From Deltaproteobacteria bacterium (lineage in GTDB: Bacteria > Myxococcota_A > Polyangia > Polyangiales > JADJMO01): DNA of 41,516 nucleotides. A program made the position numbers and the translations under genes. How positions within the stretch are numbered: the first letter of the stretch is position 1; every line of letters starts with the position of its first letter. Shown one piece after another: positions 1 through 41,516 of the stretch. The notes beneath the pieces were generated by a model. The model saw only the letters and a list, made by a program, of their open reading frames with translations, was not told the origin of the DNA and ran no database searches. Where the stretch lies: NCBI GenBank assembly GCA_022843175.1, contig JALHOE010000064.1, positions 1 to 41,516 of the forward strand, read 5' to 3'.

Positions 1-90
1 GGTGGCGGCTACGGCGGCGGCGGCGGTGGTGGTTACGGCGGCGGTGGCGATCGCGGCGGTGACCGCGGCGGCCGTCGCGACCGTTACTGA
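1..90 (+). CDS. Gly-rich C-terminal tail of an RNA-binding protein (partial)
   Basis: Frame 1 is open from the window edge to a TGA ending at 90. It encodes 29 residues made almost only of Gly with Tyr, Asp and Arg, ending in GRRDRY. Tails of this kind close the short single-RRM RNA-binding proteins found in many bacteria, where they help bind RNA. The RRM domain would lie outside the window, so the family is inferred from the tail alone. The low-complexity GGC run could also belong to another glycine-rich protein. Confidence 0.6.
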   Translation, partial: GGGYGGGGGGGYGGGGDRGGDRGGRRDRY

Positions 91-131
91 TCCCACAACC
101 CAAGCAGCGTACGCGTCGGTTCTCACGAGCT

Positions 132-148
132 GGCGCGTTCGCCTTTTT
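132..148 (+). terminator. weak intrinsic-terminator-like hairpin
   Basis: GGCG (132-135) pairs with CGCC (140-143) around a CGTT loop, followed by five T (144-148). It lies 41 nt after the stop of the Gly-rich protein. The four-pair stem is short, so this is only a candidate. Confidence 0.35.
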
Positions 149-155
149 GTCCCGC

Positions 156-161
156 TACGCT
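156..161 (+). promoter_or_regulatory. -10-like TACGCT, 7 nt before a GTG start
   Basis: TACGCT is followed by 7 nt and then the GTG at 169. No Shine-Dalgarno sequence is seen, and no convincing -35 lies 16-18 nt upstream. It fits a leaderless promoter and supports GTG 169 over the ATG at 190. Confidence 0.45.
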
Positions 162-168
162 GCGCGTC

Positions 169-1362
169 GTGGGCGAGTGGCAGGTCGAGATGCTGTGGCG
201 CTGCACGTCGTGCAGCCACCGTAACCGGGGCCGCGACCTGGTCTGCGCGCAGTGCGGAAGCCCGAAGGACGGCACCGAGTCCTACGAGATGCCGGGAGAC
301 GTGTCGGGCGCGGTCACCGACGAGAAGCTCCTTGCGATCGCGCGCGGCGGCGCCAACTGGTCGTGCCGCTACTGCGGCAGCGACGTGCGACGGCGCGACG
401 GCGCGTGCGGACGATGCGGCGCGGGCGAGGTCGCGGCGGCGGGCGCGGTCGTCGCCGCGCGCAGTCGTCCGCGCTCGCTCTGGCCATACGCGCTCGCGGC
501 CGTTGTCGCCACGCTGTTCGTCGTCGTGCTGCTCGGCGTCGCTGCGCGCCGTCCGCGACGCCCTCCGGCCGCGTACACCGCGCCGCCCGAGGCGCCGGCG
601 TTCGTCGACGTCGACGCGGTCGTGACCGCGCGGTCCTGGCAGCGCAAGATCACCGTCGAGCGCCATCAACTGTGGCCGTTCGAGGGTTTCGCCGAGACCA
701 AGCCGACCGACGCCGTCGAGGTGAAGGAGCTCGGCCAGCGGGTTCACCACCACGACAGCGTGCTCGACGGCTACGACACGCAGACGTGGACCGAACAGGT
801 CGCCGACGGCTTCGACACCCAGTCGTACACGACGACCGAGGCGTGCGGACAGACCTGCGTGCCGCGCCCGCAGAACTGTTCGCCGGTGTGTACGCCCAAC
901 AAGAACGGCTTCGCCACCTGCCGGAACGTGTGCACTGGTGGCGGGCAGTCGTGCTCCACCAAGTACTGCACGGTGACCAAGCAGAAGCAGGTGCCGCGCA
1001 CCAAGTCGGTCATCAAGTCGAAGCAGGTGCCCCGCTACCGCAAGGAGCCGCGCTTCGCCGCCTACTTCGGCTGGCGAGCGCTCGCGTGGCGGGCGGTACG
1101 AACGCTCGACAAAGCGGGCGAGGGCGCTCCGGCGTGGCCCAGCGACGAGGAGGTCGCGCTCCTCGAAAACGAACGCAAGCTCGCGTTCGAGACCTACGGC
1201 GTCACCCTTGCCTACGACGGCAAGACGCTCACCCACGCCCCGCGGAGCGAGGCGGCGTTCGCCGGCTTCGCGGTGGGGAGCAAGCATCGCGTCCGCATCC
1301 CGCGCTTCGGGGTGCCCGAGCTGCTCGGCCCAACGGTCGCCAGCGACGCGGCGAGCGATTGA
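169..1362 (+). CDS. membrane protein with RanBP2-type zinc finger and Cys-rich domain
   Basis: This 397-aa protein has an N-terminal zinc finger that matches the RanBP2 pattern exactly: Trp10, Cys12, Cys15, Asn19, Cys26, Cys29. A second treble of C-x2-C pairs begins at WSCRYCG near residue 63. One membrane helix follows (about 104-126, LWPYALAAVVATLFVVVLLG), so the zinc fingers should be cytoplasmic and the rest outside. The outer part holds a Cys-rich stretch (about 223-270) with repeated QKQVPR/SKQVPR motifs. The function is unknown. GTG 169 is chosen because of the -10-like element 7 nt upstream; ATG 190 is the alternative. It is convergent with the next gene, one base apart. Confidence 0.8.
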   Translation: MGEWQVEMLWRCTSCSHRNRGRDLVCAQCGSPKDGTESYEMPGDVSGAVTDEKLLAIARGGANWSCRYCGSDVRRRDGACGRCGAGEVAAAGAVVAARSRPRSLWPYALAAVVATLFVVVLLGVAARRPRRPPAAYTAPPEAPAFVDVDAVVTARSWQRKITVERHQLWPFEGFAETKPTDAVEVKELGQRVHHHDSVLDGYDTQTWTEQVADGFDTQSYTTTEACGQTCVPRPQNCSPVCTPNKNGFATCRNVCTGGGQSCSTKYCTVTKQKQVPRTKSVIKSKQVPRYRKEPRFAAYFGWRALAWRAVRTLDKAGEGAPAWPSDEEVALLENERKLAFETYGVTLAYDGKTLTHAPRSEAAFAGFAVGSKHRVRIPRFGVPELLGPTVASDAASD

Positions 1363-1363
1363 G

Positions 1364-2680
1364 TCAGGGGCCGAACGAGGCCACGAACACGTCGCCCCCG
1401 GACAGGTCGAAGCCGCCGCGCGACACGAGCCGCGTGCTGCCCGCGCCGATGGCACCGAAGAAGCTGCCGACCACCAGCGCTCCGCCGCGCGGATCGACCG
1501 CGACGCGCGTCGCGCGCTGCTCCTCCCCGTCGCCGAGGCGCTCGAACCACGCGAGCTCGCCGCGGTGGAGTCTCGCCACGAAGGCGTCCGCTGCGCCCGC
1601 GGAGAGCATCGGCCCGAGCGAGGCCTGGAGCTCGCCGGCGATCAACAGATCTTCGCCGGCGAACGCGACCGACGAGATCGCATCCTGCCCGAACCCACCG
1701 AATCGTTCCGCGAACCGCAGCGCGCCATCGCGTTCGAAGATCGCGACCAGACCGTCCTCGCCGCTGGTGCTCGTGAGCTTCTTTCCGACGTCGAGCGTGT
1801 TGGTGAACCGCGCGCCCATCGCGACGCCCCCTTGCGCGTCGACGGCGAGCGAGGTGGGGAAGCACCAGCCATCGCCGGGCATGCCCTTGGTCCACACGTG
1901 GCGACCGTCGCGCGCGAGCCGGGCGAGGAACGCGCCGTCGAACGCGTCCGGCAGCGGGCCGCCGACGTCGATCGGCCCGCGATAGGTCGCCGCGAGGTAG
2001 ATGGACTCGCCGTCCATCGCGAGGCGCGGGCGTCGGTCGAGGCTCTTTCCGCCGAAGCGTTTCGCGAACCGGGGCGCGAGATCGCGGCCGAGGAGCGCGA
2101 CGAAGACGTCGGTCTGCCCGGCGGTGGTCAGCGGTCCGCTGCCGAGGTCGAGCGTGCCGTCGAAGTCGCCGGCGATCGCGATCGCGTCGCCATCCACGGC
2201 GAGCGCAGTGATCGCCTGACTGCCCGCGTCGCCGAAGGTGCGCAGGGCGATCGTCGCGCCGCGCTCGTCGAGCTCGAGCAGGTAGGCGTCGCTCTCTCCG
2301 GCGGACGCGCGGCCCTCGAGCTCGCCCTTGAAGTAGCCGCCGACCCACACGTGACCCTCGCGCGCCGCCACCACGTAGGCGCTCGCGTCGCCGCTCCCGC
2401 CGATCCGTCGCGCCCACCGCGCGCGACCGTCGCGATCGAGTCGTGCGACGTAGCCGCTGACCGCGGCGCCGTGCTCGAGCGCACCCGTGCCGAAGTCGAT
2501 CGTGCCGCCGTACTCGCCGACGACATAGGCGGCGTCGCCATCGATCGCGACGCCGTACCCGAACTGCGTCGCGCCATCGCCCGCGCTCTTGACCCAGCGC
2601 GTGCGCCACGGGCGTTCGGACTGTTCCTCCGGCGCGCTCGCGCATCCTGCGAGCACGGCGCAGAGGAGCAGGCCTCGCAT
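1364..2680 (-). CDS. lipoprotein with beta-propeller-type repeats
   Basis: This 438-aa protein begins MRGLLLCAVLAGCAS, a lipoprotein signal with lipobox LAGC. The rest is about seven imperfect repeats of roughly 50 residues in the style W-x-R-x2-GG ... VA-x-D ... G-x-F-x-G-x-LDxG ... G-x-DAFVARL. Such repeats build the SBBP/YVTN-like propellers that are common in large-genome deltaproteobacteria. It is probably anchored to the outer membrane or cell surface; a ligand cannot be read from the sequence. The start ATG overlaps the msrB stop (TGATG), so the two genes are translationally coupled. A much longer ORF in this frame runs upstream through msrB, but only the short form has a signal peptide. 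Confidence 0.85.
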   Translation of the reverse strand: MRGLLLCAVLAGCASAPEEQSERPWRTRWVKSAGDGATQFGYGVAIDGDAAYVVGEYGGTIDFGTGALEHGAAVSGYVARLDRDGRARWARRIGGSGDASAYVVAAREGHVWVGGYFKGELEGRASAGESDAYLLELDERGATIALRTFGDAGSQAITALAVDGDAIAIAGDFDGTLDLGSGPLTTAGQTDVFVALLGRDLAPRFAKRFGGKSLDRRPRLAMDGESIYLAATYRGPIDVGGPLPDAFDGAFLARLARDGRHVWTKGMPGDGWCFPTSLAVDAQGGVAMGARFTNTLDVGKKLTSTSGEDGLVAIFERDGALRFAERFGGFGQDAISSVAFAGEDLLIAGELQASLGPMLSAGAADAFVARLHRGELAWFERLGDGEEQRATRVAVDPRGGALVVGSFFGAIGAGSTRLVSRGGFDLSGGDVFVASFGP

Positions 2681-3096
2681 CAGCGTACGAGCTCGATGGG
2701 CTGCCCGTCCGGGACGTGCTTCATCGCGATCGAGTTGATGCAGTAACGTCGGTGGGTCGGCGGCGGACCATCGGGAAACACGTGACCGAGGTGGCCGTCG
2801 CAGCGCGCGCACCGCACCTCGGTGCGCGTCATGCCGAGCGAGCTGTCCTCGATCTCCGTGATCGCGTCGTCCTCGATCGTCCTCGTGAACGAGGGCCAGC
2901 CGGTGCCGGACTCGAACTTCTCGCCGGAGCGAAAGAGCGGCTGATGACAGCCGGCGCACACGTAGGTGCCGGGCTCCTTGCTGCCGACGAAGCAGCCCGT
3001 CCACGCGCGCTCGGTCCCGTGCTCGCGCAGCACACGGTATTCGTCGGGAGACAGGCGCGTACGCCATTCGTCGTCGGAGAGGTGCAGCTTTTCCAC
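2680..3096 (-). CDS. msrB: peptide-methionine (R)-S-oxide reductase MsrB
   Basis: This 138-aa single-domain MsrB reduces methionine-R-sulfoxide in proteins. The structural zinc site is complete (Cys47, Cys50, Cys96, Cys99), and the catalytic cysteine lies in RRYCINS (Cys119). The usual resolving cysteine in SGCGWPSF is Thr65 here (SGTGWPSF), so reduction must use another cysteine or an external thiol. This is known in other MsrB proteins. No signal peptide is seen, so it is cytoplasmic. The GTG start follows a TACAAT box by 6 nt; the ORF upstream of it does not resemble MsrB. It is coupled (TGATG) to the propeller lipoprotein. Confidence 0.93.
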   Translation of the reverse strand: MEKLHLSDDEWRTRLSPDEYRVLREHGTERAWTGCFVGSKEPGTYVCAGCHQPLFRSGEKFESGTGWPSFTRTIEDDAITEIEDSSLGMTRTEVRCARCDGHLGHVFPDGPPPTHRRYCINSIAMKHVPDGQPIELVR

Positions 3097-3102
3097 CCGC
3101 GA

Positions 3103-3108
3103 ATTGTA
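3103..3108 (-). promoter_or_regulatory. -10 box TACAAT, 6 nt before the msrB GTG
   Basis: On the minus strand TACAAT is followed by TCGCGG and then the GTG start at 3096. It is a near-consensus -10 with no Shine-Dalgarno and no clear -35. Transcription would begin at or next to the start codon. Confidence 0.5.
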
Positions 3109-3200
3109 GACCGACCGACGAGATGCGGTACCTTTCAGAGACTTTCCATTCCCGGGATCTGCCGTGAGGCGGGACCGGAGTACGAGACTTGGGGTGTCCC

Positions 3201-4571
3201 GTGAGCCAATCGTTCCTTCGTGCCGCGATCGCGTGCTCGTTCTTGTTGGGCTGCGCCTCGCCCGTCCGCGTGTTCGTGCAAGAGGGCCCCGAGGTGGGCG
3301 TGGATTCGTCGCCACCGGACACCACGCCGCCCAAGGCCGGTGAGGTGGGCGCTCCGTGCTTCAAGGACGACGAGTGCGCGTCGAAGTTCTGCCTCCCGAT
3401 CGGGCGCTGCTCGAGGGAGTGCAGCCTCCCCGGAACCTGCCCCAACTCCACCAACTGGACGTGCCGAGTCATCGCCGGTCGCGGGCCGATGTGCGACTGC
3501 GACGAGCTCGGCCTCGTCGACCTGGCCTGCAACGGCATCGACGAGAACTGCGACGGCAAGATCGACGACGGCTCGCCCAAGTGCGGCGAGGAGTGCGTCG
3601 ACACCAACACCAGCATCAAGCACTGCGGCGGCTGCGACAAACCGTGCCCCGGCGCTGGCACCCCCAACGCCGAGCCGCAGTGCGCGATGGGCTCGTGCAA
3701 GCTCAAGTGCGCCACCGGCTTCGACGACTGCGACGGCATGCCGGACACCGGTTGCGAGGGCGATCTCAACTCCACCACCCACTGCGGGATGTGCGGGAAG
3801 GCGTGCATGACGGGCGAGAGCTGCGTCATGGGCGAGTGCAAGACGATCCTGCCGGTCGACGTCACCATCCTCCTCGGCGTGACCGGCTCGTCGCATATGT
3901 ACGTCGATCCCGCGATCCCCACGCTGCAGACGAAGCTCGTCGCACCGCTCCTCGCGGTGCCGGACGTGCAGGTCGGCGTCTCCTACACATCCGAGTTCCC
4001 GACCACGCCGTACGGCAGCGTCGGCGACCGTCCGTTCCAGGGCGGCGGCGAGCCCGCGACCGACGGCATGAAGCTCAACATGCTGATCGCGAGCTACCCG
4101 AAGCTGTTCGGGGGCGACGCGTCGGACGGCATGATCGAGGCGCTCGGCACGCTCGCCGGTCGACCGATCCACCCGACGAGCCTCGCGCTCACGTGCTCCG
4201 CGGGTCGCGCTCCCGGCGGCTGCTGGCGCACCGGCGCGAAGCGCGTCGTCGTCCTCTTCACCGACGACATCTTCCACAACGGCCCCAACGCGGTCGGCCC
4301 CGGCCTCTACGATCCGTACATGGGCATCGCGCCCGCGCCGCAGGACTGGACGGGCGTGCTCAAGGCGATGACCGACAACAAGATCTTCTTGTTGTTCATG
4401 TCCACCGCGCCCGCCGGAACGATGGGCGACCAGGCGCGCGCGCAGTACCGCCGCATGCTGACCGACCTCGGCCAGCCGATGACCGACTTGTTCATGGCGA
4501 CGCCGGCCGCCGAGGTGACCACCGCGGCGGACGCGGTGGTGGCGCGGATCAAGGCGATCCGCGGGATGTGA
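3201..4571 (+). CDS. Cys-rich lipoprotein: MopE-like motif and degenerate VWA-like domain
   Basis: Start GTG 3201 gives MSQSFLRAAIACSFLLGCAS, a lipoprotein signal (lipobox LLGC); an in-frame TTG at 3189 is less likely. The 456-aa protein has a disulfide-rich N-terminal half with the motif CNGIDENCDGKIDDG (about 110-124). This is the acidic metal-binding motif known from MopE-like surface proteins of myxobacteria and methanotrophs. The C-terminal half (about 215-456) alternates beta strands and helices like a von Willebrand A domain (VDVTILLG ... KRVVVLFTDD). Its MIDAS loop reads GVTGSS instead of DxSxS, so metal-dependent binding is probably lost. It stops directly against the convergent fumarase gene with no spacer. 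Confidence 0.85.
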   Translation: MSQSFLRAAIACSFLLGCASPVRVFVQEGPEVGVDSSPPDTTPPKAGEVGAPCFKDDECASKFCLPIGRCSRECSLPGTCPNSTNWTCRVIAGRGPMCDCDELGLVDLACNGIDENCDGKIDDGSPKCGEECVDTNTSIKHCGGCDKPCPGAGTPNAEPQCAMGSCKLKCATGFDDCDGMPDTGCEGDLNSTTHCGMCGKACMTGESCVMGECKTILPVDVTILLGVTGSSHMYVDPAIPTLQTKLVAPLLAVPDVQVGVSYTSEFPTTPYGSVGDRPFQGGGEPATDGMKLNMLIASYPKLFGGDASDGMIEALGTLAGRPIHPTSLALTCSAGRAPGGCWRTGAKRVVVLFTDDIFHNGPNAVGPGLYDPYMGIAPAPQDWTGVLKAMTDNKIFLLFMSTAPAGTMGDQARAQYRRMLTDLGQPMTDLFMATPAAEVTTAADAVVARIKAIRGM

Positions 4572-6215
<1,644 letters not shown>

Positions 6216-6224
6216 TGCGGGCGC

Positions 6225-6230
6225 AGGGTA
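6225..6230 (-). promoter_or_regulatory. -10-like TACCCT, 9 nt before the fumarase ATG
   Basis: On the minus strand TACCCT is followed by GCGCCCGCA and the ATG at 6215. A weak GTGAAG lies 17 nt further upstream as a possible -35. There is no ribosome binding site. Confidence 0.35.
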
Positions 6231-6302
6231 GCCGCGCTGCGCGCGTCCTTCACGCTCATCCGTACCGGCCGGAGCGGCACTCGTCTTGCGATTCCTCGGG
6301 TC

Positions 6303-6307
6303 GGAGG
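6303..6307 (+). promoter_or_regulatory. Shine-Dalgarno GGAGG for the 6316 gene
   Basis: GGAGG lies 8 nt before ATG 6316. It decides that start over an upstream in-frame codon at 6286, which would bury the lipoprotein signal. Confidence 0.7.
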
Positions 6308-6315
6308 TAATCGAG

Positions 6316-6945
6316 ATGAGCTTCCCGCAGCTTTGCGCGACCGCGACCGCGACGGCGCTCCTCGGGCTCGCGGCCTGTGGGCCCTCGCGGGTCGGTCCGC
6401 CCGCGTCGTCGACGGCCCGTATGAACGAGCTCCTGCCCGAGGAGGAGCGCCGGCTCGACGCCGCCGTGGCGAAGAAGCGCGGAGGAGATCCGATCGGCGC
6501 GTGGCAGCTGATCGCCGATCTCCCGGCTTCGTCTCCCGCGCGGCTCGACGATCGGTACAACGAGGTGATGGCCGCCTACGCCGACGCGCGCACCAAGCAG
6601 ATCGGCGCCGAGATCACCGGCGGCAGGGGCGGCGGCCCGGCCCGGGTGGAGACGACGCCCTCGGCGGGCTCGCCGGACGCGCTCAGCGCCAAGGCGATTG
6701 ACCGCTTCGTGAACGAGCAGCGCGCGGGCCTCCGGGTGCAGTGCTACGGCGAGCGCTCCGCGCAGGTCACGTTCCAGCTGCAGCTCCGCATCGATCCCGA
6801 CGGCCACGTCGTCGACGCCGCGCTCGTGGACGTGCGCGGCGACGCGAGCGTCGCGCAGTGCGTCCGCGCCCGCGCAGAGAGCTGGGTCTTCCCGCGCAGC
6901 GGCGAGGGCGCGGATCACCGCACCAGGTTCATCTTCAGTCGGTGA
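6316..6945 (+). CDS. lipoprotein with AgmX/PglI-type C-terminal domain
   Basis: This 209-aa protein starts [21 protein letters not shown], a lipoprotein signal with Cys21 as the likely lipidated residue. Residues 40-110 are charged and helical. The C-terminal 80 residues read as a small beta domain: VQCYGE ... [18 protein letters not shown] ... [15 protein letters not shown]. Two cysteines and the W-x-FP close match the domain that ends AgmX/PglI-like myxobacterial proteins. Its role is unknown, possibly envelope assembly or gliding-related. The last 31 nt overlap the end of the convergent metalloprotease gene. Confidence 0.85.
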
Positions 6946-8447
6946 GCGGCGCTCGGGGCGTCCCGCATGATGAGGAACCCGCCGGGCAGGTGGTCGTAGC
7001 GGACGTACTGCGCGGGCGTCTCGGAGGCGTCCTCGAAGCGGACGAGGTGCTCGGCGCCGAGCGGCAGCGGCGCGACGAAGGTGTCGTCGGTCCACCGCAG
7101 CGAGCCGTCGGCTTCGACGCGGACGATGCGCAGCGTCTCGGCCGGGCCCTCGACGACGCTGGCGCTCCCCGCGACCGTCGCCATTCGCTCGGTGAGCGCC
7201 CTGTAGTTGAAGTCCGAGACGAACGTCGGATTGCAGTAGCTCATGAAGTCCACCGTCTTGCTCGGATCGATGAGCTTCTTGCCGACGATGTCGAAGCCCC
7301 ACGAGCCGATCTTCCCGCCGGAGTAGGGGTAGCGCGGATCGGTGCCCGCCGGACCCCCGCACGGCGCGTGGTACCGGCCGCTCGCGTGACCCACCTCGTG
7401 GATCATCGTCTCCGCGGTCTCCGCGCCGGTGAAGCCGATGCCCACGCAGGCTCGGACCGACGAGTCCATCGGACTGTCGGAGAGACCGCACAGCCCGGTG
7501 ACGCAGCCGCCGCCGCAGTAGGTGCCGAACGACGTCTTCGCCGAGAACGCGCCGTAATAGTAGACGTCCTTCGGCGCCTTGTCGGCGATGCGCAGGCGCA
7601 CCATCGCGTTGAGGAGCGAGTCGAAGCCGGAGCCGCTCGCCGCGATCGGCGAGCTCCAGTCGTACGGTGCGCGCGCGGTGATCTCGACCTTGCGCGTCGG
7701 GTACGTCCGATACGCCGCCTTGCGATAGAGCTCGAGCTGCGCCGCGCTCACGTCGGGGAGTCGCCCGCTGCCGTCGGCGCCGTACTTCACCGGGACGATC
7801 ACGATCTTCAGGGCGGGTCCGGTGTCGCGTGCGTTGAACGCCTCGTCGCCGGTCGCGGGATAGAGCGCGCCGGTCGCGGTGGACGGCCCGCTCCTCGACG
7901 GATCGCGGAGCGCGACGGAGAACCGCGAGTCGGCTTCGATCGTGTCCGGCGGGATGTCGAAGTTGATCGTCGAGGTGAGGACGCCGTCGGTCGACGCCGC
8001 GCTCGGGCTCGCGTCGGCCGTGAGCTTCTTCTCGCCCTTCGACGATCGGAGCGTGAGCTCTCCGACGATCGGGTGCGGCGACCAGGCCGCCTCGGGTCGC
8101 ACGAACACCCGCAGCATGCCCTCGCGGCCCACGATGACGTCGGCGTTGGTCTTCTCGACCCGGGTCGCGCCCTTCACCAGCGAAATCTTCACGCCCTGGT
8201 AGATCGCGATCTCCTCGATCGCGAGGCCCTCGACCAACGGCTTCTCGGTCGGCGGCTCGTTCGGCGGCGGCGTGGGCGTCGCGTCGTCGCTCGGGGGCTC
8301 GGCGGCGCTGTCTCCCTTGGGGCCGGCGTCGATGCCCGGCGCGGCACCGGGCGCGTCTGCCGCTTCTTCGTCGCCCGCCGACGAGATGTCACCTGTCGCG
8401 AGCGTGCAGCCGGCGAGCGCAGAGACGAGCAGGAGGATCGAGCGCAT
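6915..8447 (-). CDS. metzincin-type zinc metalloprotease lipoprotein
   Basis: This 510-aa protein begins MRSILLLVSALAGCT (lipobox LAGC, Cys14), followed by an acidic, proline-rich linker (about 20-70) typical of surface lipoproteins. The catalytic motif HEVGHASGRYH gives zinc ligands His350, His354 and His360 with Glu351 as base. VDFMSYC (Met402) supplies the Met-turn, so it belongs to the metzincin clan. Cysteines cluster just before the active site (CGGGCVTGLCG). It probably acts outside the cell as an endopeptidase; its substrate is unknown. A weak beta-rich domain follows the protease domain. Its 3' end overlaps the facing gene by 31 nt. Confidence 0.88.
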   Translation of the reverse strand: MRSILLLVSALAGCTLATGDISSAGDEEAADAPGAAPGIDAGPKGDSAAEPPSDDATPTPPPNEPPTEKPLVEGLAIEEIAIYQGVKISLVKGATRVEKTNADVIVGREGMLRVFVRPEAAWSPHPIVGELTLRSSKGEKKLTADASPSAASTDGVLTSTINFDIPPDTIEADSRFSVALRDPSRSGPSTATGALYPATGDEAFNARDTGPALKIVIVPVKYGADGSGRLPDVSAAQLELYRKAAYRTYPTRKVEITARAPYDWSSPIAASGSGFDSLLNAMVRLRIADKAPKDVYYYGAFSAKTSFGTYCGGGCVTGLCGLSDSPMDSSVRACVGIGFTGAETAETMIHEVGHASGRYHAPCGGPAGTDPRYPYSGGKIGSWGFDIVGKKLIDPSKTVDFMSYCNPTFVSDFNYRALTERMATVAGSASVVEGPAETLRIVRVEADGSLRWTDDTFVAPLPLGAEHLVRFEDASETPAQYVRYDHLPGGFLIMRDAPSAAHRLKMNLVR

Positions 8448-8585
8448 GCCCGTGCGAAGAGCGACGCGCGTGCCGGGGGCCGTGGCGTGCGTCCACCACT
8501 GGAAAAGGGTGGCCAGCGTGCGCGAATGAAGTGGGAAGATGTAGGCCGTCGCGCGGTGACTCGCGCAACTCGCGCAGCGTGGTTG

Positions 8586-9470
8586 TCACACGCGCGTGAG
8601 CATCGCGGCCCCGAGTACCCCAGCGCTGTCGCCGATCGCGTGCTTCACGATCGGCGTCTGCAGCTCGTCGTTGAACACCCACCTGGCGACCGCCGCGGGG
8701 CCGCGCTCGGTGAACGCCGCGACATTCGAGACACCGCCGCCGAGGACCACGATCGATGGGTCGAGCACGTCGATCACGATCGCGAGCGCGCGGCCGAAGA
8801 TCTCGACGGCGGCCTCGAGCGTCGGATCGTCGGGTGCGAGCTCGCGCAACGCGCGACGCTCGCCCGTTCGTCGCTCGTGCGCGCGTTCGATCGAGGGGCC
8901 GCTGAGCATCGTCTCGACGCACCCCCGTCGGCCGCAGTAGCACGGCTCGCCGTCGCGCGGCTCGAGGGGGATGTGGCCCCATTCGCCTGCGATTCCCTGC
9001 AGCCCGGACCACGCGCGCCCGCGAACGACCACGCCGCCGCCGACGCCGGTGCCCATGATCACCCCGAACACCACCTCCGCGCCGCGTCCCGCGCCGAAGA
9101 CCGCCTCGGCGAGGGCGAAGCAGTTGGCGTCGTTGTCGAACGCGATCGGGCGGCCCACGCGCGCCGTGAGGTCGGCGCGGAACGGGCGACCGTTCAAGCA
9201 CGTGGTGTTGGAGTTCTTGATCAGGCCCGCGCGGGTGATCGCCCCGGGCATGCCGACGCCGATCGGGGGCGGCTCGGCGAGGCCGGCCGCGGCCGTCACC
9301 GCGTCGATCGCCGAGGCGACCGTCTGCACGACGTGGTCGTAGCCGCGATCGCGCTCGGTCGGGACGCGATGCTTCGCGAGGATCTCGGGCTCGTCGCCGG
9401 TCACCCGCAGCACCACCGCCTCGGTCTTCGTCCCGCCTAGGTCAACGCCCAGGCGAAGCGTGTCCTTCAT
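8586..9470 (-). CDS. ROK-family sugar kinase
   Basis: This 294-aa protein matches ROK kinases in length and motifs. It has the phosphate-binding DLGGTKTE near residue 10, the sugar-binding GVGVGGG-type loop (GTGVGGGVVV), and the ROK zinc site CYCGRRGC (Cys177, Cys179, Cys184) after EWGHIPL. Such enzymes phosphorylate glucose, fructose, mannose or amino sugars with ATP. The substrate cannot be set from sequence, though the short form resembles NagK/Mak/glucokinase types. There is no helix-turn-helix domain, so it is a kinase and not a ROK repressor. It is divergent from the 9495 gene across 24 bp, where the two -10-like boxes overlap. Confidence 0.9.
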   Translation of the reverse strand: MKDTLRLGVDLGGTKTEAVVLRVTGDEPEILAKHRVPTERDRGYDHVVQTVASAIDAVTAAAGLAEPPPIGVGMPGAITRAGLIKNSNTTCLNGRPFRADLTARVGRPIAFDNDANCFALAEAVFGAGRGAEVVFGVIMGTGVGGGVVVRGRAWSGLQGIAGEWGHIPLEPRDGEPCYCGRRGCVETMLSGPSIERAHERRTGERRALRELAPDDPTLEAAVEIFGRALAIVIDVLDPSIVVLGGGVSNVAAFTERGPAAVARWVFNDELQTPIVKHAIGDSAGVLGAAMLTRV

Positions 9471-9478
9471 GTGCGTGC

Positions 9479-9484
9479 TAGCAT
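9479..9484 (+). promoter_or_regulatory. -10-like TAGCAT, 10 nt before ATG 9495
   Basis: TAGCAT is followed by 10 nt and the start of the 74-aa protein gene. It overlaps the palindrome TGCTAGCA (9476-9483) and the -10-like box of the opposite strand. Confidence 0.35.
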
Positions 9485-9488
9485 CCTA
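9483..9488 (-). promoter_or_regulatory. -10-like TAGGAT, 12 nt before the ROK ATG
   Basis: On the minus strand TAGGAT is followed by 12 nt and the ATG at 9470. It shares two bases with the plus-strand TAGCAT, so both promoters cannot be occupied at once if both are real. Confidence 0.3.
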
Positions 9489-9494
9489 GCCGCC

Positions 9495-9719
9495 ATGAGT
9501 AAGCGTTGCGGCCCCCACGTCGAGCTCTCCACGAACGACGCTGCGCGGGTCACGCGCTGCACGTGCGGGACGATCCACGTCCACCTCAACGCCCAGGGCC
9601 TCACCTTCCGCCTCGCGCCCGACCAGCTCCGGCACGTCGCCAACGCCGTCTCCGCCGCGCAACGGTTGATCGATCTCACAGATCAGGCCGGCGCCGCCCC
9701 GAGCGAAACGGTCAACTGA
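9495..9719 (+). CDS. small CxCG/His protein of unknown function
   Basis: This 74-aa protein begins MSKRCGPHVELS. Its core reads RCTCGTIHVHLNAQGLTFRL, a C-x-C-G-x2-H-x-H cluster followed by a short beta hairpin and then an amphipathic helix (LRHVANAVSAAQRLI). The cysteine/histidine cluster suggests a metal site, but I do not recognise the family. The ATG at 9495 is preferred over an in-frame GTG upstream because it follows TAGCAT by 10 nt and avoids crossing the ROK promoter. It precedes the sigma factor gene by 63 nt containing direct repeats and a palindrome. Confidence 0.7.
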   Translation: MSKRCGPHVELSTNDAARVTRCTCGTIHVHLNAQGLTFRLAPDQLRHVANAVSAAQRLIDLTDQAGAAPSETVN

Positions 9720-9749
9720 CGGCTCGTCCCCGGGGGACGACGGCTCGTC
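9718..9749 (+). promoter_or_regulatory. 11-bp direct repeat, 21-bp period, upstream of the sigma/LytTR operon
   Basis: GACGGCTCGTC occurs at 9718-9728 and again, identically, at 9739-9749. The centre-to-centre distance is 21 bp, two helical turns. LytTR-type regulators bind paired direct repeats about 21-22 bp apart, and a LytTR regulator is encoded in this operon. An autoregulatory site is therefore plausible, although the bases do not match the published GTT-centred consensus. Confidence 0.45.
9724..9740. promoter_or_regulatory. 17-bp perfect palindrome
   Basis: TCGTCCCCGGGGGACGA has 8-bp arms around one G. It lies 4 nt after the stop of the 74-aa gene and joins the two copies of the direct repeat. 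It could be an operator half-site arrangement or an RNA hairpin, but no T-run follows. Confidence 0.4.
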
Positions 9750-9782
9750 GGATCCGCCCTACACGACGGCGCTGCCGGCCCC

Positions 9783-10376
9783 ATGGTGCCCGGCATGCTC
9801 GTCTCGCTTCCGATTCGTCCCGACGCGGCCGCCCGTCTGATCCACGCCGAGATCGGGAATCCACGGACCCGCGCCCGTCTGGTCGCCTCGGCCGTCCGGG
9901 TCCTCGGCAACGAGGCGGACGCCGAGGACTGCGTGCAGGAGGCCCTGATCCTCGCCGCGAAGAACGCCGATCGGTTCGAGGGCCGTTCGAGCCCCACCAG
10001 CTGGCTGTTCCGGGTCGTGCTCAACGCCTGTCGCATGCAGCGACGGGCCGCGCGTCGTGAGCGGCGCGGGGGCGGCGCGGCGCACGTCTCGATCCACGAT
10101 CTGGTCGGGCACCACCCCGCCGCCGATCGCACGTTCGATCCCGAGGAGGCCATCGCGGCCAACGAGCTCGCGGGGGTCGTCGCCGACGAGCTCGAGCGGG
10201 TGCCGGACAAGGACGCGGCCCTCTTCATCCGTTACATGGGCGAGGATCTCCCCCTCGAGACCCTCGCTCAGCAGTCCCAGCTCACGCGCCAGGCGGTGAA
10301 ATCCAGGCTCTTCCGCGTGCGGCGGCGCCTGGCGGAGCGCCTGGTCGAGGAGGCAGTGTCGGTCGCAACCGCGTAA
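9783..10376 (+). CDS. ECF-type sigma-70 family RNA polymerase sigma factor
   Basis: This 197-aa protein carries sigma region 2 (about 33-95: DAEDCVQEALILAAKN then SPTSWLFRVVLNACR) and region 4 (about 138-190: DKDAALFIRYM, then a helix-turn-helix ending RQAVKSRLFRVRRRLAE). Regions 1 and 3 are absent, as in ECF factors. It would direct RNA polymerase to a specific promoter set. No anti-sigma gene adjoins it; a LytS kinase starts 3 nt after its stop, then a LytTR regulator. ATG 9783 is chosen; ATG 9795 is also possible. The direct repeats and palindrome upstream may control it. Confidence 0.9.
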   Translation: MVPGMLVSLPIRPDAAARLIHAEIGNPRTRARLVASAVRVLGNEADAEDCVQEALILAAKNADRFEGRSSPTSWLFRVVLNACRMQRRAARRERRGGGAAHVSIHDLVGHHPAADRTFDPEEAIAANELAGVVADELERVPDKDAALFIRYMGEDLPLETLAQQSQLTRQAVKSRLFRVRRRLAERLVEEAVSVATA

Positions 10377-10379
10377 GCT

Positions 10380-11576
10380 GTGGGGGTGGACGTGAACTCG
10401 CGCGAGAGAGAAGAAGACGAGTGCGTGGAGCACGTGAAGGCACGTCTCGAGCTCTATGGGTTCGGGAAGGTGCCGGGGCTCGACCGCGAGGAGATGCGCC
10501 GCCGCCACCGGCTCGCGCTCGGCGTACTGATCGTCATCGTCGCCGCGATGATGCTCGCGCAGCTCGGCAACGGTCAGCCGATCCGCGCGGTCATCCTGCG
10601 CTGCGCCTTCATCACGATCGAGCTGCCGATCCTCTTCGCCCTCGTGGCGCGCGCCTACGACTACACCCTGCTCCGCCGCCTCGCGCCGCTGCCGTCGCTC
10701 CTGATCAGCGCGGCCACCAGCGTCGCCACCGCGGTCGTCCTCGTCTCGCTCACCTGGGGCCTCTCGCGCGTCTTTCCGGCGCTCGCCATCGTGTTCCCCA
10801 CCGGCGACCACTCCTACGTCGCCGCGCTCAGCGGCGGCGTGATGCTCGGCCTCACCCACCTCGGCGCGTTCGCCCTCGCGTTCGTCTACCCGTTCGCCGC
10901 GCAGGACGCGCGCCTGCGCGCGCTCGAGGCCGAGAAGCTCCGCACGGCCGCCGAGCTCGCGCGGCTCCGCGGTCACCTCGAGCCGCACTTCCTCCTCAAC
11001 ACCCTCAACGCGATCGCCGGGCTCGTCACCGAGGACCCGCGTGAGGCGCGGCGTCTGCTCGCCGCGCTCGGAGATCTCCTGCGCGACGCGCTCCGCGACG
11101 GCGACGAGATGCACACGCTCGAGCAAGAAGAGGCGTGGCTGCGTCGCTACGCAGAGATCCTCGAGGCGCGCCACAAGGGCTCGCTCGCGTTCAAGTGGGA
11201 GATCGCCCCGGAGCTCCGCTCGATCCGCGTGCCGCGTTTGCTCCTGCAGCCGCTCGTCGAGAACGCGGTCAAGCACGGCGCCCTTCGGCGGCGCGGCGGC
11301 GGCGTGGTCACGGTGCGCGCGTCGCGGCCGTCGATCGACGCGCCCGTGATCGAGTGCGCCGTCGAGGACGACGGCCCCGGCTTCACCGAGGGGCCCATTC
11401 GTCAGGGCGCGATCGGCCTCTCCGTCACCAAGCGCCGGCTCGAGCTCAAGTTCGAGCACGCCGCGTTCCGCATCGAGTCGTCCACCGAGGGCACCCGCGC
11501 GATCGTCGCCTTCGAGGTGCCGCCCAAGAGCGAGCCGGTCGCGCCCGCGGCGACGACCCATCGCGCCCCTGCGTAA
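10380..11576 (+). CDS. LytS-type sensor histidine kinase
   Basis: About 398 aa. Four hydrophobic helices lie at about 46-190, followed by a coiled region and the His_kinase domain of the LytS/YehU class, with phospho-acceptor His203 in HLEPHFLLNTLN. The ATP-binding domain has the N box QPLVENAVKHG, G1 box EDDGPGF and a G2-like GAIGLSVTKRRLEL. No periplasmic sensor domain is large enough to name, so the membrane part itself may sense. GTG 10380 is used. GTG 10386, two codons on, lies 6 nt after TAAGCT and could be the true start. It probably phosphorylates the LytTR regulator encoded 6 nt downstream. Confidence 0.9.
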   Translation: MGVDVNSREREEDECVEHVKARLELYGFGKVPGLDREEMRRRHRLALGVLIVIVAAMMLAQLGNGQPIRAVILRCAFITIELPILFALVARAYDYTLLRRLAPLPSLLISAATSVATAVVLVSLTWGLSRVFPALAIVFPTGDHSYVAALSGGVMLGLTHLGAFALAFVYPFAAQDARLRALEAEKLRTAAELARLRGHLEPHFLLNTLNAIAGLVTEDPREARRLLAALGDLLRDALRDGDEMHTLEQEEAWLRRYAEILEARHKGSLAFKWEIAPELRSIRVPRLLLQPLVENAVKHGALRRRGGGVVTVRASRPSIDAPVIECAVEDDGPGFTEGPIRQGAIGLSVTKRRLELKFEHAAFRIESSTEGTRAIVAFEVPPKSEPVAPAATTHRAPA

Positions 11577-11582
11577 GCTCCC

Positions 11583-12341
11583 ATGCCCGACGAAGCTCCC
11601 CTCCGAGTCCTCGTGGTCGAGGACGAGTGGCCTGCGCGCAACTACCTCGTCGAGCTGCTGCACGCATCAAAGCTCGCCGAGGTCGTCGGCGCGGTGGCCG
11701 ATGCCGAGTCGGCGCTCGGCGTGCTCGCCCCCGACGGTCCGGCGATCGACGTGGTGTTCGCCGACGTGCACCTGGTCGGGAGCGAGCGCGACGACGCCGG
11801 CCTCGAGCTCGTGCGCAGCTTCGCCAAGCGCCCCAACGCGCCGCTGTTCGTGCTCGCCACCGCGTTCAAGGAGCACGCGATCGAAGCGTTCAGTCTCGGC
11901 GTGGTCGACTATCTGCTCAAGCCGTTCACCGACGACCGCGTCGAGCAGTGCCTGCGGCGCCTCCTCGCGCGGCGTCCGAACCGCCCCCTCGGCGCGCCGA
12001 GCAAGATCGTCGCGCGCAAGAAGAAGGGTTTGGTGTTCCTCCGCCCCGACGAGGTGTGGGCGTTCGAGGCCGCCGACCGCCTCACGTTCGTCCACACCAA
12101 GCGCGGCAGGTTCGATCTCGATCTGTCGCTGTCCGCGATCGAAGCGGCGTTCGGGAGCGGGCTGCTCCGGGCGCACCGCAACTGGCTGGTCAACCCCGAG
12201 CACGTCCGCGAGCTGCAGCGCGACAGCGGCGACGAGCTCGTCGTCGGCGACGACGACGGCCTGCGGGTCCCGGTCGCCCGCGAGCGCGCCCAAGCCGTCC
12301 GCGACGCCCTCCTCGCCGACGCCACCGGCCTCCGCCGCTGA
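11583..12341 (+). CDS. LytTR-family response regulator
   Basis: This 252-aa protein has an N-terminal receiver (about 7-125) with the acidic pocket Glu13/Asp14, phospho-acceptor Asp61 in VFADVHL and the conserved lysine in LLKPF. A LytTR DNA-binding domain follows (about 145-250: FLRPDEVWAFEAADRLTFVHTKRG ... LLRAHRNWLVNPEHVREL). Such regulators bind paired direct repeats as dimers. The gene follows its kinase by 6 nt, so the two form a co-transcribed pair with the ECF sigma gene. A likely target is the 11-bp direct repeat at 9718-9749. Confidence 0.93.
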   Translation: MPDEAPLRVLVVEDEWPARNYLVELLHASKLAEVVGAVADAESALGVLAPDGPAIDVVFADVHLVGSERDDAGLELVRSFAKRPNAPLFVLATAFKEHAIEAFSLGVVDYLLKPFTDDRVEQCLRRLLARRPNRPLGAPSKIVARKKKGLVFLRPDEVWAFEAADRLTFVHTKRGRFDLDLSLSAIEAAFGSGLLRAHRNWLVNPEHVRELQRDSGDELVVGDDDGLRVPVARERAQAVRDALLADATGLRR

Positions 12342-12358
12342 CCGGCGTTGGGGCTGCG

Positions 12359-13480
12359 TTAGGGGCGAGTGCGGTCGCGGCCCTCGTTCTTGGCTTGGTA
12401 GAGGCCGTGGTCGGCGCGGCGGACGAACGCGTCGGCGTCGTCCTCGGGCATTAGCGCCGCGATGCCTGCGGAGCAGGTGATCGGCCTCACCGCCGCCGGC
12501 CGGTCCTCGAGGATCTCGGCGAGCGGGTTGGCCTCGGCGAGCCCCGCGCGCACGCGTTCGGCGAAGGCGCGGGCGGCGTCGAGATCCGCCTCCTGCACGA
12601 CGACGAGGAACTCCTCGCCGCCCCAGCGCGCGACGACGTCGGTGGAGCGCGCCGTGGTCTCGAGTACCTTGGCGAACGCCCGCAGGACGTGGTCGCCCGT
12701 CTCGTGGCCGAAGTCGTCGTTCACCTTCTTGAAGAAGTCGAGATCGAAGAGCGCGATCGAGAGCGGGCGGCCGTAGCGGCGGGCGCGCTCCATCTCGGCG
12801 GTGAGCGCCTCGGCTCCGGCGCGTCGGTTCCTCACGCCGGTCAGCGCGTCGGTGGTCGCGCGGGCCGCGAGCTCGGCGAGCAGGCGCTCGCGCGCGTCCT
12901 CGGCCGCGCGTTGGGCGGTCACGTCGCGGAACATGGCGAGGGTGCCGATCCGACGATCGCCCTGCAGCACCGGCGTCACGCTGAACAAGAGGCTGCGCGG
13001 GTGCGGTCGCTCGAGGAGCAGCTCGAGCTCATCGGGCGCGGCGATCCCGGAGTGGCGAGTCGTGCGCGGGCCGCTCCCGCGCTCGTCGTCGTCGTTGTGA
13101 GCGATGGAGCGGAAGGCGCTGGGATCGCGGAACATGCCGGCCAGGCTCTCGACCAGGTGTTCGCGCGGCCGACCGAGCACGTCGGTTTCGCGCACGCCGA
13201 ACACGTCGTGGAAGCGCTCGTTGACGAACCGGACGCGGTGGCTGCGGTCGATGAGCACGACCACCGAGTCGACCGACGAGAGGACCGCCGAGAGGAACAG
13301 CGCCTCCTCGCTCAGGGCGGCCGATACCGCCTCGGAGGCGGCGAGCGCGTCGCCCAACGCCTCACGGTCCATCTCCATGCGCGTCCGCGATCGCAGCAGA
13401 CCCGCGACGCCGAAGGCGGCCACGAGCACGAGCACTGCACCGAGGAGGAGCCCGGCGATCTCCCCGGCGTGGAGGGTCAT
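12359..13480 (-). CDS. membrane-anchored PAS-GGDEF diguanylate cyclase
   Basis: This 373-aa protein has one N-terminal membrane helix (about 7-28), a short coiled coil, a PAS domain (about 60-185: VLIDRSHRVRFVNERFHDVFG ... GTLAMFRDVTAQ) and a C-terminal GGDEF domain. The active-site motif is RWGGEEF (about 285-289), so synthesis of cyclic-di-GMP is expected. The inhibitory site RSTD sits five residues before it, so product feedback is likely. The start ATG is at 13480; an upstream in-frame start adds 16 residues with no homology. A TATGCT box lies 14 nt before the ATG. It is divergent from the KOW-domain gene and convergent with the LytTR gene. Confidence 0.93.
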   Translation of the reverse strand: MTLHAGEIAGLLLGAVLVLVAAFGVAGLLRSRTRMEMDREALGDALAASEAVSAALSEEALFLSAVLSSVDSVVVLIDRSHRVRFVNERFHDVFGVRETDVLGRPREHLVESLAGMFRDPSAFRSIAHNDDDERGSGPRTTRHSGIAAPDELELLLERPHPRSLLFSVTPVLQGDRRIGTLAMFRDVTAQRAAEDARERLLAELAARATTDALTGVRNRRAGAEALTAEMERARRYGRPLSIALFDLDFFKKVNDDFGHETGDHVLRAFAKVLETTARSTDVVARWGGEEFLVVVQEADLDAARAFAERVRAGLAEANPLAEILEDRPAAVRPITCSAGIAALMPEDDADAFVRRADHGLYQAKNEGRDRTRP

Positions 13481-13530
13481 TGCAGCGGGCGCTGAGCATA
13501 GGCTTGCGTTCTGCGGCGCGCACGACAACT

Positions 13531-14463
13531 GTGCGCCCGACCGTGACCCGTTCGCTCGTCGTCACGTCGGGGGACTTCGAAGCCCCGGGCAGGACGCAGT
13601 TCGTCCAGCGTGCCCTCACCTGGGCGTCGCCGCTGTGTGCGCGCCTCTCGCATGCCGGCGTCGACGTCGAGGTCGCGCCGCTCCCCGCCGCCGAGACCCA
13701 CGCGATCGTGCTGCGCCGGCCGGGCCTCGGGCCTCGGGCGGGGCTCGTTCTCGAGATCGATCAGCGCGCGATCGAGGCGGCGCTCGAGCTGCCCGTCGCG
13801 GCCCGGGAGATCGAGATTTTTCGCCAACAGCTCGTGCGTGCGAGCTCCGCCGAGCGCATCTTCTGGTCGCTCGCGCACCTGCCCGAGCCGTTCGCGATCG
13901 CGGTGCACGGCGACGACGCGGTCCCGCTCGCCAACATCGACGTCGTCGCGCTCCAAGAGCTCCTGCGCCGCGCCGTCGAGGAGTCCAAGCGGCTCCGCAT
14001 CGGCTGGCACCTCGAGCGCGACGTGGCGCTGTCGCTCCCACCGGACGACCTCACCCTCTCCGAGCAGCTCGAGGGCGCGCTCGCCGCGCTCGCGGTGCCG
14101 TTCGCGCTGCTCCTCCGCGAGGACGCGCGCCCGCCGCGCGCCCGCCTCCCGCTCGGCGCCAAACTCTTCCGCACGTCGCTCCCCACGCTCCGCCGCGCGT
14201 CCGCCAAGCGCCCGACCGTCGTCGTCGGGTCGCGCGTCCGCATCGCGAGCGGCCCCTTCGAGGGCAAGGAGGCGGTCGTCGAGGAGCTGGACGGCAAGGG
14301 GAGCGCGCGGGTGCGGCTCGGCCTCCTGGCCACCCGCTTGGACTTGACCGAGCTGGTCTCCGAGGGCCGCGTCGCCCGCGCCGCCGCCCCGGCGCCCGCA
14401 ACCGGAAAACGAGCCCCGCGCGGAAAGCGTCCCGCGCTCGGCAGCTCTCACCGGAAACGTTGA
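13531..14463 (+). CDS. KOW-motif protein with unknown N-terminal domain
   Basis: This protein has 310 aa from GTG 13531; other in-frame starts at 13480 and 13543 cannot be excluded. Residues 1-215 form an alpha/beta domain I do not recognise, with no signal peptide or membrane helix. At about 230-275 lies a KOW motif (VGSRVRIASGPFEGKEAVVE), the small barrel found in NusG, Spt5 and ribosomal proteins. It is followed by a basic tail (TGKRAPRGKRPALG). KOW domains bind RNA, ribosomal protein or polymerase partners, so an RNA- or transcription-linked role is an inference. It sits 33 nt before the ABC exporter genes. Confidence 0.8.
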   Translation: MRPTVTRSLVVTSGDFEAPGRTQFVQRALTWASPLCARLSHAGVDVEVAPLPAAETHAIVLRRPGLGPRAGLVLEIDQRAIEAALELPVAAREIEIFRQQLVRASSAERIFWSLAHLPEPFAIAVHGDDAVPLANIDVVALQELLRRAVEESKRLRIGWHLERDVALSLPPDDLTLSEQLEGALAALAVPFALLLREDARPPRARLPLGAKLFRTSLPTLRRASAKRPTVVVGSRVRIASGPFEGKEAVVEELDGKGSARVRLGLLATRLDLTELVSEGRVARAAAPAPATGKRAPRGKRPALGSSHRKR

Positions 14464-14496
14464 GACCCGAACCCCCAAGACGTCATCCCTCCTCCC

Positions 14497-16320
14497 GTGC
14501 TCGACCCCCAGGCAGTCCCGACCACGCTGCGCGGCCAATTGCGCCGGCACCTCGGCACGTGGGTGTGGGGCGCGATCTACCTGCTCACGTTCAACGTGAT
14601 GCGCGCGGCGATCGATCTCTTCCTCAAGCGCGGCGTCGACGATCTGCACGACGGGCGGTTTGGCGACACCTCGCGCGTCGGTCTGCTCCTGGTGGCGCTG
14701 ACGGCCGTCGCCGTCGTCGTGCGGGTCCGCTCGCGCGTCGTTCTGTTCAACGGCGGTCGCGACGTCGAATACGAGCTCCGCGGTGCGCTGCTCGCGAAGC
14801 TGCACACCCTCGGCCCGTCGTTCTTCCGCCGCATGTCGGTCGGCGAGGTGATGAGCCGGACCACCAACGACCTCGCGCAGGTGCGGCTGTTGTTCGGGTT
14901 CGGCGCGCTCAACGTGGTCAACACCACGTTCGCGTACGTCTCCTCGCTGTTCGTCATGCTCACGCTCTCGCCTCGCCTCACGTTCTGGTCGCTGGTGATC
15001 TACCCGCCGCTGATCCTGTTCACCCGCGCGTTCTCGCGCAGCATCTTCCTCCGCACCCGCGAAGCGCAGGACGCGCTCGGCACGATGAGCGATCGCGTGC
15101 AGACCAACCTCGCCGGCGTGCGGGTCGTTCGCTCCTTCGCGTTCGAGGAGCAGGAGTCGCGCAAGTTCGACGTCGTCAACCGCGACTACCTCGAGAAGAG
15201 CCTCGCGATCGCGCGCATCCGCGGGTCGATGGCGCCGATGATGGGCATGCTCGCCACCCTCGGCACCTTCGTCGTGTTCTGGTACGGCGGCCGCCTGGTC
15301 GTGCGCGGCGAGATCTCGCCCGGCACCTTCGTGGCCTTCCTCTCGGCGCTCGGGCGCCTCGCGTGGCCGACGATGGCGCTCGGCTTCATGCTCGCGATCG
15401 TTCAGCGCGGGCGCGCGTCGTTCAGCCGCCTCGAAGAGGTGTTCGTCGCCGAGCCCGAGGTCGTGAGCGGCGCGGCCCCCGCGCCGGCGCGCGTCGAGGG
15501 CAAGCTCGAGGTGCGCAACCTCTCCTTCAAGCACGGCGACCGCGTGATCCTCGATGACGTATCGCTCGCGGTGCCGGCCGGCGGGTCCCTGGCGATCGTC
15601 GGCCGCACCGGCTCGGGCAAGAGCACGCTCGCGTCGCTCCTGCCGCGGCTGCTGCCGGTGGCGCCGGGCAGGGTGTTCCTCGACGACCGCGACGTGTGCG
15701 ACCTCCCGCTCGAGGTCGTGCGCAAATCGATCGGCTACGCGCAGCAGGACGCGTTCCTGTTCTCCACCACGGTCGGTCGCAACGTCGGCTTCCCGCTCGA
15801 CAACCCGGACACGCCCGACGCGATCAAGAAGGAGGAGCACGCGCTCGCGGAGGCGTTCGTCCTCGACGAGGTGCGCCGGTTCGACGGCGGCCTCGACACC
15901 ATCGTCGGCGAGCGCGGCGTGCAGCTGTCCGGCGGTCAGCGGCAACGGATCGCGCTCGCGCGCGCGCTCCTCCGCGAACCGCCGGTGCTGGTCCTCGACG
16001 ACCCGTTGAGCGCGGTGGACGCCAAGACCGAGGCGGCGATCCTCGAGGCGATCGAGCGACAGACCCGCGCCCGCACCGTGCTCCTCATCACCCATCGGGT
16101 CGCCGCGGCCTCGCGCTGCGACTCGATCGTGGTCCTCGACGAGGGTCGGGTGGTCGAGCGCGGCACGCACGAGGAGCTCTCGGCCGGAAGCGGCCTGTAC
16201 GCGCGCTTCGCCAGGGAACAGGCCGTCGCGTCCGAGCTCGCCGACCTCGCCAAGCACGACGCCGACGAGCTCGCTCCGAGCGCTCCGATCTCCGTCCGGC
16301 CGTTGGAGAGTCGTCCGTGA
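14497..16320 (+). CDS. ABC exporter half-transporter with degenerate catalytic site
   Basis: This 607-aa type IV (MsbA-like) exporter subunit has a six-helix membrane domain (about 20-310) and a C-terminal nucleotide-binding domain. Walker A is GRTGSGKST (about 369-377) and the signature is LSGGQ (about 477). Walker B ends VLVLDD: the catalytic Glu is Asp, as in the non-hydrolysing half of heterodimeric exporters. The H-loop His is kept (ITHR). It overlaps the next half-transporter by 4 nt (GTGA), so the two should form one heterodimer. The start is GTG without a clear ribosome site. The substrate could be lipid or drug and cannot be read from sequence. Confidence 0.93.
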   Translation: MLDPQAVPTTLRGQLRRHLGTWVWGAIYLLTFNVMRAAIDLFLKRGVDDLHDGRFGDTSRVGLLLVALTAVAVVVRVRSRVVLFNGGRDVEYELRGALLAKLHTLGPSFFRRMSVGEVMSRTTNDLAQVRLLFGFGALNVVNTTFAYVSSLFVMLTLSPRLTFWSLVIYPPLILFTRAFSRSIFLRTREAQDALGTMSDRVQTNLAGVRVVRSFAFEEQESRKFDVVNRDYLEKSLAIARIRGSMAPMMGMLATLGTFVVFWYGGRLVVRGEISPGTFVAFLSALGRLAWPTMALGFMLAIVQRGRASFSRLEEVFVAEPEVVSGAAPAPARVEGKLEVRNLSFKHGDRVILDDVSLAVPAGGSLAIVGRTGSGKSTLASLLPRLLPVAPGRVFLDDRDVCDLPLEVVRKSIGYAQQDAFLFSTTVGRNVGFPLDNPDTPDAIKKEEHALAEAFVLDEVRRFDGGLDTIVGERGVQLSGGQRQRIALARALLREPPVLVLDDPLSAVDAKTEAAILEAIERQTRARTVLLITHRVAAASRCDSIVVLDEGRVVERGTHEELSAGSGLYARFAREQAVASELADLAKHDADELAPSAPISVRPLESRP

Positions 16321-18170
16321 GCGCGGTCGACAAGAGCACCGAGCAGCGCGCGGTCATCGCCGCGCCGGTAGGAAAGAAGTCGATCCACGACGACGACGCG
16401 CTCGGCGAGGCGCTCGACTGGGACCTGCTCAAGCGCATCGCGCCGTACGTGCGGCCCCACGCCAAGCCGCTCATCGTCTCGCTCGCGCTCCTGCCGTTCG
16501 TCGCGTTCATCGTCACCGCGCGCCCGCGGATCATGAAGTGGGCGCTCGACGAGGGCCTCGCGCGCAACGACATCTCGGTGATCGACAAGGCCGCGCTGAT
16601 GTACCTCGGCGTGGTGGTGGTCGAGGGCCTGCTGCGGTTCGCGCAGATCTACGCCATGCAGCTCGCCGGCGCGCGCGCGATGGCCGACCTCCGCATGGAG
16701 GTGTTCCAGTTCCTCCAGCGGGCCAAGCTGAGCTACTACGACAACCAGCCGGTCGGCCGGCTCGTCACCCGCGTCACCAACGACGTCGACGCGCTCGGAG
16801 AGCTGTTCGCGTCGGGCGCGCTCAACGCCATCGGCGACTTCGCCACGCTGATCCTCATCGTCGTGATGATGTTCTCGCTCGACTGGAGGCTCGCCTGTAT
16901 CGCGCTCGGCACGCTGCCGCCGCTCGCGTTCGCGGCCAACGCGATCCGCCACCGCGCGCGCAATGCCTTCCGCGAGATCCGCACCAAGACCGCCCGCTTG
17001 AACAGCTACATGGGCGAGCAGGTCCAGGGCGTGGCCGTGGTGCAGGCCTACGGCCGCGAGAACGCGTGCAGCGCCGAGTTCGACGGCGAGAACGACAGCT
17101 ACCGCCAGTCCAACCACCGGGCCATCCTCTACGACGCGGTGCTCGACGCGCTCGTCGAGGGCGTGTCCATCGTCTGCGCCGCGATGCTGCTGTGGTTCAT
17201 CGGCTTCCGCGGAGCGAAGCTCGGCATCGCCGTCGTCTCGTTCGGCACGTTCGTCGCGTTCCTCCAGTATCTCGAGCAGTTCTTCGTTCCGATCCGCGAT
17301 CTCACCGCGCGCTACACCCTGCTCCAGTCCGCGATGGCCGGCGCAGAGCGGGTCTTCGGCCTGCTCGACACCAAGGACATCGAGGACGCGCCGGCGCACC
17401 TCCCGGTCGCCGCCGACGGCGATCCCGCGCTGGCGATCGAGATGTCCGACGTCCACTTCTCCTACAAGAAGGACTCGCCCACGCTGCGCGGCGTCGACCT
17501 CGTGGCGAGGAAGGGCGAGCGAATCGCGATCGTCGGCGCCACTGGCGCCGGCAAATCGACGATCGCGTCACTCGTGCTCCGGCTCTACGAGCGCGACAGC
17601 GGCGTCATTCGCGTCGACGGCCGCGACGTGCGCGCGTGGCCCGTCTCCGAGCTGCGCCGCCGGTTCGCCGTCGTCCCGCAAGACGTCTACCTGTTCGCCG
17701 GCACCATCGCCTCCAACGTCGCGATGGGCGACGACGTGCCCGACCGCGCCAAGATCGAGAACGCGCTCCGACGCATCGGCGCGCTCGACCTGTTCCTCGC
17801 GCGCCCCGGCGGGCTCGATGCGGTGGTCGGCGAGCGCGGCGGCGGCCTCTCCACCGGCGAGCGGCAGCTCGTCGCGTTCGCTCGCGCGCTCTACCGCGAC
17901 CCGCCGATCCTCATCCTCGACGAGGCGACGGCGAGCGTCGACAGCGACACCGAGGCACGCTTGCAGCAGGCGTTGAGCGCGGTGATCGAGGGCCGCACGT
18001 CACTGGTGATCGCGCACCGCCTCTCCACCATCCGCACCGCCGACCGCGTGGTGGTCATGCACCGGGGCAAGGTCGCCGAGGTTGGCACCCACGAGGAGCT
18101 CCTCGCGCGCGGGGGCCTCTACGCGCGCCTCTACCAGCTCCAGTTCGGCGAGTCGGACACCGCCGAGTAG
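16317..18170 (+). CDS. ABC exporter half-transporter, catalytically competent partner
   Basis: This 617-aa protein starts at GTG 16317, inside the stop codon of the previous gene. It has an N-terminal cytoplasmic extension (about 45 aa), a six-helix domain, and a nucleotide-binding domain with Walker A GATGAGKST (about 405). Walker B is ILILDEATASVD with the catalytic Glu, and the H-loop is IAHR. The signature motif is LSTGERQ instead of LSGGQ. This pairs with the Asp-type Walker B of the partner to make one degenerate and one active ATP site, as in TM287/288 and BmrCD. It exports its substrate across the inner membrane. It ends one base from the convergent phosphatidyltransferase gene. Confidence 0.93.
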   Translation: MSAVDKSTEQRAVIAAPVGKKSIHDDDALGEALDWDLLKRIAPYVRPHAKPLIVSLALLPFVAFIVTARPRIMKWALDEGLARNDISVIDKAALMYLGVVVVEGLLRFAQIYAMQLAGARAMADLRMEVFQFLQRAKLSYYDNQPVGRLVTRVTNDVDALGELFASGALNAIGDFATLILIVVMMFSLDWRLACIALGTLPPLAFAANAIRHRARNAFREIRTKTARLNSYMGEQVQGVAVVQAYGRENACSAEFDGENDSYRQSNHRAILYDAVLDALVEGVSIVCAAMLLWFIGFRGAKLGIAVVSFGTFVAFLQYLEQFFVPIRDLTARYTLLQSAMAGAERVFGLLDTKDIEDAPAHLPVAADGDPALAIEMSDVHFSYKKDSPTLRGVDLVARKGERIAIVGATGAGKSTIASLVLRLYERDSGVIRVDGRDVRAWPVSELRRRFAVVPQDVYLFAGTIASNVAMGDDVPDRAKIENALRRIGALDLFLARPGGLDAVVGERGGGLSTGERQLVAFARALYRDPPILILDEATASVDSDTEARLQQALSAVIEGRTSLVIAHRLSTIRTADRVVVMHRGKVAEVGTHEELLARGGLYARLYQLQFGESDTAE

Positions 18171-18171
18171 G

Positions 18172-18681
18172 TCACGCGAGGGCGCGCTTCCAGTAGCTGA
18201 CGCCAGCGACGACGCCGGCGATGGCGGTGGCGCCGAGGAGCGCGTCGCGGAGCCTGCGCGCGCCGACGATCGCGGCGGCGAGCGACGCGAACTGCAGCGC
18301 CGTCGCCACCTTGCCCGCGCGGTTGGCCCTCGGCTGCTCGAACGACGCGTCACGGGTGCGGAGCTCGCGGGCCACGAGGGGAATCTCCGCGAGCTCCCGG
18401 GTCATCAACGCCAGAACGCCGAGCGGCGGGAGCTTGCCCCGGGCGACGAGCGTCCCGACCACGCACGCGACGAACCACTTGTCCGTGAGCGGATCGAGCA
18501 CCGCGCCGGTCGCGCTGACCAAACCGAGCCGCCGTGCGCTCCAGCCGTCGAGGACGTCGGTCAAGCCGGACGCCGCCACGAGGCTCATCGCCATCACGGG
18601 CCTCTGCCCCGCGGCGATGAAGGCCAGGCCCAGCGGAACGCGGGCGAGGCTGAGGAGCGTGGGCGCGGCCGGCAACGTCAT
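18172..18681 (-). CDS. CDP-alcohol phosphatidyltransferase family protein
   Basis: This 169-aa integral membrane protein carries the full family signature DVLDGWSARRLGLVSATG, then AVLDPLTD: D-x2-D-G-x2-A-R-x8-G-x3-D-x3-D. The four Asp bind two metals and transfer a phosphatidyl group from a CDP-lipid to an alcohol. The length and DVLDGWSARRLG form resemble phosphatidylglycerophosphate synthase or related short enzymes, but the acceptor is not set by sequence. Several hydrophobic helices are present. It is convergent with the ABC exporter; a link to lipid export is possible but unsupported. Confidence 0.9.
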   Translation of the reverse strand: MTLPAAPTLLSLARVPLGLAFIAAGQRPVMAMSLVAASGLTDVLDGWSARRLGLVSATGAVLDPLTDKWFVACVVGTLVARGKLPPLGVLALMTRELAEIPLVARELRTRDASFEQPRANRAGKVATALQFASLAAAIVGARRLRDALLGATAIAGVVAGVSYWKRALA

Positions 18682-18722
18682 TCGAATCGCTGAAGCAGCT
18701 CCCGCGCCAACCGCGGCCGGGC

Positions 18723-21700
18723 TCAGACGAAGCCGGGCAACAGCATGTCGACGAAGCGCGCGCTCGACTGCACCTCCTGGGAGGCCATGAAGACGTCGGC
18801 GGCGTTGATCAGCGCGCGCCCGTGATCACCGCCGATCAGGTGGCCGAGGCGGCGCCGCGCGGCCTGGCCGAGCAGCCTCATCTTGCTGCTGTCGAACGCC
18901 TTCACCGCGCGGGAGAGGTGCTCGATCGCGGCCTTGTCGTCGCCGCCGTTGTGCGCGAGCGCTGCGCGCACCGCGTACGCGTAGCCGAGGCCCCACGCCA
19001 CGTTCTCCTTCTCGATCTTGTGCGCGTAGTGGGCGGCGTCGCGCAGCATCGGGAGCGAGTCCCGGTCGCGCATCGCCGCGAGCGCGGCGCGGGCGCGGAG
19101 CGCGTAGGCCTCGATCCGAACGCGCTGGATACGCAGGAGCAGCGAGCGCTCCATCTCGGGCCACCGCTCCTGGAGTCGCTTCCACGCGCCCGCGCTGTCG
19201 CCCTCGTAGAGGTCGAACTGGGTGAGCGAGACGAGCTCGTAGAAGTGTTGGAGCAGGAACCCGCGCCGTGACCAGTGCGACACCGCGTCGAGGACGTCGC
19301 GACGACCGCCGGCCGGGTCGTCGTGCGCGAGCCAGAGAATGCTCGCGTGGCCGCAGCGGATGCTGGTCTGAGCGAGGAGATCGCCGCGGGTGGCCGCCTC
19401 CTCGAGCAGCGCCGGCACACGCTCGGCGAGCCGCCGCAGCTCCCCGAGGAACCACAGCGACGCGAGGTGGAAGTGACGCACGTTGGCGAGCTCCCACGCG
19501 ACCCCGGTGCATTGATCGCGAAACACGCGCTCGGCGCGACGAAAGATCTCGCGGGACACCGCCCACTCGCCGAGGTGGTAGTGGAGCGCCGCCTCGGCGG
19601 CCATCGACAACCCGATCGCGTGAGGGTGCCCGCTCTTCTCGGCGAGCGCCTTGGTGCGATCGACCAGCGTGCGCGTGCGCGCGATCGACGCAGTGCCGCC
19701 CGAGGCGGTGAACGTCGCCTCCGCGCAGAACGCGCGAACGAGTCGGTAGGTGTCCGCCCCGCGGAGCGCCGCGAGGAGGTGCCGCGTGCCGAAGTCGGCG
19801 CCGACGATGACGTCGACCAGCCCGAAGCCGGTGGCGAGCGCCCAGTACAGGTCGATTCGCGCGCGCTCGAGCGGGGTGATGTCGTTGCGCTCGACGAACG
19901 CGAGCCCTCGCAGGCGCAGCTGCGTGCGACGGAGGAACAGCGACGCGAGCGCGCGGCGAGGGCTCTTCGGCAGGCGCTCGCCGAGCGCGGCGAGGACGCC
20001 CTCGAACATCGCGAGCCCATCGTCCACGTGGCCCGCCTGCAGCAAGCACTGCGCGGCGCGGCGGTGCAGCTCGAGCGACTCGCCACCCCCCACGCCCTCG
20101 GCCGCGGCGAGGTATTCGCGCGCCGCCGCTTGCCCGCGACCGGCGTTGAAGAGCGCGTCGGCGCGCATGACGTGGTGATTGGCGATCTCCGGCGCGCCCG
20201 GGGGTGCGAGCTCGATCGCGAGCTGCCACAGCCCCGCCGCCCGATCGAACGCGAGCGCGGTCTCGGCGCGTCGCGCGGCGAGCGCGGCGTAATGGCTGGC
20301 CTTCCACTTGGCGCCCGCGGCGCGGAAATGCTCGGTCAGGGCCTCGGGATCGGGGCCCTCGGTGGATTCGATCGCGTTCGCGAGCCGGAGGTGAAGGTCC
20401 GCCGTCTCGGGCGGCTTCAAGCGCGCGACGACCGCCTCGCGGATCCGGTCGTGCCAGACCTCGAGCGCCTCTCGCTCGCCGACGCGCACGGTGCGCACCA
20501 TCGACGCGTCGCGCAGCTCGGTGACCGGCGCGCGCTCGTCCTCGACGCGCGCAGCGCGCGCAGCGATCGCGACCTCGATCGGGCGCGCGGCGACGGCGAG
20601 CACGTCGAGGATCCTCCGCGCGAGCGCCGACAGCGGCGCGACGCGCGCGTCGATCACGCGTTCGAGCGTCACCCGCTCGCCCGCGAGCTCGGGGTGCGCG
20701 CGCACCCACCGGACGTACTCGACGATGAGCAGCGGGTTGCCGCCGGCCTCGGCCGCGAGCACCTCTGCGCGGCCGGCTCCCTCTTGTTCGAGCAGGTTGT
20801 CGGCGAGCGTGCGGCTGTCGGCCGCGCCGAGCGGACCGAGCGCGAGATCGTAGACCTCGCAGGTCGCCGCGCGACGTCGCCTGCGGGCGGTGGTGCTCCC
20901 GCGCATATCGATCAGCGCCGGGACCAGGGGCAGCTCGCGGCCGGCGTGCTCGTCGGCGACGTGGATGGCGCGGAGCGCTTGCAGCGTGGAGTTGTCCTTC
21001 TCGTCCTCGTCGCGGAACGCCGTCACGACCAGCATCGGCGGCGGGTAGGGCGGCTTGAGGAGGTCCCCGAGCAGGGCGATGCTGTCGAGATCGCCCCACT
21101 GGGCGTCGTCGATCGCGATCACCAGCGGCCGTCGGTCGGCGATCCGCGCCAAGAGCTCGCGGAGCGCGCCGAACGCGCGGCGGCGGAGCTCGGTCGGATC
21201 CGGCAGGTCGACGCCGAGCCGGGGCGCAGCGGCCACGGCTTCGACACGCCCGAGCACCGGAAAGAGCCGCGCGATCGCGTGGACGTCGCGGGGCAGGAGC
21301 GCCTCGACCTGCAGCCGGCTCAGGCGGCGGAGGTGTCTCGTGAGCGCGTCGATGACGCCGTCGAGCCCCTTGTAGGGCACCGACTCGCGCTCGTAGCACG
21401 CGCCCTGCAACACCAACGCTTGCTTGGTGACGATCGCCTCCTCGATGAACCGGCGAAGGAGCGCGCTCTTGCCGACGCCCGCCGGGCCGTGCAGGTGAAC
21501 CGCGACCGCGCGCCCCTGGCGGCTGCGACGGAACGCGCGGCCGAGGAGCTCGAGGTGCTGGTCGCGACCGATCAGCGGCGAGCGCGCCGGCGGTGGCGTC
21601 GACACGGCGGCCGGGCCTGGCTCGCGCGAGAGACGCGCGAGGATCTCCTCGCCGGTCGGACGCTTGCTCGGATCGCGGCGGAGGAGCGCGGCGCAGAGCG

Positions 21701-22532
21701 CGTCGAGGTCCTCGGGGACGCCCTCCATCACGCTGCCCGGCGCGGCGCCGTCGCCGCGCTCCTTGGCCATGAGGATGTCGAGCGGCGAGCCGATGAACGG
21801 GAGGCCGCCCGTCAAAGCCTCGAACAACACCACCCCGACGCTGTACCAGTCGCTCGCCGGTCCGAGCGGACGCGAACCGCCCTGCTCGGGCGACATGTAC
21901 TCGGGCGTGCCGAGCACGTGCTTTTCGATGCTCTGCAGCGTGCTCTGCCGGGCGAGATCCGTCGCGAGGCCGAAGTCGAGGAGCACGACGCGCCCCTCGA
22001 GGGTGATCACCACGTTCGATGGCTTGATATCTCGGTGAAGCTTGCCGGCGGCGTGGAGCGCGCGCACGCCCTCGGTGAGCTGACGAAGCGATCGGCGCAC
22101 GCGCTCGACATCGACCCGCGACGACATCCGCAGCCCCGACATGCGCGGCGGGCCCTCGAGCGACGCGGGCGGCGCGTCGACCGTCTCCTGGCTCGGCGTC
22201 GGCACATCGTCGCGGCGCACCCACTGGAGGAAGTCGACGCCCTCGACCAGCTCCATCGTGAAGAACCACTGACCGTTCGCCGAGACGAGCTCGTGCAGCC
22301 GCACGAGGTTCGGGTGGCGCACGTCGGCGAGCGCGCGAAACTCTTGCTTGAGGTGGTAGATCGCCGCGGGGTCGACCTGACGGAGCGTCTTGAGCGCGAC
22401 CGCGTCGCCGCGCTCGCGATCGAACGCCTGATAGACGACACCCATCCCACCCGCGCCGATGCGCCGCTGAATCTCGAACCGATCGGTGCCCCGAAAATGC
22501 CCCGAGTCGTCGACGCTGGTGTTGGCGCTCAC
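18723..22532 (-). CDS. PknK-like Ser/Thr kinase with AAA ATPase and helical-repeat domain
   Basis: This 1269-aa protein has an N-terminal Hanks kinase (about 19-310): GAGGMG loop, VALKTL lysine, HRDIKPSN (about 164), DFGLA (about 186) and GTPEYMSPEQ. A 30-residue insert with Pro and Ser interrupts the N-lobe/C-lobe junction. An AAA_16/STAND ATPase follows with LIGRD, P-loop GPAGVGKS (about 347) and Walker B LVIAIDDAQWGD (about 475). The last 550 residues are TPR-like helical repeats (WQLAIELAPPG, LHRRAAQCLLQAG). Such proteins integrate signals by phosphorylation. No membrane helix or C-terminal receiver/HK domain is seen. GTG 22532 has AGAGGG just upstream and TATCCT 23 nt upstream. Confidence 0.93.
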   Translation of the reverse strand: MSANTSVDDSGHFRGTDRFEIQRRIGAGGMGVVYQAFDRERGDAVALKTLRQVDPAAIYHLKQEFRALADVRHPNLVRLHELVSANGQWFFTMELVEGVDFLQWVRRDDVPTPSQETVDAPPASLEGPPRMSGLRMSSRVDVERVRRSLRQLTEGVRALHAAGKLHRDIKPSNVVITLEGRVVLLDFGLATDLARQSTLQSIEKHVLGTPEYMSPEQGGSRPLGPASDWYSVGVVLFEALTGGLPFIGSPLDILMAKERGDGAAPGSVMEGVPEDLDALCAALLRRDPSKRPTGEEILARLSREPGPAAVSTPPPARSPLIGRDQHLELLGRAFRRSRQGRAVAVHLHGPAGVGKSALLRRFIEEAIVTKQALVLQGACYERESVPYKGLDGVIDALTRHLRRLSRLQVEALLPRDVHAIARLFPVLGRVEAVAAAPRLGVDLPDPTELRRRAFGALRELLARIADRRPLVIAIDDAQWGDLDSIALLGDLLKPPYPPPMLVVTAFRDEDEKDNSTLQALRAIHVADEHAGRELPLVPALIDMRGSTTARRRRRAATCEVYDLALGPLGAADSRTLADNLLEQEGAGRAEVLAAEAGGNPLLIVEYVRWVRAHPELAGERVTLERVIDARVAPLSALARRILDVLAVAARPIEVAIAARAARVEDERAPVTELRDASMVRTVRVGEREALEVWHDRIREAVVARLKPPETADLHLRLANAIESTEGPDPEALTEHFRAAGAKWKASHYAALAARRAETALAFDRAAGLWQLAIELAPPGAPEIANHHVMRADALFNAGRGQAAAREYLAAAEGVGGGESLELHRRAAQCLLQAGHVDDGLAMFEGVLAALGERLPKSPRRALASLFLRRTQLRLRGLAFVERNDITPLERARIDLYWALATGFGLVDVIVGADFGTRHLLAALRGADTYRLVRAFCAEATFTASGGTASIARTRTLVDRTKALAEKSGHPHAIGLSMAAEAALHYHLGEWAVSREIFRRAERVFRDQCTGVAWELANVRHFHLASLWFLGELRRLAERVPALLEEAATRGDLLAQTSIRCGHASILWLAHDDPAGGRRDVLDAVSHWSRRGFLLQHFYELVSLTQFDLYEGDSAGAWKRLQERWPEMERSLLLRIQRVRIEAYALRARAALAAMRDRDSLPMLRDAAHYAHKIEKENVAWGLGYAYAVRAALAHNGGDDKAAIEHLSRAVKAFDSSKMRLLGQAARRRLGHLIGGDHGRALINAADVFMASQEVQSSARFVDMLLPGFV

Positions 22533-22603
22533 CCTCTGCTGCCCCCGCCTCCGAGGATAGCCCGCGCGAGGTGACCTTGCAGGGCCGCCACACCAGAGCC
22601 CGT

Positions 22604-23434
22604 TTACTTCTTGCGGACGCAGTTGCCGATCGCCTTATCGAAGGTGCAGCGCCCTTCGTTGCGGCATCCGTCGCTCTGCTTGCAGTCGGCGTCGGTCTCC
22701 GGCATGCAGCGCGGGGGACCGACCTTCTCGGAGACGAGGGCGCAGTGCCCGCGCAGCTTGCACTCCGCGCTCGCGCGGCAGTGCTCCTTGTCTCCGGGGA
22801 CGCACGACTTCTGCGCGTTGCCGGCGACCAACAGCGCCGCGCAATGCCCGTCTTGCTTGCAGCGACGGTTCAGCGCGCAGTCGCTGTCGCTGAGCACCGT
22901 GCAGTCGCCGTGGTCGAACGAGCACCAACCCCAGTCGACGCACCGCCGTTGGCTCTTGCAGTCGGCGTCCTTGGCGATGACGCACTTGCCGTCGCGCGCG
23001 GAGCAGTGACCGAGCTCTTTGCACGCAAACGTGCTCGCGCAGTCGGAGTCCTTGCCGACCGCGCACCGACCGCTCACGGCGGTGCAGGCCCCGCTCTGCC
23101 TGCAGGCGTCGGTCTTCGCGCAGTCGGTGTCCTTCGCGGCTGCGCAGTGACCGTTGACCGCGCTGCAATGCCCGAGCACCTTGCAGGCGTTGGTCGTGGC
23201 GCAGTCCTCGTCGCGCGCGGCGCACTTGCCGTTTTCTGGGTTGCACTCGCCGAGCGTGCGGCAGCCGTTCGTCTTCTCGCAGTCGGCGCGGCTCGTCGCG
23301 ATGCACTTGCCTTCCTTGTTGGCGGAGCAGCGCCCCTCGGTGGTGCACTCCACCGACGACGCGCAGCGTTGAATCTCCTCCGCCGTGGGACGCGCGCAGC
23401 CAGCGACGAGCAGCAGGAAAAGGACGCGCCACAT
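22604..23434 (-). CDS. lipoprotein with nine four-cysteine repeats
   Basis: This 276-aa protein starts MWRVLFLLLVAGCAR (lipobox VAGC). The rest is nine tandem units, each C-x5-C-x5-C-x6 to x12-C, usually opening with DAD/DSD and holding G two residues before the third Cys (CKELGHCSARDGKC). That gives 36 regularly spaced cysteines, likely two disulfides per unit. Such arrays occur on the surface of myxobacteria and other large-genome deltaproteobacteria; their ligands are unknown. The -10-like TAGTCT with -35-like TTGGAA (spacing 17) ends 8 nt before the ATG. The downstream minus-strand gene is the 1269-aa kinase. Confidence 0.88.
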   Translation of the reverse strand: MWRVLFLLLVAGCARPTAEEIQRCASSVECTTEGRCSANKEGKCIATSRADCEKTNGCRTLGECNPENGKCAARDEDCATTNACKVLGHCSAVNGHCAAAKDTDCAKTDACRQSGACTAVSGRCAVGKDSDCASTFACKELGHCSARDGKCVIAKDADCKSQRRCVDWGWCSFDHGDCTVLSDSDCALNRRCKQDGHCAALLVAGNAQKSCVPGDKEHCRASAECKLRGHCALVSEKVGPPRCMPETDADCKQSDGCRNEGRCTFDKAIGNCVRKK

Positions 23435-23442
23435 GGCCGCGC

Positions 23443-23471
23443 AGACTATCGACGACCCGGCCGCCTTCCAA
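23443..23471 (-). promoter_or_regulatory. promoter TTGGAA-N17-TAGTCT
   Basis: On the minus strand TTGGAA (23466-23471) and TAGTCT (23443-23448) are 17 nt apart, followed by 8 nt and the ATG at 23434. It is the best complete -35/-10 pair in the window. It lies in the last codons of the upstream gene, and TAG of the -10 box is that gene's stop codon. Confidence 0.45.
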
Positions 23472-24051
23472 TCCCGACGTCGACCCACGCCTTCGTTCGC
23501 GACAGGCATTCGCGGAGCGCGAACCAGATCGCGGCGCGATACGGCCGCTTGTCGGCGACCTCGCCGTCGGCGTCGATCCCCATCGCGCGCGCCAGCCACA
23601 CCGCGCGCGGCAGATGGAACGCCTGCGTGACGACGAGCGCGCGCTCGACGCCGTACACCTCGCGCGCGCGCGCCATCGAGCTGAAGGTGTCGATGCCGTT
23701 GCCGTCGATGATCATCGCTTCGTCCGGCACGCCGCGCGCAACGAGGTACTTCTTCATCGCCGCGACCTCGTCGTAGTACTTCGACGAGGCGTCGCCGGTC
23801 AGGAGCAGCCGCTTCGCGCGTCCCGCGCGGTAGAGCGCGAGCGCGGTGTCGAGGCGGTCGGCCAGCACCTGGCTGACGCCGTCGGGCCCCACTCCTGCGC
23901 CGAGCACGATGATTGTGTCGGCGTCCGACAGCGCACTGTCGCGCTCGCGGCCCCCACGCAGCACCGCGAAATTGCACGCCAGAGCGAAGGTCAACGTGGC
24001 CGCCGCAATCACTGCCGCCACGCGCAAAACGTTCCGGCGCACGCGACGCAT
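23446..24051 (-). CDS. DUF218/YdcF-SanA-like membrane-anchored protein
   Basis: This 201-aa protein begins with basic residues and one hydrophobic helix (about 8-28), then the DUF218 core: DTIIVLGAGVGPDG, KRLLLTGDASSKYYDEVAAMKKYLVARGVP, and VVTQAFHLPRAVWLARAMG. These are the conserved blocks of the YdcF/SanA/ElyC family. SanA affects vancomycin sensitivity and ElyC affects peptidoglycan precursor use in E. coli; the biochemical activity here is unknown. The domain is probably periplasmic. ATG 24051 is chosen over an in-frame TTG 14 codons upstream, which has no homology support. Confidence 0.88.
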   Translation of the reverse strand: MRRVRRNVLRVAAVIAAATLTFALACNFAVLRGGRERDSALSDADTIIVLGAGVGPDGVSQVLADRLDTALALYRAGRAKRLLLTGDASSKYYDEVAAMKKYLVARGVPDEAMIIDGNGIDTFSSMARAREVYGVERALVVTQAFHLPRAVWLARAMGIDADGEVADKRPYRAAIWFALRECLSRTKAWVDVGIGRRPGRR

Positions 24052-24118
24052 CCGACTACGGAACGTGTAGTCGCGCCGTGCACTTCCCAGCAACTATCTT
24101 GGACGCGGGAGCGCGATC

Positions 24119-24298
24119 TCAGTGGATCTTCAGCGCCGCCCGCATCGAGTCCTTGAAGAAGACCCGCGCGATCTCCACGCGCGGGCTCGGGTCGAGCCGC
24201 TGCCGCGCCGCGACCCAAGAGGCGCTCACGCGCTCTTCGTCGTCGGCTCGCGGGAGATTGAGCTCGGAATCACGCAAGCTGAACCGTTCGTCGGCCAT
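24119..24298 (-). CDS. 59-aa hypothetical protein
   Basis: The short frame begins MADERFSLRDSELNLPRADD and ends AALKIH. A perfect GGAGG lies 6 nt before the ATG, and its codons have the expected high GC at third positions, so I take it as real. It is hydrophilic and helical with an acidic N-terminal half; RVEIARVFFKDSMR looks like an amphipathic helix. No family is recognised. It sits between the DUF362 gene (38 nt) and the DUF218 gene, all on the same strand. Confidence 0.65.
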   Translation of the reverse strand: MADERFSLRDSELNLPRADDEERVSASWVAARQRLDPSPRVEIARVFFKDSMRAALKIH

Positions 24299-24304
24299 GG
24301 GGTG

Positions 24305-24309
24305 CCTCC
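24305..24309 (-). promoter_or_regulatory. Shine-Dalgarno GGAGG for the 59-aa gene
   Basis: Minus-strand GGAGG is followed by CACCCC and the ATG at 24298. It is one of few strong ribosome sites in the window and is the main support for this small gene. Confidence 0.65.
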
Positions 24310-24336
24310 GAACCCGAAGAGTGCAGGAACGATGCC

Positions 24337-25482
24337 TCAGCCGGCGGCGCCAACGGACACGGCTTCGAGCACCTTCTCGCTCTCCCCGCGCTCATAGGCC
24401 TCGAACAGGCGGCCCCAGTGGGTGTCGCGCTTCCAGGTCTCGAAGGTCTTCTTGTCCTTGAGCGGCCAGCGGTAATAGTCGTGGTAGGCCTCGCTGCCGA
24501 AGATGAAGGCGTTGACGAGGGGGGTGTGCATCAGGAGCTTCTGGAAGTTCTTGAGCGGCCCGAACCAGATGAGGTCGCCGACCATCGAGGCGCCGTTGTC
24601 GCCGACGCTGAAGCCCCACGACTCCTTCTGCACGGTCGCCGGGTCGTCGCCGACGATCTCGATGTCGCGCGGGTCGCCGACGCCGAGTTTGTCGTCGTGC
24701 GCCACGCTGATGTACTCGAGCGTGAGCGGGTCGAAGCCCATCATCTTGGCGGCGACCGCGTCGATCGCGACCTGGTCGTCGCTCGCGAGCATGTAGTCCT
24801 TGATCACCGGGAACATGGTGCGCGGGCCGGGGCCGTTGCCGGCGGTGGTGCCGTCCATCAGGGCGAAGATGCCGCTGTGGATCTCCTTCTGGATGGCGAG
24901 CAAGTCGACCAGCGTGCGGTGAATCCACGAGTGCGTGTAGTGACGCTTCGTGTTCAACAGGCCGCCGAACGCGTTCTTCATCGCGCCGGTCGTCGTGGTG
25001 TAGATGTGGCACTTCACCGTCGGCAGGTGGAGGATGTTCTTGCCGAAGAAGTAGTCCGGGATGTGGATCCCCTCGGGGAAGATCATCGGCAGGACGTGCA
25101 TCTTCGCCTTCGGCCGATACTCGACCCACTTCATGTCCTCGTCCTTGAAGTTGTAGAGGACGGGGATTTTGTATTTCTTGAAGAGCGGGACGTAGTTGTT
25201 CAAGTCCTCGCCCTTGAAGGCGTTGGTGACGACGGTCTTGTTCTGCACGGCCGAGATGTCGCGGAAGCCGTTCTTCTGCAGCGCGAGGATCGACGCCTCC
25301 ATCTGCCACGGCGTGGTGTTCGCCCCGGGGAAGGGGAAGTGCCACGAGATGTTGTCCTTGAGGATCGTGGTGGCGGACTTGTCGAGCACCTTGCTGATGC
25401 CCGCGAGCTCGCACAGACGAACGGTGTCCTTGAGGACGGTCTTGGGCGAAACCTTGAGAACGGCGACCTTCGCTTTGGCCAT
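24337..25482 (-). CDS. DUF362 domain protein
   Basis: This 381-aa protein carries the conserved DUF362 blocks: NTTPWQMEASILALQKNGF, FPEGIHIPDYFFGKNILHLPTVKCHIYTTTTGAMKNAFGGLL and DQVAIDAVAAKMMGFDP. The family is often fused to ferredoxin domains, but none is present here and cysteines are few (Cys24, and Cys in VKCH), so no iron-sulfur cluster is evident. There is no signal peptide. The biochemical role is not known. No Shine-Dalgarno is seen before the ATG. It lies downstream of the lipid kinase with a 95-nt gap that contains two small hairpins (25530-25543 and 25543-25556). Confidence 0.9.
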   Translation of the reverse strand: MAKAKVAVLKVSPKTVLKDTVRLCELAGISKVLDKSATTILKDNISWHFPFPGANTTPWQMEASILALQKNGFRDISAVQNKTVVTNAFKGEDLNNYVPLFKKYKIPVLYNFKDEDMKWVEYRPKAKMHVLPMIFPEGIHIPDYFFGKNILHLPTVKCHIYTTTTGAMKNAFGGLLNTKRHYTHSWIHRTLVDLLAIQKEIHSGIFALMDGTTAGNGPGPRTMFPVIKDYMLASDDQVAIDAVAAKMMGFDPLTLEYISVAHDDKLGVGDPRDIEIVGDDPATVQKESWGFSVGDNGASMVGDLIWFGPLKNFQKLLMHTPLVNAFIFGSEAYHDYYRWPLKDKKTFETWKRDTHWGRLFEAYERGESEKVLEAVSVGAAG

Positions 25483-25577
25483 GTTGGGGTCATGGCATAA
25501 CGCCCTCGTCGCCGCGAGTCATTCCTCGGCAGCGCCCACGCTGCGAATTTTTTCGCCGGGCGGGGTCGGCCGATTCG

Positions 25578-26597
25578 CTACGCCCGCGGCGGCGAGTAGA
25601 GGTCGACGATCTCGATCGGCTCGGTCAACGCGACCTCGACGCGGGTGCGCTCGCCCATCGCGTCGCCCCCGATTTGAAAGGCGGTCGGCGGCTCGATCTC
25701 GATCTGCACCTTGTCGACGAGATAATCGAAGAGCGACGCGCTGTTGCTGTATTCGCCGCGCCAGATCGGCTTGAGGTTGGCGACGAACTCCACCGAGCCG
25801 ATGGTGGTGATCCGGAGCGCCATTCGGTCGGGGCGCTCGTCGGCGTAGGGGAACACCCGGAAGCCGAAGCCGTAGTACGGGATGGTGCCGCAGGAGACCA
25901 TCCGCGCCTTGCCCTCGAAGATGCGCTCGCCGGCCCGGATCGGGCGCTCGAGCGGGCGACCGTTGGGGCCGATCTTGAACGCGTCGCCGCCGGTGTTGGT
26001 CACGCGCACGAACGGGATTTGGTTGACGAGGTACTTGGGGATGGTGAGCGCGCTCGCCGCGACGGCGTAGGAGACGGCGCCCGCGACCCACCTGTGCGGC
26101 ACCGGTAGCTTCTTGAAGCCGTCGCGCACGCGGTGATAGTCGGCGAGGACGTTCGCGTCGGTGCCGAAGCCGCAGAACGGCGCGAGGATGCCCTCGCACT
26201 CCACGAGGCGCAGCGGACGGGCGCCGGCCTCGTCGCGGAGGCGCAGCACGTCGGCCGCGAGCAGCTGACCCTTCTTGCCGGAGGAGCCGACGACCCACGA
26301 CAGCGCGTTGCCGGTGCCCAGCCGCAGGAGACCGAAGCGCGGCGGCTTCACCCCGCGCTGGCGCGCGAGCTTGACGACGCGGGTGACCACGTTGGTGAAC
26401 GTTCCGTCGCCGCCGCCGGTGAGGACGGTGCCGTAGCCGCGGTCGAGGACGGTCTTGGCGATCGCCTCGCCCTCGTCGATGGAGCGGGAGACATAGAGGT
26501 CTCCCGTCTCGAGGATCTCATCGAGCGTCGCGAGGACCTCGTCGGTGACGCTCTTCGCGTTGCCGTTGACGATGACCGCGATGCGCTGCTGGTGCAC
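25578..26597 (-). CDS. diacylglycerol-kinase catalytic-domain lipid kinase
   Basis: This 339-aa protein starts at GTG with HQQRIAVIVNGNAKSV, the family's first motif. GGGDGTFTNVV (about 61-71) binds nucleotide, and LRLGTGNAL is the third conserved block. The C-terminal half is the beta-rich lid with CGTIPYYGFGFRVFPYADERPDRM. Members phosphorylate diacylglycerol, sphingosine-like bases or other lipids at the membrane with ATP. The lipid here is unknown. No membrane helix is seen, as usual for this soluble class. TACACG lies 6 nt before the GTG, one base short of the -10-like pattern of other genes here. Confidence 0.9.
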   Translation of the reverse strand: MHQQRIAVIVNGNAKSVTDEVLATLDEILETGDLYVSRSIDEGEAIAKTVLDRGYGTVLTGGGDGTFTNVVTRVVKLARQRGVKPPRFGLLRLGTGNALSWVVGSSGKKGQLLAADVLRLRDEAGARPLRLVECEGILAPFCGFGTDANVLADYHRVRDGFKKLPVPHRWVAGAVSYAVAASALTIPKYLVNQIPFVRVTNTGGDAFKIGPNGRPLERPIRAGERIFEGKARMVSCGTIPYYGFGFRVFPYADERPDRMALRITTIGSVEFVANLKPIWRGEYSNSASLFDYLVDKVQIEIEPPTAFQIGGDAMGERTRVEVALTEPIEIVDLYSPPRA

Positions 26598-26617
26598 GGA
26601 AGCCGTGTACCACGTGG

Positions 26618-27748
26618 CTACTTACCCGTGAACTTGACGTACCGCTTCACCGTCGTGGACGCCTCGGCGGTGGGGAAGGTGATCCGGGCGAGCTCGCCGC
26701 GCACGCAGGCGCGCATCGGCGAATCGAGGCCCGGATCCTCTCCGACCAGCTCGGCCTTGCCGTCGGCGGCGATGTCGAGGGTGAGCGTGTTCTCGAAGAC
26801 GCTCGGCGCGCAGTGGCCGATCTTTGCGGCGAAGCTCGCGAGCGGCGCGTTGAGCTGGTCGGCCGTGAGCCCGAGCTTCGGCGCCGGCGGGGGCGCGACC
26901 TCGGGGTGGGGCGCTGGCGCGGGCGGCGCGTGCTTGGGCGCGGGGACGATCACCGGCATCGTCGTGGTGGGCGCGGGGGACAGCGCGACCGTGGTCGGCG
27001 CGGGCTGCGGCTTGGCCGTGAGCGCGTCGTCGACGAGGTGGGACGCGAGCTCTTGGTTGGCGACGACGCTCGACGTCGCGCCGAACGAGCCGACGTTGCC
27101 CGCCGGGACGATGGTGCCCTCGGTGCGGCCCTTGCCGCGCGGCGCGCCGACGACGGCGCTGCCCTCGGACACCGCGACCTCGACGTTGCCGTTCACGAGC
27201 GCGATGCGGAGACGGGTGCCGTGCACGGCGACTCGCTTGCCGGCGACGTCGACCGCGAACGGCTCGCCGCCGGGGACGGGGACGACGTCGGCGACGACCG
27301 CGCCGCTCTCGAGCGCGAGGTGAACGCGCTCGCCGGTGTCGACGACCGTGGCGATCGTGCCCGGTTCGAGGCGGATGCCGATGCGGCCCGAGCTCTTGAG
27401 CCAGGCGCCGCCGAGCACGCGATCGCCGACCTGCAGCGGGCGCCCGTCGTCCTGCACCAGGGCGGGGCGGGTGACGGTGACGGCGGTCTTGCCGCTGTCG
27501 TCGACCGCGCGGGTCGGGGAGATGAGGGCGATCGCGAACGCCGCCGCGAGCGCGAGGCCGGCTCCGATCGCGGCTGCCCGTCCAGAGCGAACCGTGGGGG
27601 GGCGTCCGCCGCGCACGTTGCCGTGCTCGTCGAACAGCTTCGCCTCGACGCGCGCCCAATCGACGTCGTGCTCCTCGGCACGTACTTCGTCGATCACCGC
27701 GCGCAGCGCGGGCGCCGGCGCGCTCTCATCGCGTTCCATGTCGCTCAC
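26618..27748 (-). CDS. FecR-like membrane protein, likely anti-sigma factor
   Basis: This 376-aa protein has a short cytoplasmic N-terminal part (about 1-58), one membrane helix (AAAIGAGLALAAAFAIALI), then a FecR-type domain (about 95-215: VGDRVLGGAWLKSSGRIGIRLEPGT ... HLALESGAVVADV ... VAVHGTRLRIAL). A Pro/Ala linker leads to a C-terminal domain (HCAPSVFENTLTLDIAADG ... MRACVRGELARITFP) like AgmX/PglI ends. The start GTG overlaps the sigma gene stop by 4 nt (GTGA), so the two are coupled. Binding and holding the ECF sigma factor at the membrane is the likely role. ATG 27739 is an alternative start. Confidence 0.88.
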   Translation of the reverse strand: MSDMERDESAPAPALRAVIDEVRAEEHDVDWARVEAKLFDEHGNVRGGRPPTVRSGRAAAIGAGLALAAAFAIALISPTRAVDDSGKTAVTVTRPALVQDDGRPLQVGDRVLGGAWLKSSGRIGIRLEPGTIATVVDTGERVHLALESGAVVADVVPVPGGEPFAVDVAGKRVAVHGTRLRIALVNGNVEVAVSEGSAVVGAPRGKGRTEGTIVPAGNVGSFGATSSVVANQELASHLVDDALTAKPQPAPTTVALSPAPTTTMPVIVPAPKHAPPAPAPHPEVAPPPAPKLGLTADQLNAPLASFAAKIGHCAPSVFENTLTLDIAADGKAELVGEDPGLDSPMRACVRGELARITFPTAEASTTVKRYVKFTGK

Positions 27749-28500
27749 TTGCTTTCCCTTCGGGCAGCCTGCGCCACTCCGGCGAAACCACCCTCGCGTT
27801 CGACGATCGAAGCGAGCAGGGGGTGCGCTTTCATTTTCTCTTCGAGCTCGCGGCGGGCGTAGAACAGACGCGTTCGAACGGTGAGGATCGGCGCCTCGAC
27901 GATCTCGGCGATCTCGCTCGGCGCTTTGCCCTCGAGGTCGTGGAGCACGAACACCACGCGCTTCTTGTCGGCGATCTCGGCGATCAGCGCGAAGAAGGCC
28001 GTGATGCGCTTGCGCCGCTCGACCTCGACGTCGGGCATGGTGGTGGTGAGGTCCTCGACGGTGCCCGACTCCATCTCCTCGGCGAGCACCGGTCGGCTCT
28101 TCTCGGCGCGACGGTGCATCAGCACCACGTTGACGGTGACGCGGTGGAGCCAGGTGGAGAAGCGCGCCTCGCCGCGGAAATCGCGGAGGCTCCGGTGAAC
28201 CTGGACGAAGACCTCCTGGATGAGGTCCTCGATCTCGGCGCGCGGGCCCACCATTCGGTACACGAGGCGCGCGACGTCGCCGCGGTGGCGCTCGAACAGC
28301 TTGCGGAAGGCGCCGCGGTCGCCGTCGCGAGCGCGCGCCACGAGGGCCGCGGAGTCGTCGGTCGGCTCGGGGGTGAGCCGCTCGTGCGAGGGACGGATCG
28401 CGTCACCGTCCGAGGTCGCCACACGATCGAGATTAGTCGCCGCGCGCGGGTCTAGCCAGCTGGGCAGGGTGGGATGCAGGGCGGCCGTGCTGACACTCAC
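27745..28500 (-). CDS. ECF-type sigma-70 family sigma factor
   Basis: Up to 251 aa from GTG 28500; GTG 28422 would give 225 aa, and I cannot choose firmly. Region 2 spans about 52-125 (RGAFRKLFERHRGDVARLVYRMVG, IEDLIQEVFVQVHRSLRDFRG, FSTWLHRVTVNVVLMHRR). Region 4 spans about 165-225 (LIAEIADKKRVVFVLHDLEGKAPSEIAEIV, VRTRLFYARREL). This is the RpoE-like ECF plan with region 3 missing. It is coupled by a GTGA overlap to the FecR-like gene, its probable anti-sigma partner. The stretch upstream is a 234-bp divergent region shared with the FliR-like gene. Confidence 0.9.
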   Translation of the reverse strand: MSVSTAALHPTLPSWLDPRAATNLDRVATSDGDAIRPSHERLTPEPTDDSAALVARARDGDRGAFRKLFERHRGDVARLVYRMVGPRAEIEDLIQEVFVQVHRSLRDFRGEARFSTWLHRVTVNVVLMHRRAEKSRPVLAEEMESGTVEDLTTTMPDVEVERRKRITAFFALIAEIADKKRVVFVLHDLEGKAPSEIAEIVEAPILTVRTRLFYARRELEEKMKAHPLLASIVEREGGFAGVAQAARRESK

Positions 28501-28541
28501 GAAGAGGTCCGTTGCGAGACGGACTCCTCGTATTCAACGGC

Positions 28542-28652
28542 TCAGCCCGCGAGGAGCCTGGTTCGGCGGCGGACGGAACGGCGAGCCAGGACCAGCTCGA
28601 CCACATCGCTCGCGACCACGAGGAACAGCACCGCAACGATGGCAACGACCAT
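28542..28652 (-). CDS. possible 36-aa single-helix membrane peptide
   Basis: The frame reads MVVAIVAVLFLVVASDVVEL then Val-Leu-Ala-Arg-Arg and a basic tail (RRSVRRRTRLLAG). It is one hydrophobic helix with positive charges after it, and third codon positions are mostly G or C. There is no clear Shine-Dalgarno. It lies within the region between the divergent ECF and FliR-like genes, on the ECF strand. It may be chance; the longer frame upstream that runs into the FliR-like gene is not coding. Confidence 0.3.
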   Translation of the reverse strand: MVVAIVAVLFLVVASDVVELVLARRSVRRRTRLLAG

Positions 28653-28721
28653 GCGCCGTCGATGAAGCAAGTCGCCACGCGAGGCCAAATTCTCATCGTC
28701 CGATCCGGACGCGTCTGGATG

Positions 28722-28727
28722 TAGGCT
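28722..28727 (+). promoter_or_regulatory. -10-like TAGGCT, 7 nt before GTG 28735
   Basis: TAGGCT is followed by CCGGTGC and the GTG start of the FliR/SctT-like gene. No Shine-Dalgarno and no clear -35 are seen. It fits the leaderless pattern. Confidence 0.4.
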
Positions 28728-28734
28728 CCGGTGC

Positions 28735-29430
28735 GTGTTGCCGCCGCTCGATCTCTCGGCGTTGGTCGTCGAGGTGACGCCGTGGGCGCGCGCCTTCGCG
28801 CGGGTGCTCCCGACGGCGACCCTCGTGCCCGCGCTCGCCATGCGGGGCGCGCCGGCGCCGCTGCGGGGCGCGATCGCGGTCTCGCTCGCCGCGCCGATCG
28901 CGAGCTCGTTCGGTGCGGTTCCGGCCGGCGCGCTGATGCTCACGCTGGTCGCCGACGCCATCCGTGGGATACCCCTGGCGATCGCCGTCGCGACGCCGCT
29001 CTGGATGGCGACGCACATCGGCGCGATCGCCGACCTCATGCGCGGCACGCCCGAGGCGAGCATCGCTCCGCCCCCCGCGGCCGAGGGCGCGCGGGGCCCG
29101 CTGAGCACGCTCTCGGCGCTCCTCGCCGCGTCGGCGTGGATCGCCAGCGGCGGCGTCGTCCGCGCGCTGCTCCTCCTCCGCGACGTCGAACAGCCGGGGG
29201 TGGCCGCCTACGCCCTCGCCGCGCGCGCGTTGACCGACGGTCTGCGGCTGTCGCTCGCGCTGTCGGCCGGGGTGTTGATCGCCGCCGTCGCGCTCGAGGC
29301 AGCGATCATCGCGATCGGGCGCGTCGCGTCCCCGATCTCGGTCCAGCCGATCGCCATGCTGGCGAGGCCGATCGTCGCGGTCATCGCGCTGGCGCTCTCG
29401 ATCGAGGTCGCCGTGCGTGCTCTTGTCTGA
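28735..29430 (+). CDS. FliR/SctT-family export-gate homologue (orphan)
   Basis: This 231-aa polytopic membrane protein lines up along its length with FliR/SctT. It has PALAMRGAPAPLRGAIAVSLAAP for the first helices, VADAIRGIPLAIAVATPLWMATHIGAIADLMRGT for the conserved middle block, and LTDGLRLSLALSAGVLIAAV then RVASPISVQPIAMLARP for the C-terminal block (compare NRMAPQLSIFVIGFPL in E. coli FliR). It is about 30 residues shorter than FliR. FliR/SctT is part of the export gate of flagella and type III secretion. No other gate gene is in the window; ftsE starts 41 nt downstream. The assignment is by eye and the role here is unknown. Confidence 0.75.
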   Translation: MLPPLDLSALVVEVTPWARAFARVLPTATLVPALAMRGAPAPLRGAIAVSLAAPIASSFGAVPAGALMLTLVADAIRGIPLAIAVATPLWMATHIGAIADLMRGTPEASIAPPPAAEGARGPLSTLSALLAASAWIASGGVVRALLLLRDVEQPGVAAYALAARALTDGLRLSLALSAGVLIAAVALEAAIIAIGRVASPISVQPIAMLARPIVAVIALALSIEVAVRALV

Positions 29431-29471
29431 AAAGTTGTCCGGGCCCCGAGGTTCCCGGTAACGCGAGCGAT

Positions 29472-30332
29472 ATGGCCGGTCCTGCTCGCGCTCCTCTGAC
29501 CCCGTTCCTTCGCGCCGGTTCTCGCGACGCGCTCCGCGGGTCCGAGACCGCTCAGAAGAAGGCGGTTCTGGTCTTCGACGGGGTGCAGAAGGTGTACCGC
29601 CGCAGCGGCGGGACCGACCACCACGTGCTCCGCGGCGTCGACCTCGAGATCGAGCGCGGCGAGTTCGTCTTCGTCACCGGCGCGAGCGGCTCCGGTAAGA
29701 GCACGATGCTCAAGCTCGTGTATCGCGCCGAGATGGTCGACGAGGGACGCATCCTCTTCTGCGGGCGCGACGTCGCGCGGCTCACCGACGACAGCATCCC
29801 CTTCCTCCGGCGCAACCTCGGGATCGTCTTCCAGGACTTCAAGATCGTCCCCACCTGGTCGGTCGCCGAGAACGTCGCGATCGCGCTCGAGGTGATCGGG
29901 CTCTCGTCGCGGCTGATCCGGCAGCGGGTCGCGGTCGCGCTCGAGCGCGTCGGCCTCAGCGGCCGCGGCGGCGATCGCGCCGGCGTGCTCTCCGGCGGCG
30001 AGCAGCAGCGCGTCGCGATCGCTCGCGCGATCGTCGGCGAGCCCGCGCTCGTCCTCGCCGACGAGCCGACCGGCAACCTCGATCCGGCGCTCGCCCTCGA
30101 CATTCTCGGTCTGTTCGAGGAGATCCACGCGTCGGGAACGACGGTCATGTTCGCGACGCACGACCGCACCCTCCTCGACGTGCGGCAGCGGCGGATCCTC
30201 GTCCTCGACGAGGGGCGCTGCACCGACGTCCACACCGGGCTCGATCACTTCGGCGACGAGCTCGACAGCGATCTCGACGACTCCGCGCCTCGCGCGATCG
30301 TCGCGCCCACCCGTCTTCGTCGCGTCGGTTGA
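29472..30332 (+). CDS. ftsE: cell-division ABC ATPase FtsE
   Basis: This 286-aa ATPase has Walker [10 protein letters not shown] (about 71-79), a Q-loop in [20 protein letters not shown] (typical of FtsE), signature LSGGEQQR (about 174) and Walker [12 protein letters not shown] (about 195). FtsE is usually about 220 aa; here about 28 residues are added in front and 40 behind (acidic [10 protein letters not shown]). With FtsX it couples ATP use at the septum to activation of periplasmic cell-wall hydrolases. ATG 29472 is the first sensible start. The ftsX gene follows with its ribosome site 3 nt after the stop, and an EnvC-like gene comes next. Confidence 0.93.
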
Positions 30333-30334
30333 TC

Positions 30335-30340
30335 AAGGAG
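30335..30340 (+). promoter_or_regulatory. Shine-Dalgarno AAGGAG for ftsX
   Basis: AAGGAG is followed by CTTCTC and ATG 30347. It fixes the ftsX start downstream of two in-frame codons that overlap the ftsE stop. Confidence 0.75.
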
Positions 30341-30346
30341 CTTCTC

Positions 30347-31222
30347 ATGAGTGGCAGCATCGAGCGTGCAAAGCGTGGACTCCTCGCCGAGTGGCGCCTG
30401 CACGCGCTGAGCGTGGTGAGCCTCGCGGTGGCCTTCGTCTGTCTCGGGGCCGCGCTGCTCGTCGTCGTCAACCTTCACGAGCTCAAGGAGCGTTGGGGAA
30501 AGACGGGCCGCGCGTCGGTCTATCTCAAGGACGGCGCGGCGCCCGCGCAGGTCGAGGCGCTGATGGTGGCGCTCAAGGGAACGCCCGAGGTTCGCGGCGT
30601 CCGCTACCTGTCGCCGCAGGACGCGCGCGCCGTCGTGTTCGGTTCGAGCGGCGGCGACGCGACGCTGAAGAACCTCCCGCAGGAGGCGTTTCCGGCGTCG
30701 ATCGAGATCGACGTCGCGCCCGAGATCGCCGAGGCCGAGGTGCAGGGCATCGTCTCCAAGATCGCGTCGCTCCCCGCGGTCGACGCGGTCGAGACCTACG
30801 GTACGTGGACCGCTCGGCTCGGCTCGGTGCTCCACGGCGGCACCCTCGCCGCCGCCGCGCTGGCCGCGATCGTGTTCGGCGCCGTGCTCGCCGTCGTCGG
30901 CTCGACGATGCGGCTGGCGCTCAACCGCCGCCGCACCGAGGTCGAGGTGCTGCGGCTGGTCGGCGCGTCCGACGGCTTCGTGAAGACCCCGTACGTGCTC
31001 GAGGGCACCTTTCAGGGCGCGCTCGGCTCGACGGTCGCGGTGGGGATCCTCGCGTTCCTCTTCTTCTTCATCCGCTCGCGGCTCGACACCGAGCTGACGT
31101 CGCTCGTCGGCCTCGACCTCACCTTCCTACCGCCGCTCGTCGTGCTCGGGATGGTGGCCACCGGCGCGCTGCTCGGCGCGATGGGCGGTGCGCTCGGACT
31201 GCGTCGCCTCACCACCGTCTGA
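30347..31222 (+). CDS. ftsX: cell-division membrane protein FtsX
   Basis: This 291-aa protein has the FtsX plan: a first membrane helix (about 22-45, LSVVSLAVAFVCLGAALLVVV), an extracytoplasmic domain (about 46-165: ASVYLKDGAAPAQVEAL, YLSPQDARAVVFG, FPASIEIDVAP) and three further helices with LALNRRRTEVEVLRLVGASDGFVKTPYVLEG between them. That last block is the family's best-conserved cytoplasmic loop. FtsX transmits the FtsE ATPase cycle to a periplasmic hydrolase activator, most likely the EnvC-like product encoded 8 nt downstream. Confidence 0.95.
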   Translation: MSGSIERAKRGLLAEWRLHALSVVSLAVAFVCLGAALLVVVNLHELKERWGKTGRASVYLKDGAAPAQVEALMVALKGTPEVRGVRYLSPQDARAVVFGSSGGDATLKNLPQEAFPASIEIDVAPEIAEAEVQGIVSKIASLPAVDAVETYGTWTARLGSVLHGGTLAAAALAAIVFGAVLAVVGSTMRLALNRRRTEVEVLRLVGASDGFVKTPYVLEGTFQGALGSTVAVGILAFLFFFIRSRLDTELTSLVGLDLTFLPPLVVLGMVATGALLGAMGGALGLRRLTTV

Positions 31223-31230
31223 GAGGTCTC

Positions 31231-32184
31231 ATGCGCCGCCTCATTCCGCTCCTGCTCCTCGCCGCGCCGGCGCTCGCGTTCGCGCAGACGCCGGTGATCT
31301 CGGCGACCGCGATCGACACGCTCGACAAGCGCCTGACGATGCTCGACAAAGAGATCGGAACCGAGCGGCGCGAGCTCGGAGACCTCGGACCGAAGCGGAT
31401 CGCCGCCGCGACGCGCGCGCGGCTCCGCGGCAGGGTGCTCTACAAGATGCTCCGCGCGGGCCTCATGCCGCTCGGCGGGGGCTTCAACTCGTTCGTCGAT
31501 CACGCCCAGCGCGTCGAGCGTCTCCGGCGCGCGATCAAGAACGACCTCGACGAGGAGGCGACGCTCGCCAGCCGCGCCAAGACGCTCTCGCTCTCGCTCG
31601 ACACGCTGACGAAGGAGAAGACCGAGGTCAGCGAGAAGAAGCAGATCCTCGAGGCCGCCAAGGTCGCGATCGACGAGGAGAAGCGCCGCCGCGACGCCTT
31701 CGACCGCGCGTTCGGCACCTCGGTCGGGCCGACGATCGCCAAGAGCGAGGGCGAGATCGTCGTCTACGGACCGAGCGGCAAGATGACGCCCGAGAGCATC
31801 GACCCCGGCTCGTTCAAGGCGCGCAAGGGCCGCCTGACGTTCCCCGTCGCGGGTCAGGCCGAGGTCCGCGCCACGACGAAGGAGGGCGGCCCGGCGGTCG
31901 AGATCAAGGCGTCGCTCGGCGCAGCGGTGCGCGCGGCGCACGCCGGCCGCGTGGCGTTCGCCGATCGCTACGGCACCTATGGCTCGCTCGTGATCCTCGA
32001 CCACGGCGACCGTTGCTACACCGTGAGCGCCAACCTCGGGACGATCGACGTGAAGGTCGGCGACGAGCTCTCCGCCGGCGAGAAGCTCGGCACCGTCGGC
32101 GACGACGGCCGCGGTCCGTCGCTCTATTTCGAGGTCCGCATCGGCAACGACAAGGTCCCGCCGGCGGCCTGGCTCGGGTTGTAG
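31231..32184 (+). CDS. envC: EnvC-like murein hydrolase activator with degenerate LytM domain
   Basis: This 317-aa protein has a cleavable signal peptide (MRRLIPLLLLAAPALAFAQ) and a long coiled coil (about 25-165, rich in KEKTEVSEKK and EEKRRR). A C-terminal M23/LytM domain follows (about 200-317: GAAVRAAHAGRVAFADRYGTYGSLVILDHG, DVKVGDELSAGEKLGTVG, SLYFEVR). The active-enzyme HxxxD and HxH ligands are missing; SLYFEVR replaces LHFE, as in E. coli EnvC. It should therefore activate amidases and not cut peptidoglycan itself. Its place directly after ftsEX (GAGAGG ribosome site at 31221-31226) fits FtsEX-EnvC function. Confidence 0.92.
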   Translation: MRRLIPLLLLAAPALAFAQTPVISATAIDTLDKRLTMLDKEIGTERRELGDLGPKRIAAATRARLRGRVLYKMLRAGLMPLGGGFNSFVDHAQRVERLRRAIKNDLDEEATLASRAKTLSLSLDTLTKEKTEVSEKKQILEAAKVAIDEEKRRRDAFDRAFGTSVGPTIAKSEGEIVVYGPSGKMTPESIDPGSFKARKGRLTFPVAGQAEVRATTKEGGPAVEIKASLGAAVRAAHAGRVAFADRYGTYGSLVILDHGDRCYTVSANLGTIDVKVGDELSAGEKLGTVGDDGRGPSLYFEVRIGNDKVPPAAWLGL

Positions 32185-32207
32185 CCGCTGCGGGTTGGCG
32201 ACGGGAT

Positions 32208-32332
32208 AGGCGCGCGCGTGAGCGAGCGCCTGGACGAACCATGGGCGCCCCGATGGCCGTTCGCTGCCAGAGACCGCGCCCCGTGCACCGCGCTGGGCGA
32301 AATCGGGTAGGCGCTCGCTCACGCGCGCGCCT
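32208..32332. repeat. 24-bp perfect inverted repeat flanking 77 bp
   Basis: The arm at 32208-32231 (beginning AGGCGCGCGCGTGAGCG) is exactly repeated in inverse orientation at 32309-32332 (beginning AGGCGCTCGCTCACG). The 77 bp between hold no gene; GGGCGCCC inside is a small palindrome. The element fills the gap between the convergent envC-like gene and the 32397 gene. It could form a long hairpin terminator for both, a small structured RNA, or be a miniature inverted-repeat element. No obvious target-site duplication is seen and no copy was found elsewhere in the window. Confidence 0.75.
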
Positions 32333-32396
32333 GTCGGGGGGCGGAGCGGAATCGGCGGTTGCGCGCGTTGCGGGAGGCGAGGCGTGGGATCGAGCG

Positions 32397-32855
32397 TTAG
32401 GGGCGGTTGCCCTTGACGTCGGCGTCGACGGTGCCGGTGACGTTCATCTTCTTGAACGCGATCTGCACCTTGCCGGCGACGTCCCACGAGGTCTTGAGCG
32501 CCAGCGTCTTGCCGATGAGCGTGCCCTTGCCGCTCGTGAGCGTGCTGTCGAGGTCTCCGTGTACGCCGTCGCGGTCGATCTTCTGCGGGCACTTCTGGCC
32601 GAGGGGCAGGGTGATCGCGCTGCCCACGCGCACGCCCTTGAGCGTGCACTTCATGCCCTCGCCCTCGACCTCGATTCGCAGGTCCTTGTCCGGGCCGGTG
32701 ACCGTCGCTCGGAGGACCGGGTTGTACGTCTCGTCGACCACGAAGGGGCCCGACGTGCTGCGCACGTGGCAGGGGCCACGCATCGAGTACGCGTCGCTCT
32801 TGGCGGCGCCGGCGGGGGCCGCGATGAGGAGCAGGGCGAGTACGGCAGCGCGCAT
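32397..32855 (-). CDS. secreted hypothetical protein
   Basis: This 152-aa protein starts MRAAVLALLLIAAPAGAAKS, a signal peptide with cleavage after about residue 18. The mature part looks all-beta, with alternating strands (LRATVTGPDKDLRIEVEGEGMKCTLKGVRVG, KVQIAFKKMNVTGTVDADVKG) and three cysteines (PCHVR, MKCTL, QKCPQ). I recognise no family. It is convergent with the envC-like gene across the inverted repeat and divergent from the cupredoxin-like gene. Confidence 0.8.
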   Translation of the reverse strand: MRAAVLALLLIAAPAGAAKSDAYSMRGPCHVRSTSGPFVVDETYNPVLRATVTGPDKDLRIEVEGEGMKCTLKGVRVGSAITLPLGQKCPQKIDRDGVHGDLDSTLTSGKGTLIGKTLALKTSWDVAGKVQIAFKKMNVTGTVDADVKGNRP

Positions 32856-33001
32856 GGTCGTCAGACGGTTCTGCGGTCCGAGCGCTTCAATGTCAACGAA
32901 ACGGCGGCCGGCCCGGCGCTTGCCGTTCCATTCAGGTCTCGGAGTGTGAAATCGGGGCGGTCCGGGCGCCGAGGGGGCCGGCCGCACGGCCCGCGGTTCG
33001 G

Positions 33002-33023
33002 GGCGCAAGTCCGCTTGTGCGCC
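33002..33023 (+). other. stem-loop overlapping the -35 region of the 33051 gene
   Basis: GGCGCAAG (33002-33009) pairs with CTTGTGCGCC (33014-33023) apart from a CA bulge, around a TCCG loop. Outer GGGG and GCGCCCC could extend it. The possible -35 TTGTGC (33015-33020) is inside its right arm. Confidence 0.3.
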
Positions 33024-33038
33024 GGCGCCCCGCCCGCG

Positions 33039-33044
33039 TAAGGT
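33039..33044 (+). promoter_or_regulatory. -10-like TAAGGT, 6 nt before GTG 33051
   Basis: TAAGGT is followed by CGCACC and the GTG start; TTGTGC lies 18 nt upstream as a possible -35. The AAGG inside it could instead be a Shine-Dalgarno at 7-nt spacing, so the reading is ambiguous. Confidence 0.45.
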
Positions 33045-33050
33045 CGCACC

Positions 33051-33761
33051 GTGCGATCCCGTCGATTCCTGCGGTCTCTCCTTCTCCCGGCGATGGCTCT
33101 GCTCCTGCCGTTCGGCGCGGCCCGCGCCGGCGATCTCAAAGCGCGCGTCACGGGCAGCGAGCACCTGCGCCCGTCCGCCCTCTCGAGCGCGACCGCGGCC
33201 GACAAGAAGCTCTACACGTTGCGCGAGTTCGACCCGCTCGTACCGGCGAAATACACCACCATCGCCGCCAAGCCCGACAAGGACATCACGCTCGCGATCT
33301 ACGGCGCGGGCGACAAATCCAGCTTCGGCCTCGGGCAGGTCATCCGTCTCGCCGGCGGCCGCGCGGTCCCGTCGACGGTCGTCCTGCCGCCGGGCGTCTC
33401 GATCTTCTTCCGCAACGACGACCCGTTCCTCCACCGCATCGTCGGCCCCGACCTCGACCGCGAGCTCAAGCCCGGCGAGTCCCACAAAATCGAGCCCAAG
33501 GGGAAGCTGTCGGTCTACACGGACTCGCTCGTTCCGAGCGTCAAATCCTTCGTCGTCGTCGACGAGGGCGTCATCGCCGACCGCTGGCCCAACCCGGACG
33601 GCTCGCTGCGAATCCAGGACATGGCGGACGCCGAATACACGATGAAGGCGTACTTCGAGGGCGTGGCCAAGAGCGCGGTCACCTTCAAGGTGCCGGCCAA
33701 GGGCTCGGTCGATCTCAAGGAGCCGATCGTGGTCGGCGCGGCCTCGGCGGCGGGGAAGTAA
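33051..33761 (+). CDS. secreted cupredoxin-like protein without copper cysteine
   Basis: This 236-aa protein has a signal peptide (about 1-26, LLLPAMALLLPFGAARA). The central part VVLPPGVSIFFRNDDPFLHRIVGPD, followed by LKPGESHKI and a strand VKSFVVVDEG, resembles the plastocyanin/cupredoxin barrel (F-x-N-x-D-x3-H). No cysteine occurs anywhere, so a type 1 copper site is not possible; it may be a structural or otherwise altered member. The gene is 5 nt before the MXAN_5187-like gene on the same strand, which suggests a joint periplasmic role. The cupredoxin call is by eye and weak. Confidence 0.75.
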   Translation: MRSRRFLRSLLLPAMALLLPFGAARAGDLKARVTGSEHLRPSALSSATAADKKLYTLREFDPLVPAKYTTIAAKPDKDITLAIYGAGDKSSFGLGQVIRLAGGRAVPSTVVLPPGVSIFFRNDDPFLHRIVGPDLDRELKPGESHKIEPKGKLSVYTDSLVPSVKSFVVVDEGVIADRWPNPDGSLRIQDMADAEYTMKAYFEGVAKSAVTFKVPAKGSVDLKEPIVVGAASAAGK

Positions 33762-33766
33762 GCGTC

Positions 33767-35533
33767 ATGATGCTCCTCTCCCGCTTCTGGTACGCGATCC
33801 TCGCCGTCGCGCTCGCGGCCGCTGTGGCGCTGCTCTACGTGTCGATTCACCAGCACAACCGGCTGCGCGAGTCCGACACGCGGATGATCATCGATCACGA
33901 CCGCGACATCGTCGACTGGTACCTCCGCATCGACGCGCGCCGTCGGCTCGACGCGCTCGCGATCGTCAGCATCGACGACCAGATCCGCAACGGCATCGTC
34001 AAGGCCAACGCCCAGGACAAGGTCGCGGGCGACGTCCGCGAGCCCATCAAGAAGCGCCTCGGCGAGCTCGCCACCAAGTTCTCCGGCCTGATCAAGGACG
34101 AGGGCCGCGGCGGGCAGAACCCGGTCATGCTGTTCGCCGTCGACGCGCGCGGGCGCGTGGTCGGTCACGTCAACTTCGATCGCGCGTCGTCGGTCAAGGA
34201 CGAGACGTTCGAGCTCGGGGGCTTTCCGGTCGTGGCCGACGCGCTCCACGGCTGGCTGCGCGACGACACCTGGGTCTTCGATCGCGACACCATTTATCGC
34301 GTCGTGGCGCGTCCGGTCGTGGCCGCCGAGGGCGCGCCCCCTGCCGGCGCCGTCGTCGCGCTCCGTCGCGTCGACGACAACTTCGCGCGCAACATCGTCG
34401 AGCGCACCGAGGCGCCGGTCGTCTTCTACGTCGCCTCGCCCGACGGCGACGCGGTGAAGGTCGTCGCGCGCGCCGTCCCCGACAAGGCCGACGTCTCGTT
34501 CGATGGCTTCACCATCGACCAGAAGATGCTCACCGCCGACAAGACCTACATGGAGAACGGCGCGTCGTCGCTCAAGCAGATCGGCCCCATGACGATGGCG
34601 TTCTCGCGCCTCATCGGCATGTCGTGGGAGTCGGGCGCGGGCTACGCGGTCGCGCGCAAGGTCACCGCCATCGCCGATCCGAGCGCGCTGCTCGCTGGCG
34701 CGGACGAGACCGACAAGAAGGCGATCCCCGTGCTCCTGGTCGTCGGCATCGCGCTGATGGCGATCCTCATCGGCATCGGCGCGACGGTCGTCGAGCACTC
34801 GATGCCGCTGAACAAGCTGGTGCGCGAGGGGCGGCGCTTCGCCAAGGGCGAGCAGGACTCGCTGCCGCTCGGTCGTCTCGCCGGCCCCTATCGCCGCATC
34901 GGGCAGGACGTGAACGAGGGCGTGGAGCGCGTGATCGCCAAGGGCGGTGGCGCGTCGCGCAAGGCCGCCGATCTCGAGCAGATCATCGGGCCGGTCCCGA
35001 ACGCGCCCCAGATGAGCGCGTTCTCGTTCGGAATGGCGCCGGAGCCGAGTCCGGCGGCGCCGTCCTCGAAGCCGTCCTCCCCCGGCGGCGATCTGTTCCC
35101 GAACCTCGCGCCGGCCGCGCCCACGCCGTCGTCGAAGCCCGCCGTTCCGCCGCCCAAGCCGGCGATGCCCGCGCCCTCCGTCGCCGCCGTCTCCCAGCCC
35201 GTCGCCGCGATCAACGACGAAGAAGAGGAAGACGACGCCACGATGGTGCAGAAGATCCCCGACGAGCTCATGGCCGCGGCCAAGAGCGGCGAGAGCCGGG
35301 CGATCGAGAGCGCCGACGAGATGATGCAGTGGCGTCAGACGTTCGACGAGTTCGTCGCCATGCGCCAGAAGTGCGGCGAGCCCACCACCGGGCTCTCGTT
35401 CGAGAAGTTCCAGGTGCAGCTCCGTAAGAACAAGGAGCAGCTGGTGAAGCAGTACAACTGCAAGCGCGTGAAGTTCACGGTCTACGAGAAAGAGGGGAAG
35501 GCCGCCCTCAAGGCCACCCCGATCAAGGACTGA
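33767..35533 (+). CDS. MXAN_5187-like membrane protein with extracytoplasmic sensor domain
   Basis: This 588-aa protein has a first helix (about 8-26), a periplasmic domain (about 27-320, with VMLFAVDARGRVVGHVNFD and VVFYVASPDGDAVKV strands as in CACHE-like sensors) and a second helix (about 325-347). A HAMP-like segment follows (LNKLVREGRRFAKGEQDSLPLGRLAG). A Pro/Ala/Ser linker (about 425-485) then leads to a C-terminal domain (about 490-588: FDEFVAMRQKCGEPTTGLSFEKFQ, LVKQYNCKRVKFTVYEKEGKAALKA), which I recall as the myxobacterial MXAN_5187 C-terminal domain. It has no kinase or methyl-acceptor domain. A sensing or structural role is inferred. ATG 33767 is used; ATG 33770 is equivalent. Confidence 0.85.
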   Translation: MMLLSRFWYAILAVALAAAVALLYVSIHQHNRLRESDTRMIIDHDRDIVDWYLRIDARRRLDALAIVSIDDQIRNGIVKANAQDKVAGDVREPIKKRLGELATKFSGLIKDEGRGGQNPVMLFAVDARGRVVGHVNFDRASSVKDETFELGGFPVVADALHGWLRDDTWVFDRDTIYRVVARPVVAAEGAPPAGAVVALRRVDDNFARNIVERTEAPVVFYVASPDGDAVKVVARAVPDKADVSFDGFTIDQKMLTADKTYMENGASSLKQIGPMTMAFSRLIGMSWESGAGYAVARKVTAIADPSALLAGADETDKKAIPVLLVVGIALMAILIGIGATVVEHSMPLNKLVREGRRFAKGEQDSLPLGRLAGPYRRIGQDVNEGVERVIAKGGGASRKAADLEQIIGPVPNAPQMSAFSFGMAPEPSPAAPSSKPSSPGGDLFPNLAPAAPTPSSKPAVPPPKPAMPAPSVAAVSQPVAAINDEEEEDDATMVQKIPDELMAAAKSGESRAIESADEMMQWRQTFDEFVAMRQKCGEPTTGLSFEKFQVQLRKNKEQLVKQYNCKRVKFTVYEKEGKAALKATPIKD

Positions 35534-35550
35534 AGAGTCTCGGGTGGGGG

Positions 35551-35574
35551 CCCGTGCCCGTGCCCGGGCACGGG
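35551..35574. terminator. hairpin between convergent genes
   Basis: CCCGTGCCCG (35551-35560) pairs with CGGGCACGGG (35565-35574) around TGCC. Its right part is also an 18-bp perfect palindrome (35557-35574). It fills the 43-nt gap between two converging genes and has no T-run, so it may act as a bidirectional, possibly Rho-aided, stop. Confidence 0.4.
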
Positions 35575-35576
35575 TA

Positions 35577-36083
35577 TCAGCGGCGGCGCACGCTCTTGAT
35601 CACGACCGGCGTCAGCGGCGCGTCCTTGGCGAACGGGCCCGCGGCGCCGGTCTTGAGCGACTTGATCGCGTCAACGACGTCCATGCCCTCGACGACGCGG
35701 CCGAACACCGTGTAGCCCCAGCCGCTCGCGTCCTTGCCCGTGTGGTTGAGGAAGCCGTTGTCCACGACGTTGACGAAGAACTGTGCCGTCGCCGAGTGCG
35801 GATCGCCGGTGCGCGCCATCGCGACCGTGCCGCGCAGGTTCTTCAGGCCGTTGTCCGCCTCGTTCGCCACCGGGGGCAGGGTGTCCCTGCGCTGGTAGCG
35901 CTCGTCGTAGCCGCCGCCCTGGACCATGAATGTGGCGATCACCCGATGGAAGATGGTTCCGTCGTAGTGCTGCTTGTCGACATAGCGGAGAAAGTTCTCC
36001 ACCGACTTCGGCGCGTGCGCCGCGTCGAGCTCGATCGAGAAGCGCCCGTGGCTGGTGTCGACGTCCACGACGGTTGCGGTCAT
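35577..36083 (-). CDS. ppiB: cyclophilin-type peptidyl-prolyl cis-trans isomerase
   Basis: This 168-aa protein matches PpiB in length and motifs: FSIELDAAHAPKSVENFLRYV, HYDGTIFHRVIATFMVQGG (catalytic Arg in FHRV), MARTGDPHSATAQFFVNV and YTVFGRVVEGMDVVD. It speeds proline isomerisation in folding proteins. There is no signal peptide, so it is cytoplasmic. The ATG follows a TACATT box by 6 nt, and no Shine-Dalgarno is present; the open frame above that ATG is unrelated sequence. Confidence 0.95.
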   Translation of the reverse strand: MTATVVDVDTSHGRFSIELDAAHAPKSVENFLRYVDKQHYDGTIFHRVIATFMVQGGGYDERYQRRDTLPPVANEADNGLKNLRGTVAMARTGDPHSATAQFFVNVVDNGFLNHTGKDASGWGYTVFGRVVEGMDVVDAIKSLKTGAAGPFAKDAPLTPVVIKSVRRR

Positions 36084-36089
36084 TCGCGC

Positions 36090-36095
36090 AATGTA
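36090..36095 (-). promoter_or_regulatory. -10 box TACATT, 6 nt before the ppiB ATG
   Basis: On the minus strand TACATT is followed by GCGCGA and the ATG at 36083. The spacing equals that at msrB. There is no Shine-Dalgarno and no clear -35. Confidence 0.5.
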
Positions 36096-36272
36096 CTCGA
36101 CGTTTCGGTCGGCGCGCGCGTCGAGCAACGTGCTGGACGATCGAGGTGGATTTCCGAGCCGCGGCCGTGGGTACGGTCGGACGCGTCTTCCCTGTGGCTC
36201 CCACTTCGATTACCCTCCGCGCGGTCTCTTGATAGAGATTTCGCGCGGTGTTCCGCTCGAAGCGTGTCTTAC

Positions 36273-36346
36273 GGGCCCATAGCTCAAGAGGTTAGAGCCC
36301 CCGGCTCATAACCGGGCCGTTCCTGGTTCGAGTCCAGGTGGGCCTA
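36273..36346 (+). tRNA. tRNA with CAU anticodon (elongator Met or Ile2)
   Basis: A 74-nt cloverleaf can be folded by hand: acceptor stem GGGCCCA/TGGGCCT (one G-U pair), D arm GCTC/GAGC, anticodon stem CCCGG/CCGGG with loop CTCATAA, variable CCGTT, and T arm CCTGG-TTCGAGT-CCAGG. The discriminator is A, and CCA is not encoded (CCT follows). The anticodon CAT is at 36307-36309. It is not the initiator: the first pair is not a mismatch and the anticodon stem lacks three G-C pairs in the initiator order. A tRNA-Ile2 whose C34 is changed to lysidine is equally possible. The next gene starts 30 nt downstream on the same strand. Confidence 0.95.
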
Positions 36347-36364
36347 CCTCTCTCCGCAAGCGAC

Positions 36365-36368
36365 GAGG
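36365..36368 (+). promoter_or_regulatory. Shine-Dalgarno GAGG deciding the TTG start at 36377
   Basis: GAGG lies 8 nt before TTG 36377. An earlier GTG at 36338 is inside the tRNA and cannot be the start, and no ATG is available near the domain's beginning. Confidence 0.55.
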
Positions 36369-36376
36369 ACGAAACC

Positions 36377-37114
36377 TTGAACCCTGCCGTTCGTGACCAG
36401 TTCGAAGTGCTCAAAGTCCTCGTCCCCGCCGACGAGGAGATCCGGAAGCTCGATCTGGAGCTGGTCAAGGAGCGCGATGCGCTCGAGGGCGTGAAGAAGG
36501 ACCTCGCCAACGTCCGCGAGAAGATCGAGCAGGAGCGCCAGCAGTACGACGTCATCGAAGCCGACCGCGGCGCCCGCATCCAAGAGGGGCGCGTCATGCA
36601 GCAGCAGCTCGAGCGCTCGCGCGAGAAGCTCAATCGCACGCGCAACGAGAAGGAATCGAACGCGGTGCAGCGCGAGCTCGAGGAGACGCGCAAGCTCCTC
36701 CGCGACGTCGAGGACGCCGTTGGCAAGCGCTCGCTCGAGCTCGATGAGCTCCGCAAGAGCATCATCGACCACGAGGAGCAGGAGGCCGGCTTCATCGCGC
36801 GCATCGGCGAGACCGAGGGCGCCGTCTCCGCGCGCCTGCAGCAGATCGAGGCCGAGCGCTCCGAGAAGGCCCGCGCCCGCGACGAGATCGCCAAGAAGCT
36901 CCCGGCCCCGCTGCTCCGCAAATACGACCAGATCCGCGCCAAGCGCACCTCGGGCGCCGCGCGGCTCGAGGGTGGTCGCTGCAAGGCTTGCAACATGAGC
37001 ATCCCGCCGCAGCTCTCGCAGCGGATCGTTCGGGCCGATGTGCTCGAGCCCTGCCCGTCGTGCAATCGCCTGCTGTACATCGACGCGCAGGCCTCTACGC
37101 CACCCGCGAGCTGA
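36377..37114 (+). CDS. coiled-coil protein with C-terminal C4 zinc ribbon
   Basis: About 245 aa. Residues 20-185 are one long charged coiled coil (ELVKERDALEGVKKDLANVREK, LERSREKLNRTRNEKESNAV). The end has a four-cysteine zinc ribbon: CKAC (GGRCKACNMSIPPQLSQ) and CPSC (EPCPSCNRLLYI), the zf-RING_7/C4-type family. Homologues are widespread in bacteria, often annotated only by the zinc ribbon, and are thought to bind nucleic acid or act with the translation machinery; the role is not established. The start is TTG 36377. It lies 30 nt after the tRNA and 7 nt before the kinase gene, so all three may share one transcript. Confidence 0.88.
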   Translation: MNPAVRDQFEVLKVLVPADEEIRKLDLELVKERDALEGVKKDLANVREKIEQERQQYDVIEADRGARIQEGRVMQQQLERSREKLNRTRNEKESNAVQRELEETRKLLRDVEDAVGKRSLELDELRKSIIDHEEQEAGFIARIGETEGAVSARLQQIEAERSEKARARDEIAKKLPAPLLRKYDQIRAKRTSGAARLEGGRCKACNMSIPPQLSQRIVRADVLEPCPSCNRLLYIDAQASTPPAS

Positions 37115-37121
37115 CCCCTCC

Positions 37122-38420
37122 GTGAAGGCCTGCCCCACCTGCTTCCGGCTGTACCCCTCGGACGCAGCGTTCTGTGCGCAGGACGGCGCGGCGCTCCTCG
37201 GCCACGGCGAGGTCCCGAGCCAGAAGGACCCGAGCGACCGCCTGCTCGGCACGCAGATCCTCGCGCGCTACGAGATCCGCCGCATCGTCGCCGACGGCGG
37301 CATGGGGCGCGTCTACGAGGCGCGCGACATGGAGCTCGACAAGCGGGTCGCGATCAAGGTGCTCCACCCCGAGGTCGCCCGCGACCAAATCGCGCTCGAG
37401 CGTTTCAAGCGCGAGTACGAGATCAGCAAGGATCTCCCCCACGATCACATCGTCGAGGTCCTCGACTTTCAGCAGACCGAGGCCGGCCAATACGTGATGG
37501 TGATGGAGTTCCTCGACGGCGAGGAGCTCCGCGCGTTGCTCAAGCGTGACGGCAGGGTCTCGCCGGCGAAGATGGTGCGAATCCTCTCCCACGTCGCGAT
37601 CGGCCTCGACGAGGCGCACCGCCGCGAGTTCGTCCACCGCGACCTCAAGCCGGACAACCTGTTCCTCTGCGACTCCGAGGCCGGACCGATCGTCAAGCTG
37701 CTCGACTTCGGCTCGGCGCGCATGAACAAGAATCGCCAGATGTCGAAGCTCACGAGCCTCGGCACCACGATCGGCTCGCCGTTCTACATGTCGCCCGAGC
37801 AGGCGCAGGGCCAGGAGAACCTCGACCATCGCGCCGACGTCTTCGCCCTCGCGGCGATCGCCTACGAGTCGTTGATCGGCGAGGTGCCGTTCAGCGGCGG
37901 CAATGGGCCGGCGATCCTCCTCGCGATCCTCACCAAGAACCCGCCGCCGATCAGCTCCCGGAATCCCGCGCTCGGCATCCCGGCCGCGCTCGACGACGTG
38001 ATCGACGACGCGCTCGCCAAGAACCCCGAGACCCGCACCGCCACGATCGGCGCCTTCGCCGACGGGTTCGGGCGCGCCTTCGGTCTCACCGGCGACCACG
38101 TGCAGTGGGCGGCGCTGTCGGTCGCCGAGCTCGAAGCGCAGATCGTCGCGGCGAAGGCCGCGAGCGCTCCCCAGGCCGTCGCCGACCCCTTCGCGGCCGA
38201 TCCCTTCGCCTCGCCCGGACCCAAGGCGCCGCCGTTCGTCCCACCGCCGCCGCCGCCGGCCGCCCCCGTCGCCGCGCGCGTGGCGATGGACGACGCGTTC
38301 GCCGCCGCCAACATGGAGGCCGCCGGCGTCCCGCAGCGCCCGATGACGCTGATCATCGTCGGCGCCCTGGCCGCGCTCGCCGTGCTCGCGGGGATCCTCT
38401 TCGTCGCGTTCTCCAAGTAG
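37122..38420 (+). CDS. membrane Ser/Thr kinase with N-terminal zinc ribbon
   Basis: This 432-aa protein starts at GTG with KACPTCFRLYPSDAAFCAQDG: Cys4, Cys7 and Cys18 form the half zinc ribbon seen at the N-terminus of many myxobacterial kinases. The Hanks kinase domain (about 50-320) has DGGMGRVY, VAIKVL, HRDLKPDN (about 172), DFGSA (about 195) and GSPFYMSPEQ. A Pro/Ala linker (about 350-395) leads to one membrane helix near the end (LIIVGALAALAVLAGILFVAF). No extracellular sensor domain follows the helix. It is probably a membrane-tethered cytoplasmic kinase. The gene abuts the convergent lipoprotein gene, stop to stop. Confidence 0.93.
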   Translation: MKACPTCFRLYPSDAAFCAQDGAALLGHGEVPSQKDPSDRLLGTQILARYEIRRIVADGGMGRVYEARDMELDKRVAIKVLHPEVARDQIALERFKREYEISKDLPHDHIVEVLDFQQTEAGQYVMVMEFLDGEELRALLKRDGRVSPAKMVRILSHVAIGLDEAHRREFVHRDLKPDNLFLCDSEAGPIVKLLDFGSARMNKNRQMSKLTSLGTTIGSPFYMSPEQAQGQENLDHRADVFALAAIAYESLIGEVPFSGGNGPAILLAILTKNPPPISSRNPALGIPAALDDVIDDALAKNPETRTATIGAFADGFGRAFGLTGDHVQWAALSVAELEAQIVAAKAASAPQAVADPFAADPFASPGPKAPPFVPPPPPPAAPVAARVAMDDAFAAANMEAAGVPQRPMTLIIVGALAALAVLAGILFVAFSK

Positions 38421-38930
38421 CTACAGCTTCACCCCGAGCGTCGAGAGCACGCAGCTGCCGTAGTCCTGGCAGGCCTTCGTGAGGCAGGTGCGCGCCGAGT
38501 CGATCGCCGAGTCGGCGAAGACCTTGAAGTTCTCGAGGCAGCGCGCCTTGTTGCTGTCCGGCCAACGACACTCCGCGTGCTTCTTGAGCAGATCGTCGCA
38601 GAAGGCCTGCACCACCGCGGTCGGCGAGATCGACGCCTTGGCGGTGTCGTCGCACTGAGCGAGCTTGTCGCACGAGGCGGTCGTGACGCAGCTGTTGATC
38701 AGCGCGACGTAGTCGGCGCGGACCTTGTCGCCGTAGGTGGCCGTGTCGTTCTTGCACTTGTTGATGCAGGTGGTCTCGTCGACCGTCGAGCTGCACTTCT
38801 TCTGCGCGGCGCAGCTCTGCGCGCACGAATTGTCGATGTCCGAGCGCGTCGCCGCGCCGCCCGCGCCGCCGCCATCGGTCGACGAACCGCACCCGACGAC
38901 GACCACCACCGCGAAGAGAAGGTTGCGCAT
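38421..38930 (-). CDS. Cys-rich lipoprotein
   Basis: This 169-aa protein begins MRNLLFAVVVVVGCGSS (lipobox VVGC), then a Gly/Ala spacer and a helical domain with about twelve cysteines in a regular pattern (SCAQSCAAQKKC, TTCINKCKND, SCVTTASCDKLAQCDD, TCLTKACQDYGSC). Such all-helical disulfide-rich lipoproteins are common and mostly uncharacterised in myxobacteria. TATGAT lies 6 nt before the ATG, and a 15-bp palindrome lies just upstream of that box. Confidence 0.85.
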   Translation of the reverse strand: MRNLLFAVVVVVGCGSSTDGGGAGGAATRSDIDNSCAQSCAAQKKCSSTVDETTCINKCKNDTATYGDKVRADYVALINSCVTTASCDKLAQCDDTAKASISPTAVVQAFCDDLLKKHAECRWPDSNKARCLENFKVFADSAIDSARTCLTKACQDYGSCVLSTLGVKL

Positions 38931-38936
38931 GGCGCC

Positions 38937-38942
38937 ATCATA
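38937..38942 (-). promoter_or_regulatory. -10 box TATGAT, 6 nt before ATG 38930
   Basis: On the minus strand TATGAT, five of six bases of the -10 consensus, is followed by GGCGCC and the ATG. There is no Shine-Dalgarno. Confidence 0.55.
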
Positions 38943-38945
38943 CCA

Positions 38946-38960
38946 ACCGCTCAGAGCGGT
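38946..38960. promoter_or_regulatory. 15-bp palindrome, possible operator
   Basis: ACCGCTCAGAGCGGT has 7-bp arms around one base. It lies 3 bp upstream of the TATGAT box, between the -10 and -35 positions of that promoter, and includes the stop codon of the upstream gene. Confidence 0.35.
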
Positions 38961-41053
38961 GGCGGCGGGAGGCTCTCGACGGCGCCCTCTTGTTCGGGGT
39001 GCGCGCCGAACGCGAGGCGGTAGCCGCGCGCGAGGAGCTCGATGACCGCCAGGAGAACCAACGCGAGCGCGAGGACCGGGCCGAGCTCGGCGGTCGTGCG
39101 CTGAAGGCCACTCTGCGAGCCCGTGGCGACCGACGGCGCAACGGGACGCGACCGCAGGTCGACCTCGGCGGGCGCAGGGGCCACCGCGCGCACGTCCTTG
39201 CGCGCGGCGCCGCCGTTGGGCGTGACGGTGACGAGGTACGCGCCGATTCGACCGGGCCGCACGCGCCGGCCGTCGGCGATGGTCTCGACCGCGAGCGGAT
39301 CGCCGTCCCGCGCGCCCTTGTCGTCGAGGCGCACCACCTCGATCGCGTCGGCCGGACCGACCACCCACGGCTCGCCCACCAACAGACGCGCACCTGCGCC
39401 GCGATCGCGCGCGCGGGACACGAACGCGTCGACCAGCGAGAGAAACGACGGCTTCACCGGCAGGTCGCTCACGTCCGGTGCGAACGGCAGCGCCACGAAC
39501 CACACCTCTCCCTGACCGCTCGCGCGGGTGAGCAGCAGCGGGGCGCCGTTGGTCCACGCGGTGCGCACGACGTAGCGAGTCTCGTCCTCGCGGTCGAAGA
39601 TCGCGCGGCCGAGCGGGGCGAGGTTCGCTGGCGGCTCGACGGCGTCCCCGAAGGGGCCCGCCTTGTTCTTGTCGACGCCGAGCGGCCCCGAGACCTTCTC
39701 CCAACGCACCGGGCGGGTGAGGAACGGCTCGAACGCGTTGCCGAGGGGCAACGAGGCTGCCCGCGGTCCGAGCGCGACGAGGAGCACGCCCCCTCCGTCG
39801 ACCCACTTGGCGAGCGCGAGCCGCGACTCGGGGCCGAACCCGGCCGGATCGTCGATGGCGAGGCCGGCAAACCCGGCGAGGTCGACCTCGCGGTCGGGCG
39901 CCGCGGGGATCGGCTTGATCGGCACGCCGCTCTGGAGCGCGGTCAGCGCGCGCTCGAGCACCGGCGCGCCGCCGGTCGCGACGATTTCTTCCTCGGCGAC
40001 GACGACGCCGATCGCCGGTGCGGTCGCCGCGCCGAGGATCGGCGCGCTGTCGTCGCTCGCGATCGCGTCCTTCTCGCCGACGATGCGTGCGAAGGCGCGC
40101 GGGCGACCGTCGGCTGGGGTGAGCATCGCGCTCTTGCTGGGATCGACCGGGACCGCGAGCTCGAACGCCGGCGACGCAGCCGCGGGGAACGCGACGCGCC
40201 CGAAGCTCGTGCCGTCGGTCCCCACGATCTCGACCGCGCGCTGACCGACCGAGGTGATCGCGCACGCGAGCTTCACCCGCACCGCGTCGTTGTCCGGCGT
40301 CGCGGCGATGACGGCGCAGTCGCCGAGGCCGTTCGGCGGCGGCTCGCGGAGGGCGTCGATCGGCGTCTCGATCTTCACGCCCTTGCCCTCGGGTGCGGCG
40401 ATCGGTGCGCTGCTGCCATCGGCGAGATCGGAGAGCACGACCACCCGCCGATCGGGTTGCGGGAGCTCGGCGAGCGCGGCCGACGCGATCTCGATCGCGC
40501 CGTCGAGATCGGTCGCGCGATCGGCGGCGCCCTCTTGCGCGAGCTTCTCGATCGCCGCGCGGACGACGCTCGCCTCCCGGGTCGGCGCGAGCACCACCCG
40601 GGCCGGCGAGCCCGCCATTACGATGGTGGTGACGTCGCCGCTGCGGAGCGAGGAGGCGAGCTCGCGCGCCGCGACGATCGCGAGCTGGAACCGGGTCTTG
40701 GCGCCGGCGCGCCGCGCGTGGTCGGGGAGCTCGGCGCGCATGGACATCGAGTCGTCGATGACGAGCGCGAGGGCGACCGAGGCGCCGCCGCGCCGATCGA
40801 GCGAGAGCTGATGGCAGCGCACCAGCGGCGACGTGGCGAGCAGCGCCAGCGCGAGCACCGCCAGCGCGCGAACGAGGAGCAGCCAACGATCCTCGAGGTG
40901 CGCGCGCCGCCGCGCGATGGGCGGCGCGGTGGGGACGAGGCGCGCCGCGGGGAACAGCCGCTCCTCGGGCCGACGGCGACGCAGCAGGTGCGCGATGAGC
41001 GGCCCGACCACGGCGAGCGCGACGAGGAGACCGAGGGGGACGAGCAGCCTCAT
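38951..41053 (-). CDS. BatA-like VWA-domain membrane protein
   Basis: This 700-aa protein has an N-terminal BatA-type region with two helices (about 3-22 and 58-78, LLLVRALAVLALALLATSPLV). A von Willebrand A domain follows (about 90-220) whose MIDAS loop VIDDSMSMRAE is intact. A long all-beta and GATase-like middle (AGLAIDDPAGFGPESRLALAKWVDGGGVLLVALG) leads to a last helix (about 660-680, VLALALVLLAVIELLARG). BatA and DUF58 proteins act with MoxR AAA ATPases in the envelope. The preceding DUF58 gene ends exactly where this one starts (TGAATG), supporting that module. The MoxR gene would lie outside the window. Confidence 0.9.
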   Translation of the reverse strand: MRLLVPLGLLVALAVVGPLIAHLLRRRRPEERLFPAARLVPTAPPIARRRAHLEDRWLLLVRALAVLALALLATSPLVRCHQLSLDRRGGASVALALVIDDSMSMRAELPDHARRAGAKTRFQLAIVAARELASSLRSGDVTTIVMAGSPARVVLAPTREASVVRAAIEKLAQEGAADRATDLDGAIEIASAALAELPQPDRRVVVLSDLADGSSAPIAAPEGKGVKIETPIDALREPPPNGLGDCAVIAATPDNDAVRVKLACAITSVGQRAVEIVGTDGTSFGRVAFPAAASPAFELAVPVDPSKSAMLTPADGRPRAFARIVGEKDAIASDDSAPILGAATAPAIGVVVAEEEIVATGGAPVLERALTALQSGVPIKPIPAAPDREVDLAGFAGLAIDDPAGFGPESRLALAKWVDGGGVLLVALGPRAASLPLGNAFEPFLTRPVRWEKVSGPLGVDKNKAGPFGDAVEPPANLAPLGRAIFDREDETRYVVRTAWTNGAPLLLTRASGQGEVWFVALPFAPDVSDLPVKPSFLSLVDAFVSRARDRGAGARLLVGEPWVVGPADAIEVVRLDDKGARDGDPLAVETIADGRRVRPGRIGAYLVTVTPNGGAARKDVRAVAPAPAEVDLRSRPVAPSVATGSQSGLQRTTAELGPVLALALVLLAVIELLARGYRLAFGAHPEQEGAVESLPPPPL

Positions 41054-41516
41054 TCAGTCCACCGGCCTGGCGATCGCCCGCAGGATCTCGCGCGCGACGG
41101 CGATGGGCGGATCGGTCGTGACCGTGCGCACGAGCGCGCCGCCGTGACGGGCGAGCGCCTCGCGCCAGGTCGCCGCGCGCGCGTTGAGGTTCGCGAGGTA
41201 TTCGGCGCGCACCGTCGGCGCGTCGGTCTGGATCGACACCACGTCGTTCGGCCCGGCCTCCATCGCGCGCAGGCGAATCGGGCCCTCGTAGGGCAGGGTG
41301 GCCTCCTCGGGATCGAGCACCTCGACGACCGCGAGCGGCCTGCCGCGCGTGCCGAGCGCGGCGATGGACTCGGCGGCGTCGTCGGGCAGGTCGAGCAGAT
41401 CGCTGAACACCACGATCGCGCTGCCGCGCCGCGCGCCGCGCAGCGCGACGCCGAGGCTGTCCTCGAGCATGTCGGGGCGCGCGCGCGCGTCGCCCCCGGT
41501 GCGCGCGTGCTCGAGG
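41054..41516 (-). CDS. DUF58 domain protein, C-terminal part
   Basis: The frame is open from the window edge to a TGA at 41054. About 153 residues are visible: ARPDMLEDSLGVALRGARRGSAIVVFSDLLDLP, then GRPLAVVEVLDPEE. This is the C-terminal, VWA-like half of DUF58 proteins. The gene continues beyond 41516, so the true start is not seen; the ATG at 41470 is internal. It is directly followed (no gap) by the BatA-like gene, with which it should be co-expressed in a MoxR/DUF58/VWA unit. Confidence 0.85.
   Translation of the reverse strand, partial: LEHARTGGDARARPDMLEDSLGVALRGARRGSAIVVFSDLLDLPDDAAESIAALGTRGRPLAVVEVLDPEEATLPYEGPIRLRAMEAGPNDVVSIQTDAPTVRAEYLANLNARAATWREALARHGGALVRTVTTDPPIAVAREILRAIARPVD

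Follow-up and report, generated by a model that had tools for sequence, protein, structure and literature searches.

A conserved 21-bp-spaced direct repeat as the predicted LytTR operator of a myxobacterial sigma factor-kinase-regulator operon

A direct repeat upstream of an operon encoding an ECF-type sigma factor, a LytS-type kinase and a LytTR response regulator is, in our judgment, very probably the operator of the operon's own regulator, which would use it to activate transcription of all three genes. The repeats are assigned to this regulator because related kinase-regulator pairs across myxobacteria have them too, with unchanged spacing, next to very different target genes. In the window, i.e., the whole analyzed stretch of 41,516 nucleotides, GACGGCTCGTC is present at 9718-9728 and again at 9739-9749. 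Both copies are perfect and the period is exactly 21 bp, which confirms the repeat described in an earlier note on this DNA. Copy 1 overlaps the TGA stop codon (9717-9719) of a 74-aa open reading frame by its first two bases; otherwise the repeats are intergenic, with 33 bp between their end and the first ATG (9783) of the sigma factor gene. The features of the region are as follows.

9495..9719, plus strand: 74-aa open reading frame directly upstream of the operator, no known family
9718..9728, plus strand: predicted operator copy 1, GACGGCTCGTC, with the core CGGCTCGTC at 9720-9728
9724..9740, no strand: 17-bp palindrome TCGTCCCCGGGGGACGA bridging the copies, present and incidental
9739..9753, plus strand: predicted operator copy 2, promoter-proximal, GACGGCTCGTC followed by GGAT, a conserved 3' extension
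9759..9764, plus strand: predicted -35 element (CTACAC), degenerate, placed by family alignment and published LytTR promoter geometry
9782..9787, plus strand: predicted -10 element (CATGGT), at +42 from the start of the last copy, a weak match in the window
9783..10376, plus strand: ECF-type sigma factor (Sigma70_r2, TIGR02937)
10380..11576, plus strand: sensor histidine kinase of the LytS type (PF06580 and HATPase_c)
11583..12341, plus strand: LytTR response regulator (Response_reg and LytTR), inferred binder of the repeats

Domain searches returned the sigma/LytS/LytTR content that had been proposed for this operon. It consists of the sigma factor, kinase and regulator genes without an anti-sigma gene, and is followed by a GGDEF gene in convergent orientation. 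The kinase has N-terminal hydrophobic helices at about 42-174, and His203 is its inferred phospho-accepting residue. In the regulator, the receiver phosphoacceptor set D61, T93 and K113 is conserved. A PF06580 kinase adjoins a receiver and LytTR regulator, as expected for a LytTR two-component system. In a PDB search, the regulator matched receiver domains and, weakly, a single entry in the LytTR region; its best NCBIfam match, BtsR, was sub-threshold. The 74-aa open reading frame shares 64% identity with its counterpart in the congener G003 and is not needed for the operator.

On its own statistics, the repeat is not beyond chance. The exact spaced pattern, one pre-chosen word, had 0 occurrences in 100 shuffles. 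Perfect 11-mer pairs of any kind, 11-30 bp apart, occur at about five places in the GC-rich window, and order-3 Markov sequences gave a mean of 3.1 matches by the same measure, with a maximum of 19. The significance of the repeat therefore comes from its conservation across loci and not from sequence statistics. Two other perfect 11-mer pairs in the window have 21-bp spacing, namely 7847/7868, which lies within a long open reading frame, and 28841/28862.

Close homologues of the sigma factor were found in only four of the 317 genomes of the class: the window's own genome (G000), G003, G141 and G004. G003, from the same genus, shares the gene order, and its sequence at this position is GACGGTTCGTCCCCCGGATCCCGCGGCTCGTCGGA; copy 1 is GACGGTTCGTC, both copies and the period of 21 are kept, and the centre is changed. 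The whole intergenic stretch is similar between these two genomes, so that this pairwise conservation is weak evidence alone. G141, which belongs to another family, carries three copies before the sigma gene of its sigma-kinase-regulator operon (locus L132, 4219/4240/4261), with a leave-one-out score of 23.9 vs 12.8 for the best null. An array was also sought near the two sigma homologues in G004, and none was found there. Operator-like repeats upstream of the sigma gene are thus present in G000, G003 and G141, where the linked two-component system may control that gene. The match to the regulator in G003 (G003:C198, about 2233-2358) is split into two pieces that overlap (residues 4-45 and 57-252), suggestive of a frameshift or an assembly error.

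Orthologues of the kinase were matched in 55 of the 317 genomes at E 1e-40. At the examined kinase loci, the regulator gene usually comes next after the kinase and the sigma gene is mostly absent. A scan of 61 loci that have orthologues of the kinase-regulator pair, with a matrix built from four copies only (window and G003) over periods of 9-45 gave 43 pairs in 28 loci at period 21 and a second peak at period 42 (19 pairs in 17 loci). Each other period gave 0-7 pairs, and the reversed-matrix control was flat. With leave-one-genus-out profiles, 46 of 62 loci and 22 of 28 genera scored above the best of 62 nulls; the DNA examined at the remaining 16 orthologous loci held no site scoring above the best null. 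Genomes that had not been used for training also carry arrays: that of Myxococcus dinghuensis scores 34.1 vs 5.7 for its own null, and two Corallococcus genomes and one Myxococcaceae MAG have arrays scoring 17.5-21.1 with their own nulls at 5 or below. At other newly added loci, matches to the array were weaker or ambiguous (L207, L214, L218, L219, L225 and L245) or absent (L221, L240 and L246-L248). The alignment of orthologous upstream regions that the earlier note had suggested as a check thus finds both the copies and the 21-bp period kept in G003, in G141, and next to most kinase-regulator orthologues in Polyangia and in some Myxococcia.

A class-wide search allowing one mismatch was too noisy, with results mostly at or below the reversed control, and the exact extended motif was used instead. 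This motif was found eight times in the 317 genomes, in seven cases within 800 bp of a kinase match (G000, G003, G110, G111, G113, G296 and G237:C643). The eighth, L186 (G237:C366:3998-4030), is a second site in G237 and apparently lies upstream of another sensor-kinase gene, as judged by reading the sequence. Judging by this second site, a regulon may in some cases include several targets.

The own genome, scanned by pattern rather than by matrix, holds a single perfect site for the paired motif, and the next-best matches, at three mismatches, are below the reversed-pattern control. With a looser pattern of one and a half copies, the window is the only perfect match, one more place has one mismatch, and 138 matches fall within three mismatches vs 89 in the control. 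A genome-wide repeat family is ruled out by the one perfect paired site and by looser patterns near control levels.

The consensus of the last copy, taken from 31 arrays, is ACGGYTCGTCGGAT, with one or two more copies upstream in 21-bp steps. The usual array thus has two or three copies and a conserved GGAT after the last one. Among 28 distinct promoters, a -10-like YANNNT lies at +41 to +43 from the start of the last copy in 16, and at every other position in 0-2. This geometry would leave about 10 bp between the last 9-bp core and a degenerate -35 element downstream of it, with the two copies nearest the promoter spanning roughly -75 to -42. For the window, the predicted -35, a poor match, begins 10 bp after the 9-bp core of copy 2, ACGGCTCGT, and the predicted -10 implies a transcription start near 9794.

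LytTR operators have been defined as a pair of direct repeats, each about 9 bp long, with 10-13 bp between them (PMC11347149), and autoregulatory LytTR operons show 9-bp repeats with a 12-bp gap and a strong bias for a position 10 bp before the -35 element (PMC6193735). The pair in the window, with a 9-bp core, a 12-bp gap and a period of 21, has the repeat size and gap of such an operator, and its period is fixed across orthologous loci. The LytTR Regulatory Systems (LRS) of Streptococcus mutans (HdrRM and BrsRM) and others share the 9-bp repeats and the 12-bp gap, their distance of about 10 bp to the -35 element is the one predicted for the window, and systems of this type positively autoregulate their operon (PMC6193735). 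An LRS, however, pairs a LytTR protein with a membrane inhibitor, whereas the window encodes a histidine kinase and a receiver-domain regulator and hence falls outside the LRS definition.

In AlgZ/AlgR of Pseudomonas aeruginosa, a kinase is likewise linked to a LytTR response regulator; we take AlgZ to be a PF06580-type kinase. The AlgR binding core is CCGTTCGTC (PMC4064291). The family core CGGYTCGTC agrees with it at eight of nine positions and the copies in the window at seven of nine, and the exact AlgR core is found in copies at the homologous locus L116. The earlier description of the motif as unlike the published consensus was hence only partly right. AlgR sites at algD are single cores far apart, one of them reversed, in contrast to the tandem 21-bp array of the window's family. 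This likeness, which concerns the core motif alone, suggests that bacteria other than Pseudomonas use an AlgR-like core, here arranged in tandem. In the open-licence literature searched, no binding site was described for this myxobacterial two-component family. A predicted operator defined by sequence would make targets of this widespread family predictable from sequence.

The most economical circuit we infer leads from the kinase via the regulator and the operator to the sigma-kinase-regulator operon. The membrane kinase would phosphorylate the regulator at D61, and the regulator would then occupy both copies, each of them binding a single LytTR domain, with the two domains on one face of the helix and two turns apart. 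Bound just upstream of the weak -35 element, it would recruit RNA polymerase and activate transcription of sigma factor, kinase and regulator, creating positive feedback. Since the operator is the only clear site in the genome, the ECF sigma factor would be the main output and would spread the signal to its own promoters. In Streptomyces coelicolor, the SigE-CseABC genes form one operon, and CseB is an OmpR-type regulator. The proposed circuit would work like SigE under CseBC, with a LytTR regulator replacing the OmpR-type one; SigE-CseABC (ECF39) is an example of an ECF sigma factor under two-component transcriptional control (PMC8999054). The predicted element is of a known kind, a LytTR operator, and the unusual part would be its output, a sigma factor.

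Relatives mostly have the array in front of a neighbouring gene, often for efflux or the envelope, and not in front of the regulator's own operon. With target gene starts taken approximately from an open reading frame heuristic, Pfam searches on the genes faced by arrays returned OEP (outer-membrane efflux proteins), HlyD (fusion proteins), Cu2_monoox (a copper-monooxygenase-like protein) and cytochrome/CCP_MauG, and further methyltransferases, Lactamase_B (a metallo-hydrolase) and inositol-phosphate synthase. Other arrays face a gene for a TonB-type receptor, as recognized by reading the sequence, or the kinase gene itself. The proposal of an autoregulatory site is thus supported in the window, with conservation in orthologous operons, but autoregulation is not the general use of the family, as its arrays mostly face neighbour genes. 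One regulator-operator module stands before very different outputs, a sigma factor included. Whether the kinase-LytTR module carries a standard operator of two or three copies at 21-bp spacing while lineages swap the gene behind it is, in our estimate, evenly balanced. If so, the swapped outputs would be efflux parts, receptors, oxidases and methyltransferases. The window's lineage would have an ECF sigma factor in this place, converting a switch with one target into a cascade.

Among the alternatives, negative autoregulation, in which the regulator binds the repeats and represses the operon, fares best, and we consider it unlikely. Sequence by itself does not tell activation from repression, and the LytTR protein CoxC, whose three direct repeats overlap the -35 element, is a repressor (PMC11347149). 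CoxC/RcoM operators resemble the window's family in having three evenly spaced direct repeats but differ in the half-site, TTNNNGCN (PMC11347149). In addition, CoxC represses without a kinase-receiver pair, whereas the regulator in the window has both a kinase partner and a receiver. In the family alignment, about 10 bp separate the end of the last core from the predicted -35 element, and the -10 element lies at a fixed distance, a layout found in activating LytTR sites (PMC6193735) and distinct from the -35-overlapping repeats of CoxC. Promoter geometry thus favours activation by the regulator over repression.

Considerably less probable is an operator of a different, unlinked transcription factor regulating these operons. 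At three Polyangium-type loci (L093, L096 and L097), an array of three copies comes directly after the kinase gene, followed by a gene of outer-membrane type, and no adjacent LytTR gene was detected. Binder and site are therefore not always neighbours, and a regulator encoded elsewhere may serve these three arrays. Against an unlinked factor, the repeats accompany the kinase-regulator pair in lineages whose other neighbouring genes differ, and their spacing is typical of LytTR sites. An autoregulatory ECF sigma promoter, consisting of GAAAC (9705-9709), 15 bp and CGTC (9725-9728), would suit the sigma factor gene downstream, and elements spaced in this way resemble ECF promoters. We hold this to be very improbable, since GAAAC is not kept in G003 and the repeats also occur beside kinase-regulator pairs without a nearby sigma homologue. 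A chance or neutral repeat of GC-rich DNA has even less to commend it: similar perfect 11-mer pairs do arise elsewhere in the window and in Markov sequences, but the period-21 peak and the linkage to kinase-regulator pairs across genera and outside the class reject it. The weakest candidate, with a negligible probability, is an RNA hairpin or attenuator formed from the palindrome, whose folding energy is ordinary vs shuffles (z 0.29 and 1.19) and for which an Rfam search gave no match on the repeat. The palindrome said to join the copies is indeed present, perfect except for its central base, but it is lost in G003 and lies outside the conserved element; as a functional element it was rejected.

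Finally, the predicted -10 element overlaps the first ATG of the sigma gene, and the sigma factor may therefore start at the ATG at 9795 instead of 9783, a position that aligns with the start in G003. A start at 9795 would leave the sigma mRNA almost or entirely leaderless. In several relatives, too, an ATG lies at about +54 to +57 relative to the beginning of the last copy. At L239, from a Labilithrix MAG, ACGGCTCGTCGC and ACGGTTCGTCGGA lie about 20 bp apart around 2853-2894, a possible variant of the repeat spacing.
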